DNA from: Coemansia sp. RSA 487
Lineage: Eukaryota; Kickxellomycota; Kickxellomycetes; Kickxellales; Kickxellaceae
Assembly: GCA_027577595.1 (NCBI GenBank)
Contig: JANBRJ010000019.1
Location: forward strand, 159,977-223,976
Length of the DNA stretch: 64,000 nt
Reading direction: 5' to 3'
The notes under the pieces were generated by a model. It had not been told where the DNA came from. It saw only the letters and a list, made by a program, of their open reading frames with translations, and did not search any database. This document shows positions 1-64,000 of the stretch, one piece after another (the first letter of the stretch is position 1; every line of letters starts with the position of its first letter). Position numbers and translations under genes: made by a program.

Positions 1-353
1 GGCGCCAGCACACCAAGAGTCATCATGTACATCTCGTGCAACTCGGGCTGCGGCATCCGTGGGTCATAGAACCTCGTGGCCGAGTCGGCAAACCCCAATG
101 GTTGTTTGCGGCACGCGATTGTGCCCACGCACGCTCCCTGATACACTGCTAGCTGCGCAAACTGCCCAGGCTGCGTCAGGCTCTTGTAGTAGCTGCTGCT
201 GTACCGGACGGGGAACAGCACCGAGTTCAGGTTACGCACCTTGCTAACAGTGTCCGAGCTCACTTGTATAAACTCCACAGGGTTTCCGTTTTCTGTCGTC
301 ACTGCGCCAAGCCCCACAGGAATGCCGTTACTGTTGCTCTCCGTGCAATTCAT
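1..353 (-). CDS. NAA50: N-alpha-acetyltransferase 50 (GNAT family), N-terminal part
   Basis: The minus strand opens at an ATG at 353 and reads without stop off the left edge, giving 117 residues. The stretch VRNLNSVLFPV followed by YSSSYYK and, at the edge, MYMMTLGVLAP matches the start of NAA50, whose family has RLNQVIFPVSYND and YIMTLGCLAPYRR at the same spacing. NAA50 acetylates N-terminal methionines as part of the ribosome-associated NatE complex. An in-frame TAA lies upstream, so this ATG is the only start in this exon. The N-terminal extension of about 35 residues is longer than in animals. The acetyl-CoA loop and C-terminus are outside the window. Confidence 0.85.
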   Translation of the reverse strand, partial: MNCTESNSNGIPVGLGAVTTENGNPVEFIQVSSDTVSKVRNLNSVLFPVRYSSSYYKSLTQPGQFAQLAVYQGACVGTIACRKQPLGFADSATRFYDPRMPQPELHEMYMMTLGVLA

Positions 354-1081
354 TATTTCGTGCCAGCCCAGGAAACGCTGGGATTTGTGTATTTTTTAAA
401 AGTACAAATAAAAGGAATGTGAATAGACAAGCAATTAACAGAAAGTTGGTTGTAGCGAGAAAAAGCAAAGAGAAAGGATTAGGCCAAGGGTATAGTGGGT
501 GCGCAAAAAAAGTGAGAGCCTGGGCTTGTCCACTTATTAATTTCACGACAATCGAGTGCAATGCTTTTAGACAATATGAAAAGTTGGCTAGGATGTTCTT
601 GTCAAAACGCAGGAAATATATTGCTAATCCGCGCATTTATAAGAAAACCTTTGCTTTGTCTTACAACACATCCAGCATGTTTGCTCATGCACACGTTGCA
701 CTTGACTATCGGCTGAACAAAATGTCATGTATAAATTTTCTGTATATTATTTCAGTACGGCACGCCGTCCTCCTATAATGGAGATAGCAAGAAAGCAAAC
801 AAGAACCACATCCACAACAGTTGTCAGAAAATTTCAACAAACGATATAACACTACTGGATCGTCCCCATAAAAGTCTTACAATTACCGAAATTGATCTCA
901 TCTGTATATGCGTTTAGCACAGAGCCGCACTTTTATGCAGATAAACTCTTTACTCTTACTGATGTGGTTTGTGTTTTTTTAATACTCCTTTTTATTTTAT
1001 ACTCTTCATTTAGTACTATTCATTAAACCTCCCTGTAGACACAGCCTACATCGCTTGTAAAAACTAAACCCAATATTGGAA
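354..1081. other. Intergenic, divergent promoter NAA50/cyclin
   Basis: This AT-rich stretch separates two divergently read genes and must hold both promoters. A 119-codon open frame on the plus strand at 419-778 has no recognisable domain and poor composition, so I do not call it a gene. I see no RNA gene or repeat. Confidence 0.5.
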
Positions 1082-2179
1082 ATGTCCACAGCCGCTACAC
1101 GCCACGGCATTTCTGGCAATAACAGCAGCGGCAGCAGCAGTAGACATACTTATATGTCGTCTAGCTACATTTTAGCACAGCTGACAAACACGCCGTCAAT
1201 ATCAAACAGCCATGCGACACATACTAGCAACAAAAACAACAACAGCGAAGGCAGTATCCAGCCGCGCGCCGATCAGCAAGAGATCTTTGACAACCCAGCA
1301 ATGCAGACAGCCACAAAGTGCTGCATTTTTATCAAAGAAATCTCTCGAAAGCTTGGATTCCCTGCGCGCACAGCCAGCACTGCACAGCTACTGGTCTACC
1401 GGACATATATATACCGTCCGTCCACGCGTATAGGGAGCACCGACATGGCCACTGCATGCTTGTTTGTTGCGTCAAAGATGGAGGAGACGATCAAAAAGCT
1501 GCGCGATATAATTGCACATTCGTACGTTATTTTATCCAAGCCGCAGTCCAGTGATCCAAAGCAAGTACCGTCGGCTGTCGTCGACAAGATGCGGCCCAGC
1601 ATCATGAATGCTGAACAGCTTATATTAGAAGCTATTGGCTACGACTTTCGCACATCGCACACCCACTTGTTGTTTGTAAAGCTTGCAAAAATGGCTGGAC
1701 TAGAAAGAAAGTCGGGCATTGCTGCTTTGGGCTGGGCCATTCTTTCAGACGCATACTTCACAACATTGCCTGTACAGTATCCATCAGCCGTGATATCTGC
1801 CGGATCGTTGTGCCTAGCATGGTGTGTAGCTACGGACGAGCCCAAGGACACATGTGTTTCTATCCGCCGTTTGTTTACATCAAATGATGCAAGTGGCAAC
1901 GGCAACCATACGAACGGATATCCGGAGTCCCCAAAAACGGAACCCAAGCGGCCTCTATCGCTTGCATTGACAAAGGATAATGAATGGTGGGTTGGTTTTG
2001 GTGTTTCTACAAGTGATATCCAGAGCTTTGTCAAGCAGATGGTCGACTTTTACTTGCTATTCTTCAACAGCACAATGGCCACCGCAGAGTACCTCGAACG
2101 GCACAAGTACGGCATTCCCAGTAAAGACATGGCTCAAAAGATTGCACAATGGCGAATGAAGATATCAGATAATTCTTGA
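1082..2179 (+). CDS. Cyclin K/T-like cyclin (Ctk2-type, CTD kinase subunit)
   Basis: A 365-residue protein with the two-fold cyclin box. After a Ser/Asn-rich N-terminal tail of about 65 residues comes the motif AATKCCIFIKEISRKLGFP-like helix, then TDMATACLFVASKMEET followed by KKLRDII, the signature of transcriptional cyclins (K, T, L, C). LILEAIGYDFRTSHTH begins the second half of the fold. Such cyclins activate CDK9/CDK12-type kinases that phosphorylate the RNA polymerase II C-terminal domain. The compact single-domain form and the sequence fit Ctk2/cyclin K best; cyclin T (Bur2-like) is the alternative. The start at 1082 is the first ATG; a near-cognate TTG lies six bases upstream. Confidence 0.8.
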   Translation: MSTAATRHGISGNNSSGSSSRHTYMSSSYILAQLTNTPSISNSHATHTSNKNNNSEGSIQPRADQQEIFDNPAMQTATKCCIFIKEISRKLGFPARTASTAQLLVYRTYIYRPSTRIGSTDMATACLFVASKMEETIKKLRDIIAHSYVILSKPQSSDPKQVPSAVVDKMRPSIMNAEQLILEAIGYDFRTSHTHLLFVKLAKMAGLERKSGIAALGWAILSDAYFTTLPVQYPSAVISAGSLCLAWCVATDEPKDTCVSIRRLFTSNDASGNGNHTNGYPESPKTEPKRPLSLALTKDNEWWVGFGVSTSDIQSFVKQMVDFYLLFFNSTMATAEYLERHKYGIPSKDMAQKIAQWRMKISDNS

Positions 2180-2384
2180 AAAAGTCTTTATTTTTTCTTG
2201 GCTACTTGCACATTGCAGTATAGAAAAATTGCAAGTTCGAATGTAAAGTATAAGCTTTTGCCACGCGTCAAATAAATTACCAAGCAGAAAAAAAAAAGAA
2301 AATGGCGACGGGTAAGCTAATGTTGAATAGGGGAGAAATATACATAGTATAGCAGCAATGATATACTGGGTTTTTTTGTAACCC

Positions 2385-3512
2385 TTAGTAAGGATTGCGT
2401 TGGTAGTGGTTGTACTGCTGAAAAGGTCGGCGTTTGCGACGGATCTTTGACTGTACAAAAGCGGGGTTCGAAATGAAAACGATCAACAAGAGTATGCCAA
2501 CACTATCGTTTGAATAGTCACGAACCGATCTGGACCATTTTGCCTCTGGATATGCGTAAACGACAATCTGACCAAGCCCAGTTGCCAAGTGTGCAAGCAG
2601 ATTGATCAATGGGTACAGTGCAAGATAGTAGATTGATCGAGACACCTTGCGGCCGTAGTAGAGGCGATCGAGGGAGTCTGGACTGCTAGGAACAGCAGTT
2701 GTATCTGACTGTTGGCCTCTGCTACGCATTCCAAATTGCCATCTAGGTGACGATGATGCCATTGTATCACCACCAACATCCCTTGCTGCTATGTGTGCTG
2801 CCATACCTTGATGGTACCCAGAAGACCCGCTTGGCCACGAGTCGTTTGCATTGTTCACCATATTTTCGACGGACTGGCAGCTGCTGTCGGTCATTGGTAA
2901 GACCAGCTCGTCGATTTCGCGTCTTAGGCTGCGCCATTCGCGGATTGTCCGCCAGACCCCGGCGCCAACAAGAGCAACAGAAGCCAAGGAACAAATAACA
3001 ATGACAATCGACAGAGTTATAATATGGTAGTGGCGCTGGGACCAGTTTCCGCGGACAATGTACAAATGGTTCTCGCCAAGCTGGCCTGGCCAAGCCAAAA
3101 TAGGCATCGAGATGACAAAAGAGAGAAACAGCGACAATGGAATGTAGAGCTGGTGCAGGCGGCGGGCAGAGCGGTAATGCAAGGCAAAGTTTAACAAAAG
3201 GTCTATGCAGAACGCCGTTATCAGGAAAAAGTAAACAAACGGCAGAAACGAGATATCTAGAAACCCGTACATTATTCGCACATACACTTGGTTTTCTCGA
3301 ACGTGTTGCGGTAAGTGTGTAAAGAATATGTCCAGGTAGCTGATGCAGCGGTTTGCTGTTACCGCAGCCGCCATTGCAAGATTCAACTGCAGGAACATGC
3401 TAAAAACCCAGCCGTTGAATCTGACCAGATATACGATTATTAGACATTGCGCGACCGAGCAGACTATTGAGGTGCCGCAGAATATGCTGTCGACGAGTTC
3501 CTGCGTCTGCAT
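2385..3512 (-). CDS. Seven-transmembrane receptor-like protein (fungal GPCR-like)
   Basis: The 375-residue product has seven hydrophobic segments, roughly residues 8-30, 36-60, 80-110, 124-143, 163-187, 293-320 and 338-352, with a very short N-terminus outside. A long Ser-rich third cytoplasmic loop (about 190-290) is predicted between helices five and six, the usual place for G-protein and kinase contact. The motif NPAFV in helix seven resembles the NPxxY-type ending seen in many receptors. The ligand cannot be told. No enzyme motif is visible. I infer a plasma-membrane sensor similar to Git3/cAMP-receptor-like fungal GPCRs; another seven-helix family remains possible. Confidence 0.65.
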   Translation of the reverse strand: MQTQELVDSIFCGTSIVCSVAQCLIIVYLVRFNGWVFSMFLQLNLAMAAAVTANRCISYLDIFFTHLPQHVRENQVYVRIMYGFLDISFLPFVYFFLITAFCIDLLLNFALHYRSARRLHQLYIPLSLFLSFVISMPILAWPGQLGENHLYIVRGNWSQRHYHIITLSIVIVICSLASVALVGAGVWRTIREWRSLRREIDELVLPMTDSSCQSVENMVNNANDSWPSGSSGYHQGMAAHIAARDVGGDTMASSSPRWQFGMRSRGQQSDTTAVPSSPDSLDRLYYGRKVSRSIYYLALYPLINLLAHLATGLGQIVVYAYPEAKWSRSVRDYSNDSVGILLLIVFISNPAFVQSKIRRKRRPFQQYNHYQRNPY

Positions 3513-6500
3513 GCTGAAAAGAGAGAATGGAAAGTGCTCGCTTCAGTACATTTCACCTGACGTCGTATTTGTGGAGGTGGAAGAGCTTTTTGCTTTTTGA
3601 CCCGCTTCTCTTTTTCTGGCTCCCTCCTAGGCTGCCTGAGTGCTGCTTCCTCAAGCTCTGTATCCTTGCTGTGATTCAGATATATAGATGTTTTGGTGGC
3701 GCTAATATATTTCGCCCTATTTGATATATCTGTTATTTGTAACCGTAACGTATCTGTGGACTATGTTGGATGTACACGGATCCTCGTGTATGTTCAAGAA
3801 ATAAAAGGAGAAATAATGTAGGCTAAATAATGAAAACCGCAAGATAAAGTAAAAAAAGGTGGTAACAAAAAGGGCTGGATATATTTTATAAACAAAACTG
3901 GAATAGCAAGATTTGGAAACAAATGGACGGTTACTGCATTCCCCTGAACGATAGAAACAAAGAGACAAGGAACGTCTGAACAAAGAGGGACAAGGTGGTG
4001 AAAGACAAATGAGTAAGCGCGTGCCCTTGCTTGTTTACAAAATGCACGCCCAAAAGACAAGAGAAAACTGGTTGATAAGCCTTACTCGGCTACGCAATGC
4101 CCTTGCTTCAAATCATTAAAACGGAAACAAGCCGGGACAGTTTAGAATTAAAAAGGAGCGTGGAGGATAAAAGCGGAAAGATATGTCGTTTGAATAAATA
4201 GTCGGCAAGGTGCTGGAAAGTAGACTTGGTTTATGGCGCTGGTTAGAACCTATTTATTTATTTTTTGTTTTGGATAGAGGTGGCGGTGACAATTCAAGTA
4301 TGCTATACAATTTGGGGGACTGCAATGATAATTAGCGCCCATCAAAAGCGACTGCACAAAGAAATAAAAATAGGTAACAAAATAGGTAAAACGGCGGGAT
4401 TGTTTCCTTTTGTTTATGTTGGCGTCGGCTCAAAATAATCAAGAGAAAGAATGGATTCCGGGTGTAGAATGTTTGGAGGTCCAGAAAAATAAAACAGAAA
4501 AGCATCGGCTGAAACGGATTCACCTGTCTTTATCATGCGCTTTTAACATCGACTTCGGCAAGCTTGGAACCGCTGGCACCAAAGGCAAGGCGTCGCCCTC
4601 CGGATGGGGGAATGGACGGATAATGAGAGGGGAGGGGCCCGGCTAGATGCTAGCCGCGACCTGAGAGTGACATTTACTACATCCCTCTTTCTCAAGCTAG
4701 CCGCAGTCTTGGCCATCGCTCAAGAGCAATATGCCTTGAGAAGTCGTCTTCCCTCTCCAATTGTTCTCCCACTGCGAAAGCGCTTTGTTCTGGCTTCTCC
4801 CTCCCCCTCTTTCGGCATGTGCGAGTTTGGACAACAACAATGTGAGCGCGCGTCTTGACGCCATGAATTTTCTATTTGCTTCCAAATGCCTCCGCATTGC
4901 GACTCCTCCCTTCTCCCCTCCCCTGTGTTCTTCTCTTGCCGCTCAATCGCATCTCCACCCATCGGCTGGTCAGCTGCAGGCAGCACCCCCGCTGGATTCT
5001 ATATTTTGTCTGTTTCCTGGGTCCAGAAAGGCCATTTTATCCACTCATCATATGCACCAGCTTCATCCATGCACTGAAAGCATATAGGCGGACAAGTGCT
5101 GGCACCAAATGCGTATCTGCACTGCGAAGCGCGCAATGCAGGTGCTGGTGTTAGCAATAAAGCAGCTATCTCCACTGCTTGTTCCCTGCATTAGCCTGTG
5201 TATTATTTTTTTACTCAAAGAGCTGTAGTGCAGGAGCTGCACTGAGTTGACCTCATGAATGGATACTGTGATGTTGCTTTTTTCCTTTGCAACAATGCCT
5301 CTCTACACCTCCACTCGCATCCCCACTTTCTGTTGCATCTTGGTCAATATAAAGGTAATGCTAGGAGTAAATAGACATGATCAACCACTCCCAAAACGGA
5401 AAATGTCTAAACCATTGTTTCTGCCTACTTTGAGTTGGTTGCCAATGGTGTTGCCTTTTCACATATAAAAATGCTGCTCATCCCAGCCTATTTTTATTTC
5501 ATGGTTTGCTCTTGAGAGCAGAAATCAATCGTTGCTCTTTATCTACTTGTTCAGATGCAGGCATCTTTATACTTGTGTTATCTTGCATATAAGACTATAT
5601 GATGGAAGCAGCTTGTCCCTACCTGCATATATGTGTCGGTATTTTAGGTTGACACATGGTCGGCTGATTGCACAAGAAATTCAAATATACTTTTTTCTCG
5701 AGTGCAAGTTCAATACCATTTCGTCATTTGTTGGAAGACTTTTCCTCACTACGTCAGACGCAGGTATCAGCAGTATGAGCGCCACCCAATATTCCAAGCA
5801 GAAAAATAAAACCAAAGTGTTCTGCAGGATGTGTCTACGTTTAATTAACTACTCGTCATCCTTTATCAACAGCGCTGCTCCTTTTTTGCTTTGCCTTTCA
5901 GACTTCATTGTTCAAATCTTGCTCATACATTCTTTTACACAATGCCTTTATTCCTTTTATTTCCCACGTGCGTGGTCGCTGAATGAAATAAAACTAACAT
6001 TCTATTATACTATCGACCAGTGGTTTCTTTCCCGGTAACCAGCTGTCCATAACGAAAAAGGGACTTGAGAGTTGTGATAGCCGTGGGTTATGGCATGTTA
6101 TATATTTAAAAGTATTCCCATCCTCCACAGCCGCTCTTTATCAACCTCTTGTTTAGACTAAAATGTCGCTCGTATCGACAATAGCTCACTAGTCTTGGTC
6201 TATAGTTTTCTTGATCAAATTTATGGACAAATCGTGGCTGTCTACTTTTTTGGATGTAAAAATGTATAATACGATCAGATGCATTCACTTTTACTCTGTA
6301 ATTTTCTATTATTGCCTTTTGTCGTTCGTTCTCTACAATACTCCTCTTATCGCGCACATAGCTTTCTTTTTGTGTTTATTTTCAGCAACAATAGAATTTG
6401 TTCAATCCCTACCAGGAACAAAAGCAAGAACAGGCATTATTATAAAAAGGTACAATCGTAACCTGCTCAGACTTTAGGTTACAACAGCTTGATACTTTCC

Positions 6501-6922
6501 ATGTTGTGGCACAACATCATCAACAATAGCCCATTTATCGAAGCTGCTGTGGCTTGCAATTGGTTTATCGTAAACAAGCATACAACAAGGGTTACAGTGT
6601 TCTCGAGTTATATAAAACAATTGCACGATTTGGTGATTCATTTTGTCAATAAAACCAAAACATAAAAGTGCTCTGTCCTATTATTTGTGTTTTCTAAAGG
6701 TTTTTGTAATCCACAACAATTGGCATTGATAACACTATGGCAACCGATTTGTATCCAAAATATATCGAGATCCGCCATTATTTCGTTTTTATACAAGCTC
6801 TTGATTTTTAGGCAACAATTGACTGCGATCCAATCCATTTTTAAAATATAGTACAGCATATTTACCAATGTCGTTAATATAGTTGACGGTAAAAGCAAAA
6901 CTAATGAAGGATGGGAAATAAA
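3513..6922. other. Gene-poor 3.4-kb stretch
   Basis: No recognisable gene was found here. It holds the promoter of the receptor-like gene (left end) and the 3' end of the subtilase transcript (right end). Most is AT-rich, but about 4540-5060 is GC-richer and locally looks like coding sequence without a long frame. The 168-codon open stretch at 5532-6038 begins at a TTG, is low in complexity and is probably chance. I see no tRNA B-box-like motif. Confidence 0.4.
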
Positions 6923-9562
6923 CTACGCGATCGTAAACTCTTGGGATTCCCAGACGTGGAAGTCGTCAGAGTTGTTGGCATCGCCCAACGGACGGAGGAA
7001 GGCAGCGTGAACATGATACTTTCCAGCTGGTGCTTGGACTGGGTTGGTGAGCTCCTCATCAGTAAATACAGTGCCGTTTATAGGTATTGGTAATGCTGGA
7101 AGGGTGCATAGTGGGCATGTGTGTGGTACATACTTCATGTATCCGGTAGGTAGGTATCCAACTGCCTTGTTTGTAGAATCAATGAGCTGAATGATACCAA
7201 GAGGAGATGGTACCGCCATACTGAATAGCGCGAAAACCGTCACTTCGCCTGTAATAACAAGTGTTGCCGGATCAAACGGTTCGCTATCTCCACTGCCAAT
7301 CATGGGGTATCCACTGTCAGGAGGCGCAAGCACATCCAGCTTGGAATAGTCACCGTGGAGTCCCGCATAAGGAACGCTGTATACGCTGGTGCTCGTTTCA
7401 CTGCCCCACTGCAACTTAAAATCGATCATGCCACCAAAGAACCATCCGTTAGTATCGTTTAGAGCCACAGGTGCAATTATGTTAATCGTATACTCTTGTG
7501 TCTGTCCAGCAGGAACAGTTGCCGGCGCGTCATAAAGCTGGATTGTAGGTAAGGTGTTGTCGGATCCACCTATCAAACCGTTACCACCAAAAGCCAAAGG
7601 CGTATATGCAATGCTGCCGTTAGGATAGTACAAGGAGAGCGATGCAGAGCCACTGTTATCGATAGAAACGTGCATATCATTGGACTTGTCAGTGTTTGTC
7701 AACGAAATGGCGCGTGCGGACCAGCGTGTGTCGCCAAGCGACGTGCCGGCGCGACTAGTCAACAGTCCTTGTGTTGTGCTGTTGATTGATATTCTAGGCG
7801 GATCAATCGTTGCCCTGGACTTGACTGCATCGTATACGTTGATGAGACCGGAGCCACCCTTGTATGGATGCTCGACAATTCCAGTGCTAGAGTTTACAAG
7901 AGGTTTTGCCGTTATCGAAATAATTTCGTCGACTTCGCTAACAGACAAACTTGGACGCGCTTCCTTGAGTAAAGCAACAGCCCCAGCAACATACGGACAG
8001 GCCATTGATGTTCCTGAAAACACAAAATAGCTGCCAAGCTTAGTGGGGAAGGTAGAGTAGATGTTGCCGCCAGGGGCCAGGACATGAGGGGTGATCTCGA
8101 GGTGCGGATCTGGCCCCATGGAACTAAAATATGATAGCTGACCAGCCTCGCTCGGAGCCGGAATATCAAAGGGTTTGGACGTTGGCCCCTTGATTGTGGC
8201 GGGGCCAGCTGCAATGGTGTCCATAATAAGGTTTCCATCCTCTGTTGTCACGCTGATAAACGACGCTTTTATTCCCTCCAATGTTGGATAATAAAGGCCA
8301 GGCTGCGAGTTGATCAGGATCATGCCTGCCGCACCGGCCACATCAAGTGCTTTTGCCACCACCCTGAAGCTACAACTGGTTGACCTAGTATAAACTGCAA
8401 CCTTTCCAGTTAAGTCCTCCTCAACAATGGCGCAATCTGTTTTGTTGGCAGTGAATGTTGGTGCGACAAGTGGAGTCTCTGAATCAAACTTAAACACGCG
8501 GCCGAGAGATGTGGACAATGTGGTTATTACGGAATTGGATGAGGCTGAGTTCGACACCGACACCTCCATAACCGTATAGTTCCAGCTGCTAACAGATCCA
8601 ACACTAATAACACCATTTGCCACTGCAGGTGCACTGGCTGTGAATAATCCACCTTTGCCGTCATTTCCCGCCGCCGCAACAACTACCGTACCCTTACTTG
8701 CAAGGCTGGCAGCTGCCACCGATATAGGTTCATCAGGCCAGCTGTCACCACCGAGAGAAAGGCTAATGATGTCCGATTTGTCGCTGAATGCCATCTCAAA
8801 CGCCTTTATCAGCACTTCGTCAGAAGTACCACTTGCTCCGCTGGCAGCCGGGCAACCGAAAACGCGGTACATTCCTAGAGTCACGTTTGGGGCAACTCCG
8901 CGAACGTTTGGCCCTTGCCCAGCAATAATTCCAGAGACATGTGTTCCGTGGCCCACACAGTCCATAGGGTCTGGTCCTGGGTTGGTGTCAGTGTTTCCTA
9001 TGGGAGGGTTAAAGTCGTCGCCTACAAGATCCGAGCCATACTGCCACATGCACCCCTCGGTCTTCCAGCAGCCACCGAGCTCTGGGTGGGTGTAGTCGAC
9101 ACCCGTGTCGACAATCCCGATGTGGACACCCTTTCCAGAAAGCCCAAGTTCCTCGACTGCCCTCTCTACCCCCGTGGGCTTGTGCAAATACGGGTCTGGA
9201 GCGCCGCTGCTTTTACCACATTGGCTGGCGATAGTGTAGTGTCTTACCGGCCATACGCGCTTGACCTTTTCGACGCTAGCCAACTGGAGTGGGTCAATCG
9301 AATCGTCCGTTCTAACAGATATGCCGTGAAATACCTCACTGTACTGGTGGTTAACATCGACTCCAGACATGGCGTGATAATGGTTGGCATGGTTGTCTGG
9401 CGCATCATCCTCAAACTGGATAATGTAAGAACCAGGGCTAGTATTCACGTGCGATGGATAGGTGTAAATCCTCTTGCGTATCTCACGGGTCGAAATGGAG
9501 CTTGCACTTGCAACTCCAAAGAGAGCGGCCAGCAGGACGCTTCCAAAACCAACGTCCTTCAT
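6923..9562 (-). CDS. Secreted subtilisin-family serine protease with PA domain
   Basis: The 879-residue protein starts with a signal peptide (hydrophobic core VLLAALFGVASA, about residues 9-20) and an inhibitor-type propeptide to about 110. The peptidase S8 catalytic triad is Asp152 (VDTGVDYTHPE), His206 (GHGTHVSG) and Ser519 (SGTSMACPYVAG), with oxyanion Asn300 (AAAGND). A protease-associated domain is inserted between Asn and Ser (about 350-450, KALDVAGAAGMILIN). A C-terminal beta-rich region (about 590-879) resembles the Fn3-like segment of pyrolysin/C5a-peptidase-type subtilases. It is likely exported and active on proteins in the medium or cell wall. All catalytic residues are present; no introns are needed. 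Confidence 0.92.
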   Translation of the reverse strand: MKDVGFGSVLLAALFGVASASSISTREIRKRIYTYPSHVNTSPGSYIIQFEDDAPDNHANHYHAMSGVDVNHQYSEVFHGISVRTDDSIDPLQLASVEKVKRVWPVRHYTIASQCGKSSGAPDPYLHKPTGVERAVEELGLSGKGVHIGIVDTGVDYTHPELGGCWKTEGCMWQYGSDLVGDDFNPPIGNTDTNPGPDPMDCVGHGTHVSGIIAGQGPNVRGVAPNVTLGMYRVFGCPAASGASGTSDEVLIKAFEMAFSDKSDIISLSLGGDSWPDEPISVAAASLASKGTVVVAAAGNDGKGGLFTASAPAVANGVISVGSVSSWNYTVMEVSVSNSASSNSVITTLSTSLGRVFKFDSETPLVAPTFTANKTDCAIVEEDLTGKVAVYTRSTSCSFRVVAKALDVAGAAGMILINSQPGLYYPTLEGIKASFISVTTEDGNLIMDTIAAGPATIKGPTSKPFDIPAPSEAGQLSYFSSMGPDPHLEITPHVLAPGGNIYSTFPTKLGSYFVFSGTSMACPYVAGAVALLKEARPSLSVSEVDEIISITAKPLVNSSTGIVEHPYKGGSGLINVYDAVKSRATIDPPRISINSTTQGLLTSRAGTSLGDTRWSARAISLTNTDKSNDMHVSIDNSGSASLSLYYPNGSIAYTPLAFGGNGLIGGSDNTLPTIQLYDAPATVPAGQTQEYTINIIAPVALNDTNGWFFGGMIDFKLQWGSETSTSVYSVPYAGLHGDYSKLDVLAPPDSGYPMIGSGDSEPFDPATLVITGEVTVFALFSMAVPSPLGIIQLIDSTNKAVGYLPTGYMKYVPHTCPLCTLPALPIPINGTVFTDEELTNPVQAPAGKYHVHAAFLRPLGDANNSDDFHVWESQEFTIA

Positions 9563-10823
9563 AGCAGAGTAGTTTGGTAAGTGAATAAATGAATATCTAT
9601 GCCTCTTTTGACTTCAAGCGGTAGCACTACACGAATTAAACAATGTGGTTGGAAAGTAAATATAAACACGATTGTTCTAGGACCTGCTATCGTGTAATGG
9701 AGCTAAGATGCAATATCATGATATCTTGTTCAATAGACAAAAACTTACAATTTGAACACAGTGAAATCAATAAAAAAAAGTAATAATAATACTAAAGTAC
9801 ATGTGAAGAGTTTGCAATTGAAAAGAAACAAAAATGGAAGATAAAGGAGCCGGTTCTGAAAGTTCTTGGATCCATGTATAATTATTTGTTTCTGTGAGAA
9901 AAATGGACGCTGTTGAGCTTTTATACATACCCATGATTGCGTTCGTTTCTTTAGAATTGTTGGAGGCCCCATGCTATTTCCATTCTCAGCAATTCGACAT
10001 TTGGATGCAATAGCTGTCTTTCATCTCATGATACATGTATTTTGCGATTTGGCTAAACCCCAGCTCAAGTTTGACAAGTTATGCAGAAAGTTCATCGGCT
10101 TTGCATAGAATGTATGCAGCGCTGCCAACATAAACAAACACACATGTAGGATATATTATATTATAAACTGCTGTTTTTAGTTTACTGTCGCCAATCACAA
10201 AAATAAAGTGCGTGCCTGGTGCACATCCCACACGAGTAGTTGAGATTTGAAAGACAAAAAGTCCCTAAATATGTACCAATTACGTAATTTCACACAATCA
10301 ATTGTATACAGATTTCGTTTATTGTAGATTTGTCTTATGTTATCAGTGCTGCTTTGAAGGGTTGCATATTAAAATCAAAGCAGATATTTTAGGATCTACA
10401 TCTTTCACAGCAAAAAAAAACTTTGCGAAAAGTATCCATGCGTTTTGACAATGGTTGAAAAGGAAACAGTAGTGTTGATTTCCTTTACAATTTTTTGACA
10501 GCGCTCAATAAATGCAAAGATGGTGCATTTGTTTTCAGATTCTTGTCAAAACTGTTCTTGGAAAGATACAAAGCTTACCGGAGTTCCGGCCCGTGATATT
10601 TATAGTTTTTCTTCAAATTTGACGAGGGTATATTTCAAGAAAATAACTGCAAAAAACAAACCGTCGATTGCCACTTGTCCAAAAATAAATGTGTTGTGGA
10701 ATATCTGTTGATGCCATCCATAATTGGCTAATATTTACAAGGGTGGGTAAGCGGAGAACATTTGGCGATCATTGTACCAAAGTCTAATTAATATCCTGGA
10801 ATTATAATAGTATTATTTTGAAT
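9563..10823. other. Intergenic, divergent promoter subtilase/CENP-X
   Basis: About 1.26 kb of AT-rich sequence between divergent genes. Only short open frames without domain signatures are present. I see no RNA gene, repeat or mobile-element end. Confidence 0.5.
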
Positions 10824-11250
10824 ATGAGCGAAATAAAAATAAAGCCAGTATGTAATTGCGAATAAAATGGCCATACTGTCCTTTGCACGCGTTCAGTATA
10901 CTAACAACACGATAGATATATTAACAACTGTAGGAGACCGTTGAAGCCATATTTAAGAGCGTGTGGGAAAAATCTAATACATCCAGTAAGTTTTACTCTG
11001 CAATAAATGCCAGTTACCAGCTCTCTATTTGTCTATGTTCATTTTTAAAATGACTAATATAAATCGATTTTTTTTATCAATTGTTGTAGTTCGCGGAGAT
11101 GCACTGGAGCTGTCAGCCGATTTCCTTCTTCTTCTTGCCAAGGAGGCTATTAACCGTGCCAAAGCCAAGCGGGCAGAATTCGGCGGAGACAAGCAGGTGG
11201 ATGAGTCAGATCTTGAGAAAATTCTTGCTCAGCTTTTACTAGATTTTTGA
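10824..11250 (+). CDS. CENPX: CENP-X / MHF2 histone-fold protein, three exons
   Basis: Three short exons give a 78-residue protein: 10824-10847, 10934-10985 and 11090-11250. Donors are GTATGT and GTAAGT, acceptors CTGTAG and TTGTAG, with ACTAAC and GACTAAT branch-like sequences inside the introns. The joined reading passes from KPETVEAIFKSVWEK through SNTSIRGDALELSADFLLLL to LEKILAQLLLDF at the C-terminus, matching CENP-X (VSGDALQLMVELL, LEKVLPQLLLDF). CENP-X pairs with CENP-S (MHF1) as a histone-fold tetramer that works with FANCM/Fml1 in fork repair and in the kinetochore CCAN. The length equals the fungal family. Only the third exon is long enough to be seen as an ordinary open frame. Confidence 0.88.
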
Positions 11251-11294
11251 CTAGCACCGTAACTCAATTTATATATATTTAAAAAGCATGCGTT

Positions 11295-11906
11295 TTACTC
11301 TTTTTTCCAGTGGCCGCTTTTGCCACCAGACTTTTCAACAACTCTGATACCGTCGATGGTCATTGACTTTGTCACGGCCTTGCACATATCAAAGACTGTC
11401 AGCGCGGCCACAGAGACAGCAGACAGTGCCTCCATTTCCACGCCCGTTTCGCCTTTACATTTGACCGTGGCTTCGATATCAACGGCGCAATCGAACGGAG
11501 GAGCGTTGGCGTTTTCTGCAAGCTTTAGATCTACCGAGACCTTGGTGAGGTTGATTGGGTGGCACAGTGGGATGATTTGTGAGCATGCCTTGGCGCCCTG
11601 GATCCCGGCCACTTGGGCAACCGTCAGGACGTTGCCCTTTTTGATGCCGTCAGCCTTGATGAGCTCGTAGGTTTCCCGGTGTATCAGTACACGCCCACGA
11701 GCTACCGCCGTTCGCAATGTGGATGATTTTTCGCTCACATCCACCATGTGCGCGTTGCCTTCCCTGTCTACGTGCGTTAGTGACTGTTGTCTTGGTACTT
11801 CCACTGTTCTTTGTGTTGCGTACATGGCTGTTATATATTTAGGCGTCATTGGTGACGTAAGCTTACGGACAAGGATGCGTTTAAACATTTTCTGTTTGGT
11901 AGCCAT
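11295..11906 (-). CDS. Cyclic pyranopterin monophosphate synthase (MoaC / MOCS1B type)
   Basis: The 203-residue protein carries the MoaC fold: LTHVDREGNAHMVDVSEK, IPLCHPINLTKV, GVEMEALSAVSVAALTVFDMCKAV. It converts the MoaA product 3',8-cyclo-GTP to cyclic pyranopterin monophosphate in molybdenum cofactor synthesis. The first 30 residues are basic and look like a mitochondrial presequence. An in-frame TAG lies directly before the ATG at 11906, so this reading starts here unless the ATTTAG serves as a splice acceptor. The MoaA gene lies 474 bp upstream on the same strand. In many eukaryotes the two parts are fused (MOCS1, Aspergillus cnxABC). Confidence 0.92.
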   Translation of the reverse strand: MATKQKMFKRILVRKLTSPMTPKYITAMYATQRTVEVPRQQSLTHVDREGNAHMVDVSEKSSTLRTAVARGRVLIHRETYELIKADGIKKGNVLTVAQVAGIQGAKACSQIIPLCHPINLTKVSVDLKLAENANAPPFDCAVDIEATVKCKGETGVEMEALSAVSVAALTVFDMCKAVTKSMTIDGIRVVEKSGGKSGHWKKE

Positions 11907-12379
11907 CTAAATGCGCGTAGAATATATCATTAAATATGCTATCAATATGGAAATACGGAAAGTACTGACTATGGAGATGGACAGATACAGCAATTTCGGC
12001 TTATAGAGTGGTCAAGATATGTTTTTACTTTTGATATATTTATGGTTTCTTTTACCCATGGTATGACACCAGGATATGATAAACGTAACGTTTGTAGAAG
12101 CAGCAAGTATGCGTTGTTGTGCCCTATTGTTCTATAAAACAAAAGGAACCAGAGAGAACGAACTAATATTTAAAGGTTAAGCAGAGAAAATATTGACTAA
12201 CCACTGTCGAAGCGCGACGGAATTACGCTCTAGAAGTGGCGTTATGGTAGCTGCAAGCTGAATTAGTTTGCACAAAACGTGAAACTGATCGGTTTGCTTT
12301 GCCAAATGAGCTGACATCTATACATCTCATCAGGTCACTATTGATGATATTATTCTGAAAATAGATAAGCACACCAAGG
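11907..12379. other. Spacer between MoaA and MoaC genes
   Basis: This 473-bp AT-rich spacer lies between two same-strand Moco genes and has stops in every frame on the minus strand. It may hold the MoaC promoter, or be intronic in a joint transcript; the sequence alone does not decide. Confidence 0.4.
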
Positions 12380-13576
12380 CTAGCCGCCGATCTTGATCAT
12401 CGGGCGGTTCGGCATATGTGACAAGATATCCAATCCAGCGTGCGCCTGTTTCTTGCGCTTAACAGCGCTGCCTATGGTTCCGACAATCTCATCGTCGGAG
12501 CAGCCGGCACGCATCAGATCGCGCAAGCTGACCTCGGTGTTTCCAAACAAGCAGACCTTGAGGTTCCCGTCGGCCATAACGCGTACACGGTTGCACGATG
12601 AGCAAAAAGAGTGCGTCATCGATGTAATGAAGCCGAATTTGCCCTTATACCCGTTGATCCTGTAGCCCTTGGCCGTATGGTTGGACTCGAGTGGCAGTGT
12701 GTGGATATTGTCGGCTCCGTAGGTAGATGCAAGCCGGTCGAGGAGCTCGCGGTATCCAACCATCTTACGCCTACCCCACCGGTTGCCATCAAACGGCATG
12801 TACTCGATGAACCGCACGTCGATATCGTCGTCATGTGTCATTTCGACAAAGTTGGGCACCTCGTCGTCGTTCTGGCCACGCATAACAACCACATTGAGCT
12901 TGACGAAATCAAACCCCAGTTTGCCGGCATCTGCAACAGCCCTCAGCACGTGCTCGCATCCCTTGCGCCTAGTCATCAGCTCGAATTTGCGAGGATCGCG
13001 CGTATCCAGCGACACGTTGAGGCCGTCCATGCCGGCCTGACGCAGCAGCGGGAGCTTGCGCCGCAACGCAATACCGTTGGTGGTCATTGCTATTTTGCGC
13101 AGCCCCAGCGGCCGGAGCTCGTTGAGACCCTGTACTAGGTCGACAATGTCCTTGCGCACCGTGGGTTCACCGCCAGTCAGCCGGATCTTGTCCACGCCCT
13201 GTAGCACAAATATGCGCGCAAGGCGGATGATCTCTGGCGTTGTCAGGAGATGCTCGTTGGGAGTCAGGTCAATGCCCTCCTCAGGCATGCAGTAGTGGCA
13301 CCGCAGGTTGCATCGCTCGGTAATGGATATCCGCAGGTAGTTGTGGAACCGGCCAAACAGATCGGTCAGCACTGGCCGGTCTTCTGCCTTGCTTGGACTG
13401 CGAAGCGAGTTTCTTGGGGTTGTAGTCGGTTTTGAGGATGTGGCACTGGTGAGATGCCTCTTGCCAGATGCATCACGATGAAGAATGGCTGGTGCTGGCA
13501 GTCTATGTGCGAAATAAAGCGGGGCGCGGGACATCAAAGCGCGAGTGCCCTGAAACGTATAAACACATGGATTCAT
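12380..13576 (-). CDS. GTP 3',8-cyclase (MoaA / MOCS1A type, radical SAM)
   Basis: From the ATG at 13576 the protein has 398 residues. The first 60 (MNPCVYTFQGTRALMSRAPL...) are basic and Ser/Thr-rich, fitting a mitochondrial presequence. The radical-SAM motif is CNLRCHYC, the SAM-binding TGGEPT follows, and the C-terminal 4Fe-4S ligands are in SFCSSCNRVRV...KVCLFG. The chain ends in Ile-Gly-Gly; the terminal GlyGly is the catalytic tail known to be required in human MOCS1A. The reading is open for 63 codons further upstream, but these include a translated GAAA repeat and are unlikely to be coding. Its partner MoaC lies downstream. Confidence 0.92.
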   Translation of the reverse strand: MNPCVYTFQGTRALMSRAPLYFAHRLPAPAILHRDASGKRHLTSATSSKPTTTPRNSLRSPSKAEDRPVLTDLFGRFHNYLRISITERCNLRCHYCMPEEGIDLTPNEHLLTTPEIIRLARIFVLQGVDKIRLTGGEPTVRKDIVDLVQGLNELRPLGLRKIAMTTNGIALRRKLPLLRQAGMDGLNVSLDTRDPRKFELMTRRKGCEHVLRAVADAGKLGFDFVKLNVVVMRGQNDDEVPNFVEMTHDDDIDVRFIEYMPFDGNRWGRRKMVGYRELLDRLASTYGADNIHTLPLESNHTAKGYRINGYKGKFGFITSMTHSFCSSCNRVRVMADGNLKVCLFGNTEVSLRDLMRAGCSDDEIVGTIGSAVKRKKQAHAGLDILSHMPNRPMIKIGG

Positions 13577-14275
13577 TGTGTAGCTCCTCTCTTCTCGACT
13601 GCAGTTTGTTATCAGAATATATAAACAAGGTACTAGTAGAAAGAAAGAAAGAAAGAAAGAAAGAAAAAGAATAAACAAGGCAGGAATAAGATGAAGAGGG
13701 ATTTGCTTCTTGCGAGCGAGCGCCCCTTTGGTTGCTCGTGAGGTTTCATCGATCTCACCTGCCACGACTTACATCCTCCCTGCTGGGGTCACATGTATTG
13801 TGCGCAAATGAAAACGATGAAAAATACTATTAGTGAGATGTCCCTTTCCTCAAGCTGACAGGTCAACCGCCGTTCTTCATGCAAGCTGCGTCAACGGGTA
13901 AGATAAATTGGGAAGGAACAGGGAAGTTTATAACTTTCTCGTTCCAGCAAAATTCTCCGCATCCCGTTAGTCACGACTTTATTATATCCAACAATTTCTT
14001 TCGATTTGCAACAGCAAGTAAACCCCCATCCACAATATTAATGTACCACAACATACACGCCTTTCAGCTGTAAACTGTGGTGTAGATCATACATGCTGCA
14101 TTTGATATTTCTGCCATCTTTGGTTAAAATTGCTACATTCATAAGATGCAATCCATAGCATGGGCTACATATCCTTGGTCTCTCCTCTCCCCTTCAAGTA
14201 CATGTGTATTAAATCGTCTGTTCATTCAAAACAAATAAGCAAACAAACAACGAAATGACACAAGCCGATTGCTTA
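13577..14275. other. Intergenic with GAAA microsatellite
   Basis: The stretch between MoaA (promoter side) and the ProRS 3' end holds a GAAA tract at about 13638-13669 framed by two copies of ATAAACAAGG (13621 and 13671). No gene is seen in the rest. Confidence 0.5.
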
Positions 14276-16858
14276 TTAGTACGAACGACCAAACAATGCG
14301 TAGCGCTTGGCATCCTGGCCACACTGGACGCACTTTGTAACGCCCGGGACGATGGGTTGGTCTTTGGGCTGCTTGAACGGCAAGCACAGGGACTTTGCGC
14401 CCATCGACGGGGCCTTTTCGTCTTCGGGCTCGTCGCCCTGGACGTCCCTGGAGCTGCGGTCCTTGATCTGCTCCTCGCAGTCCTCGCCCTCGCACCACGG
14501 GATAAGAACCAGACACTTGTTGTTGAGTGTCGGGACAAAGTCCTCCCACCGATGGACTGTCTTGATGTGGCTGTCCATGGTGCTCCGTGCCCTGGCAAGC
14601 ATCTCGTCCTGGATGTTGACCATCATCAGCTGGACCGACGACTCGAGCGAATCAAAGGCTATCGGCGCCTTGGCGCCATTGTCTCGCCGCACACCTAGCA
14701 CCGAGTTCTTCTCTAGGTCTTTAGGCCCGATCTCCAGGCGCAGGGGGACGCCGCGCATCTCCCAGTGGTTGAACTTGAAGCCCACAGTGTATCCGTCGCG
14801 CAGGTCGGATTCGGCGCGAACGCCGACGTGCTTGAGCCGGGCCTCGATATTCAGGCAAGCGTCGGTGATCTTGGCACGCTCCTCGCTGCTTGCATCGGCG
14901 GCGAGGCCGCAGGGGATGATGATAACCTGAGTCTCGGCAACGCGAGGCGGCATCACAAGGCCCTTGTTGTCGCCGTGGATCATAACCATGACGCCGATGG
15001 TGCGTGTCGACAGGCCCCACGATGTCTGGTGTACGTGGATCTTGGGCTTATCGTCACCGACAGCATTGGGGTCCTCAACCACAATATTGAACATATTGGA
15101 GAAGTTCTGGCCCAAGTAATGCGACGTGCCGCCCTGGATGCCGCGCCCGGCCTCGGGGATGAAGCCCTCAACCGTGGTGGTTGCATCGCCACCCGCAAAC
15201 TTCTCCTTCTCGGACTTGACACCCTCAACTACGGGCACCGCCAGGAGCTCCTCGTAGACGCGCCGGTACAGCGTCAAGATGTCGCGTACCTCGGTCATAG
15301 CATCGTCCTTGGTCAAGTGCGCACAGTGACCCTCTTGCCACAGGAACTCACGCGTGCGCAGGAACGGCTGTGGGTTTTTGAACTCCCAGCGCACCACGCT
15401 GCACCACTGGTTGATCTTGAGCGGGAGATCGCGGTGCGACCGAATCCACTTGGCAAAGTACGGGTACATAACGGTCTCGGATGTCGGGCGGATGGCCACA
15501 GGCTCCTGCAAATCAGACGATCCAGCCTTCGTCACCCAGGCGACCTCGGGCGCAAAGCCCTCGATGTGATCCTTTTCACGCTCCAGTGCCTTTCCCGAGA
15601 CAAACATCGGGAAATAGCAATTCCTCACGCCCAGCGCCCGGATTCCAGCGTCAAAGAACTGCTGGATCTGCTCCCAGATAAAGTATGCCGACGGGCGGAT
15701 GATATAGCACCCCGAGACGTCGTAGTAGCTCAGCATATCCGAGCGTGTCAGCACGTTCTGGTACCACGCGGAAAAGTCCTCGCTTTTGTTCGCCCCAACA
15801 CCCAACTTGGCCAGGCGATCGGCCTCCTTAGTCTTCTCCTTGGCAGGCGCCTTTGCTGCTGCAGATGCCGCGGTAGACTTCTTCTCTGGCGCTTGGGAAG
15901 GTGCGGGTGCGGCAGCATCGGCTGTGAAATCCATCTCTGTGACGCTGGTGAGCCCATTGACCGATTTGACGAACGCATACAGCGTAGCGGCGGTAATAAA
16001 AACGGTGTGTGCGCTCTGCAGGGGATGCAAGGCGATTGGACCAGCATCAGCAGCCAGCAGCGCTTTATCGATGACCAAACGAACATTGGTGATGTTTTCC
16101 TCGGGAACATTGGCCAATGCAAAGGGAGAAACTACATATCACACAAGCATTGAATCAAGTTAGAGCCCGCGTTGAATATTAGCACAAGAAGGGACTTCAA
16201 GTAAAGAAAAGACTCTTTGATCTTTGGAGCATAGCACGTGCAAACCGTTTTCTACATGCATGCTTTGTGCCTTGCTTTGCTTTGCTTTGCTGGCATATTC
16301 CGCATGCACGCAGAGCAGAAGCGCTTTTCCTGTTTCTGCCATCTCTATGAAAAATAAAGCCATCGCCTCCCCCCGCCCATACAACACACATTCTTGTGCA
16401 GGCAATGATGGCAACAATAGCACACAAAGAAATCATCTAAAGGAAGCCTTTGGGATTATGCAAAGTGAGTCACCACCAGCCTCCATTTACAAACCCAGCC
16501 CTTTCCATTTTTCAAATAGGGCCAACTTACCAGAACCCTTCTGAGTCTTAAAGATGCTGCTCAGCACGTCGTCGCTGGCAAACCGGAGGTCCTTGAGCTT
16601 GAGCTGGGTGCCAATGGCCTTTGCGTTGGTCGCCGAGTCGCTCCTAGCAACAACCACAACGGGAGCGATGGGTTCGGATTTGGGCTGCTTGGGCTTGAAA
16701 ATAAGCGTCTTGGTCAGCTGGTACTTGTCGGGCACCCCGGTGGCGCCAACGAGCGCTTCAGCCCACTGGTCGATCGTCTCAACAGGTGCGTGCTCGACTA
16801 CTGGGTCGTTGAAACCAAGGGAACCAAGCTTGGATACTAGCGCGTTGACGTCTGACAT
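14276..16858 (-). CDS. Prolyl-tRNA synthetase, cytosolic type, two exons
   Basis: Exon 1 (16531-16858) encodes a YbaK/INS-type editing-like domain starting MSDVNALVSKLG; exon 2 (14276-16131) begins within GSVSPFAL, the conserved end of that domain. The 399-nt intron has donor GTAAGT and acceptor TGTAG. Together they make 727 residues. The class II catalytic core shows SGCYIIRPSAYFIWE, RPTSETVMYPYFAKW, WEFKNPQPFLRTREFLWQEGH and GTSHYLGQNFS, then the anticodon-binding domain and the eukaryotic/archaeal C-terminal zinc region (CEGEDCEEQ, CVQCGQ) ending in Tyr. The protein charges tRNA-Pro. The layout (editing-like domain fused in front) is that of fungal ProRS rather than the Glu-Pro fusion of animals. 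Confidence 0.95.
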
Positions 16859-17364
16859 TGTTTTTCCTATTTGTTTGTTTCGGAGATTGTCGTCGGATTC
16901 GAAAAATAAACGGAAAAAAACTTTATAAGCAGGAATGCCAGGTGTTTTATTAATGTTGCAAAAAGGAAGAGAAGCAGAAAGAAAACTTCCATTTACGAAA
17001 ACGTCCCTTTTCTTGAGCATTCCCAATGTTTGCAGCAAAGCCATCTTGAAAATTTTTTTCTCATCTACACCAACAAACGCGAAAAGGAAACTGCCAAATT
17101 GATTGCTGGCAGACCACACAACATACTTGGGGAATCCATAATAGTTCTTTACATGAGACTTCGTACATGTATCTTGTGGATGGTGATATCAACATGCATC
17201 TTCATTCGGTTACATAGTTTAAAATAGTCTGTTTCCACAAAAGGGGTTATTTTTTTCGCGGAGAAGCAAATATAATCTGGGGAAAGTGCGAAAATGTGAA
17301 AAGCTAAAAGGGAGAAAAGTCCCAGCAAAAAAAAAGAAGAAATTTCCCCCTCCCTCACTCCCCA
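16859..17364. other. Intergenic, ProRS promoter side
   Basis: A 506-bp spacer between the ProRS start and the end of the Bur1-type kinase, both on the minus strand. An open reading runs upstream of the ProRS ATG to 17119 but is not family-like. Nothing else was recognised. Confidence 0.5.
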
Positions 17365-19053
17365 TCATCTCCATCCTGAATCAGTGTCGCCGTTGTTATA
17401 GCGGTGACCGCCGCCATAGCTGTTCCGCTGGTAAGGATGGTGTCCATTGGTATTGTTTCCACCCGACGTACTGCGTCGCCCACCCCCGCCATGCCGTGCC
17501 TCGTAATATCCGTCGTTATTCCTTCCCTGTCGTCCGCCACCGCCACCGTACGAATCATCCCGCCTTGAGTAGCGTGTTCTGCTGTTATCGCGCCGCCGGA
17601 CAGGCGAGTACTGCGACTGGTGATGGCCGCTGTACGCCTGCTGTTGGTGTAGCGGCGGTGCCTGGTAGGAGTGGTCGCCACTATGGTCGCCATAGCCATG
17701 TCCGTTATTGTTGGCCCCTGCGTGGTTCGGACCAGGCCTATAATTCTGCGACGTTTGGTTATGCGGCGGTGCATGTGGCGGCTGTAGCTGCTGCTGCTGC
17801 TGCTGCTGCTTCTGCGCACGCTGTTGGTGGCGATGCTTGCGGCGGTCAAGCTCGTGCGAGTGCTCAAATTTGGGCATATCCTCTGGCCGTGTCGGGAATG
17901 GCGAAGTGTAGAACAGCTTGTGCTTGAGCGCAGTGGCCGCATCGGGGCGGCGACGCGGATCCAGCTGCAGCAGCTGGTCCAAGAGATCCGCAGCCTCCTC
18001 GCCAAACCTCATGAACTCGTCGCGTACGCGGCGCGGATAAAAGTTAAAGTCCTCGACTTGCTTGCAGTCCGGCAGATCGCGCCATCCAGGCCACAGCGCA
18101 TCGCTCGGCGACCCACAGACACGCATCACCTGCTCGATCTGATTGAGGTCCGTGCTACCCGGAAACACCGGCTTACCCACAAGCATCTCGGCAAAAATGC
18201 ACCCGACGCCCCACATATCGATAGCCGTTGTGTACTTGCGCTCGCCCAGAAGCAGCTCTGGCGGCCGGTACCATCTGGTCACCACGCATCTCGTCATGTC
18301 CTTTTTGTCGCCAGGAATGAACGTCCGCGCCAGTCCAAAGTCAGCAATGAACAGCTGGCCCTCGTTGTTGATCAGCAGGTTGCTCGCCTTCATGTCGCGG
18401 TGCATCACCCGGCTTGTGTGCAGGTACGCCGTTCCCTCCAGCAGCTGGCGGAGATACAGTTTAATGTGCTCTGGGCGCAAATTAACCTTTGGGTTCTCTA
18501 AGAGCCCCGTCAGATCATGCTCCATGTACGGGAAAACCATGTACACCGATGGCGCGGCGTTAGGCACGTGTGGCTCATGCTTGACAAGCATGTCGGTTAG
18601 CGGCACAATGTTCTGGTGGTTGAGCGATTTGAGAAGCTTTATTTCGCGGATAGCCGTTATCGGCAAGCCCTCCTTCTCGTTGTGCATCAGGACCCGTTTG
18701 AGTGCAACAAATGTACCGGTCGCTTTGTGCACGGCCTTGTGCACCTCGCCAAACGTGCCTTCGCCCAGCTTGGTCGTCAGCTCATAGTCTTCGAACGGCG
18801 AGCATCCGAGAAACTTTTTACCGTCGCGACGTAGCGCTTGCGGCGAGTTTGCCGGATGGCTGCTGCTGCACGAGGACGGACTGACCGGTACTTGCTGTGA
18901 CCCTCCGTTGCTGTTGTGAAGCATGTCTGGTCGTGCCACGGGGACTTGCGTGCGTGCGCCAAAGGAGAGGTCGCGACGGTGTCCGTTCTCGTGTGTGGCT
19001 TCAGCTACGTGTGCTGACGAAACCGAAGGAACTGTCGGTCTGTCGTTGCTCAT
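17365..19053 (-). CDS. CDK9/Bur1-type cyclin-dependent kinase
   Basis: The 562-residue protein has a kinase domain at about 86-385: glycine loop LGEGTFGEVHKA, catalytic Lys in ALKRVL, the cyclin-binding helix PITAIREIKLL (PSTAIRE variant), HRDMKASNLL, DFGLART and a TRWYRPPELLLGE activation-loop end. PITAIRE-type helix plus KEGLPITA points to CDK9/Bur1 rather than cell-cycle CDKs. The C-terminal third is disordered and rich in Gln, His, Gly, Tyr and Arg, with a CAG-type Gln run (17789-17812). CDK9/Bur1 phosphorylates Spt5 and the polymerase II tail with a cyclin T-type partner. The ATG at 19053 was chosen because upstream codons start only at a TTG. Confidence 0.9.
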   Translation of the reverse strand: MSNDRPTVPSVSSAHVAEATHENGHRRDLSFGARTQVPVARPDMLHNSNGGSQQVPVSPSSCSSSHPANSPQALRRDGKKFLGCSPFEDYELTTKLGEGTFGEVHKAVHKATGTFVALKRVLMHNEKEGLPITAIREIKLLKSLNHQNIVPLTDMLVKHEPHVPNAAPSVYMVFPYMEHDLTGLLENPKVNLRPEHIKLYLRQLLEGTAYLHTSRVMHRDMKASNLLINNEGQLFIADFGLARTFIPGDKKDMTRCVVTRWYRPPELLLGERKYTTAIDMWGVGCIFAEMLVGKPVFPGSTDLNQIEQVMRVCGSPSDALWPGWRDLPDCKQVEDFNFYPRRVRDEFMRFGEEAADLLDQLLQLDPRRRPDAATALKHKLFYTSPFPTRPEDMPKFEHSHELDRRKHRHQQRAQKQQQQQQQLQPPHAPPHNQTSQNYRPGPNHAGANNNGHGYGDHSGDHSYQAPPLHQQQAYSGHHQSQYSPVRRRDNSRTRYSRRDDSYGGGGGRQGRNNDGYYEARHGGGGRRSTSGGNNTNGHHPYQRNSYGGGHRYNNGDTDSGWR

Positions 19054-19604
19054 GTATGTGTTGGGTTGATGACAAAGGAGATTGGGAGGTGTGTGGTTGT
19101 TTAAAAGAGCCGCGGGCAATGCAATAAAGATATGGGGGGGGGGCTGAACTGGCTGTCTCTCAGGATGGAGTGCTATACACTTTTGATTCCGTGCGCTTGA
19201 AGCAAGTCGCAATGCCGAGAACTCGAAAAAGAGACACTTTGGATTCTTTTTGGAATTCGCGCTATCCAGGAAGCAAGCGTATGCTTATTCAAAAAGAAAG
19301 AGGATAATATACAATACGAGACAAAGCCAGAAAGCGATAGAAAGAATAAGGCAGTCGCAATTTTAACAAATAAAAGAAAGAAAAGGAGAGAAAAAAGAGG
19401 TTGCTAAAAAAAAGTGGGATAGGCGAATTTTTCTGCTGCGGTTTCATAAAGGCTTTTATTTGACTTTTGGACGACAATTTGCGGAGTATAGAGGCCTTCT
19501 TGCTAGCATCCTTTTTTCTAGCTTTTTTTTTTTCCATCAGAGGCTACTGCATTCTTTTATATTCGACCTACTCTCATCCACAAGAAGCATCAAGTAGCAA
19601 AGCC
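19054..19604. other. Intergenic, divergent promoter Bur1-type kinase/HEN1
   Basis: A 551-bp region between divergently read genes, holding a G9 run near 19134 and several A/T-rich tracts. No gene or element was recognised. Confidence 0.5.
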
Positions 19605-20609
19605 ATGGCGCCACACTTCTTCCCGCCAATGTGGGAGCAGCGGCGCATCTGCATTGCCCGCGTGCTGTACGACTATGGCGCGCAGAGCGTTCTGGAGGTC
19701 GGGTGCGGCGAGGGCAACGTGTTGACATTCCTTGTGCCTCCGGCGCCAGATAACCGGCAGCCGATAATTCACCTGTACGGGGTGGACATCCGCAAAGATT
19801 CGTTGGTGGCTGCGCGCGGCCGGCTGGTCCCGGAAGCACACGACTACCGAAGCATGCGCAAGGACGAGCTGCGCATCGAGCTGTACCACGGCGACGCCAC
19901 GGTGCGCATTGCTTCGGTCAACGCCGACGCTGTCGTTTGTACCGAGGTTATCGAGCATGTCGATGAGTGCACAGGCGTGCCGGCGCTCACCAGCGTTGTC
20001 CTGGGTGCGTACCGCCCGCGCCTGGCCATATTCACAACGCCAAACGCCGAGTTCAACGTCAACTTTGCGCCGCTCAACTACGGCAAGCCCGATGCAAAGT
20101 TCCGCGACGAGGACCACAAGTTCGAGTGGACACGCGCGCAGTTCGCGGCGTGGGCCGAGGATGCTGCCGCCCGCTTCGGATACTCGGTCGAGCTGCTTCC
20201 CATTGGCGTGAAAATGCGCAACGCCGGCGCTGACTTTGTCGAGTGCGGCGGGTGCACACAGATGGCAGTCTTTGAGCGGAAGGAAGTGGCTGCTTCGGCC
20301 GAGCAGACGGAAGCCGGGTGCAGAGAGCCTGTGCTGCTGGACGCCATCGAGTACCCAACACATGGCAGGATGCAGGAGCTGGTGTTCGATACAGTTCGCT
20401 CGATGGGCGATGCGCAGGCCTCCTTCCAGTCGAACGACCTGTGGGCAGTCCTGGGCATCAGGCAGCAGTTCAGGCACCGGAGTGCACTCGAGACATGGCT
20501 GCAGGCGAACTCGGGCTACGCTTCAAGCATGCTTACCAAAACCAGAGCAAAGAACGGCACGGCTTGCTACTCCATTCCCCAGGAATACCGGGCGAAAATG
20601 CTGCAATGA
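19605..20609 (+). CDS. HEN1: Small RNA 2'-O-methyltransferase HEN1
   Basis: The 334-residue protein opens with FFPPMWEQRR, the HEN1 lead motif, then the SAM-binding VLEVGCGEGNVL. The manganese ligands specific to HEN1 are visible: CTEVIEHVDE gives Glu, Glu and His, and EDHKFEWTRAQF gives the second His after TTPNAEFNVNF. HEN1 methylates the 2'-OH of the 3'-terminal nucleotide of small RNAs, protecting them from tailing and decay. The chain corresponds to the catalytic domain form found in animals and fungi, without the plant RNA-binding domains. ATG at 19605 sits in a good context (AGCCATGG). All catalytic residues are present, so activity is expected. Confidence 0.93.
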   Translation: MAPHFFPPMWEQRRICIARVLYDYGAQSVLEVGCGEGNVLTFLVPPAPDNRQPIIHLYGVDIRKDSLVAARGRLVPEAHDYRSMRKDELRIELYHGDATVRIASVNADAVVCTEVIEHVDECTGVPALTSVVLGAYRPRLAIFTTPNAEFNVNFAPLNYGKPDAKFRDEDHKFEWTRAQFAAWAEDAAARFGYSVELLPIGVKMRNAGADFVECGGCTQMAVFERKEVAASAEQTEAGCREPVLLDAIEYPTHGRMQELVFDTVRSMGDAQASFQSNDLWAVLGIRQQFRHRSALETWLQANSGYASSMLTKTRAKNGTACYSIPQEYRAKMLQ

Positions 20610-20959
20610 AAAAGCGCCCGCTTGAAAGCTCTCTGTCGTTGCTTACACGGCGGGCGGGACGGACGGGATGATACATACGCACGGTGCAGCGAGAGGGCAT
20701 GATCATAACGCCAAGCACGTGCCTCCTCTTGCAACTCGCGTTTTGCAAATGCCCACCAGTTCTCGTGCCTTTTTTACCCACTTGTACTTTACCTTTTCCC
20801 TTTTCTTTGTGCACTCTTTTGCTGTTCTTTTTCTGTATTTTCATCACTTCAAACCCCTTCTCTGTTTCCAATTCCACCTCTCTTTATATGCTCTGCTTTG
20901 CTGCTGACGTAGCTAATCAGTATATCCTTTCTTTTCTATTCCACTTGTAATTCCTCAAG
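20610..20959. other. Intergenic, ATG18 promoter
   Basis: A 350-bp spacer between two plus-strand genes. It is pyrimidine-rich ahead of the ATG18 start and holds no recognised feature. Confidence 0.5.
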
Positions 20960-22550
20960 ATGAACGTCAGCGCCAGGGCCGAAGGCGACTTGCTATTCAT
21001 AAACTTTAACCAGGACTATAGGTACGTGCAAAACCGCTATGCAATAAAGGGCAATTGCGCTGTCGTGTGCGTAGGAGGAGTGTTCGGATGTTGAGCGCAT
21101 TCCGCAACGCACGAATCCCCCTCCTTGCCTCTCATACAATGCTGCTCTCATCGTGCTTTTGGCTGTTTATGCATCAAACCAAGCTATTGCTGAATATACC
21201 CCCTCACACCCTTTGTATATTGCGCTGCTGTGTAGTTGTCTTTCGGTTGGTACAAAGAACGGATACAAGATATACAACTGCGAGCCGTTCGGGAAATGCT
21301 ATGCGCGGTCCGAGGGCGGGATAGGGATCGTGGAGATGCTGTTTTGCACATCGCTCGTAGCGCTCGTGGGCTCGGGCGACCAACCGGCGCTATCGCCACG
21401 GCGATTGCAAATAATAAACACAAAGAGACAGTCCATCATATGCGAGCTCACATTCCCAACCACAATCCTGGCTGTCAAGCTCAACCGCCGGCGGCTGATA
21501 GCCGTGCTTGAGGAGCAGATATACGTCTACGATATCAGTAACATGAAGCTCCTACACACGCTGGAGACCCCGCCGAACCCGTCGGCCATATGCGCAATGT
21601 CGCCGAGCAGCGAGAACTGCTTCATCGCGTACCCGACGCCTGCGTCCGTTAGCTCTGTGCCGCAGAAGCAAGGCGCCATGCTGCCACCCGATATCCCAGT
21701 CACCTCGGACGTCATGGTATTTGATGCCAACTCCTGCGAACCCATCAATATCATCCAGGCGCACAAGAGCCCCGTGTCGTGCGTGGCAATCAACCGCGAC
21801 GGATCGATGCTGGCCACCGCTAGCGACAAGGGCACTGTCATCCGCGTGTTCTCGCTGCCGGGTGCCCAGAAAATTGCGCAGTTCCGCCGCGGCTCGTATC
21901 CGGCAAAGATCCACTCCATCACATTCAACGCCACGTCGACGCTGCTGCTGGTCTCGTCGGACACTGATACCATCCACATATTCCGTGTTGCAGATGGCCG
22001 CAACAAGAGGCCAAAGGGCGGCGCACCAGGCACGCTGCATCCGACGGACTCGTTCGCAAGCTCTATTGCATCGTCCAGCGACGCAGACTCAATGAACGGA
22101 AGCGATGCGCTGCCAGGAACATCTGTAGGCGGGGGCTCCGTTGGGCGGCACAGCGGCCGCGCACAGCAGACGTCCTCGCGCAACAACGGGAACGGACGGT
22201 CGCCAGGCGGGGGGTCGCGCGGCCAAGCGCCGTTCGAGGGCATGCTGAGGCGGGCATCGTGGAAGGGCATAGTCAACAGCAAGCTTGTGGGCAGGGCTGC
22301 GCAATTCATGCCCGACATGCTGTCGGAGATGTGGGAGCCCTCGAGAGACTTTGCGTTCCTGAAGCTCCCCAAATCCAACATCCAGAGCGTTGCAGCCATG
22401 TCCAGCTCCTCGCCGCAGATCATGGTTGTCACATCCGACGGCTATTTCTACCAGTACAGCATTGATTTGGACAAGGGCGGCGAGTGTGTTTTACTAAAGC
22501 AGGATTGTCTCCTGGACAGCGCGGAGGAGCTGGGCGCGTATGCAAGCTAG
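20960..22550 (+). CDS. ATG18: Atg18/WIPI-family PROPPIN, two exons
   Basis: Exon 1 (20960-21021) ends in NFNQDY and exon 2 (21236-22550) continues SCLSVGTKNGYKIYNCEPFGKCY, reproducing the conserved first blade of Atg18/WIPI. Donor is GTACGT, acceptor TGTAG, intron 214 nt. The 458-residue beta-propeller contains the phosphoinositide-binding FRRG motif (AQFRRGSYPAKIHSITFN). A Ser/Gly-rich loop (about residues 330-385) lies in the late propeller as in fungal Atg18. It binds PI3P/PI(3,5)P2 and acts in autophagosome formation and vacuole shape. Atg18 is favoured over Hsv2 by the N-terminus and length. Confidence 0.92.
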
Positions 22551-22751
22551 TCCAGGAGGAAATAAAGATATGTTGATTTATACGGGAGCAAGCGATGAGA
22601 AAAAATGATGTTGTTACTTTGGTGCGAGACGTACGGAAACGATAAAAATGGCGCCTTTTGCAGCAAACAACTCGTAGCGAATATTTGTTTATTTTTATTT
22701 TTCCAAAGACCTTCCAATCTTTTCTTTTACTAAATGCTTCAATGGCTAACA

Positions 22752-23933
22752 TTAGTTGCTGTCACTTTCGTCGCCGTCTTGCTCAAAGTCGTTGATGAGC
22801 TGGACAAACTGGTCTGGAATGTCGCCGACCTTTTGTGCGCGCTTGAACGTATCGACAGCCAGCTCGTAGAACTTCTCCTGATCGCTGTCATCGTCCTGTA
22901 CATTGCCCAAATTGAGGATCACCTCGCCACGCAGGAGCAGCGCATCGCTGGTGCTGCCGTCCTCAAGCAGCTCGCTGGCTTTGGACAGCAACTCGACGAT
23001 CTTCTGCTTCTCGGGGATCTCTTCATCGTCCTCGCCTTCTTCTGCGTCGAGGAGCTCAGATGCTTGGTGCCAAAGGGCACGTGCAAGCAAGTAGCGTGCG
23101 TCCGAGTCCGACTCTTTCGCGCCCTTGAGCATGGCGCGAAGCTTGGTCTCACCCCAAGCAACGAGTCTTGAGTTCAGCGCCGGCGGCAGACTACGGCTGT
23201 CTGCAAGCGAGAGGACCAGGTCGACGGTGGCCAATGATTCGGCATGCGTCGACGTGTCGGGATCGTGCTCCAATGCAGCAAGTGCGCAATCAAGGGATTC
23301 GAGCGGACCATCATCGGAACAATCCTCATTCCGTGTCTGCCCTTCAACAAGTAGCTCCAGCGCTGCTTTGGCCATACCCACGTGCACGCGCCATGCAAAC
23401 GGCTCAGTGCCCAGCATTGCAGCACGTGCCTGGCCCAGCCGCTCATATGCAAGCTCCAAATACTCTTTCCTATCGGCGGAAGGCTCCTCGGAGAGCTCAG
23501 TGATGCTGTAGAGAGCAGTACCGTAGATATAGTAGAACCTGGGCTCCAGCGGCGTTTTATCTGCTTGCTCGCCTTCGTGGTGATGGTGGTGGATCCGGAG
23601 GATCCTGTCGCACTCGTGGATGGTTCCACGGAGCAAAGTGACTGCACGCTCCGTGGTGCTCTCGCCATCCGCAGCGCCTCCAAGCTCGCCCATCGCGCTG
23701 TCGAAAATACCCTCAAGCTCGTCGATCTCTGTGGCTTCGCCGTTTTCACCTGTCGTGCCTTTTAGCATGATCGTGGCCATATTGGCTTCGTCAAAGTCGC
23801 TGATGCCAACCTCAGTGGTAGTACCATTGGCGACTTGGTCGTTCTTTTGCTTCTTCTTGGCTGCCCGGGCCTTGAGCCCCATGGGCCGCTTCTTCTTTGG
23901 TGCTTCCGTTGTTGTCCAGGATTCTTGTGGCAT
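22752..23933 (-). CDS. ETT1: Enhancer of translation termination Ett1/Nro1
   Basis: The 393-residue protein starts with a basic segment (PKKKRPMGLKARAAKKKQK) and then a TPR-like all-helical body. The stretch TIHECDRILR matches IVHECDRLLR of yeast Ett1, and the C-terminal AVDTFKRAQKVGDIP...INDF fits the family ending. In S. pombe, Nro1 binds the prolyl hydroxylase Ofd1 and controls oxygen-dependent sterol signalling; in budding yeast Ett1 affects stop-codon readthrough with Tpa1. The upstream open reading is only a translated TAA repeat, so the start is the ATG at 23933. The gene converges on ATG18. Confidence 0.85.
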   Translation of the reverse strand: MPQESWTTTEAPKKKRPMGLKARAAKKKQKNDQVANGTTTEVGISDFDEANMATIMLKGTTGENGEATEIDELEGIFDSAMGELGGAADGESTTERAVTLLRGTIHECDRILRIHHHHHEGEQADKTPLEPRFYYIYGTALYSITELSEEPSADRKEYLELAYERLGQARAAMLGTEPFAWRVHVGMAKAALELLVEGQTRNEDCSDDGPLESLDCALAALEHDPDTSTHAESLATVDLVLSLADSRSLPPALNSRLVAWGETKLRAMLKGAKESDSDARYLLARALWHQASELLDAEEGEDDEEIPEKQKIVELLSKASELLEDGSTSDALLLRGEVILNLGNVQDDDSDQEKFYELAVDTFKRAQKVGDIPDQFVQLINDFEQDGDESDSN

Positions 23934-23978
23934 AATTCGAGGCAATGTCTTCTTTGACAGAAATACTAATACTACTAC

Positions 23979-24046
<68 letters not shown>

Positions 24047-24556
24047 GTAGTAGTAATAGCAATAAATGTCAAGCTAGGCTTTGAGATACACCAAGAAAAT
24101 TTTTTTATCAACTTGGTCAAAAGATAAAGGCTAACTTCAATAGCAACAAAGAAAAATTCTTGTCGTTTTGTTCTTAGGTTCTTTAGCACTAGCACGTTGT
24201 GAACATGGATCTTTTTTCTTTAAAAAGGCTCACTTCGCGACTCTAAGCGCCACCTGTATGTAAAGACCAAAAACGAGAGAAAATGGGAGCCCCTAGGTTA
24301 GCTCCAGAATATAGCCATTGAGACACCTTCAGTGCCAGAGTATTTGTTTTGTGGGAAGTGGTCACGTTTTCTATTTTTCTTTTGTGCAGCTCGAAACCAT
24401 ACACCACCACCTACCCCACCCATCAAGCAAACGCTTTAAAGAAACTTCAAAAAAAATCCTGTGCTACGAATTGATGCGGAATGGATGGATATACGGGATA
24501 TCTAATTTACCTTTTTACTTTCCTTTCAAAACAACAGCATATCGAGGACTGAAGCA
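23934..24556. other. Intergenic, divergent promoter ETT1/SWC5
   Basis: The region between divergent genes contains the TAA microsatellite close to ETT1 and an AT-rich, otherwise plain stretch up to SWC5. Confidence 0.5.
23964..24062. repeat. TAA/TAG trinucleotide microsatellite
   Basis: A nearly pure run of AAT units (about 23979-24045) is framed by CTA/TAG units. It starts about 30 bp upstream of the ETT1 start codon and would be in its 5' untranslated region. Confidence 0.95.
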
Positions 24557-25237
24557 ATGTCGCTGGCAGACCTGTACAGAACAAACGATGATGATTTGGA
24601 GCAGGATGAATCGTCCGATGACGGTGAGTTCGTGCTGGAGGAGGAGGACAATAGCGACAACAGCGATGCCAACGAAAGCGGTAGCGATTCTGGTGAGAAG
24701 AATGACGATGGCAGCAATGACAAAACGGCAGCTGTTGACGAGCACCGGAAGCGGCGGATCGACGACATATGGGGCGAAATGAACGCACCGACTGGGGAGA
24801 AGCGTGCAGGAAAAGCAGCCCGCATAGACGATCCAGCGGATGATAAGGCATCAGATAGTGAGCGCAAGAACACGCACAATGTGCCAGACACTAAAGAAGC
24901 AGAGGCTGGGGATGGAAGCGTTCGGGAAGAGCAGCATCCAACTCCGAAAGAGGACAAAGGCGAGCCATCCGCTGAAGCTGCTAGCCGAGCGCCAATGAAG
25001 CACCGGCGGCCGGTATCCAAGTTTAGCAAGATGGCTGAAATGGTCGAACGGCGGCGCGCCAAGCGCGAGAACACGCTGGATACGGCGCGGCGGCAGTGGA
25101 CGGGTTTTGTGGATTCTAAGGGAATCCGCGACGACCTGGACAGGGCCAACAAGGACGGGTTTGTCGAACGCCAAGAGTTCCTGCGTCGCGTCGATGAGCG
25201 TACGTACCAGAACAGCAAGACCCACCACCAAAAGTAA
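24557..25237 (+). CDS. SWC5: SWR1-complex subunit Swc5 (BCNT/CFDP1 family)
   Basis: The 226-residue protein has an acidic Asp/Glu/Ser-rich N-terminal half and the BCNT-C domain at the end: WTGFVDSKGIRDDLDRANKD followed by GFVERQEFLRRVDERTY. The latter is the defining motif of Swc5/CFDP1. Swc5 activates the SWR1 remodeller, which swaps H2A for H2A.Z in nucleosomes; its acidic part contacts histones. A basic MKHRRPVSKFSKMAEMVERRRAKR segment precedes the domain. Single exon, ATG in context AGCAATGTC. Confidence 0.93.
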   Translation: MSLADLYRTNDDDLEQDESSDDGEFVLEEEDNSDNSDANESGSDSGEKNDDGSNDKTAAVDEHRKRRIDDIWGEMNAPTGEKRAGKAARIDDPADDKASDSERKNTHNVPDTKEAEAGDGSVREEQHPTPKEDKGEPSAEAASRAPMKHRRPVSKFSKMAEMVERRRAKRENTLDTARRQWTGFVDSKGIRDDLDRANKDGFVERQEFLRRVDERTYQNSKTHHQK

Positions 25238-26678
25238 ATACCGTTTCTATATTTTTCCCTTTGAGCGGATTGCTCTCTGATGACGTTGTGCTGAGAAACG
25301 TGGGGGAATTTTTTTATGTGACTTTGTTTTATATAGCCTGCATCTGCACGATAAAAGCTTGGCTGAATTACGCCGCCCACGTGTTCCTTTTTGGTACTTT
25401 TGTGAAACGGACAGCCTTTCCCAAAAAAGTAGGTTCCTTTTTCTCACACGGGTGCGGCGAGATAATCATCCATTCGGCCGTTTCGGAACAAGCAGGGGGA
25501 ATAGAGCTGTTCCGTTAAAGAAACCATCGCTTCTTTTTTTGCTCTACATTGTTGGCGGCGTATTAATATGCCCTCGAAAATAAATATAAAACAGCGCCCA
25601 TATATCCTATATCTGTGCAGAGCAAACGAATAATACAGGTTGGCCAAAAAAGACGAGATCCTTCCCGTCCATACATGGCTCTTTTGGCCGCACAGCACGA
25701 GCCATTGGTCTATGTCTCCGCTCTTTGAATTTCTCCCTCTCTGGACGAATCGCGCAGAACGCATGGCTTTCCCCCAGTCTGTTAGATGGAGAAAAGCACA
25801 CGTTAATAGGGAATGGCTTTCACAGAGGATATTGGCACATTGCGTCAATGATGCATGCCATCTCCATCTTCATATAAAAGCTGGGCTTGTCGACCTTCTT
25901 TTTGGGCATCGGCTTTAATTTCTACCATTATCATCAGCCCCAGCTTCCTTTATTCCATTCTCTTTTTATTTTTACCCAGACACCGTCTCACACAGAAGCA
26001 ACCAACAGACAACAAACCTATTTCTCAGTCGTCGCAGCTCTTTGCTTTAAATATCCTGTAATCCTAGTAGCATCTTTCTGCTTCCGCTCCTTCTCTGTCT
26101 ATAAGCCTTTTCTATTATTTACTTTTCTGTGAGACACTTTGATCACTTATCCAGCACGTTTTTTTGTCTGGGTTATATTTCTGCAACATCTATTTTTAAG
26201 TAAACCCGATCAAGGTAAGTTGCGCAAATGCTTGTATTTGTCGTCTAGCTGGACGCGCACAGATGTTTGTGGCCTCCTCTCCTATCCGCACTAGCGCAGC
26301 TAGTTGGTCCTACCATTACTACGGCCAGATGACCAAATGTAGCCGCGGCATTCCTTCCTTGCCTCCCAGTTCCGCAAAAAAGGAGGTTTGCTCTTTCTAG
26401 ATGGGGGTGTCTGAGCGCTGAACAATGCAAAGCAAACTGCCATCCAGAGGAGAGAACCCCTAGCCTGTACTCTCCAGGACACACAATGCTTGTTCGGTGT
26501 TTGGCTTTGCATCCGCATCATGTGCGTGGTGGTGGTGCTGGAGGCAGATGCTTCCTACTTCTTGGCTTGGTCTCCCTTGGCACAGTCAAACCGCAACTTC
26601 CAGCTTTCTTACTTTTCTCCCTTCCCACGCTATTCACACAAAAAAATATATCCACACCTGTCTTTTTGCTAACTAGCT
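25238..26678. other. Intergenic plus likely 5' leader intron of alanine aminotransferase
   Basis: About 1.4 kb with no recognised gene. The last part is a pyrimidine-rich leader. A strong donor (AAG/GTAAGT at 26215) and an acceptor in GCTAACTAG ending at 26676, two bases before the aminotransferase ATG, suggest a 462-nt intron in the 5' untranslated region. The open frames here are not family-like. Confidence 0.45.
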
Positions 26679-28513
26679 ATGCTTTCTTCGACTCTGTTCG
26701 CTGCCAAACGAACAACAACCATTGCCACACGTGCGTTTGCAACATCTGTAGTAAGAATGGCAAGCGCCAACGCAACTGCTATGCCTACGGGCACCGCAAC
26801 AACCGCAGGAACCAAGGTCCTGACGCTCGAGTCGATGAACCCGAATATCCGCACGATGGAGTACGCTGTCCGCGGCGCCATCCCCATCCGCGCCGACGAG
26901 CTGCACGAGCAGCTGGAAACACAACCCGGGTCGCTTCCGTTCAAGCAAATCACACCGTGCAATATCGGCAACCCACAGCAGCTCAAGCAGAAGCCGATCA
27001 CGTTTTTGCGCCAAGTAAGCGCATTGATGGAGTACACGGATCTGCTGTCACCAGACATGATTGATACCACAAGGAAGCTGTTCCCTGCAGACGCTATTGA
27101 ACGCGCCACGCGCAATCTCTCGTATGTTGGCAACGCGGCGGGTGCTTATACGCCCTCGCTGGGCGTGCTGGAGGTGCGCAAGAACGTCGCAAAGTTCATC
27201 GAGGAGCGGGATGGGTTCCCAGCCGATCCAAAAAACATCTGTCTGACCACTGGGTAAGTTTGTTGTTTTGTTCGAAGTTCCTCGAGCGATGACTCTTTTG
27301 CAAAGTGGAGTGAGAGTGGGGAGGGGAGGACATATGTTTCTCACGCTTCTTTATCTCTCCCCCACTCCTCCTTTTCCTGCTTCGCTTTCTGCATACTGCA
27401 CAGCGGAGCTGTTTCCGCAACCAGTTGCTTAATATCCGATCCCAATTGCTAACAAACTCTGAAAACTATTCCGTTACAAGCCCCACGGTTCTTGTCTTCT
27501 GTAGTGCGTCTGGAGCCATTGAGCGCGTGCTCGATATGTTGGTCTCCAACCCGAGCGTCGGCGTGATGATCCCGATCCCACAGTACCCATTGTACACCGC
27601 AACGCTAGCCCATCTGGACGCGCGCGCCGTCCCGTACTACTTGCAAGAGGAGAATGACTGGCAGCTCAGCATCAGCGACCTCGAGAGGGCGCTCAGCGAG
27701 GCACGCGCCGCTGGCACAGATGTGCGTGCGCTTGCGGTGATCAACCCAGGAAACCCGACGGGCGGGTGCCTCCTGGAATCGAACATCGCCGAAATAGTCC
27801 AGTTCTGTGAGCGCGAGCAGCTGGTGCTTCTTGCCGACGAGGTATACCAGACCAACATCTACACAGGGACCAATCCGTTCGTGTCGTTCAAGAAAGTTGT
27901 GTCGCAGCTCGGCTCCACGGTGGAGCTGTTCTCGTTGCACTCGATCTCGAAGGGCATGATCGGCGAGTGCGGGCGCCGTGGCGGATACTACGAGGCGGTC
28001 AACATCGACGACGAGATCATGGGCCAGCTGCTGAAGTTGGCCTCCGTCAGCCTGTGTCCCAACGTGCAGGGCCAAATGGCTGTGGACATCATGGTTAGCC
28101 CGCCCAAGCCAGGAGACGCTTCGTATGCGCAGTACCAGAAGGAGATCTCCGATATCTACGAGAGCATGAAGCGCCGTGCAAAGAAGCTGGCGGCCGCATT
28201 CAACTCGCTGCCTGGAATGACGTGCAACGAGGCCCAGGGCGCCATGTACCTGTTCCCCAGGATCCAATTCCCCCAGGCGTTCATCGACGAGTCAAAGGCC
28301 CTGGGCAGGGAGCCCGACTCCGCCTACTGCATGCAGCTGCTCGAGGCCACGGGGATCTCTGTGGTCCCAGGGTCTGGATTCGGCCAGGCTCCAGGCACCT
28401 TCCACTTCCGGTCGACGTTCCTGCCGCCAGAGCACCTGTTTGATGCGCTCATCGATGGATTCAAGCACTTCCATACCTCATTTATGGCCCGCTACTCTTC
28501 GCCAAAGATCTGA
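26679..28513 (+). CDS. Alanine aminotransferase, mitochondrial, two exons
   Basis: Exon 1 (26679-27253) ends in NICLTTG and exon 2 (27505-28513) continues ASGAIERVLDMLVSNP; the 251-nt intron has donor GTAAGT and acceptor TGTAG. The 527-residue PLP enzyme of fold type I shows NPGNPTGGCL, LLADEVYQTNIY and the Schiff-base lysine in SLHSISKGMIGECGRRGGY, all typical of ALT/GPT. It interconverts alanine and 2-oxoglutarate with pyruvate and glutamate. The first 26 residues are rich in Arg/Thr/Ala and look like a mitochondrial presequence; Met27 (MASANATAM) could serve a cytosolic form. Confidence 0.94.
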
Positions 28514-28623
28514 AACTCTCGCAAGCAAGTGGATCTTGGTGCTTTTTCCTTCCTAATACTTTTTTCTCCCATTCAATCAATACTATGGTTATCCATCCAC
28601 CAAGTGTGTTTTGCTAGCAAACG

Positions 28624-31600
28624 TCAGTCAATGGTGCAGTGCTCTTTCAGCAGCGCTTTTGCCTTTAGCAACGACCCAGACAGCGCATATATGGTAGCCA
28701 GATTGTAGGCCGCCTCACTCCGCAGATCGCACGTCGCACGCGCTTCATCTCTATCGCTAGCAGCCACCAGCGACACAGGGAGCTCAAACACGCGCTTGTA
28801 GTACGTTTCAGCCAGATCCACAAGACCCAGGAAATGGAATGCACGTGCATAGTTGTACGCAATCTCCTGGATGACCACCACATCAAGGGAGTCGCCGCTC
28901 TTCTCCGTCTTCTTGCTGCGCTTACCAGTATAGTCCACCATCTCCTGCATGTATTTGAGCTCCGCGTACCGCTCAATGTAGACCAGGCCACGGATCGCAT
29001 CAGCCTGCTTGTTCTCGGGCGTGGCGACCCTCGTCGCGTGCACAAGGTACGAGACTCCCAGGTGTAGCGCCAGCGACGGATCCTCAGGGAGCATCGCCAG
29101 CGCCATCGTATACTGCGCAATTGAAGTTTGTCCGATACGCGTCACAAGCATCACGTGAGCGGCAAGCGAATGCAGCGCAGCGACGTCGCTCTTTGTCAGC
29201 GAGTACGTGTTGTCATCGGTGACGATGCTATCGGTTCTTAAGGCCGTGGTGGCGGTGGCAACGACCAGAAGCCCAGCATCTCCGCCGTCTTTTGCGCAAC
29301 TGCTGCTCTGGCCAAGCGCAACCGGCTGGTTACTGCGCATAGGAAGCACGCTCTCTGCGTCATCGGCTGTGCGCCTGGAGTAGTACATCTCGTCGAGGTG
29401 CTCGAGCTGGCGGCGGACAAACCTGTACACAGTTGACGTGGTCAGCGAGGAGGCGGTGCTGGCGGAAGTGGCCATGGCGTAGGCAAACAGCTTGTATATG
29501 AGGCCTTTAGTGGGCTTTGACCCACACCACCAGCGCATCAAGTCGTAGAGCTGGTCGTCCAGCCCGCCCAGCAACGCAATTCCTGTCATCATCAGCTTGA
29601 GCGTACGCCTGTGCAAGGTGTGGTTTGCAAACACGTTGGACTGGAACACGGTGTCTAGCATGGTTAGCGCCTCGCTGTGCTCGCTGCCCAATGCCAGACA
29701 TTTCCCGTACATAAGAAACATATCGATCCACCGGTCGAATGGCTGTCCACGGAACGTTGTAGCTACAGCGTCCTCCCCATCCGCGTCTTCGCCATCATCG
29801 TCATCGCCGCCGGCGCTGCCGTGTTGGGCGGAACTGTCAACGCTGTCCTTCGCTGCTTGTTGCCTCTGTTGCTTGTTGGACAGACGCTTTTTCATGCGAG
29901 CCAAGCGGCGCTGCACTGCGGCTTGGCCGTCGGCCAGCGGACTCAGCATATCGATGTCGCCGTGCTTTGCGCTGCTTTCCAGCTGGCCCAGCACGCTCAT
30001 TCGGTAGTTGCGGAACGGCCGCGACCTGTCAGCCATGTAGAATGCGCTCATGTGCCGCCAGTCGTCGTACAGTCTGTGGGCTGTAGCACAGTACTCGTCG
30101 ATAGCTACCCAGTCGCTGGTGTTCTGATCGATCTGCTGCTTGAGAAGATCGAGCTTTCTGAACGCAACATCGGCGCTTCGCATCGCCGCCAGGCATCGTT
30201 TGCGCTCGTCATCGGCAAACCGTCGTTTCTGCAGCGTGTGTTCGGACGGCAGCCGCACCTTGATTTGCATGACCCCCGGCTCCAGCGACTCTGCAGGAGC
30301 GTCGGGCTGTCCATTCTGCGTTTCGTATACACCAGCTGCCGCCAGCGCCTCGGCGCTGGGATACGAGTCGGCCTCCTTGCTAGATCTGGTTGTCACTGCG
30401 GCGTAGAGGCGGTGGCGGTACGCACCCCGAACGGAAAATGCCTCCGACTGGCCGCTGGTCCCAGAGGCTGGCTCCATGCGCTGGATGGCCTCGGCGGTGC
30501 TGATCATCTCGTACGCCAGCCGCACTTCGCCCATTTCCTCGTAGAGCTCGCCGAGCCACAGCCGCATGTCCAGATCGTTGGGGTCGGCATCGATGACCTT
30601 TTGGCCAAACGCGCGCGCACTGCCCAGGTCGCCTGCATCCCGGTGGCACCTGGCCAGGCGCTCCCAGACGGACGGCTGGTTCGTTTCAGGGTAGTCGACC
30701 AGCATCGTATAGATCTGGATGGCCAGCTGCGTGTGGCCAATGTCTGCGTACGCGTCGGCGACATCGGTATACAGATCCTCGTAGTCGACGGGGCTCAGCG
30801 CAAACAAATGGTTGATGTGCATCTCGGCCGACCGCTCGTGGCCCAGCATCAGCCGGCATTGCCCAAGCTTGATGCGCAGCTCGATCGGCAGCTCGTTGGC
30901 CTCGGCTCCTTTGCTAGGCACGTCGGGGTTGGCCAAGTACTCGGCGTCCATCTGGTCGTCCAGCTCCTGTCCAGCCCATGCGACGTCACGCCCGCGGCCC
31001 TGGACGAACCGCGCCCCGCGCTTGATGTCCGCTATGGTTGCCTCGTACTCGCGCCGCAGAAGCCGCAGCTCCGCCAGCATGTTCAGGTCGTTGTAGCTGT
31101 ATCCGCCCATGTCCTCCATCGGCACCGTTTGCGTTGGGTTGCTGCTAAAATACTCGATCCACTCGGCGCTGTAGGCCGTGGCTCCATTCTCTTCATCCGA
31201 CAAGGAGGAGCTTCCGTCGGTGAGCGAACCCTCGTGGTCGGTGTCCATCGCGTCGGAGCCCTCGTCTGCACCTGGGTGGGTGCTTTGGCGGCGGCGCCGG
31301 TGGCGGCGGCTGTGCTTGGCTTTTTGGGCAACAGCCTGCTCGGCAAGCTCGACGGCCTGGCAGTCGTAGAACGCAAACGCCTTAGTGAACCACCTAATGG
31401 GGGTGTCGATGTCGTCGAGCTGCTTCGCGAATATCACAGACGCAACGCGGATCGATTCCATATTGTACGGGTCGGCGTGGAGCATAGCTTTGTACGCTCT
31501 AATGATGGCCTTTTTGTCGTTGCGCTTCTCCAGGATCGCGATCTTGCGCGCCCGTGCGTCCGTGTCCAGCGGATCGTTCTTAACAACGTGGTTTATGCAG

Positions 31601-32577
31601 TACAGCGCCTGGTCAGTCGCCTCCTTGTACAGCTTCTTCGCCTCTGCATCGCCTGCAGCCGCAGCCTCCTCGCTTTGCACCGCAGTGTCCATGTGCATCG
31701 AGTACAGCCGCTCCCAAAGCGTGCTGTCCGATGCGTTCAAGTGTGCTGCTACCGTGCACAGCTGCAGTGCGTCGTCGTACTTGCCCTGCTCCTCGCGGAT
31801 CAGCGCCATGGTGTTCCACGCAGGCACGCAGCTTGGATTAATGCGGATGATGTCGCAGAACATATTGAACGCCTGTGTCAGCTCCTTTTCCACGTAGAAT
31901 CGGTTGGCGGTGCCCAGAAGCTGGTTGATTTCGTGGCTGTACGACTGCTGTCCGCCATGGCGACGCTTCCCTTTCCCTCGCGGTCGCCCACGCGGTCTTC
32001 CGGCCTTCCGCTTTCCTCGTCTGCGCCGCGATCTCCGCTCCGTGGTATGTTGGATCTTTCCGAAACCTGCGGATACGCGCATCGCGTTTTGAATCGTTTG
32101 CATGTGGTGTTCATCGTCCTCCGACGCCGAATCCGCATCGCTGTTCTCGTAGCTGCTGTCCTCATCGTCATCTTCGATAGGCCCATACGTGTTGAAATCC
32201 GAAGCGTGTCCATCGGCTGCTTGCTCGCTATATGTGGTGGTACTTTTGGCTACGTGTTGCCGTGTGCGGATCGGAGCTGGAAGCGAAAGCTCCTGGAACT
32301 GCGTAACCAACTGCGGAGGCGGTGGGCTACCGTCTGACGAGGAGTAGAAGCCGGACCCCTGGTCCTCCTCCTCCTCTTCATCATCGTCCTCGGTTGCGTA
32401 GTTCTGTGGCTTCAATAGGTCTTTTGCAACTGCTTTCTGCTGGCGCTGGATCGCTTCAATGTCCACCATGTTTCCAAGCCCCTCCGCCGCAAGCATCTCG
32501 GCCGCCGAGCGCATCGCGTTCATCAGCGCCTGCTCGTCGTACTGGGGCCCTTCATCGTCGTCGCTTCCTTTGTTCAT
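28624..32577 (-). CDS. TFC4: TFIIIC subunit Tfc4/Sfc4 (tau131, GTF3C3)
   Basis: The 1317-residue protein has an acidic N-terminus, a basic AT-hook-like block (RKAGRPRGRPRGKGKRR) and then two arrays of TPR repeats. ANRFYVEKELTQAFNMFCDIIRINPSCVPAW begins the first array and is very close to the Tfc4/GTF3C3 start. tau131 bridges TFIIIC on tRNA and 5S genes to Brf1/Bdp1 of TFIIIB. Acidic and Ser-rich insertions lie between the arrays (about 430-490 and 920-950). Single exon, ATG at 32577; reading upstream is open but passes through AT-rich leader without homology. Confidence 0.9.
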   Translation of the reverse strand: MNKGSDDDEGPQYDEQALMNAMRSAAEMLAAEGLGNMVDIEAIQRQQKAVAKDLLKPQNYATEDDDEEEEEDQGSGFYSSSDGSPPPPQLVTQFQELSLPAPIRTRQHVAKSTTTYSEQAADGHASDFNTYGPIEDDDEDSSYENSDADSASEDDEHHMQTIQNAMRVSAGFGKIQHTTERRSRRRRGKRKAGRPRGRPRGKGKRRHGGQQSYSHEINQLLGTANRFYVEKELTQAFNMFCDIIRINPSCVPAWNTMALIREEQGKYDDALQLCTVAAHLNASDSTLWERLYSMHMDTAVQSEEAAAAGDAEAKKLYKEATDQALYCINHVVKNDPLDTDARARKIAILEKRNDKKAIIRAYKAMLHADPYNMESIRVASVIFAKQLDDIDTPIRWFTKAFAFYDCQAVELAEQAVAQKAKHSRRHRRRRQSTHPGADEGSDAMDTDHEGSLTDGSSSLSDEENGATAYSAEWIEYFSSNPTQTVPMEDMGGYSYNDLNMLAELRLLRREYEATIADIKRGARFVQGRGRDVAWAGQELDDQMDAEYLANPDVPSKGAEANELPIELRIKLGQCRLMLGHERSAEMHINHLFALSPVDYEDLYTDVADAYADIGHTQLAIQIYTMLVDYPETNQPSVWERLARCHRDAGDLGSARAFGQKVIDADPNDLDMRLWLGELYEEMGEVRLAYEMISTAEAIQRMEPASGTSGQSEAFSVRGAYRHRLYAAVTTRSSKEADSYPSAEALAAAGVYETQNGQPDAPAESLEPGVMQIKVRLPSEHTLQKRRFADDERKRCLAAMRSADVAFRKLDLLKQQIDQNTSDWVAIDEYCATAHRLYDDWRHMSAFYMADRSRPFRNYRMSVLGQLESSAKHGDIDMLSPLADGQAAVQRRLARMKKRLSNKQQRQQAAKDSVDSSAQHGSAGGDDDDGEDADGEDAVATTFRGQPFDRWIDMFLMYGKCLALGSEHSEALTMLDTVFQSNVFANHTLHRRTLKLMMTGIALLGGLDDQLYDLMRWWCGSKPTKGLIYKLFAYAMATSASTASSLTTSTVYRFVRRQLEHLDEMYYSRRTADDAESVLPMRSNQPVALGQSSSCAKDGGDAGLLVVATATTALRTDSIVTDDNTYSLTKSDVAALHSLAAHVMLVTRIGQTSIAQYTMALAMLPEDPSLALHLGVSYLVHATRVATPENKQADAIRGLVYIERYAELKYMQEMVDYTGKRSKKTEKSGDSLDVVVIQEIAYNYARAFHFLGLVDLAETYYKRVFELPVSLVAASDRDEARATCDLRSEAAYNLATIYALSGSLLKAKALLKEHCTID

Positions 32578-32879
32578 AAGCTCTTTTTTGTTTGCTAATG
32601 GATGCGTTGAATCTCCTTTTAATACAGAGACGCTATGAAATTGACAAAAAATACAGAGAAAATTGAGTTGAACTAAGAAACGCGAGTGCAAGAAGCAAAG
32701 AAAAGCAAAGTGCTGCTTTCTCTCCCTCTCCCCCCCCCACATAAACGCGAAAAAGCGTTTCCTGCGAGCAACAAAAAAAGTGCAAGCTTTGATTCGCTTT
32801 GCGCTGTTCTTTTCGCTTTTCTCAATTTCTGTTAGTACTACTTCTTTAATCGTTCTTATTAGTATTTGACAAGACCACA
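32578..32879. other. Intergenic, divergent promoter TFC4/MED4
   Basis: A compact 302-bp divergent promoter with a C10 run near 32728. Nothing else was recognised. Confidence 0.5.
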
Positions 32880-33575
32880 ATGGACGGGGACCTGGATTTC
32901 GAAACCACACCGCTTGTAAACTTGCTGAATGAGCTTCTGACCGAGTACGAAGCCAACGTGCGGTCCCTGCTCAGCCAGCTAGATACCAGTGGAAACCGGC
33001 ACACGGACGCAAACTCTAGCCACCGGAGACTCGAGACCAGCAAGCGGCTTGCATCCCTGGACCTTAACCTGCAGCGACTGTACACCGAAATAACGCACCA
33101 CCAGAGGCGGCAGCAGGAGATCCGTGCGACCCAAGTGCTGTCCATCGAGAGCGGCAAAGCCAAGCTGCAATTCGTCAACAGCATGCTGGATGCCAAACAG
33201 CAGCTCGAAGAAACCCTAGCTGACGTGGATAAGAAGGTTGACCGCGCGCACCAGGCCCAGAAGGCACAGCCGCCCGTTGCCGAGATCATCGAATACGCGA
33301 GAAAGCTTGGCATGTACACCAGTGCACCGCCGAACTTTGACCCCAACAACAACAGGAATGGGCTGCCGCCAGAGCCGCCCCACCCACTGCTGCTCGTTAT
33401 GCGTGCTGGCATACTGAACAGGTACAGAACCAAGAAGGTTACCGCCGAAGACGACGGCAATGAGGACGAGATAGACGAGGACATGTTTGTCTCGCATCTG
33501 GACGACGATCAGTTCGATGATGTCGATGCTGACGACTTGCTTCTGAGCTTGGATCTGAATCCCGATCTCGACTGA
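32880..33575 (+). CDS. MED4: Mediator complex subunit Med4
   Basis: The 231-residue protein has a long coiled-coil N-terminal half (LLNELLTEYEANVRSLLSQL; LETSKRLASLDLNLQRLYTEI) and the Med4 signature VAEIIEYARKLGMYTSAPPN. An acidic tail (EDEIDEDMFV...DLNPDLD) ends the chain. Med4 is an essential part of the Mediator middle module, which links activators to RNA polymerase II. Length matches the fungal family. It converges on the TFB1M-type gene with 113 bp between stops. Confidence 0.92.
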   Translation: MDGDLDFETTPLVNLLNELLTEYEANVRSLLSQLDTSGNRHTDANSSHRRLETSKRLASLDLNLQRLYTEITHHQRRQQEIRATQVLSIESGKAKLQFVNSMLDAKQQLEETLADVDKKVDRAHQAQKAQPPVAEIIEYARKLGMYTSAPPNFDPNNNRNGLPPEPPHPLLLVMRAGILNRYRTKKVTAEDDGNEDEIDEDMFVSHLDDDQFDDVDADDLLLSLDLNPDLD

Positions 33576-33688
33576 AAACGATAAAAAGCATATTTCCATC
33601 TTTTTTCCTCCTACCAACGAAAGCTTTACATGTCTATAACCGTAATTTATTATACACAAATAACTGTCTTTTAAACGCACTTTTCTTT

Positions 33689-34624
33689 TCACGGCAGCTT
33701 GATTCCCCGCTGCTCGATAATACCAGCCAGGGTGCAAAACTTTTCAGTCGGCACGTCCTGCGGACGGAGCGTCGGATCGATTTCGCATTCCTCGAGAAGC
33801 GTCAGCTGGTTGGGGTCCCAGTCTTTGAATATCCTGGCCAGCATTTTCCTCCTCTTCATAAATGCAAAGCGCGTCAGGTGCTCCAGGGTCTTGAGCGACG
33901 ATTGGAGCAGCGGCTTTTCGAGCGGTCGCAGCTGGACCACCGACGCATCGACCTTGGGCCGCGGCACAAAGCTGGATCCTGGCACGTGGTACAGCCGGAA
34001 CGCATCGCACATCGACTGCGCGACGATCGACAACCGCCCCCGGGGCGACTCCGACGCCATTGCAGTAATCCGGTCGGCCACTTCCTTTTGGAACATAAGC
34101 GTCATCGACACATTGGGTGCACTGAATATCCCTTGCCGCGCCGAGAGCAAGTGCAGCCACTGGATCAGCAGGGGCGTAGCCACGTTGAACGGCAAGTTGC
34201 CCAGCAGGTGCACGTACTCGAAGGACACAGCATCCTTTGCTCCGTTTCTCGACTCCAGCTGCAGTCCGTTGTCTATGATCTTCTGGTGGTCCACTTTGAG
34301 CATGTCGCCCAGCATGACGCGGAGCCGCCCGTCCGAGGCATCCTGTAATTGTTGGAGCGTCGGAATGAAGCGCTCGTCCTTTTCTACAGCAACGACTGTG
34401 CGCGCACCGTGGTCAAGAACCGATCGTGTCAGAAGCCCTGGCCCCGGCCCCACCTCCACGCACAGCGCATTGTCCAGCTCCAGCCCTGCCAAGCTTACTA
34501 TTTTGTCCGTCACGTTCTTGTCCATGATAAAATTCTGACTGAGCTGCTGTTTGGCACGCAAATTGTACAAGCGGACAAGCTCCCGGATCGACGGGAGCTT
34601 TGGGAGCTTTTTTGCTGGTGGCAT
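33689..34624 (-). CDS. Mitochondrial rRNA adenine dimethyltransferase (TFB1M type)
   Basis: The 311-residue KsgA/Dim1-superfamily protein begins LPSIRELVRLYNLRAKQQLSQNFI, nearly the TFB1M lead sequence. SAM motif I is EVGPGPGLLTRSVL, motif IV is LLGNLPFNVATPL, and FVPRPKVDASVV and IDPTLRPQDVP follow in the family order. TFB1M dimethylates two adenines in the small mitochondrial rRNA hairpin. The catalytic NLPF motif is intact, unlike budding-yeast Mtf1, which has become only a transcription factor. Dim1, the nuclear paralogue, differs in its N-terminus. The gene has no intron. Confidence 0.9.
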   Translation of the reverse strand: MPPAKKLPKLPSIRELVRLYNLRAKQQLSQNFIMDKNVTDKIVSLAGLELDNALCVEVGPGPGLLTRSVLDHGARTVVAVEKDERFIPTLQQLQDASDGRLRVMLGDMLKVDHQKIIDNGLQLESRNGAKDAVSFEYVHLLGNLPFNVATPLLIQWLHLLSARQGIFSAPNVSMTLMFQKEVADRITAMASESPRGRLSIVAQSMCDAFRLYHVPGSSFVPRPKVDASVVQLRPLEKPLLQSSLKTLEHLTRFAFMKRRKMLARIFKDWDPNQLTLLEECEIDPTLRPQDVPTEKFCTLAGIIEQRGIKLP

Positions 34625-34672
34625 AGCTTCTCAAGATATCTCGTGTATTTTTGTACAAGGATTGGAGCAGGA

Positions 34673-34710
<38 letters not shown>

Positions 34711-35088
34711 AATAGGAAGATATCAGAAGAGTTTACGCTACCTTTTGTTGAAAAGGCGAAACAAGTTCCCAATTTCAGATTGTTTCATTTTTGCTATATC
34801 CATCCACGGACAAACTGAAAAATTTTGGGAACGAGGATCCAGCTAGTGTTTTAAGCTACAGCGATTAAAAATCTAAATATTTTTTAAAAACTGAACGATA
34901 GTGTGCCATCTTTGGCGCCAGCACAACTAATCCATTGCTTTTTTTTGGCGGCTACAGCCAAAAAGAACTGACATGTAAGTATCCAAATAAAGAAGATATG
35001 CAAACGTAAAAAGGTGAAAACAGGACACTAAGGGAAAATACACAAATAATTCACAAACAAAGGAAAGAAACAAGTAGCAATTTCAGGT
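34625..35088. other. Intergenic with GA microsatellite
   Basis: The spacer between two minus-strand genes holds a GA tract just upstream of the TFB1M-type start. No gene is seen. Confidence 0.5.
34678..34708. repeat. GA dinucleotide microsatellite
   Basis: About 15 uninterrupted GA units, 54 bp upstream of the TFB1M-type start codon. Confidence 0.95.
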
Positions 35089-36240
35089 CTATTCAAGGGC
35101 AAACCTCTCGTGGACCTGTGTGTACTCGTCGTTGTCGTTATGGTGGTGGTGGTGGTGATGGTGGGAGCTGCTGCCTTCAACACCGCTGTCGCCCCTACCC
35201 CTACCATTCCCAAGCAACAAGTTGTTGGCTTTGAGCTGTGCCTTGCGGGCATCGTAGTCAGATATGGCTTCCTTGAGGCCGATGCCAAAGTTGCGGTAGC
35301 AGCGGATCGACACGTAGACGGTGACTAAGATAAGCGCAAGCGTGACCACAATGAAGAACGTCAAGTACTTTCTGCTGTCCAAGTACGGGTCATTGTTCTT
35401 GTCAATGCCCACGTTCATACGCACCAGCTTGTAGATGAAATACGCGGGCGACAGACCCAGACATACGATGACGACAATCATAACCACCCGCTTTTCGACT
35501 TTAAGTGCCCAGAACGACAGCACAAGGAACACGATGCTCCCAGGAATCACCACCCCGATCTGCACCCATGTCTCGGGGTCGCTGACACGCAGCACCAGCG
35601 TCGCCAACTGTACCGAGTACGAAATGAAAAAGAAGATGTCCAGTTTCAGAAGTGTCAGCAAGATCTGGTGCCACTTGTACGCGCGGCGGAGTGCCAAATT
35701 CGCGCCCAGCTTCTTGTACGTTTGCCAGCCAAATAGCTGGTACAGCTCCCATGTCAGCGTGGCAAAGGCGATCGAGCACAGCGCGTACACGACCATCGTA
35801 GTTATCTGCAGGATGCGCATATCGTTGTCTTTCTGGAATATACCGGCCGACGCGCTCGGGTGGATATAGAACGTCGTGTACTGAATGAGCGAGTAGATGA
35901 GGCACATAACGTTGAACAGCGTTGCGGCGATTATTTGGATAGTGTTCTTGTGTGCCACGGCTTCCCAGCACAGCATCAGCAGGAAGAACTGCGCGACGAT
36001 GAAGATAACGTCGTATACGATGAACGATTCTTGCGTGATCGTCATTGTACCGTTGGTGTTTTGGACACCGAAGCCCCAGAGGCTCTCGGTGCCGTTTTTG
36101 TAGATATCCACTGTGCGCTTGATAACGTATCCTTGGATGCAGATGATGGCAAACACCTCGAGCAGAGCCACGACGATAAACAGCCGCGCCCAGAGCGATG
36201 TCGGAATGCCAAAGTTCTTTAGCGTCAGCCGCTTTTTCAT
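35089..36240 (-). CDS. UPF0658-type Golgi multi-span membrane protein
   Basis: The 383-residue protein has about eight hydrophobic segments beginning at LFIVVALLEVFAIICIQGYV. The central block WELYQLFGWQTYKKLGANLALRRAYKWHQILLTLLKLDIFFF is of the kind seen in the UPF0658 family of fungal Golgi membrane proteins (S. pombe SPAC1952.10c). The molecular role of the family is unknown to me. The C-terminal tail carries a His8 run encoded by a GTG/ATG-rich repeat on the plus strand (35141-35165). The ATG at 36240 starts MKKRLTLKNFG; the open reading continues upstream only from weak codons. Confidence 0.75.
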   Translation of the reverse strand: MKKRLTLKNFGIPTSLWARLFIVVALLEVFAIICIQGYVIKRTVDIYKNGTESLWGFGVQNTNGTMTITQESFIVYDVIFIVAQFFLLMLCWEAVAHKNTIQIIAATLFNVMCLIYSLIQYTTFYIHPSASAGIFQKDNDMRILQITTMVVYALCSIAFATLTWELYQLFGWQTYKKLGANLALRRAYKWHQILLTLLKLDIFFFISYSVQLATLVLRVSDPETWVQIGVVIPGSIVFLVLSFWALKVEKRVVMIVVIVCLGLSPAYFIYKLVRMNVGIDKNNDPYLDSRKYLTFFIVVTLALILVTVYVSIRCYRNFGIGLKEAISDYDARKAQLKANNLLLGNGRGRGDSGVEGSSSHHHHHHHHNDNDEYTQVHERFALE

Positions 36241-37301
36241 GTTTTGGCTAAGCGGCGCTTGCGCTGTGAAGTAGGAAAAATAAGTACAAAAACAGGCAAT
36301 TTCGAAAAAAAAAGTAAACAACGCAAATTGAGCGGGTTTGTCAGTGCAAATTCAAGAGAAAGAGTGGGAAAAAAAAAAAGCAAACAAGAGTCAAACGGAA
36401 GAGGTGCAAGCAGCACAAGCGGCACAAGCGGCACAAGCAGCACAGGATGAAACAAGAAAAGGCGTGCATAGCTTGTGCTAGATGTTGCGTGCCTGAAAAT
36501 TAGCTGAGAGCGCATGCAGCATTGTGATGGGCCCAACCGCCTCAGTAAAAAAAAAAGCCTTTTAGCTAAAGTTTACGCGTAGGGGGAGGGGGAGGAAGCG
36601 TGTTTGCTCATAGGCATTGTTTACATCCGCCAAAAACAAGCCTCTTATTTCTTTTGAGAAGAACGAACAGACTGAGAGTGCAAAGTTGAGCTGGCTCCAG
36701 AACGCAATGCATGGCACACGGACCGCCGACCTGCTCGCAAGTATCAGATGCACTTTCTGAGCGGCAGAAATCAAGCATGGCTTGCCAAAGCGTATCGTTT
36801 CTTTGACTTTGAAATGAGACAAGGCTATTGCAGCCTGGACAAGCTCTCTCTTATATTAGCTTTATTTGTGCTGCAATACTTTTCAGCTATACCAGTAGCT
36901 ATCTATCTCCTTCGTTTGAATTTAGCACTCAATCGGAAACAAAGGGGTTTCGCTAATTTCTGTTCTTCTGTTCTGCTTTGTAGCAGCAATTTTGTGTTTC
37001 TCTTATTGACAGCGTCTGTCAGCATTACATTCCGTTTCGTAAGCTTGCCTACTGTTCCGCAGAGTTGACAGTTATTTCTCTTCTTCTGAACCAAACGTGC
37101 CCCGTCTTTCTTCTCTATTATCCTTCGCATACAAGCTTTTCTTATTTGTTTTTGTTCTATACCCATCCCCTTTATTGAATTGTTGCTTTCATTTGTCAAA
37201 GCATTTTGTACACAAGCCAGAGTTGGTTGTATTTGGAGCAACTGCCAAAAGCATATCAACAACAAAACAGCAAGACTAGTCCGCAGCATACGTACAAAAG
37301 G
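36241..37301. other. Intergenic, divergent promoter UPF0658/NDR kinase
   Basis: About 1.06 kb between divergent genes. It holds a short tandem repeat (36404-36446) and a long 5' leader before the kinase. No gene was recognised. Confidence 0.5.
36404..36446. repeat. 9-bp tandem repeat
   Basis: Four to five copies of CACAAGCGG/CACAAGCAG in tandem in the divergent promoter. Confidence 0.85.
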
Positions 37302-39095
37302 ATGAACGACTTTGGAGGCGGCAGCGAAAGCGCGCCAAACAGCACCAATAGCACCAACAACCCAGGCAGTCGGCCATTCACGCCTAACATAGGAGCTGCC
37401 AGCAACTTGGTGGCCGAGGAGGGGCGGATAACCGCATCGCCTGCGCTCTCGGTGCGGTCCTCGCATTCGGTGCAGTCGCTGCAGTCGGACGTACCTACAA
37501 TCAACACGGGGATGGCCAACATGGGTGTCAGCGGAGCCGCAGGCACCACCCCGATGAGCGGAGTCAGCGCTATAGACGACGACGAGCCATTTGCACGGTC
37601 GGCAGCCAGTTACACGCGGGCCACCGTCGAGAAAGCCACTGTCGCCAAGCTCAAGCTCGAGTCGTTCTACAAGGACTTGATGGCGCAATGCATCGAGCGC
37701 AACCAGCGCAGAAAGGACCTGGAACAGCGGCTGCTGACGGAGAGCGGCTCGTCGTCCGAGGAGCGCAAGCACAGGCAGCTGCAGAGCCTGGGAACCAAGG
37801 AGGGCGGGTTCATGCGACTGCGCCGGACAAAGCTCAGCGTCAACGACTTTGAGACCGTCAAGGTCATTGGGCGCGGCGCGTTCGGCGAGGTACGCCTTGT
37901 GCAAAAGCACGACACTGGCAAGATCTTTGCGATGAAGATTCTGCGCAAGACTGAGATGATCAAGAAGGACCAGCTTGCGCACGTCCGCGCCGAGCGCGAT
38001 GTGCTGGCAGAGTCCGACTCGATGTGGGTGGTGCAGCTGTACTTTTCGTTCCAGGACGTGCGCAACCTGTACCTGATCATGGAGTTTTTGCCCGGCGGCG
38101 ACCTGATGACCATGCTTATCAAGTACGACATCTTCCCCGAAGACGTCACCCGCTTCTACATGGCCGAGTGCGTCCTGGCTCTCGAGGACGTCCACCGCCT
38201 CGGCTTCATCCACCGCGACATAAAGCCCGACAACATTCTGATTGACAAGGACGGCCACATCAAGCTGTCGGACTTTGGCCTGTCCACGGGCTTCCACCGC
38301 CAACACGATTCCACATACTACCAGAAGCTTCTCGACAGCATCCACAAGGAGCACCCAGACGACCCAGCAGCAGCAGCCGCTGTCGGCGCCACGCCCAGTG
38401 CCGCTGCCGCCGCTGCCGGCCAAGACGGCCCTGGCGCTGATAATTCCAGCAAACAGCCGATCGAGACACTCCGTCGCGAAATAACGCTCACGCTGTCGAG
38501 CAAAGAGAAGCTTGCCACATGGAAACGCAACCGCCGGCAGCTGGCGTACTCCACAGTCGGCACGCCCGACTATATTGCGCCCGAGATCTTCCTGCAGCAA
38601 GGGTACAACAAGACGTGCGACTGGTGGTCGCTGGGCGCCATCATGTTCGAATGTCTCGCCGGATACCCCCCATTCTGCAGCGACAACTCGCACGAGACGT
38701 ACCGCAAAATCATGCACTGGCGCGAGTCTCTGGTGTTCCCCAAGGACGTCAGGCTGTCGCCCGAGTCCGTGCACCTGATCCGCTCGCTCCTCTGCGACCA
38801 GCAGAACAGGCTGGGTCGCAACGGCGCGTGGGAGCTCAAGCAGCACCCGTTTTTCAACGGTGTCGACTGGGCATCGCTGCGCACGCGCACGCGGCCGCCG
38901 TGGATCCCGCCGCTGTCCTCAATCACTGACACCTCTCACTTCCCCATCGATGAGATTGACCAGACCACGTCGCCCTTCGACAACCCCTCCGCCCCCGTGG
39001 CGCCCACCACAGATTCTGAGCCCCAGAAGGACCTGGCCTTTGTCGGATACACGTATAAACGCTTCGACATGCTTACCCGCAAAAACGCCTTCTAG
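37302..39095 (+). CDS. CBK1: NDR/LATS-family protein kinase (Cbk1/Orb6/Cot-1)
   Basis: The 597-residue AGC kinase has a Ser/Asn-rich N-terminus, the Mob-binding N-terminal regulatory helix ([29 protein letters not shown]), and the kinase domain from about residue 185: [32 protein letters not shown]. The NDR-specific insert ahead of the activation loop ends [22 protein letters not shown], with the autophosphorylation Ser. The hydrophobic motif [10 protein letters not shown] is at the C-terminus. With Mob2 this kinase controls polarised growth and cell separation. An Ala/Pro-rich stretch (about 370-400) in the insert is longer than usual. ATG at 37302; upstream reading starts only at TTG. Confidence 0.94.
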
Positions 39096-39268
39096 CCTCA
39101 TCATCTTCTTTATCTCTTCCTATAAGCGAATATCTTTGCTCCGCCCAACCTCACACACCACACAGCCACACTCTAGCTTTACCAATTTTCTTTACCTTTA
39201 CACAGATTTATATAGTTATCCACCCAAACTCATGTCCAACAACAGCACAATGCTGCGCAAATGGACGG

Positions 39269-40951
39269 CTATGCAAACGGATCCAGAGCAGTGATATTGT
39301 CGTTCGGATCATACTGCTTCGCTAGCTGCCAATACGTATCGCACCCCGCGCCAGCCAGCCAGCTCTTTGCCTGTATTTCAGCTGGGCACTTGCGGAGTCT
39401 GAATTGCGTGAACCTTCGCTTCTCGACTTCGCCCTGCCAGATCAAATGGCACACATTGTCCGAATAATCCACTTGATCTTCAGATGCCTCTTGGTCTTGG
39501 TGGAGAGGCATCTGTTCCAAAGACGTGTGTGCCGTAGAGTCAAGCTTGGGCTGACTGTCGGTCCAGTCGATTCTGCGCAGCATCAGCTTCTTGTACGCCT
39601 TGACGAACTTTGCAGCGCCCTCAACGACAACCACGCTCATTTGTGGACACACCAGCGCACATCCTGTCAAGTTCATTTGGTTTGCATTGACGGTCACCTT
39701 GTACTTGTGTTGCGGGTGCGAAAGCTTGTCCATCTTGAATACCGCGCACACCAGCCCGTCCCTTGCTTCAGCCTCCTGCGCCTTCGACTCTGCCTTCTCT
39801 TTGCGCTGCTCCTTGGTCAGCTTGCGCGCCTGGTTCTGGGCATTGTGCTTTTCGAGTCGCTCGCCCATCTGCTTGCGCACCTCTGCCTCCAACTTGGTTG
39901 GATCCGGGACCGACTGGGTCGCCATGACGTGCATAAAGTTGGACATTCGCAATTTGGGCTTCTCGGGCGGCTCCAGGCCAAGCATGACTTTTTCACGGTG
40001 CTCGCGCTGCTGGTCGAGGCGACGCTGGCGGCGGATTTTCTTGCGCTCCTTGCGCGTCAAGATCAGCTGGCTTGGTGCCACGCTCATTGCGCGTATTGGT
40101 TCCGGCGGCTCGATGGGAACCGGATGTTGTACATAGACGGTGACCAGCGAGTCAGCGCCATCTAGTTTAAAAGCTGAGTCGTAGGACTCGTCGTTCGAAA
40201 GGAACGGCATGTCCCACCATTCGACCCCCGGTGGCTCCGGTGGCCGTATGGCAGTTACATCAAGGACTTCCTCTGCAAGCCGTGCTTTGGCTGCGCGCTC
40301 AGCGATCTCTGCCTTCAGTTGCTCCATTTTGGCCTCAGCTCTTTGTTTTTCTGCTTGCGCGACGAATTGCCCGGGCCGCACAAAATGGAACTGCTTTGCG
40401 TGTTTGCGCGTTTGGGGCTCAGCCTTGGGTCGTCCGCCCATGTGTGTGTCGTAGTAGGGGTTCTTTTCGGGATCCATGAACGATGCAGGCGCTTCGCGCT
40501 CGATTTTGAGCTGCCGTGGGGGCTCTTTCCGCTGGTTTGCTTTTATTGACGAGATCCGTGGCATCGTTGACAGTTTGGCGCGCTTTGCATTGTGTCCAAG
40601 GGGCTTGTAGTCGCCACGGAGCATTGGGTGGAGCTCCTGTGCATGCGTCTGTTGCTTTGGTTGTGTTTGGATCGGTGGGGGTGCTGTGTTTGTGCTGCCG
40701 CCAAGGTTCTGGCCTTTCAGTTTTGCCTCGATACGTGCTCTGGTTGCAGCAATCGTGTCCTGCAGCGACGCTTGATCCAGCGGTTTTGCGGGCTGTGCCG
40801 CCAGTTGCTGTTGTGGTGGCGCTGTTGGACGCTGTGCGCTTGCACCTCCGCTGGTAGGCAGATTCATGCTTGCTATGCGCGAGAGAACCTCTGCACGTTT
40901 CTTTGCAATCAGCGCATTGATTTCCTCTTGGCTCTTCGGGGGCTGTGACAT
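39269..40951 (-). CDS. PRP3: U4/U6 snRNP protein Prp3
   Basis: The 560-residue protein shows the Prp3 core: NPYYDTHMGGRPKAEPQTRK, FHFVRPGQFVAQAEKQRAEA, PPEPPGVEWWDMPFL, then a Lys/Arg/Glu-rich helix and the C-terminal ferredoxin-like DUF1115 domain (LVCAVFKMDKLSHPQHKYKVTVNANQMNLTG). Prp3 binds U4/U6 stem II and U6 3' end and stabilises the tri-snRNP. No introns. It converges with the NDR kinase gene (173 bp between stops) and is divergent from the WD40 gene. Confidence 0.95.
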   Translation of the reverse strand: MSQPPKSQEEINALIAKKRAEVLSRIASMNLPTSGGASAQRPTAPPQQQLAAQPAKPLDQASLQDTIAATRARIEAKLKGQNLGGSTNTAPPPIQTQPKQQTHAQELHPMLRGDYKPLGHNAKRAKLSTMPRISSIKANQRKEPPRQLKIEREAPASFMDPEKNPYYDTHMGGRPKAEPQTRKHAKQFHFVRPGQFVAQAEKQRAEAKMEQLKAEIAERAAKARLAEEVLDVTAIRPPEPPGVEWWDMPFLSNDESYDSAFKLDGADSLVTVYVQHPVPIEPPEPIRAMSVAPSQLILTRKERKKIRRQRRLDQQREHREKVMLGLEPPEKPKLRMSNFMHVMATQSVPDPTKLEAEVRKQMGERLEKHNAQNQARKLTKEQRKEKAESKAQEAEARDGLVCAVFKMDKLSHPQHKYKVTVNANQMNLTGCALVCPQMSVVVVEGAAKFVKAYKKLMLRRIDWTDSQPKLDSTAHTSLEQMPLHQDQEASEDQVDYSDNVCHLIWQGEVEKRRFTQFRLRKCPAEIQAKSWLAGAGCDTYWQLAKQYDPNDNITALDPFA

Positions 40952-41896
40952 TTTGAAGATGCACGAAAATGTTAAGAAATAAGGAACTACAGCAGCTATC
41001 TACTGTGCACTAGCAGGGATTTCCCCTCATTTTCTTTTTTCACAACATACAGCTCCTATCAACTCTTAAGCATGTATGGGGAATTGATCAAGTTTTTGCT
41101 AATTATCCAATCACTGATTTTCAAATTACAGTCTCAGCCAGACGCGACAAACGCTTGCCAAATATTTCTGTGCTTGCAACGCGTATCTGTAACGCGTTTT
41201 TTCCACTCTTTCAGTCTCTCATTCTACTGCTGTAAATAAGTACGAAAAAAAATAATCGTACCTTCAAACCTCTTTCTTAATTTTGGTTTCTTTCCTTCTT
41301 CCTTTACCTGTTTTTCTTGTCTATGCGTTCATTTCTTTATGCTTTATTCGTTTAATACAGCAGCATACCTCTGTACTTTTTATTATTTCTCTCCAATTGA
41401 TACATACTATACTTGCGATATCCACTACGACAAGGGCGCATTGTTTCTCACAGAAATAAAGTATGTGCCTATTTGGTAGCAGAACAGCAGAGAACGTTTG
41501 CCTTACTCCGCCCATTCTCATGTGCAGAATAATACACGGCGTGAATGCATAAGCCCAAAACTTTGTTGTTCGCACTTGCCTGTTTCTTTTTTTTTTCCTA
41601 GTGTGTTACTAGCTTGAACGAGTGCCAATCGAAACACACGTTCTGCAAGTTGTCTTCCCTTTTTAATTATTTCCTGTTGCTGCTTTCTCTTTCTTGCATT
41701 CCTGCTGACAATATTCTCTGCCTGTTATAGCTATACTCTTTTCCTTTGAACCACTGTTTGTAGATACTCGGAGACCTTTTTTTTATTCCACAAGCCAGAG
41801 TTTTATACAATCAAAACACGTTGCTGCGACTACAAGACTAGCATAGGCACCTCTTTGTTTACCTTTTTCTTGCGCATTATTCAAATTATCGTTGAA
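40952..41896. other. Intergenic, divergent promoter PRP3/WD40 gene
   Basis: About 945 bp of AT- and pyrimidine-rich DNA between divergent genes. Short open frames only; nothing recognised. Confidence 0.5.
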
Positions 41897-44139
41897 ATGG
41901 TAAGCTAATTTGCAATATAGTATGTTTCTATTTCGAAATTCAGGTCCATGTTTACTTTGCATGGCGTATACTAAATACACTGCTCTGCGTTGCGCTGGCG
42001 CCTTGTGTGTTTTGCTTTGTTTTGTTTTATAACGAATAGGTGGTGACTGCTGCGGACTACGCGCACTCCGACGAGGAGATCGATATCGAGATGTTTGACT
42101 CGGACGTCGAGTTAAGTAAGGTCACCAGAACGTCTCAAAGCCCAAAAATAACATACGAGTCGGACAGCGATTTTGAAGATCACAAGCCTAAGCGTGGTAC
42201 ATCAGTAAAGCGCAGTAGCACTCGCGGCCGTGGTCGTGGTAGAGGACGTGGCGGCGTTAGCAGCAGCGCTGCGAAAAGAAAAGCCGCAGATGCCACAACA
42301 GACGAAAACGTTGCCGAAGACGAGTTTGATATCCAGTCCACGCCCAAGCCTAGACGCGGTCGCCCGCCGAGGGAAGGCAAACCCGCAGCATCAAAGCCCA
42401 AGGCTGGCCGCGGAAGGAAAAAGACGACTGTTTCCAGAGACATAAGCGATGACGAAGATGATGGCGACTATAGCCTTAGTGCAAGGGCAGCAACTAAGCG
42501 CTCTGCGGGCGCAAAGGGAAAGGCCCGACAAACCACACTTGATGATATCAGCCTGCCGATCAAAGAGCCTGTGTATGACCCGGCCAAAACCAAGGCGCTG
42601 GCCGAGCAGTATCCAGATCATTACTGGAACCAGCTGGTTGCCCCCAAAGCTACATCCGACCGTATCGACCTCATCGATGAGGAGAATCAGCTAGAGCTGT
42701 TGCCGTATAACATTAGCGATCAGATGGCAATGACTGGTATATCGATTTCCCCCGACGGCACAATGCTTGCGACCTTTGGCAGCACTGGCCAGGTCAATGT
42801 GTGGGACACCGAGACGTTTGAATGCCTGACCAGTTTGCGTGACATGAGCGAGCCCAACATCGACGAGTTTTTCGTTGGCCAGTTTACACCCAATTCCGAG
42901 TATCTTATTGTCGGCGGCAAGTTGAAGGACCGCAAGAGATGGTCAGAGGCCGACGAAGACAACCACATTCTGCCGTGCCCCCTAAAAATATTCAACGTCT
43001 TGACCGGAGAAGTAGTTGCACGCCTTGAGGGCCACTCAGAGGAGATTCTGTGTCTAAAGAGCGTCGTTTACAACGGCGAAAACTACTATGTTACCACTAG
43101 CCAGGACGGCTACATCCGGCGCTGGCATATGGACTCGGACTGGGTTGTGCTGCTGGACTCCAAGGAGGTCGAGGATGGCGTTACATGCATGGCATTTACA
43201 GTTTCCTTTGTGCCAAACACCGGAAACCGATTCTTTGTGGCATCGACTGACGACCATGTCACGCTCATGGATCTCGAGCGCTGCGCCATTGTGCAGCGCT
43301 TCGATCCCATTTACTCGTCGTACTGTGACTGCGGAAAGTTTGTTGAGCTTGTTGAGCAGCCTGTGGTCCAAGAAATACAACCAGCCGCTTCCACCAGTGG
43401 TGATGCCAGTGACAATGCCGATGCTGCTGCGGGTGAAGGCTCTAGTGATCCAGCAAGCGATAATACAGTGCCAGCAGCTAGCACCTTTGCCACGGAGCCA
43501 AGCACGCCATACGCGTACTTTATTACTCGAGGCGTTGAGCTTCTTGATGCTGAAAACAACACTGTTTCGTCGCGTCCAAACACATGCACGCTGCACCGCC
43601 TTGTATATCCGACAGACCCCGACGGAAAATTCGAGCTGCAAGAGATCAGGCGGTACTACCACGACGAGTATTTGTCCAACTCGTGGTTGATCCGGATTAC
43701 ATCCAACGGGCGCTACCTGCTTGCACCAACTTTGAATGGCCAGGTCTTTGTGTTTAGCATTGCAACTGGCCATGTCACTGGTATCTTGCGTGACCATGAC
43801 ACTATCGAGGTGCGTGACTGCAAATTCCACCCAACAAAGAACCTTTTATTCACTTGCAGCGACGATGGGACTGTGAAGGTGTACCGGAGTGTTTTCAAGC
43901 CTAAACAGCAGCAGAAGGAGGAGGACACTTGTGCAAACCTCGCCGCTCCCAACGAGGTGGAGGCCGTGGGCGTCGACGGAGCAGATGGCCAACAAAAAGC
44001 GCTTCAGGACAGCGTAGAGCCCGAGTCTCCGCAGACCGTGGCGGTTTCGCCGCTGGCTTCTTTAAAGGAGGGAATAGAAACGTTGGCAGTCCGCGAGGTT
44101 GACGAAGTCCATGGCAAAGATGTTGCTGAAAGCAGCTGA
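41897..44139 (+). CDS. WD40-repeat protein with AT-hook-like N-terminus; ATG-only first exon
   Basis: The long reading from 42040 (GTG GTG ACT) has no ATG at its start and is preceded by an acceptor (CGAATAG). Upstream, GAAATG followed directly by GTAAGC offers a first exon (41897-41899) consisting of the start codon, and TACTAAA in the 140-nt intron is a good branch site. The spliced protein has 700 residues: acidic segments, an RG-rich block (RGRGRGRGRGG), AT-hook-like PRRGRPPREG and a basic stretch, then WD40 repeats (SISPDGTMLATFGSTGQVNVWD; LLFTCSDDGTVKVYRS) with an acidic disordered insertion at about 450-490. A nuclear, chromatin-linked role is my inference. I do not recognise the orthologue. 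Confidence 0.7.
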
Positions 44140-44254
44140 GCTGCTCTATATCCATTTGATTTGGCATCTGTTCCTTTAAACCTGTTTGCATAAGAAGGAA
44201 TCTTTATTTTTTTCTTTGAACTAAATGCTTCTTGAACACTTTGCTGCTGGGTGG

Positions 44255-44271
44255 TATATATATATATATAT
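44255..44271. repeat. TA dinucleotide tract
   Basis: Eight TA units between the convergent WD40 and EAF genes. Confidence 0.9.
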
Positions 44272-44342
44272 TAAGAAGAGTATGTTACAGATGAAGTAAA
44301 AAAAAAAGGTAAAAAAACTCGCACTAACGCATGGCATGAGTT

Positions 44343-45659
44343 TCAGCTGCCTTGCAAGCTCTGGGTCAGGTCAAAATCCAGATCCTCAAACTCATCAGGC
44401 GTCTCTGTATCATGTTCGGTAGATGCACGCGCATTGCCAGACATGTTGTGACCAGAAGCGACGCTTGCTGGCGAAGTTTGGCTCGGCAGGCTCTGCTGGC
44501 CGTTTGCACTGCTGCCTTGACCTTCTGGCTGGTGAAACGTGTTGGGCGACGAGGTGAACGAGTCCCCAAAAAGAGTATCGTCTACTCCACCACCTCTGTT
44601 AGCACCCATCGACGTAATATTAGGACTGCCAACATCCTCAAACTCAAAGTCGTCATCTGCTGCCGACCCGCTTCCATGGCCAGTCAGGTTTCCAACGCTG
44701 CCACCACCAAGCTCTGCAAATGGCTCGATTTCTTCAAACAGCATTTCATCGTCGTCAGCCACTGAACTCTTCGTGTTGCGGCGTTCATCTGGACCGGTGC
44801 CGTCATCTCCCAAGAGCTGCACATTGTCAACTTCTTCAAACTCGTCGTCGTCGCTGGCAGCCTCTTCAAAAAGCTCGTCATCCAGGTTTTCGGCCAACTC
44901 CATGCTGAGCTGCTCGTCCGGGTTCTCCTGTGTGCGTGCAGAACCGCTTCGACTCGGCCCCTCATCGCCTGATGTTGCTACTGTCGCCTCGTCAAAGTCA
45001 CTATCATCGTCAAGCATCCCTTCGAGCTCCTTTGCCAGCTCTTCTTCCGCAGCCTCATCAATCGTCGGCTCGCGCCTCACACCACCCATCGGCCCCGGCT
45101 TGCTCTTTTTCCTTTCTGCCTTTGAGGGGCCGCGTTGGTTAGTGGGCAATGCCAGAGAGCCAGCAGCAGGCGCGCCAGACGGATTCACACTGATTTGGGA
45201 GCTCGACTTTATCGACGCATTAGACGCCAGCCTCTCAACAACAAACGCCCTGTTTTCGGCGTCGTATATCAATACACAGTCGATCTCTTCACTATCACCC
45301 GCACCGTTGTCATCGTCAGTATGCGAAATGTTCACATAATCTCCTTCATACGTACACACGGTCTTTTGGTCGTGCGCGTCAGCCTCAAAAATGGCTGGCC
45401 GCATTCCCTTGCTGCTCGAACTGTCCTTGCCTGGAAGGGAAAACAACCGAGCACGCAGGCTGGGCTCGGTTTCGAGGGTCTCCCGGCAAATCTTTGTTGT
45501 TGTGCGTGGTAGATTCCGTGAAACAAGATGGAACCCGAAATCCTCATTGCCGCTGCCAGCTAAATCGTCTGCTCCATCGCTGCCGCTCGCCGTACTCTTT
45601 TGCAGACTCGTTCCTAGGCAAAGCTGGTACGTTATTTGTTGGTCCAAGTTTATGGACAT
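44343..45659 (-). CDS. ELL-associated factor (EAF) family transcription elongation protein
   Basis: The 438-residue protein has the EAF N-terminal domain in its first 150 residues: TYEGDYVNISHTDDD, then IDCVLIYDAENRAFVVERL, matching the EAF motifs for DYHLK...VDCVLIYD...FTLERL. The rest is acidic and Ser-rich with repeated DDD/FEE patches (ELFEEAASDDDEFEEVD; DDDEMLFEEIEPFAELG), the expected transactivation-like tail. EAF binds ELL and stimulates RNA polymerase II elongation. The ATG at 45659 gives MSINLDQQITYQL; the upstream reading comes from leader sequence. Converges on the WD40 gene. Confidence 0.88.
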   Translation of the reverse strand: MSINLDQQITYQLCLGTSLQKSTASGSDGADDLAGSGNEDFGFHLVSRNLPRTTTKICRETLETEPSLRARLFSLPGKDSSSSKGMRPAIFEADAHDQKTVCTYEGDYVNISHTDDDNGAGDSEEIDCVLIYDAENRAFVVERLASNASIKSSSQISVNPSGAPAAGSLALPTNQRGPSKAERKKSKPGPMGGVRREPTIDEAAEEELAKELEGMLDDDSDFDEATVATSGDEGPSRSGSARTQENPDEQLSMELAENLDDELFEEAASDDDEFEEVDNVQLLGDDGTGPDERRNTKSSVADDDEMLFEEIEPFAELGGGSVGNLTGHGSGSAADDDFEFEDVGSPNITSMGANRGGGVDDTLFGDSFTSSPNTFHQPEGQGSSANGQQSLPSQTSPASVASGHNMSGNARASTEHDTETPDEFEDLDFDLTQSLQGS

Positions 45660-46003
45660 TTCTTGTAAATGCGCTAATAGTAAAAAAAACTTGCAGATAG
45701 TAGTCGAATCAAGATAGAGGAAGGAGTAAAGGAGGTTTGAAATCTTCACCTCAAAGAATGCAGAAAGAAGCATAGAAATACGTTTTGACTATAAAAAGCT
45801 CGGAAATCCAAGCGTCTTCACAAAGCCGCAAACAGTCACATGCTTTGTAATGCCTTTCCCACCATCCTCTTTGCAAGCAAAGGCACCAGTAGAATATAAA
45901 TACAGCTAAAGAGTAAAACGGTTTTTCTGCTGCGCACAAAAACTGGCCATTGTTTTCAGAACTCCTTTTTGCATCTTCTTGTTCTCTATCTGTTTCTGGT
46001 AAT
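45660..46003. other. Intergenic, divergent promoter EAF/RAD51D-like
   Basis: A 344-bp divergent promoter with nothing further recognised. Confidence 0.5.
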
Positions 46004-47179
46004 ATGCCTTATTTAGAATCTGCACAGTATATAAGACAGTGGGTGGAAGACCACCAGCCAAGTCAGAATTCTGGCACCGAAGCATTTCCATTCGATAAGT
46101 GCCTGACTGCGCTAAAGAATATTGGTATACATACGGACTATGACCTGGTTGTTCGGTTCGATGTGTTGCCAGACACGCCAGTTCCGCTCCATCGCCACAT
46201 AAAAGCCCTTCGCATGGCTGTGCTCGAGCATTCTGCTAGTCCTGGACAAACTGCAATGGATATACTCGGTTGCACAAGTAAAGACGTATTATATGAGAAT
46301 AGATATCCATCACATATCAAAAGCGGGATAAATGACCTGGATGATCTCCTGGATGGCGGGTTGCGCATAGGACATGTAACTGAACTATGTGGCAAAAGCG
46401 GTTCGGGAAAGACTCAGCTGGCAATCGAGTTTGCTGTTTCGCATCTAGTTTCAACAAACGCGCAAGCTTGCGATTCAAAGGTCTACTATCTGCAGTCGAG
46501 TCCACTACCGTTGTGGAGGGTGGAAGACGTCCTAAAGGCTCGACTACTTAGCTGTGGCTCGTCAGATAGCAGCCTGTTGTTTCAAAAGGCAATGGAGCGC
46601 CTTGTTATTGTTGACTGTTACAACAACGACTCGTTGCTTTCATTTCTGTACAGCTACTCGGCTAGGCTGAACTGTGCTAGCAATGACTCTGAGAATGGAA
46701 CGAGTATGGATCTTGCCATCATTGACAGTGTTCGTCCGCTTGTTATAAATGCCTCAGACGCATATAACAACAGGTACATTCTGATCCACGCAATAAGAAC
46801 AGCTCTACGCAGCATCTGTGCTTTGCGATCTTCACGCTGTGTTACTGTTCTCATTACAAATGGCATATCGCAGCGCGGACCATCTGAACCAAATAACCAC
46901 AGTGAATCTAGCCAACCCGGAACAACCCCTATATGGCCACTGAATATCCAGCCAAGCCTCGGTGCCTCGTGGGCCCAGATAAGCCATACGCACGTGCTTG
47001 TGAGTGGTCCAGAGGATTACTTGTTACAAGAAGCCAGAAGTGCGGATGACTTTGGCGGACAGGGAACAAGATCAGAAGATGGCTTTGTGGACACCAGTAA
47101 ACATCGCAAGACAAGAGCAATGTTATTAAAATCCACACATTTGCCTGCAGGGAAATCGTGCACGTTCTCGATAATATAA
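46004..47179 (+). CDS. RAD51 paralogue, RAD51D-like
   Basis: The 391-residue protein has the RecA-type ATPase core: INDLDDLLDGGLRIGHVTELCGKSGSGKTQLAIEF with Walker A GKSGSGKT, then a Walker B-like LAIIDSVRPLV. PSLGASWAQISHTHVLVSG matches the RAD51D segment PALGRSWSFVPSTRILLD. The N-terminal about 100 residues are helical, as in RAD51D, and lack the DNA-binding helix-hairpin-helix of RAD51 itself. Such paralogues help RAD51 filament loading in homologous recombination. RAD51D is the closest match I can see; Rad55/XRCC-type alternatives are less good. ATG at 46004; upstream reading starts at TTG. Confidence 0.82.
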   Translation: MPYLESAQYIRQWVEDHQPSQNSGTEAFPFDKCLTALKNIGIHTDYDLVVRFDVLPDTPVPLHRHIKALRMAVLEHSASPGQTAMDILGCTSKDVLYENRYPSHIKSGINDLDDLLDGGLRIGHVTELCGKSGSGKTQLAIEFAVSHLVSTNAQACDSKVYYLQSSPLPLWRVEDVLKARLLSCGSSDSSLLFQKAMERLVIVDCYNNDSLLSFLYSYSARLNCASNDSENGTSMDLAIIDSVRPLVINASDAYNNRYILIHAIRTALRSICALRSSRCVTVLITNGISQRGPSEPNNHSESSQPGTTPIWPLNIQPSLGASWAQISHTHVLVSGPEDYLLQEARSADDFGGQGTRSEDGFVDTSKHRKTRAMLLKSTHLPAGKSCTFSII

Positions 47180-47257
47180 ATTCCGACCCAAAATCGACCA
47201 AATTGATAATGAAATAGAATTTACTGGACATTTAATGATTTCATTGCTGATGTGTGT

Positions 47258-49726
47258 CTAACAGTCGACGCCTGCGCGAGGCCTTTCAGAATTCGGGGAC
47301 GCGCAGCTGGCCGTGATAGCGTCTTCTGTCATAAACGGTGCCGTTGGAAAGAAAAGACAGCGGCGAGGAACCATGCCCAAGTCGCTCCCACGGCTAACAT
47401 TCATCGCCAGGACCCACCCATCGGCAAATTCGCCAAAGACGTACATGCGATCGCCGCGCTCAACGACCAGCTCGTCGGGAAGCACAGGGACATGTGGCTC
47501 GACAGTACGCAACGGTCCCAGCGGCGGCTTATGGCGGACCGCTAGCTGGTAATTATCCGAAATGCTTTCGATACTGTCAGTCAACAACTGCTCACTTTTC
47601 CGCTTGTTTTCAGCTTCCTGCCTATCGTTGCCAGAGTCGGAAGAATTGGCGTCCTGAAACTGCTCCTTTTGTCGCGAACTTTTGCCTTTCTGGCCGTCTT
47701 TTTGATGCAGTGGCGGCTGGTTGCGGAACATTGCACGCAGGGACAGGCTGCTGTTGTGGTCGGTGGAGCGGCTGCTCTTCCTACCGACATTCTTAGTATC
47801 CTTAGCTGGGCTGGATGCCCTCTCGCGCTTTGTCGAGCCACGCACGAGCTTGCGCGGCTTTTGTTGCAGCCCCTGAGGACTATCGCTCTTGGGTGCGCTC
47901 ATTCCTGGATTAACCGAAGACGTGTCAAGAAGCATGTTTCGCTGCTTCGTGTTGCTGCTGGCCACCAATGTCGGCTCGTTTTTGTTTGCAGCTCCACGCT
48001 CCCTGCTGTATCTGGCGGCACCTTCCTTGTTTCTGTCTGACATGTAGAGTCGTGTCTCTGGTGCCTTGCTCTCCAGGTTGGTAATACCGTGTCGGTGGTG
48101 CTCGGACGATGGCAACACGACTCTTGCAGGCTCGCGCAAGGCATAGATGCACTTGTTCGCCGAGCTTCCTTCAGACTCATTCCTGGGCTCTATCCGCCTG
48201 GTGCCGTTGTTCGCATCTGGCTCTTTTGTATATGCCTTTGCGAAGCCTGGCGGTATCGGGGGGCGCATGTGTGCTTGTTTTTCCACGTTGGCCGTACCGG
48301 AGGAGCCACGGCCTGCACACTTTGCCTTCATGCTCTTTGTGCGGTATTCTATGTATGATTGGTCCATTTTCTCGGTGGCATATCTATCCTGCTCGTCAAT
48401 GTGGATAATGCGCTTGTGCTCGGTGTGTTTGTTGTGCGAAGCGGGATTGTTTTGCGAGGTCTGAAGCAGGTACATGGTAATGGCCGCACTGTTACTATTC
48501 CGGAAGGCCTTTTGGGCGTTGTTTGCTGGTTTGTTGTGGCGATTGGCGATGTCGGTACCAGAGTCAGGTACATACCGCTGGTGTTTCTCGCCGACTCCGG
48601 GCTGCCTGTGCTGGTAGCTATCTTCATTGGACGACAAGCTCTGTTTTGACGATGGTCCAGAGCTAACGGCCGCGCCACGCGTCAGATTGGAGGAGCTGCT
48701 GTCGCTTCCGTTGCTGCCTCGCGCTGACCTCAGCTTTTGCTTTCTGCGGTGACGCATGAAGAGATAGAATGGCATCGCAAGAGCGAAGACCAAACCGATG
48801 ATGATCAGACAAATGAAGCCGTCTGCGAGCTTGTATGGCTTGTTTCCCTGCAAATTGTTGCCATTGCCGTTTGTAATCCGCTTCTCACTCGGGTTTATGG
48901 AGTAGACTGGGAAGCTAGCGCTCATCTTGTGGGTTGTGGAGCTTGTCGATATGCTCTCTGAAGCATACGCGCTTTCTTTGTGGTAGTTGAGCGTCGGCGC
49001 TGGAGTTATCGCGTGAGCGTACGTTGGCGCTGCGTTTATTAGGCTTTGCGCATTCGAGATCCTAAGCTGGATGCCTGACCGCGATAGTACTGAAGCCAAG
49101 CCTTGCTGGTTGTTTACCGGTGGCGGCGACGGAATTGTGGATTTGCCGATGGCCTCGTTTTGAGGAATCTGCGACCCTACAACAACAACAGTCTCCGTCT
49201 TCGTATGTATATGACCGTGGCTGACGTCTGAATCGGGTGGTTTTGTTGACTTTGCTACTGAAGCTGGAACCTGCGTTTGGAATATCGCTGGCGGAGGTGC
49301 CGTTTGCTGTGGATGCAGTGGCTCTAGATCTTTGTCCATGCGTAAGACACTCGAGACGGCAGGGCTGATGGTTGGCTTTAAGGACACCTTTGCGCCGACA
49401 ATGTCAAATACATATGGAGATTCCAATGCTACTTGCAGGGAAAAGCTTGTAGGCATCGGCGCGATATGGACATAAGCATTGTTGACATCCTGTGAGAGCC
49501 ATATCGGCTGTGTTAACCTTGGCACGGGTACTGCTGAAGAGACGGAATTAGCAGCGCGATCAGGAACCTGAGCCAAGCTTATTTGAATTGTTTCAGCGTG
49601 CTTGGTGTGCATGTTCGTTGGAGAATGTCCGCTTATGGACTGGATGCTAATATTTTTTATTGACGGGCTAACCGCCTGCGATGCTGCTTGTACCGCAGGT
49701 ACAACGGGTGAAGATACGGTTTGCAT
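47258..49726 (-). CDS. Single-pass membrane protein with cytoplasmic SH3 domain (Fus1-like layout)
   Basis: The 822-residue protein has a Ser/Thr/Pro-rich N-terminal region (to about 300), one transmembrane helix (DGFICLIIIGLVFALAMPFYLFM) followed by basic MRHRRKQK, a long disordered cytoplasmic part, and an SH3 domain near the C-terminus (about 750-805: DELVVERGDRMYVFGEFADGWVLAMN...LGMVPRRCLFF). N-out topology follows from the positive residues after the helix. No cleaved signal peptide is seen; either none exists, as in yeast Fus1, or a short upstream exon is missed. The layout resembles Fus1, a cell-fusion scaffold; sequence homology outside SH3 is not evident. Confidence 0.7.
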   Translation of the reverse strand: MQTVSSPVVPAVQAASQAVSPSIKNISIQSISGHSPTNMHTKHAETIQISLAQVPDRAANSVSSAVPVPRLTQPIWLSQDVNNAYVHIAPMPTSFSLQVALESPYVFDIVGAKVSLKPTISPAVSSVLRMDKDLEPLHPQQTAPPPAIFQTQVPASVAKSTKPPDSDVSHGHIHTKTETVVVVGSQIPQNEAIGKSTIPSPPPVNNQQGLASVLSRSGIQLRISNAQSLINAAPTYAHAITPAPTLNYHKESAYASESISTSSTTHKMSASFPVYSINPSEKRITNGNGNNLQGNKPYKLADGFICLIIIGLVFALAMPFYLFMRHRRKQKLRSARGSNGSDSSSSNLTRGAAVSSGPSSKQSLSSNEDSYQHRQPGVGEKHQRYVPDSGTDIANRHNKPANNAQKAFRNSNSAAITMYLLQTSQNNPASHNKHTEHKRIIHIDEQDRYATEKMDQSYIEYRTKSMKAKCAGRGSSGTANVEKQAHMRPPIPPGFAKAYTKEPDANNGTRRIEPRNESEGSSANKCIYALREPARVVLPSSEHHRHGITNLESKAPETRLYMSDRNKEGAARYSRERGAANKNEPTLVASSNTKQRNMLLDTSSVNPGMSAPKSDSPQGLQQKPRKLVRGSTKRERASSPAKDTKNVGRKSSRSTDHNSSLSLRAMFRNQPPLHQKDGQKGKSSRQKEQFQDANSSDSGNDRQEAENKRKSEQLLTDSIESISDNYQLAVRHKPPLGPLRTVEPHVPVLPDELVVERGDRMYVFGEFADGWVLAMNVSRGSDLGMVPRRCLFFPTAPFMTEDAITASCASPNSERPRAGVDC

Positions 49727-50274
49727 TAGCAAATAAGATGTGCTTGTTTAACAATGAATGACAATATCAAGTTGAGCTTTGAATGTGCAATATATGCTAG
49801 ACATGTAGTAAATGGAAAAGTGTAAATTTTTCTAGTAAATGAAACCAAAAGTTGCAATATCCTGGAGGCCAAGGAGAGAAGCACAAAGGCCTTGATAAAC
49901 AAACAGTCTAATTTCCAGCGTTTGTATCGCTCTATTTCCAGACTGAGCAGCATGCTGAAAATAGCTGTTGTTAAACTAAGATATTTTGGTTTGCGCAACA
50001 AGGCTTTATTTTCCAGATCATCCATCTTTATCGAGATCCATTGTTTCAATCACTGCTTTCCTCTCAACTATAGGGCATAAAACAAGTGCATTATTTTTAG
50101 CCGTCGCCGTTGCAATGTGGAGGCTGCAAGATTTAACCTTTATTTCTAAATACTGATCTTCTTGTGGACGCAGTAGCAAACACAGCCCATTTACACCGCA
50201 GGAAAGCTGTTACTGCGACAAAAACCATTCAACCTACCATGATCAATAGTACATCGAGAAGCTGAACCGAATTA
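49727..50274. other. Flank left of the transposon
   Basis: This is the promoter side of the SH3 protein up to the left end of the transposon. In Fanzor orientation the bases just beyond the element (minus strand from 50274, TAATTCGGTTCAG) would form the guide part of an OMEGA-type RNA. No gene recognised. Confidence 0.5.
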
Positions 50275-50420
50275 CAGTGTTTTGCAAAACTAGCTGCTTC
50301 GAATAAGAAGGATATATGCGCGTCGAATGGTGAAAGGTTTGCAGTGGCAATAATGCATTTTGCGTTCCAACAAAAAGTTGTTTGCGCAGGCGTGGCATAT
50401 GCGTCGGTGCAAAGCAGGAA
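50275..50420 (+). repeat. Left terminal inverted repeat
   Basis: Starts CAGTGTTTTGCAAAAC and aligns to the reverse complement of the right end at roughly 80 percent identity over about 110 bp, then more weakly to about 145 bp. A 23-bp perfect block lies at 50326-50348. GTTTTGCAAAAC at 50278-50289 is a perfect palindrome. Confidence 0.85.
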
Positions 50421-50601
50421 AACACAAAAGAGAAAACACCAATTATTAGTACTGTTGTCTAGAGGCAGCCACAGATGTTTATTCCTTCAGCTCTCGTTTG
50501 AGCACCTACCTGCAAAAGAGACTGCATCCTATCATAGAACCAGAGTTTCTAGAACTAGGATTTGCCGCGGCTATAACCTTGGCTGAATTTCGTGGTGGCT
50601 G
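50275..50601 (-). ncRNA. Predicted Fanzor guide-RNA scaffold region (fRNA/omega RNA)
   Basis: From the Fanzor stop codon to the transposon end there are 327 bp of non-coding DNA on the minus strand. In TnpB and in studied Fanzor elements the guide RNA is made from such a 3' segment running through the transposon end, and the guide is the adjoining flank. Short inverted repeats (GTTCTAGAAAC near 50547; CAAC-T5-GTTG near 50375; GTTTTGCAAAAC at the end) could form stems. This is a prediction from position only. Confidence 0.4.
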
Positions 50602-52803
50602 TTATTTGTTTGTCCTCGCTGTCTTCTTTGCCACAGTTGTCTTCCTTTTCTTCTTGGGCTGCTGTTCATCAGTGGTAGCAGCAGCAGCTGGTCGACTGTG
50701 ACAAAAGCGCTCTGGAGTCTCACCGTGATCGCGAAGGCCATGAAAAATGTGCCTGAAATTGAGAACGGCGGCGAGATCTCGGTTGTACATGCGTGAACGA
50801 GGAGTCAAAACACTATCCACTTCCACGGGACCCATACATAGTTCGTTGGTGCACTTAAGGAGACCGTGGCAGAGCACTTCTTTCCTCTTCTTTCGTTGGT
50901 AGGGGCGGGGGTTGGGCACTTTCAGGAACTTCTTGAGAGTACCAGTGAGGCAGTTCGGGCAGGTCTTTGACGTTCTGAATTCGTCAATAAGATAGACTTG
51001 ACACCCTTTCTTTCTCAGCATTCGCCGAAGCCCGACCCCCCGTATAGGTTCATGGTAGCGAACCATTGGTGCACTCCAGTTGCCTAAGACCACAGTGGGT
51101 TTTTCATCGTCGCATGTCACCCGAATGCTCTTTGCTAGCTTCTCATCGGCTTGCTGCTGCTTGATGTGGGTGGATTGCCGAAGCTTGCGATGAATTGGCT
51201 GAGGGCTACTCCCACTCTTGCTGGCGGTCATAGTGTTCGTGTAGAACCTACTCAGCACTGGCCAAACAGTGACACGCGTCCTGATATATTGCTCATATTT
51301 ATCTGGCAATATCGATGTGCACGAAAAAGCAGCCAATCTGGCCTCAGCAGCCTTGATCTCGTTGCTGTCTGGATGCTCGTTCTTGACCTTTTCCCTCAGC
51401 TTGCGGTAGCGGGTTGTTCGGGTTTCTTTAGCCTTCTGGCTCCGTGTGTATCGGAAAAGAGCCTTCTCCTCAGAGGTGCTCTCATCTGTCATGCCAAAGA
51501 CAATGTCCTGGCGACCCGGATCCATGAAAATTGGGGTTTTCATGTTGGCCAGCAGCTCTGGTGAAAGCTCGTGGATATATGTGAACTCGCCCGGCTTTTT
51601 TTCTCCTGGCTTTTCTCGCTTCCTGGGCTTGCGCTTTTTGGGCTGGTCCTCTGGCAATGAGCCAGTAGCTGCGCTCTCAGCTGGAGCCGTCAACCCACTT
51701 CTGCTGGTATCGATGGCAGCATTTGCTTCAGCATCCATTTTCTTCGCTTTCCTGCTGCTTTTTTCTTTGGCTGTCGCAGTCTTTTTGATCACAGACACTG
51801 ATACGCCGTCAGTCTGTATCGTGCCATAGAATCTGAAGCCATTTCTTGTCCGTAGCACCCTCGATTTTTTATTGAGAAATCTGTACCAATAGCTTTCAAT
51901 GGGGGACTTTGCATTATAGCTCCAGCTCATTATGCTTCGACATAATATCTTGGTGTCAATTTCGATGTGCATTGGCACAAACGACTTCCGCAATGGGAAA
52001 CACTGGAAAGATCTGTAGTTGTTCATCTCAAGAAGCACTACCAAGCAGCAGAATGCTTTGAAGTGCTTTTTTGGCTGTGCCTTGATATCGTAATAAATGC
52101 CCTCCTCCTCAAACTTGTAGTCGTTGTCGTATGCTGTCAACACAGGTTCAAGCATGTCCCCGATGTTCTTGTCGCCCACAGTGATAACCGGAAGAACAGT
52201 GTTGCGGTGCTTTATCGCCTCTTTCAACTCTCTTCCGGGTTTCCAAATCTGGTCTTCATATGCTTCCTTTATCTCATCTGCTGTTCTGCCCTTCATTACC
52301 TCCTCAAGGCCCCTCTTGCGCTCCCGAGTTTTCAGCAGAACATTTACTGCACGCCGAAGATACTGACCAAACTTGGTCTGTATATTATTCACGTATGCAG
52401 TGTAAATTCTTGCTGCCTCAAACTGTGCTGTCTGGTTCGGGTTGGCTATATCAAACTCTGTGATGCCAGCAGCCTCCTTGTACGCATTCAGGTGCTTGCG
52501 TATGACCCTCCTGTACTCCTGGATTTCAGCCTTGACATTCGCCCTGGCTTTCCGCTTGGTGAGGTGCAGGAATACCTCGCCAAAAAATCTCTTTTCTAGG
52601 TACACAGAGGGATCAAACTGCTTGTGAGTAGCCAGCTCATGGACAAATATCCAACGAGTCAGCCCATACATGTGTGCAGAGGCTGTGTTGGCCACTACCA
52701 CATAGTCGTTTACCTTGGCAATGTCATTTCTGTCATTTACCAGAGATTTTAGGGGACACTTTATAACGCGTGTCCCTGTGTCTGATATATCGTCATCGTC
52801 CAT
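50602..52803 (-). CDS. Fanzor, eukaryotic TnpB-family RNA-guided endonuclease
   Basis: The 733-residue open frame has a helical N-terminal half (about 100-300) and a split RuvC nuclease. RuvC-I is FMDPGRQDIVFGM with catalytic Asp428. The usual RuvC-II glutamate site reads VVLGNWSAP, without Glu; instead Glu608 stands in YLIDEFRTSKTCPNC, the shifted position reported for Fanzor1 proteins. The zinc finger follows (Cys615, Cys618, Cys651, Cys656). RuvC-III is MYNRDLAAVLNFRH with Asp676. Nuclear-localisation signals are seen at about 386-403 (KKRKPRKREKPGEKK) and near the C-terminus (PKKKRK, about 716). No stop or frameshift. ATG at 52803; upstream reading starts at TTG. Related proteins cut DNA guided by RNA transcribed from their own element. 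Confidence 0.92.
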   Translation of the reverse strand: MDDDDISDTGTRVIKCPLKSLVNDRNDIAKVNDYVVVANTASAHMYGLTRWIFVHELATHKQFDPSVYLEKRFFGEVFLHLTKRKARANVKAEIQEYRRVIRKHLNAYKEAAGITEFDIANPNQTAQFEAARIYTAYVNNIQTKFGQYLRRAVNVLLKTRERKRGLEEVMKGRTADEIKEAYEDQIWKPGRELKEAIKHRNTVLPVITVGDKNIGDMLEPVLTAYDNDYKFEEEGIYYDIKAQPKKHFKAFCCLVVLLEMNNYRSFQCFPLRKSFVPMHIEIDTKILCRSIMSWSYNAKSPIESYWYRFLNKKSRVLRTRNGFRFYGTIQTDGVSVSVIKKTATAKEKSSRKAKKMDAEANAAIDTSRSGLTAPAESAATGSLPEDQPKKRKPRKREKPGEKKPGEFTYIHELSPELLANMKTPIFMDPGRQDIVFGMTDESTSEEKALFRYTRSQKAKETRTTRYRKLREKVKNEHPDSNEIKAAEARLAAFSCTSILPDKYEQYIRTRVTVWPVLSRFYTNTMTASKSGSSPQPIHRKLRQSTHIKQQQADEKLAKSIRVTCDDEKPTVVLGNWSAPMVRYHEPIRGVGLRRMLRKKGCQVYLIDEFRTSKTCPNCLTGTLKKFLKVPNPRPYQRKKRKEVLCHGLLKCTNELCMGPVEVDSVLTPRSRMYNRDLAAVLNFRHIFHGLRDHGETPERFCHSRPAAAATTDEQQPKKKRKTTVAKKTARTNK

Positions 52804-53199
52804 TGCGGATGGGTGAGCAAACAAGAGCAGACAGCTAATATAATATATGGGTTGCAAGGTGTATTTGGTGTTACGAGTAGAAATAAAATGTCAAAGGAAA
52901 GCCAAGGAGAAACAAAAGTGAAAAAGAAAAACAAACGCCCTTTGGTCGTTACATAGCATTGGCCAACGTTGTCATCAATGTCACACTGCCTTTTCTGGTC
53001 AGGCACACATTTTCTTTTCGTTCTTTAGCTTGTTTGGGAACACTTTTGATACTGATGTATCCCTTTTCACAAGAATATCAAGAGAGCAGACAAAGCTAAA
53101 GTTCCTCGTTTTTATTTTTCATAAATCGCCTGGCTTTTATAGCCGTACGAACACTACAACAATTGAAATAGATATATCGTATGCTTCCCAACAATATGA
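52804..53199 (-). promoter_or_regulatory. Fanzor upstream region
   Basis: The 396 bp between the Fanzor start and the Gypsy fragment contain CTATAAAAGCC on the minus strand at about 53133-53143, a plausible TATA box some 330 bp ahead of the start codon, plus AT-rich leader. No coding sequence was recognised. Confidence 0.4.
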
Positions 53200-53498
53200 T
53201 TGTTCTGACATGGGACAATCATATTGCGATGGCGGCTCATGTGATAACGGTTAGGCGCGCAATTTGCGAGCCATCATCATTATCAGAATACTTTGACGGC
53301 TGTAAAAGCCAATCTTTTGTTGGAATAAAAACGAAGAGGAGCTTTAGTTCCGTTTTGAAAAATACTAACAATCTTTATGAAGCTTGGCAGCACCACCGAC
53401 TTTTATATTATTATAGTTTAATTCAAATCGCTTCCTCTAATGGTGAATTGTTTGGTGGCAATTGTTCTGCTGTGTTGGTTGCCGCAACGTGTATAATA

Positions 53499-54590
53499 AT
53501 GGCGACTATTGAAACTACAAGTTCGTTGTCGGCCACAGAGATCAGCTATGTTTTTAAATTGTTCCGGGTCGAGAAGGATCTATGAGTGTCGTTCGCGTTG
53601 ATGAAAGTTCTGATGGGTAAGCGATCGGAGTACGAGAATTGGTGCGCCTTGAATGGCCACGAGATTCTGGCGTAGAGTTTATTGGGAGATTTTCTAGTCA
53701 CGCTATATTGCGACGCGATCCATTGGTTGGACGCTGGTATTCGAATTTATCAGATGAAGTCGCCAACAAATTCGGCTGAGTTTGAAGCCTTCCTTGAGGA
53801 ATATAAAATCCTATGCAAACACGGCGTATACATTATCGGACAGGGGTTTGCAACATATATATATATATATATCCATTGCGAAGCTTCCGATCAAGCTTTG
53901 TAATCGGTTCATTACTGAGGCAGCAACTAATACAGCGTATAAGTTCGATGCGGTTGTGCCAAAGGCTAGGTGCTTCTTCGGAGCCGAAAAGCCAATGCAG
54001 CGGGAGCCAGTTAAAATTGATGCAATTATGACAGGTATGACTCGTTGTAATCTGAACAACTGGCCGAAGGCTGAGGACTGACAAGCCCTTAGCTGTGCCG
54101 CGTAGTATAGCGTTTGTCGAAACGAGTCCGTTGAATGGGACACCTGCACAAATCCTGCCTGCGGAGCAGTTGTATATTGATGGCATAGCTAACGAGATCC
54201 TGGTTCACATTTTGGTGGATGGCGGGTCGCAGATAACTATTGCCAATGAGGAGTTTTGTAAGCAGTAGAAAGTCAAGTTGTATGATTTGGACTCGTCGAT
54301 ACCGAATGTTTTGGCCGATGGCGCATACTGTCGTGACTGTACAATGTATTGCAGATTTCCTATTCATTTCGGTGGCAATTTGCACATTAATACTTATTGT
54401 TTGGTTATTCTAGCGACGGCTGATATTCTTCTCGGTAACAACTGACTGAAAGAGCATAAGAGTGTTCTCCATTGCGAAAAGGACGTTGTTTTTATTACTG
54501 AAAAAGATAAGCGTTGGAAAACCTCGGGAACAGTAGTTCGGTCTGCATCTGTTGCAGAGAACGCGGTCAAACTGATTGCATTCAATGCAG
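53499..54590 (+). pseudogene. Gypsy gag and protease remnant
   Basis: An ATG at 53499 opens a short gag-like reading soon broken by stops. Around 54180-54260 the frame IDGIANEILVHILVDGGSQITIAN resembles the retropepsin active site, with DGG in place of the usual D-S/T-G. In-frame stops (for example TAG at about 54267 and TGA near 54444) break the protein. Assigned from position and the protease-like motif. Confidence 0.55.
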
Positions 54591-55716
54591 TGACAAAGTT
54601 AGCGAAAGACGACAATGTCGATTCGATGGACTGGGTTTGCGTGAGATTTCCTGAGGACGATTTGAAGTCACAATTGTCTGTTGCGGCACTACCGACGAGC
54701 CAGGAAGATCTGTTGGCGACGTTGTGTTCAAAGCATAAGCAGATACTTGAGCAACCGCCAGTCAGTCGACCTGTGCCTGGCGGTCCTGAAATCGAGATCC
54801 ATCTGACAGAGGGGTCTGAACCGGTCGCCAAGGCGCCGTATCGTTTGTCGCATGCAGAGCTGGCTGAGATGGAGAAGCGAATAGGCGAATTGCTGAAGGT
54901 TATATTTGCGCGTCTACGTCGCCTTGGACTGTTCCGGTGTTGTTTGTGGGTAAGAAGGATGGTACGCTACGCATATACGTTGATTATCGCGACTTGAACA
55001 AGTGTACGATTAAGGATGCGTTTCCAATGCCACTTATTGATGACTTGCTTGATGAGACACATGGCGCGCAGATGTTTTCGAAGATCGATCTTGTTCAGGC
55101 ATATCACCAGGTGCGTATTCGTGATGAGGACATTCCAAAGACGGCTTTCCGAACGAAGTTGGGATCATACGAGTGCACGGTTGTGCCGTCTGGGCTGGCC
55201 AACGCACCGGCGGTGTTACAGCAAGTGATAAGCCATACACCACGTGGTTTTATTGGCAAGTGTTGCATTGTGCACTCGGATGGTATTCTGATTTATTCAA
55301 GGAATGCTGAAGAACACGCGAAACATTTGGATGCAGTACTCCAGCGTTTGCAGGAGAATAAGCTACATACGAAGCCGGAGAAATGCGAGATTTTCAAGGA
55401 TTTGGTCGAGTTTTTGGGTTATGTGATCACGAAGGACGGCTTGAGAACAGATCCAGGCAAAGCGGCAGTAGTTAAAAATTGGCATATGCCCGAACTGTTT
55501 ACTGATGTTCGGGCTTTCCTAGGTCTTAGTGGTTATTATCGTCGTTTTGTCAAAGACTGCTCACAGATTGCTATGCTATTAACGAATTTTCTGGCGACGA
55601 AGGAGTTTGGTTGGAATGACGAAGCAGAATCGGCATTTAATGAGCTGAAGGAACTGCTGTCGTCTGCACCGACTATCAAGCAGTTTGATCCGAAACGAGC
55701 GATTTGTGTTGAAACG
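54591..55716 (+). pseudogene. Gypsy reverse transcriptase remnant
   Basis: The reading from 54591 leads through PGGPEIEIHLTEGSEPVAKAPYRL, then is shifted by one base near 54898. From 54937 it continues with VGKKDGTLRIYVDYRDLNK, FSKIDLVQAYHQVRI and SGLANAPAVLQQ, clear RT motifs. The active site reads VHSDGILIYS instead of YxDD, so two catalytic positions are changed. It ends at AICVET where the RNase H domain should start. The remnant cannot be active. Confidence 0.9.
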
Positions 55717-56640
55717 CCCCATTTTACTTTGGACCAAAGCTCCTCAATGGGATTTAGAAAGGGCGAGTATGGAGGCAGATATAGGCGCTTGTATCGTCTG
55801 TATTCTACTAGGTCTCGAATGGCTAATAGCGTGTGGATTGGAACATTGTCCATCACAAGATAGTGGCCATCCGTGTTTTTTGCATCCAGCACATCGATTA
55901 CATTTGAGATGTAGGCCAGAAAGTGCTCTGTCCGTGTGCCAACACGCCCACTAACCCTGATCTCGTTGCCATTGGCTTTTCTCTTTTTGGCAGCAGAAAC
56001 GGCTTGAGGCTTTCTTAATGAAACATCAGCCACACCTGCGCTAGCCATTGCACCTAGGATGATTATTGAAATACCTGTTCCTGGGGGCACAGTTCCCTTC
56101 GCTGGTTTCCCTATCAATAAGCGACCAAAGTTCCTTTGGATGTGCAAGTTGAATCCAGCCTCATCAGTGAAAATGCAGTTTGTAGCAAATCCAGGGTCGG
56201 CCATCTGCTCCCACTGCTCAACCCTTTCTTTTCTCAATGCAATTACTCTGTTAGAGTTTCGTTCTGCAGGGAGTTTTTCTAGCTTCTTTAGCGTTAAGCA
56301 GCATTTGCCAACCAAATACCTGTGTAGTACTGGCACTAATATAGTCAGGTCGTTGAATGCTCCACATAGACCCTTCTTAATGTGTGCCAGCACTGCAGTT
56401 GGGTTCTTGTTCAAGGTAGTGGTAGTATTTCTTCAGACTGTTAGTTTCTGCCTGTGCTTTCAATGTAATTAGTTAGCATTGATCTTCATAAAACCTGAGA
56501 AGCCAATCCATTTTTAGCGTGAAATAACAGGCGTGTAGCGAACAGCTTTCTTGGCAAAGCCCAGTTTGCGCCCCTTGCTTCCAAGCGCAAATATAACACC
56601 AACTGACGCAAGCGACTTTTCTTGGAACGCAAAATGCGTT
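55717..56640 (-). pseudogene. Tc1/IS630-type DD34E transposase, truncated and frameshifted
   Basis: The DDE domain is clear: CIFTDEAGFNLHIQRN (first Asp), LVMDNVPIH (second Asp) and PYSPFLNPIEELWSKVKWG (Glu), with 34 residues between second Asp and Glu. That spacing is typical of the Tc1 group. The C-terminus after KVKWG is replaced by the antisense of the Gypsy fragment. The N-terminal HTH part is broken: a one-base shift near 56410 (between YYHYLEQ and NPTAVLAHIKKG) and in-frame stops at about 56514 and 56469. The coding sequence begins inside the right inverted repeat (HFAFQEKSLASVGVIFALG). Confidence 0.88.
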
Positions 56641-56713
56641 ATCGCCACTGCAAACCTTTCACCATTTGACGCGTATACATCTTATTTGACGCAACCAGTT
56701 TTACAAAATACTG
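56570..56713 (-). repeat. Right terminal inverted repeat
   Basis: Read on the minus strand from 56713 it starts CAGTATTTTGTAAAAC and pairs with the left repeat; the 23-bp perfect block is at 56644-56666. A 4-bp indel and mostly transition differences separate the two copies. In Fanzor orientation the flank just before it ends in ACATA. Confidence 0.85.
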
Positions 56714-56896
56714 TATGTAAGAGTCATATCAAGATACGGCCTCTAGAAAATACGCCGCTTTTTTACAAACTTTTTTCCTGGCCGATCCACTTTCCCTTTA
56801 TGACAAACTTGCAATTTGCACTTTTGATATTCATTTCTTGTACTTTTACCGTATTTTCTTTCTTCTACACAATTATATATAAAATCCAGAGTTTCA

Positions 56897-57679
56897 ATGG
56901 CAACCGAACCCAACACGCTTTTGACAGCGCTCGGCGACTATGGAAGCGACAGAGATAGCAGTGATTCAGAAAACAGCCAAAGTCATTTAGAAGACAACGC
57001 TCTGCAAAATGCACAAAATGACAACACTGGCACTATGATGGAAAGCGACTCTGAAGACGAAGCGAACGATGCGGATAAGGAAGCGCGTCCCAGCCGAACC
57101 CCAGACTATGCCGCTAGCAGAGAGCAGTCCCAATCGAATATTAGCGATGAACGGCTTGCAGCCTATAGAGAAACAAAACATAACCTCGATCGGCTGCTGG
57201 GGTGTGAACAGATACCCGACTTTGCTCCGCGTCCAGAGATAGGAAAGTGTTCGGTAGAACTTCAGGAAAAGTTTGCCCATTGGTATGCACTGAAGCGGCA
57301 AGGAGCAAACTTTAACGACGCGCTGATGCGAAACAAAACGTTTCGGAACCCAAATATATACAAAAGGCTTGTGGATCACTTGGATCTGGAAGAAACTGGA
57401 TCGAACATGACTCCTGACGGTTTTGATTCGGCAACTCTGAGAAAGAACTTTACTGCCGAAGGGCTGGCGAGCGAGCAAGAGAGGAGGGCACGCGAGTACG
57501 CTGCACGGAAAACTGCAGAGGCAGCAGCTAATGGGATGCGCAAGATACAGTTCCAGTCTGCTGGCCACCAAACTGCACAGACTGCAGATCCAGTGCAGGC
57601 ACAGAATGGTAGATCTTTTGAGGAGGCTGTACAGCGCGCCAAGTTGATAGCTCAGCACCTAGCCAAATCCAAAAAGTAA
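56897..57679 (+). CDS. SAP30-binding protein / HCNGP family
   Basis: The 260-residue protein begins TALGDYGSDRDSSDSE, the family lead motif, followed by an acidic segment. The conserved HCNGP block is IPDFAPRPEIGKCSVELQEKFAHWY, NKTFRNPNIYKRLVDHLDLEETGSNMTPDGFD. SAP30BP helps splicing of short introns with RBM17 and binds the SAP30 repressor in animals. The C-terminal part is Lys/Arg/Gln-rich. Single exon, ATG at 56897, only 181 bp from the transposon end, so the insertion sits in its promoter region. Confidence 0.9.
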   Translation: MATEPNTLLTALGDYGSDRDSSDSENSQSHLEDNALQNAQNDNTGTMMESDSEDEANDADKEARPSRTPDYAASREQSQSNISDERLAAYRETKHNLDRLLGCEQIPDFAPRPEIGKCSVELQEKFAHWYALKRQGANFNDALMRNKTFRNPNIYKRLVDHLDLEETGSNMTPDGFDSATLRKNFTAEGLASEQERRAREYAARKTAEAAANGMRKIQFQSAGHQTAQTADPVQAQNGRSFEEAVQRAKLIAQHLAKSKK

Positions 57680-57760
57680 GCTAATGTATTATTCTAAATA
57701 GTTAGTTGGATATTACGGCAATTGCGGTGAGATATTATATAAAACACTAGGGGCTGTGGA

Positions 57761-58882
57761 TTATTCCCGGAGCACCTTGTATGGCGCATTCTCTGACATG
57801 TTTGTTCTGTATGGAAGCATGAACTGTGGTCTTTTCGTAGTCCAGCTGTGTGGTGTGTGCACGAGAGAGACAATGCGGGGATGGCTGCTCATGAGATTGT
57901 CAGTGTCAGGCACAAACACCACGTCGCTGGTTGTGTACGAGCTCTCATCCTCTGTATTCCTTGTCGAGCTGCAAAGTGATGGCTGAGAACGCAGTCGTGG
58001 GTAGACACCAGCAGAGTTGCCGGGATTTGGCGATTCGTGACGCTCAAACAGCGGACCTGTAAAATGCATGTCAGGCTTGGCATATCCATTACCAACAATG
58101 TTATCGCCGTTTTCTTCAAAGAATGTACGTGTAATCGGCATTGTTTCAGCATCGCCACCATTCTTTCGATCCTTTCTTTTGATGCGCTTTCTGATTGAGC
58201 CCAACCACGATGTGCGCCTTCTTACCCCAAGCGGCTGCAATCCATCTGCGCGTTGCAATGAATGTGACAAACTGTTCTCCCTATTTGCAAACGCAGTGTC
58301 TGGTGACATTGGCTGTGTAGAAAACGTATTTCGGCCAGCAGAGGCAGAGTTTCTCAGGCTCAAGCGTCTACTAAGCGTGGCCCATGAATGGCGGCTTGAG
58401 CTCTTGTTGCTTTCGCTGCTGCTTTCGTTGCCACTGCTAGCGCTGCTGTTGCCCTTGAAGCGAGCGCTTTGAAAGGTCTGTGGACTCGATGTCACCGTGG
58501 GCTCATCGATAGCCCACCCAGTCGTGTCGCTTATGCGTCTGTTTAAATAGCGGCGGCTGTTGTGATAGTTGTCCAGGGCAGGGTTTGTTTGGGATGCCGA
58601 GGTGCTGCAGTTGTTTATCTCGCTGGCATCGCTCAAGTAGCCGTCAAACCTTCCTAGCTCACCAATGGGCTCGAGGTTGCTCGAATAGCCTGAGGTATCC
58701 AAAGTTCTAAATCTCTTTGGCTGGTCGTACACGTTCCCAGAAGCAGGCAACCGGCCTTCTCTGTATAGTATAGCGTGTCTGGAAAACCTCTGTCTATTGT
58801 GGTCTTGCGGATAGCCGTGCAAACCTTGCGACGAACATGCGCCGTCAATGAGCTGAGAATCAGTAAGGTCTATTAGGGCCAT
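57761..58882 (-). CDS. Ser-rich, mostly disordered protein of unknown function
   Basis: The 373-residue product has no recognised domain. It is rich in Ser, Asn and Arg, with a poly-Ser/Asn patch (SSASSGNESSSESNKSSSRHS) and a basic block RRRTSWLGSIRKRIKRKDRKN. Several RxxS sites (RRLSLRNS, RRTSW) look like kinase targets. No membrane segment or signal peptide. The frame is uninterrupted, composition is that of neighbouring genes, and the start ATG at 58882 is clear, so I think it is a real gene. Confidence 0.6.
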   Translation of the reverse strand: MALIDLTDSQLIDGACSSQGLHGYPQDHNRQRFSRHAILYREGRLPASGNVYDQPKRFRTLDTSGYSSNLEPIGELGRFDGYLSDASEINNCSTSASQTNPALDNYHNSRRYLNRRISDTTGWAIDEPTVTSSPQTFQSARFKGNSSASSGNESSSESNKSSSRHSWATLSRRLSLRNSASAGRNTFSTQPMSPDTAFANRENSLSHSLQRADGLQPLGVRRRTSWLGSIRKRIKRKDRKNGGDAETMPITRTFFEENGDNIVGNGYAKPDMHFTGPLFERHESPNPGNSAGVYPRLRSQPSLCSSTRNTEDESSYTTSDVVFVPDTDNLMSSHPRIVSLVHTPHSWTTKRPQFMLPYRTNMSENAPYKVLRE

Positions 58883-59627
58883 TATCTATGTATAGAGGTA
58901 CTTACAATAAAAAAGAAAATAAACCAAGAGCTCTAAATATAATGCTGTGAAGGAAAATACGATTTAGGGAACTAAAAAAAGGCAATAACGCCTGACCGCA
59001 CATGTCTTTAGACGAAGTAAATTTACACGGTGTAGGAGGCGGATAACAACACAAGCAATTCGAATGAACAGCATTGTTAAAGAAAAATGGTGCTTATTGC
59101 CATGTGCTTCTTGTTATTATGCTTTCAACAAGGAATCGAAGAAAAAATCCACATTTTCTATATCCACAATCCCTACTTTTTCGTGTACTGCTTTATTGTC
59201 AGGAGAACTGGGCCCAAGGGAGAGTATGGAATGTTTGGGAAAGTGGGAGATAAATGGGGAATGTGTTTAAAATATGCTGTGTGAGAACACTTCCAACATT
59301 TTTTTACTGCATTCTGTTTGCAGAGATAACACGCTTGGAAGATGTCCCCTATAATAAATCTCTGAGTGCATTGTGTAGTAAAACATTTGGTCCATATTTT
59401 TCTTCCAAATCGCATTGATAAAACACTCAGATCTAGGATATCTCGTGCATTCAAAATGTACATCATCATAAACAAATTAAGCACATGTACAAAATATTAA
59501 AAGATCTGGCATATCACGCAACAAGTTCATTAAATGTTGGGCAAGAAAAACATGAAACAAAGAACTAACTGTAAAAGAAAAGCGGGATGAGGAGGGGGGA
59601 GAAGGTGTAAATTATCAAGAAAACGCT
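58883..59627. other. Intergenic; possible small Cys-rich reading
   Basis: The spacer between two minus-strand genes is AT-rich. A minus-strand reading from ATG 59469 to 59173 (98 codons) has six regularly placed cysteines (C-x4-C, two C-x2-C), which may be chance. No other feature was recognised. Confidence 0.3.
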
Positions 59628-62600
59628 TTATTGGATGGCTACAAAGTTTTGGCGAATCTGCCTCTTGCTCAGCATATGGTGGCGACGGCGGTAGTGCACC
59701 ATGAAGATGCAAACAGCGATCACAACCGCACAAGAAACGCCAACGCCAACGCCGATCCACTTGGACCGCGAGCTGGACTTTGCATCGCCTTGCAAGGGAC
59801 TGTCAACCTGGCCGGGACTGTCAGGGGCGACCTGCGCAACACCGTTGAGGTCGTCCAGGCTGCTGGTCACCTGCATGTATGTCCTGTCAATCAGTGGGCC
59901 CCACGAGTTGAGGGTATGGATCTCACTCGACGAATCGCGTACCTGCGAGCTCAGCGATGTGGACAGAAGCTGTAGCTCTGACTTGGGGTTCACTGCTGAG
60001 CTGTCCTTGGTGATCGAAAGGCTGATGTAGTAGTGCGGGTAGTCTGGCTCCGTGCTGCGCACGAGTAACGAGCGCCGACGGTTGGCTACGACAACCGCAT
60101 CTGCCTGAGCAAAAATCATTGACGCCGTTACACGGTTATCGTTAATGCCCAAGGCTGTGGCCACGAGGTTCGGGATCTGGTTGAACGCCTGCGAAGCCAA
60201 GTAGTTGTTGGATCCAAACAAGTTGGCGTATGGCGCGAGAATCCTGAGCGTGAACGTCAGGCACTGGCTGCACGTGGAGCTAAGCGGATTAAAGACCACC
60301 TGCGGCAGTGAGTCACTAGAGTCGGTCGAATCGCTGGCCGAAGCGGTTTCTGTTGGCTCGGCAGTCAAACGCCCAAAATCAACAGAGGTGGGCACAACAA
60401 TCAAGCTCTTGGTTGTCAAAGTAGACGACGATGATGATGACGATGACGACGACGACGATGTCATTGTAGGGGTACTTTGGGCGACTGGAGTAGACTTCTC
60501 GATTTCCCTGGTGCTTGAAGGCACAGTTGACGTCTCAGCCTCTTCTGTGGTGGCCACAGCAGACGACTCGGCATCAGTGATCGGCTCAACAGAAGAAGTG
60601 TCGTCAGCAGTCTCTGTATCTGTGATACTTTCGCCAATGGTTTCAAAGGTGTCGGACGTCTCTTCTTCACTCTTGGTTGCGAATACCCAGGACGACGTGA
60701 ACCGGTCGGTGGATTCAAAAGCACCTTCAGATGTCTCGACACCAAATGTATCGCCAGTAGTGAATTCTTCATTTGACCTAAACGACATGTCATCGGTGAC
60801 AAATGTATCTGAAGAAGCCTGGTCCCATGGGAAACTAAAAGATGGAAAGAGATCGGACACTTCATCGGCGGGAGATGTTGGAGAAGCAAAGCCACTTTCT
60901 TCATCAGTAGTCTCAAACCAGGGAGGGAGGAGCGGGGTTTCAGTAGTATCCTCGTCAAAGCCATCTGTCTGCGAGTCTGTTGGTACTTCGATGATCGAAA
61001 GGGCGCTGCTGATAGAATTAGACTCATCGTTGCCTGGTTCGCTGCCGGTTTGCGTTTCATCCCCAGGCCAGGTAATTTCGGGCCAGCTTATCTCGGGCCA
61101 GCTTATCTCGGGCCAGCTTATCTCGGGCCAGCTTATCTCGGGCCAGCTTATTTCTGGCCAGCTAATCTCTGGGAACAAATCACTATCCGAAGTAGTCGCT
61201 TCTTCGACTGTAGTTACTGCAGAATCAGTCGCTTCTTTGACTGTAGTTACTGCAGAATCAGTCGCTTCTTCGACTGTAGTCACTACAGAATCAGTCGCAG
61301 ATGATTCTACAATAACATCGGACGATACTATGTCTGTTTGTGTATCGGTAGTCATCTCTTCACTTAAAGTAAAGCCATCGTCAGTCGATGTCTCAGAGCC
61401 CAGCAAATCAGACGAAGACAGTTCTGGAAGTAAGTCGGGCAGCGACAACTCAGGGATACTCAACGAAGGCAGCAAACCTCCAGCATCGCCATTGCTCGTG
61501 GGCTCAGTCAGAGACTCTCTAGTCTCCTCCAGAACTGTGGTAAACTCTGTGAACGAACTGGGATCCGAATCGGTGCTCCTACCGCTGTTGCCGGCGTCAT
61601 CACTTGATAAATCTATGGATTGCTCAAAGAGCGAGGTGTCAAAGATGGAGGTGGTGGTGGTGGATGTAGGTGTGGTGGTAGGGTGGTTAGTTGGTTGTGT
61701 CAAGGTGTTGGTGGGATGATGGGTGTCTTCAGTGGTGGTGGTGGTGATGGAAGGAATGAATTCATCCGTGCTCTCGTTGTCCGAAGAAAATGACTCTGCC
61801 AGAGAGTCATCTGACAAAGTAAATTCCGGGATAGACGAGGTAAACGAAAGACTGCTTTCTTGTTCTGAAGTCCAAAAGACAGTGGTCTTACTATCCTCGG
61901 GCCTATTTGGCGCGACAGAGGATACTCCAAAGTCGGACGTCGCATCTTCAAACGAGGAAAACACAGTGCTTGCGTCTTCTTCAGGCATAGTATCAGAGGT
62001 GGATAGAGATTGGTGGTGTGTGGTTGCAGACTCAGCAGATGAAATATTTCCATCGTCACTGCTGTCGTATTGGGGTGAAGTTGTGGTAGGTAAGGTGGTG
62101 GTCAAGTGGTGGTTTGTGGTGGTGACAAAAGTAGTGGTGGTAGGTATAGTGACGCTTTCTTCAAAAGGAATGGTAGATGACTCCCCCGAGTCAAAGATAC
62201 TGCTGCCATCGTCTCCCAGAGACGATGTTTCTGTCGAGGGCAGTGTATGAGTGGAGGATATGTTACCTTCTGACGTTTCAAACGGCATAACGCTGGACGC
62301 GATACCGCTGACTTTCTCGTCCTTGCTAGAAACTGGCTCAACAGGTCCGCTCGGTTTTTCGTGCTCAAGTATTGTGGACTCCGTATCATCGGTGCTAGAA
62401 CCATTGCCGATATCCAAAATACCGTCCAAACTACCAATTACCGACGAGGTTGGATCGTCAGCGGAGTTCAAAGTGGAGCTGATTTCGGTTTTGGAAGTCT
62501 AAAAAATAAAAAAATAATAAGACAAGAGCAGCTGGGTGAGAAAAAGGCAGTTGAGAATATAAACATCGTGCTTATTGGTCCATTTATAGGAGACAAACAG

Positions 62601-62793
62601 TACAGCTCCGCACATTGTCAAGATTGTACATTGTTCTCGATCGGTACCAAAAAAAACTTACCTTATCATTGTTCGAGGTTGCGCTTTCAAGTATATCTAA
62701 AATGTCCTTACTCGCAGAGTCTGATCCTGCGCTAGCGGCAACGCCGATAGCAAGGGCCAGAGCCAGTCCGATGCGGGCTCTCCGCAGATTCAT
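59628..62793 (-). CDS. Mucin-like single-pass cell-surface protein, two exons
   Basis: Exon 1 (62662-62793) encodes a signal peptide (MNLRRARIGLALALAIGVAASA) and 22 more residues; exon 2 (59628-62498) the rest, joined over a 163-nt intron (GTAAGT...TTTTAG). The 1000-residue protein is mostly Ser/Thr/Asp/Glu-rich, so heavily O-glycosylated outside. It holds seven PEISW/PEITW repeats and three DSAVTTVEEAT repeats, and a Ser12 run. A Cys-containing folded region (about 760-915, SSTCSQCLTFTLRILAPYANLFG...) lies before the single membrane helix (WIGVGVGVSCAVVIAVCIFMV) and a short basic tail. The layout fits Msb2/Hkr1/Mid2-type sensors; homology is not shown. Confidence 0.8.
61066..61170 (-). repeat. 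15-bp tandem repeat (PEISW) x7
   Basis: Seven in-frame copies of GGCCAGCTTATCTCG, the central four identical, encode PEISW pentapeptides in the mucin-like protein. Confidence 0.95.
61195..61293 (-). repeat. 33-bp tandem repeat x3
   Basis: Three in-frame copies of a 33-bp unit encode DSAVTTVEEAT-type undecapeptides in the same protein. Confidence 0.95.
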
Positions 62794-63921
62794 TTGGGAT
62801 GAATGGTTTGAGAAAACTGTAAGCAGTAAAGGGCCGTACGTTTAGAGTAAAGGGTCGGGGTTGTGCGGATATATAGAGGGGATAGGGAGGCGCGCGGGAA
62901 AGGTAAAGGAATGTTTGATATAAAAAGTAGAAAAACAATACCAGAAAAAGCCGAAAAGGTTACTTTGGAACTAATGCAAGCTACTAGGTCAATAGACAAG
63001 GTATAATATGGAAAATGCAAACAAGTGAATGGAGAACAAGGGCGTCGGGTGAAAAGGATAGGAAAAGAGGACAAAAAAGATAGCCCGTGTGCCAAACAAG
63101 CAATACTATTAGAATTTTTTACGATGCAAAAAAAGAGAAAAAAGAAGAAACATAAACAACAGCAAGACTCACAGTGCCAGGGACAAAACATTCTAAAATT
63201 GGAGTGTAAATCGCGCATGTTTCTTTCATCTCTTTGTGGGCCTGCTGGGGAGAATGCAGCGACGCTCAGAAAGAAAGAAAAAGGTGCAGATTTTTGGCAC
63301 ACACATGGCGCAAATCCTGGTCTGATCGGACAGAGTGGAAAGAGAAGTCTTTATACCAATCAACGAGCATAACCTGTTCTGCGGAAAACAATGAAAAAGA
63401 ACATTTGCAATACTTTGTATAAAAGGCGAACCGATAAGGCCTTGGTTATTTTCAATTCAATATCCAGGTTTCTCAGGGAAAACCATAAAGTCCATTGCTT
63501 TGTAAAAAAAAAATAGACTGTGGTCTTTGACAGATAGCCCTAAAACGTATTTGGTGACTGGTAGACCCTTTAACCAATCAGAGGCGCTTGTAATGCACAG
63601 AAAGAGAGTTCCTTATTATCAAAATGCCCAGCACTCCCAGCAGGAAAATGAGTGTGGGCATTTAAACCCGCATGCTTTCTTTGCTAATTTTTGACTGTGG
63701 AGACCGGTCTGCAAGGGGTCGATCATTCAATCTGGTCCATTTTCAACTTTCGAAAGCAAGCTGTTGGGAAGAAATCTGTGCAACTTGGTAAGTATCCCCC
63801 AAAGCGGGCATTATTAATCAAAACTCCCCAAAAAAACCCCAAGTGAAATTCAATATGTTCACAGGACAGCGAGTAACCTACCCCTTACATAACACCAATT
63901 TGAAAAGTTAAGCGTGTCAAG
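62794..63921. other. Intergenic, promoter region of mucin-like gene
   Basis: A TATATA-type box (62868-62875) suits the minus-strand surface-protein gene. TATAAAAGG at 63418-63426 faces right and may start a plus-strand transcript. A strong donor-like TTG/GTAAGT at about 63785 suggests an exon end. No protein could be recognised to its left. Confidence 0.4.
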
Positions 63922-64000
63922 ACAACATGGTTGGTATTGCCGGCATCATGTTCCAGACGCTGGCAAAGAGTGGCGTCAACATCGAGATGATCAGTCAGGG
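63922..64000 (+). CDS. Aspartokinase-like ACT-domain exon, partial
   Basis: After a possible acceptor (GTCAAG) the plus strand reads NMVGIAGIMFQTLAKSGVNI followed by EMISQG to the window edge. This matches the C-terminal ACT domain of fungal aspartokinase (Hom3-type: VGIAGTMFTTLAEEGINIEMISQG). Aspartokinase makes aspartyl phosphate for Thr, Met and Lys synthesis, and this domain senses threonine. The catalytic domain is not found upstream, so this may be an internal exon after long introns, a gene fragment, or another ACT protein. Confidence 0.5.

Follow-up and report, generated by a model that had tools for sequence, protein, structure and literature searches.

The window analysed here is a stretch of 64,000 nucleotides from Coemansia sp. 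RSA 487. A Fanzor1-bearing element of the Tc1/mariner type was found at positions 50275-56713 (6439 nt), with a nuclease gene and a transposase gene both lying between its shared ends. The inverted-repeat arms (50311-50375 and 56617-56681) were 65 nt long, 91% complementary and 6241 nt apart, and the runner-up inverted pair within 49500-57500 covered 36 nt at 72%. The right end, used as a query, gave an 83% match to the left end across 112 columns, and the similarity was weaker beyond the 65-nt core. An earlier note on this DNA had described inverted repeats of about 145 bp lying 6.4 kb apart; the repeats and their spacing were found as described, while the length was slightly too long, since the match spans only these 112 columns.

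The 3' terminal inverted repeat (50275..50392, minus strand), which reads inward CAGTGTTTTGCAAAACT, had the same terminus in other copies, and the 5' terminal inverted repeat (56596..56713, minus strand), which reads inward CAGTATTTTGTAAAACT, was placed by repeat comparison. At the left terminus TA (50273-50274) was followed by CAGT from 50275, and at the right terminus ACTG up to 56713 was followed by TA (56714-56715), just as had been claimed for ends that start with CAGT and adjoin TA. The left TA (50273..50274, unstranded), read from the sequence, adjoins the element on its downstream side (Fanzor 3') and is followed on the Fanzor strand by the candidate guide. The upstream junction (56714..56718, minus strand) reads ACATA on the Fanzor strand with the TA duplication included, which fits the 5'-junction consensus A[CA]AT[AG]. 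The TA target-site duplication was thus clear in this copy.

The Fanzor1 coding sequence (50602..52803, minus strand) was open, encoded 733 aa and was identified by protein matches to solved Fanzor1 proteins. The closest of them was Parasitella parasitica Fanzor1 (PpFz1, 9cf0; E 2.5e-103), and SpuFz1 (8gkh; E 1e-43) was more distant. The protein could be assigned to Fanzor1 by its relation to proven members and by its RuvC and zinc-finger motifs, and it matched Pfam PF07282 below the model cut-off only. The motifs DPG at residue 427, DEFRTS at 606 and NRD at 673 (residues counted in the 732-aa reading) were present, and we take them to be the sites of the catalytic triad. Some help in placing them came from PMC10711439. 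The near relatives of the protein were proteins named Coemansia, and a search for Fanzor together with Coemansia found no report in the literature collection covered. The window protein itself occurs on 5 contigs.

A DD34E transposase of the IS630/Tc1 type (55713..56432, minus strand) was recognised by profile and alignment, as a remnant only, in which the residues D, D and E were present and the C-terminus was lost. It matched Pfam DDE_3 (E 3.5e-19), the IS630 model (E 1.8e-16, 60.5 bits, below the cut-off of 100) and Sleeping Beauty (E 0.0057), with 34 residues lying between D195 and E230 on the alignment. The first Met of its open frame is residue 77. Directly after the NPIEE motif the gene was broken by a Ty3/gypsy-type fragment (53239..55712, plus strand), identified by Pfam with RVT_1 at about 54949-55428, which truncates the C-terminus and sits between the Fanzor1 gene and the transposase on the opposite strand. 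The presence of a DD34E transposase on the Fanzor strand, as given in the earlier note, was therefore borne out, and its intactness was not; the break in the gene and the reverse-transcriptase fragment between the two genes had both been missed. The stretch 53239-55712 is common to other copies, and was matched in 13 other sequenced stretches (6 of them in a set of 12 elements holding both genes) with a pairwise difference of 0.13. This divergence is similar to that seen over much of the remaining element, so the Ty3/gypsy stretch probably entered an ancestral element and travelled with the copies.

When the 17.8 Mb genome was searched for the terminus pattern with at most 3 mismatches, at least 170 matches were obtained (83 forward and 87 reverse), against 0 and 0 for the reversed pattern used as control. 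The repeats therefore occur elsewhere with the same ends, a point on which the earlier note had made its view depend. At least 40 scored matches were found with the left end, at least 41 with the right end, and at least 71 matching stretches with the Fanzor protein, among them a second group at about 40% identity; these counts are lower bounds, as the best candidates were scored. Among the terminus-pattern matches, 100 of the 170 were listed and the sequence around part of these was used. Of the 143 distinct ends collected, 18 could not be assigned to the 5' or the 3' class and 4 exceeded 6 mismatches, leaving 66 five-prime and 55 three-prime ends. Two ends could be joined in 33 elements, 23 of 0.48-1.4 kb and 10 of 2.8-6.0 kb.

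A copy on contig C7 aligned to positions 3-6204 of the 6439-nt window element at 89%, with the final part unmatched, and two-ended copies of 5.3-6.0 kb were present on contigs C22, C82 and C10. Copies on contigs C1, C71, C78, C140 and C41 jumped from about 1001 to about 3361-3499, and so were without the retroelement stretch. Both open and broken Fanzor frames were observed among the copies. The terminal inverted repeats had fixed ends in independent copies, and at 19 sites the flanking sequence had no match beyond its own locus. The flank pairs of the 33 two-ended elements were TA on both sides in 8, TA/CA in 10, TG/CA in 4, TG/TA in 3 and other in 8. The window element is a real, full-length and ageing copy of a Fanzor1-bearing DD34E Tc1/mariner-type family expanded in Coemansia. 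That a transposase and an RNA-guided nuclease belong to one element, as had been proposed earlier, is supported by colinear copies, common ends and the large number of copies.

The short elements were ghost derivatives, in which neither gene was complete and the 3' end was retained. In total 22 of the 23 could be mapped on the window element, and their deletion junctions recurred: a junction near 414-431|5811 was shared by 7 elements and one at 389|6257-6261 by 3, with others in smaller groups. Deletion derivatives have therefore spread in this genome. Since they recur without a complete gene, the ghosts are most naturally read as mobilised in trans, and the same would apply to the element.

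The two genes differed in the selection acting on them, as judged from the ratio of third to other codon-position differences. For Fanzor, 48 stretches compared with the window copy differed by 0.072, 0.068 and 0.147 at codon positions 1, 2 and 3 (ratio 2.11), although many of the loci (L031-L060) had been retrieved through a match to the Fanzor protein, a route that selects for well-preserved Fanzor genes and may push the ratio up somewhat. For the transposase, 25 stretches gave 0.112, 0.111 and 0.132, a weak third-position excess (ratio 1.19, p 0.007). When the 12 elements holding both genes were compared with each other, leaving out the window copy, the ratio was 1.86 for Fanzor and 1.04 for the transposase; both codon-position tests include broken copies. 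The dN/dS of Fanzor had a mean of 0.28 (range 0.22-0.37) over the 36 pairs formed by 9 whole or partial copies free of stops, a choice of copies that biases the value low. Fanzor was under purifying selection during the spread of the family, and the transposase that accompanies it evolved almost neutrally. This contrast within the same elements shows that the nuclease was maintained and the transposase was not, and suggests that the RNA-guided cutter is the gene kept in working order. The earlier picture of a transposase with Fanzor as its cargo gives weight to the wrong gene, because the window transposase is broken and the 12 matched copies carry no codon-position signal of selection on it.

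The junctions of the element were asymmetric. On the Fanzor strand, positions -5 to -3 read A[CA]A at 32 of 66 five-prime ends and at 4 of 55 mirrored three-prime ends, and none of 20000 label permutations was as extreme; the full motif was absent from about half of the 5' ends. While for 29 of 68 five-prime ends the class came from the search query rather than from inner sequence, A[CA]A was present in 19 of the 38 kept five-prime ends classed by inner sequence alone. In the 33 two-ended elements, 4 of which had one end classed solely through its partner, the motif was at the 5' end only in 17, at the 3' end only in 2 and at neither in 14. CAT[AG] occurred at 20 of 66 five-prime and 1 of 55 three-prime ends (Fisher 1.7e-5), and CA at -4,-3 among ends with TA or TG at 20 of 57 and 1 of 46, respectively; as background, CA precedes TA in 6.4% of cases in the rest of the window. 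AT at -3,-2 was present at 42 of 66 five-prime and 17 of 55 three-prime junctions. Base by base, position -5 of the 5' flank was A in 70%, -4 was C in 42% and A in 32%, -3 was A in 74%, -2 was T in 86%, and -1 was A in 58% and G in 41%. In the mirrored 3' flank, -2 was T in 91%, and -1 was G in 56% and A in 33%, with mild A+T richness.

The outermost base read inward was thus often G at both ends, so that on the Fanzor strand the 3' neighbour of the element is more often CA than TA. This frequent G does not follow from plain TA duplication. Divergence from the consensus, taken as age, showed no association with the -1 base or with CA at -4,-3. In a tree label test, A or G at -1 did not cluster clearly by subfamily, and the element-borne positions +1 and +4, used as positive controls, were likewise unclustered. 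In a second Fanzor family of the same genome, CA was found at the right end in 5 of 5 copies, and 16 further right ends gave 12 CA, 1 TA, 1 CC and 2 poorly matched. These right ends indicate that the CA beside the 3' end may be part of the RNA scaffold, and target duplications have been proposed to be absorbed into the scaffold of Fanzor1 RNAs (PMC10711439). A presumed MITE family (20 copies) was tried as a Fanzor-free control and rejected, since many of its right-repeat flanks are alike, so that it is probably part of the 5' region of the second Fanzor family. Its 18 left ends had A[CA]A in 2 and A at -3 in 12, and its 18 right ends had 0 and 4.

The measured target-adjacent motif (TAM) is CATA for SpuFz1 (PMC10432273) and ATN for PpFz1 (PMC11423790). 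The upstream A[CA]A sits where a Fanzor TAM is expected and resembles both. An orientation-blind insertion at TA would leave mirror-symmetric flanks, while a nuclease reading its TAM at the 5' junction would give the asymmetry observed, and a TAM requirement may well be the cause of the upstream-only motif. An upstream CA pattern is not new in itself; here it was counted against the opposite end, and in a family with a transposase remnant.

For the RNA partner, the 3' terminal inverted repeat (50275..50392) is a candidate for the scaffold end of an omega-RNA. The RNA of SpuFz1 extends 14-15 nt beyond the conserved region (PMC10432273, section 7), and by analogy a candidate guide of about 15 nt beyond the TA could be placed at 50258..50272 (minus strand). 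RNAalifold detected no conserved fold in 51 three-prime ends (energy 0.0, z 0.25) or in shorter three-prime ends (energy 0.0 to -0.36), and a scan of the window with Rfam at gathering scores gave no match. Pairwise differences in the 12-element set were 0.109 from the Fanzor stop to the repeat, 0.133 in the 3' repeat and 0.134 in the transposase remnant, so conservation of the 3' region does not clearly exceed that of the neutral parts of the element.

The reading that we moderately favour is a family mobilised in trans, in which Fanzor is kept for re-cutting empty A[CA]ATA-like sites and has thereby left the upstream-only motif. The element would be inserted at TA by a transposase, to which the common ends and TA junctions of the copies point, and this enzyme would now be supplied in trans; selection would have held on Fanzor while the element's own transposase decayed, as the codon positions indicate. 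The RNA loaded into Fanzor would derive from the element's 3' end and the adjoining flank bases; the nuclease would recognise the unoccupied site through the upstream A[CA]ATA-like motif and cut it, and repair would copy the element back. Since the 3' end is retained in ghosts, Fanzor could act on them in trans. As far as sequence comparison goes, RNA-guided cutting of empty sites and copying back are supported, short of proof. The earlier suggestion that the nuclease may cut the emptied donor site and so lead to restoration of the element fits the one-sided TAM-like motif and the selection on Fanzor; against it, a search covering 19 of the 34 joined sites yielded none that was empty. Further points against the favoured reading are the negative fold and Rfam searches, the unexceptional conservation of the 3' region, the 5' ends without the full motif, the frequent G at -1 and the weak third-position excess in the transposase. 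A fuller version could also be considered, tentatively, in which selection maintains Fanzor because emptied A[CA]ATA sites are re-cut and restored by repair, transposition is borrowed in trans, and the change from TA to CA at the 3' end may reflect a duplication recoded into the RNA scaffold.

It is rather unlikely, though deserving of weight, that the transposase causes the one-sided motif, the two ends of the element being bound differently and insertion being oriented at the asymmetric ACATA or AAATA with Fanzor uninvolved. The two ends do differ somewhat in sequence, but the additional bases are similar to the TAMs measured for two relatives and lie on the side where a TAM is required, and Spizellomyces too has a conserved CA upstream of the 5' repeat, at Fanzor loci as well as at ghost loci (PMC10432273). 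Less probable again, and improbable on the whole, is that Fanzor was retained because it serves the host, or because it protects or regulates the element by another route, with copying back irrelevant. Its selection signal, where transposases show none, would agree with this, but many copies with open and broken frames, and ghosts that keep the 3' end, resemble an element and not a domesticated gene. That Fanzor and the transposase are unrelated neighbours or nested elements between chance repeats is hardly credible, for although a retroelement fragment separates the genes, the same order and ends recur in colinear copies with and without that fragment.

The preferred reading, re-cutting of empty sites by a maintained Fanzor, bears on a question raised by Saito et al. 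2023, who called the role of Fanzor for its transposon unknown (PMC10432273). A remnant transposase, many copies and ghosts together make this role addressable from sequence. The kind of element is ordinary, and the copy set gives fairly direct evidence on the service of Fanzor to its carrier. A testable TAM and a candidate guide are now available for a Coemansia Fanzor.

The element is not a new kind, since Fanzor1-bearing Mariner elements have been known since 2013, when Bao and Jurka described elements such as PUl-1 of Pythium and PGv-1 of a virus, with Fanzor1 and a Mariner-type transposase between terminal inverted repeats and with TA duplications, as here (PMC3627910). The transposase-bearing examples compared here belong to an oomycete, to viruses and to a Hydra contig of presumed viral origin, whereas the Coemansia element is fungal and multi-copy, with a decayed transposase and ghosts. 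SPu-1, which carries SpuFz1 of Spizellomyces punctatus, is like the present family in being multi-copy, with putative TA duplications, ghosts, a conserved CA upstream of the 5' repeat and occasional Ty3 passengers (PMC10432273, PMC3627910). No transposase was found between its repeats (PMC10432273), while the Coemansia element holds a DD34E remnant. With PpFz1 the comparison was made at the level of protein and TAM, where ATN fits the Coemansia 5' junctions (PMC11423790). The IS200/IS605 and IS607 elements with TnpB share the arrangement of transposon ends with an RNA-guided nuclease, a guide from the right flank and a TAM in the left flank (PMC10711439), and the Coemansia element differs from them in its DD34E transposase and eukaryotic Fanzor1.

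The Ty3/gypsy-type fragment at 53239-55712 was present in other copies of the element too, and the truncation of the transposase by this fragment probably dates to an ancestor of these copies. The base directly outside the element ends (position -1, read inward) lies at 50274 and 56715 in the window. Among the 5' ends of the window family G was almost as frequent as A at this position, and among the 3' ends G was commoner than A, with no association between this base and element age.

The Fanzor protein of the window (P0002) occurred on five contigs, which suggests a single insertion shared by closely related strains. In two predicted Coemansia proteins a Fanzor piece was fused to another domain (PF05368/PF13460 in P0034, PF07690 in P0044); these fusions may be gene-prediction artefacts or insertions. 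Two tandem arrays were also located in the window, one of a 15-bp unit repeated 6.9 times (61066-61169) and another of a 33-bp unit repeated 3.2 times (61194-61298).

A second Fanzor family, with about 40% identity to the window's Fanzor, was revealed in the same genome by a Fanzor protein search of its contigs, with copies at C113:40310-42445, C101:54195-56291, C54:63632-65791, C66:76187-78301 and C23:54759-56852. The flanks of five copies (stretches L151-L160) and the right ends (L181-L196) were compared. Most right ends stopped at a fixed ...TTGGCA-like sequence, and no inverted repeat matching the right end was seen in the copies compared. The left end, often preceded by an ATA-type flank, has the sequence CAGTGGTGAGCCAAT, which looks Tc1-like.
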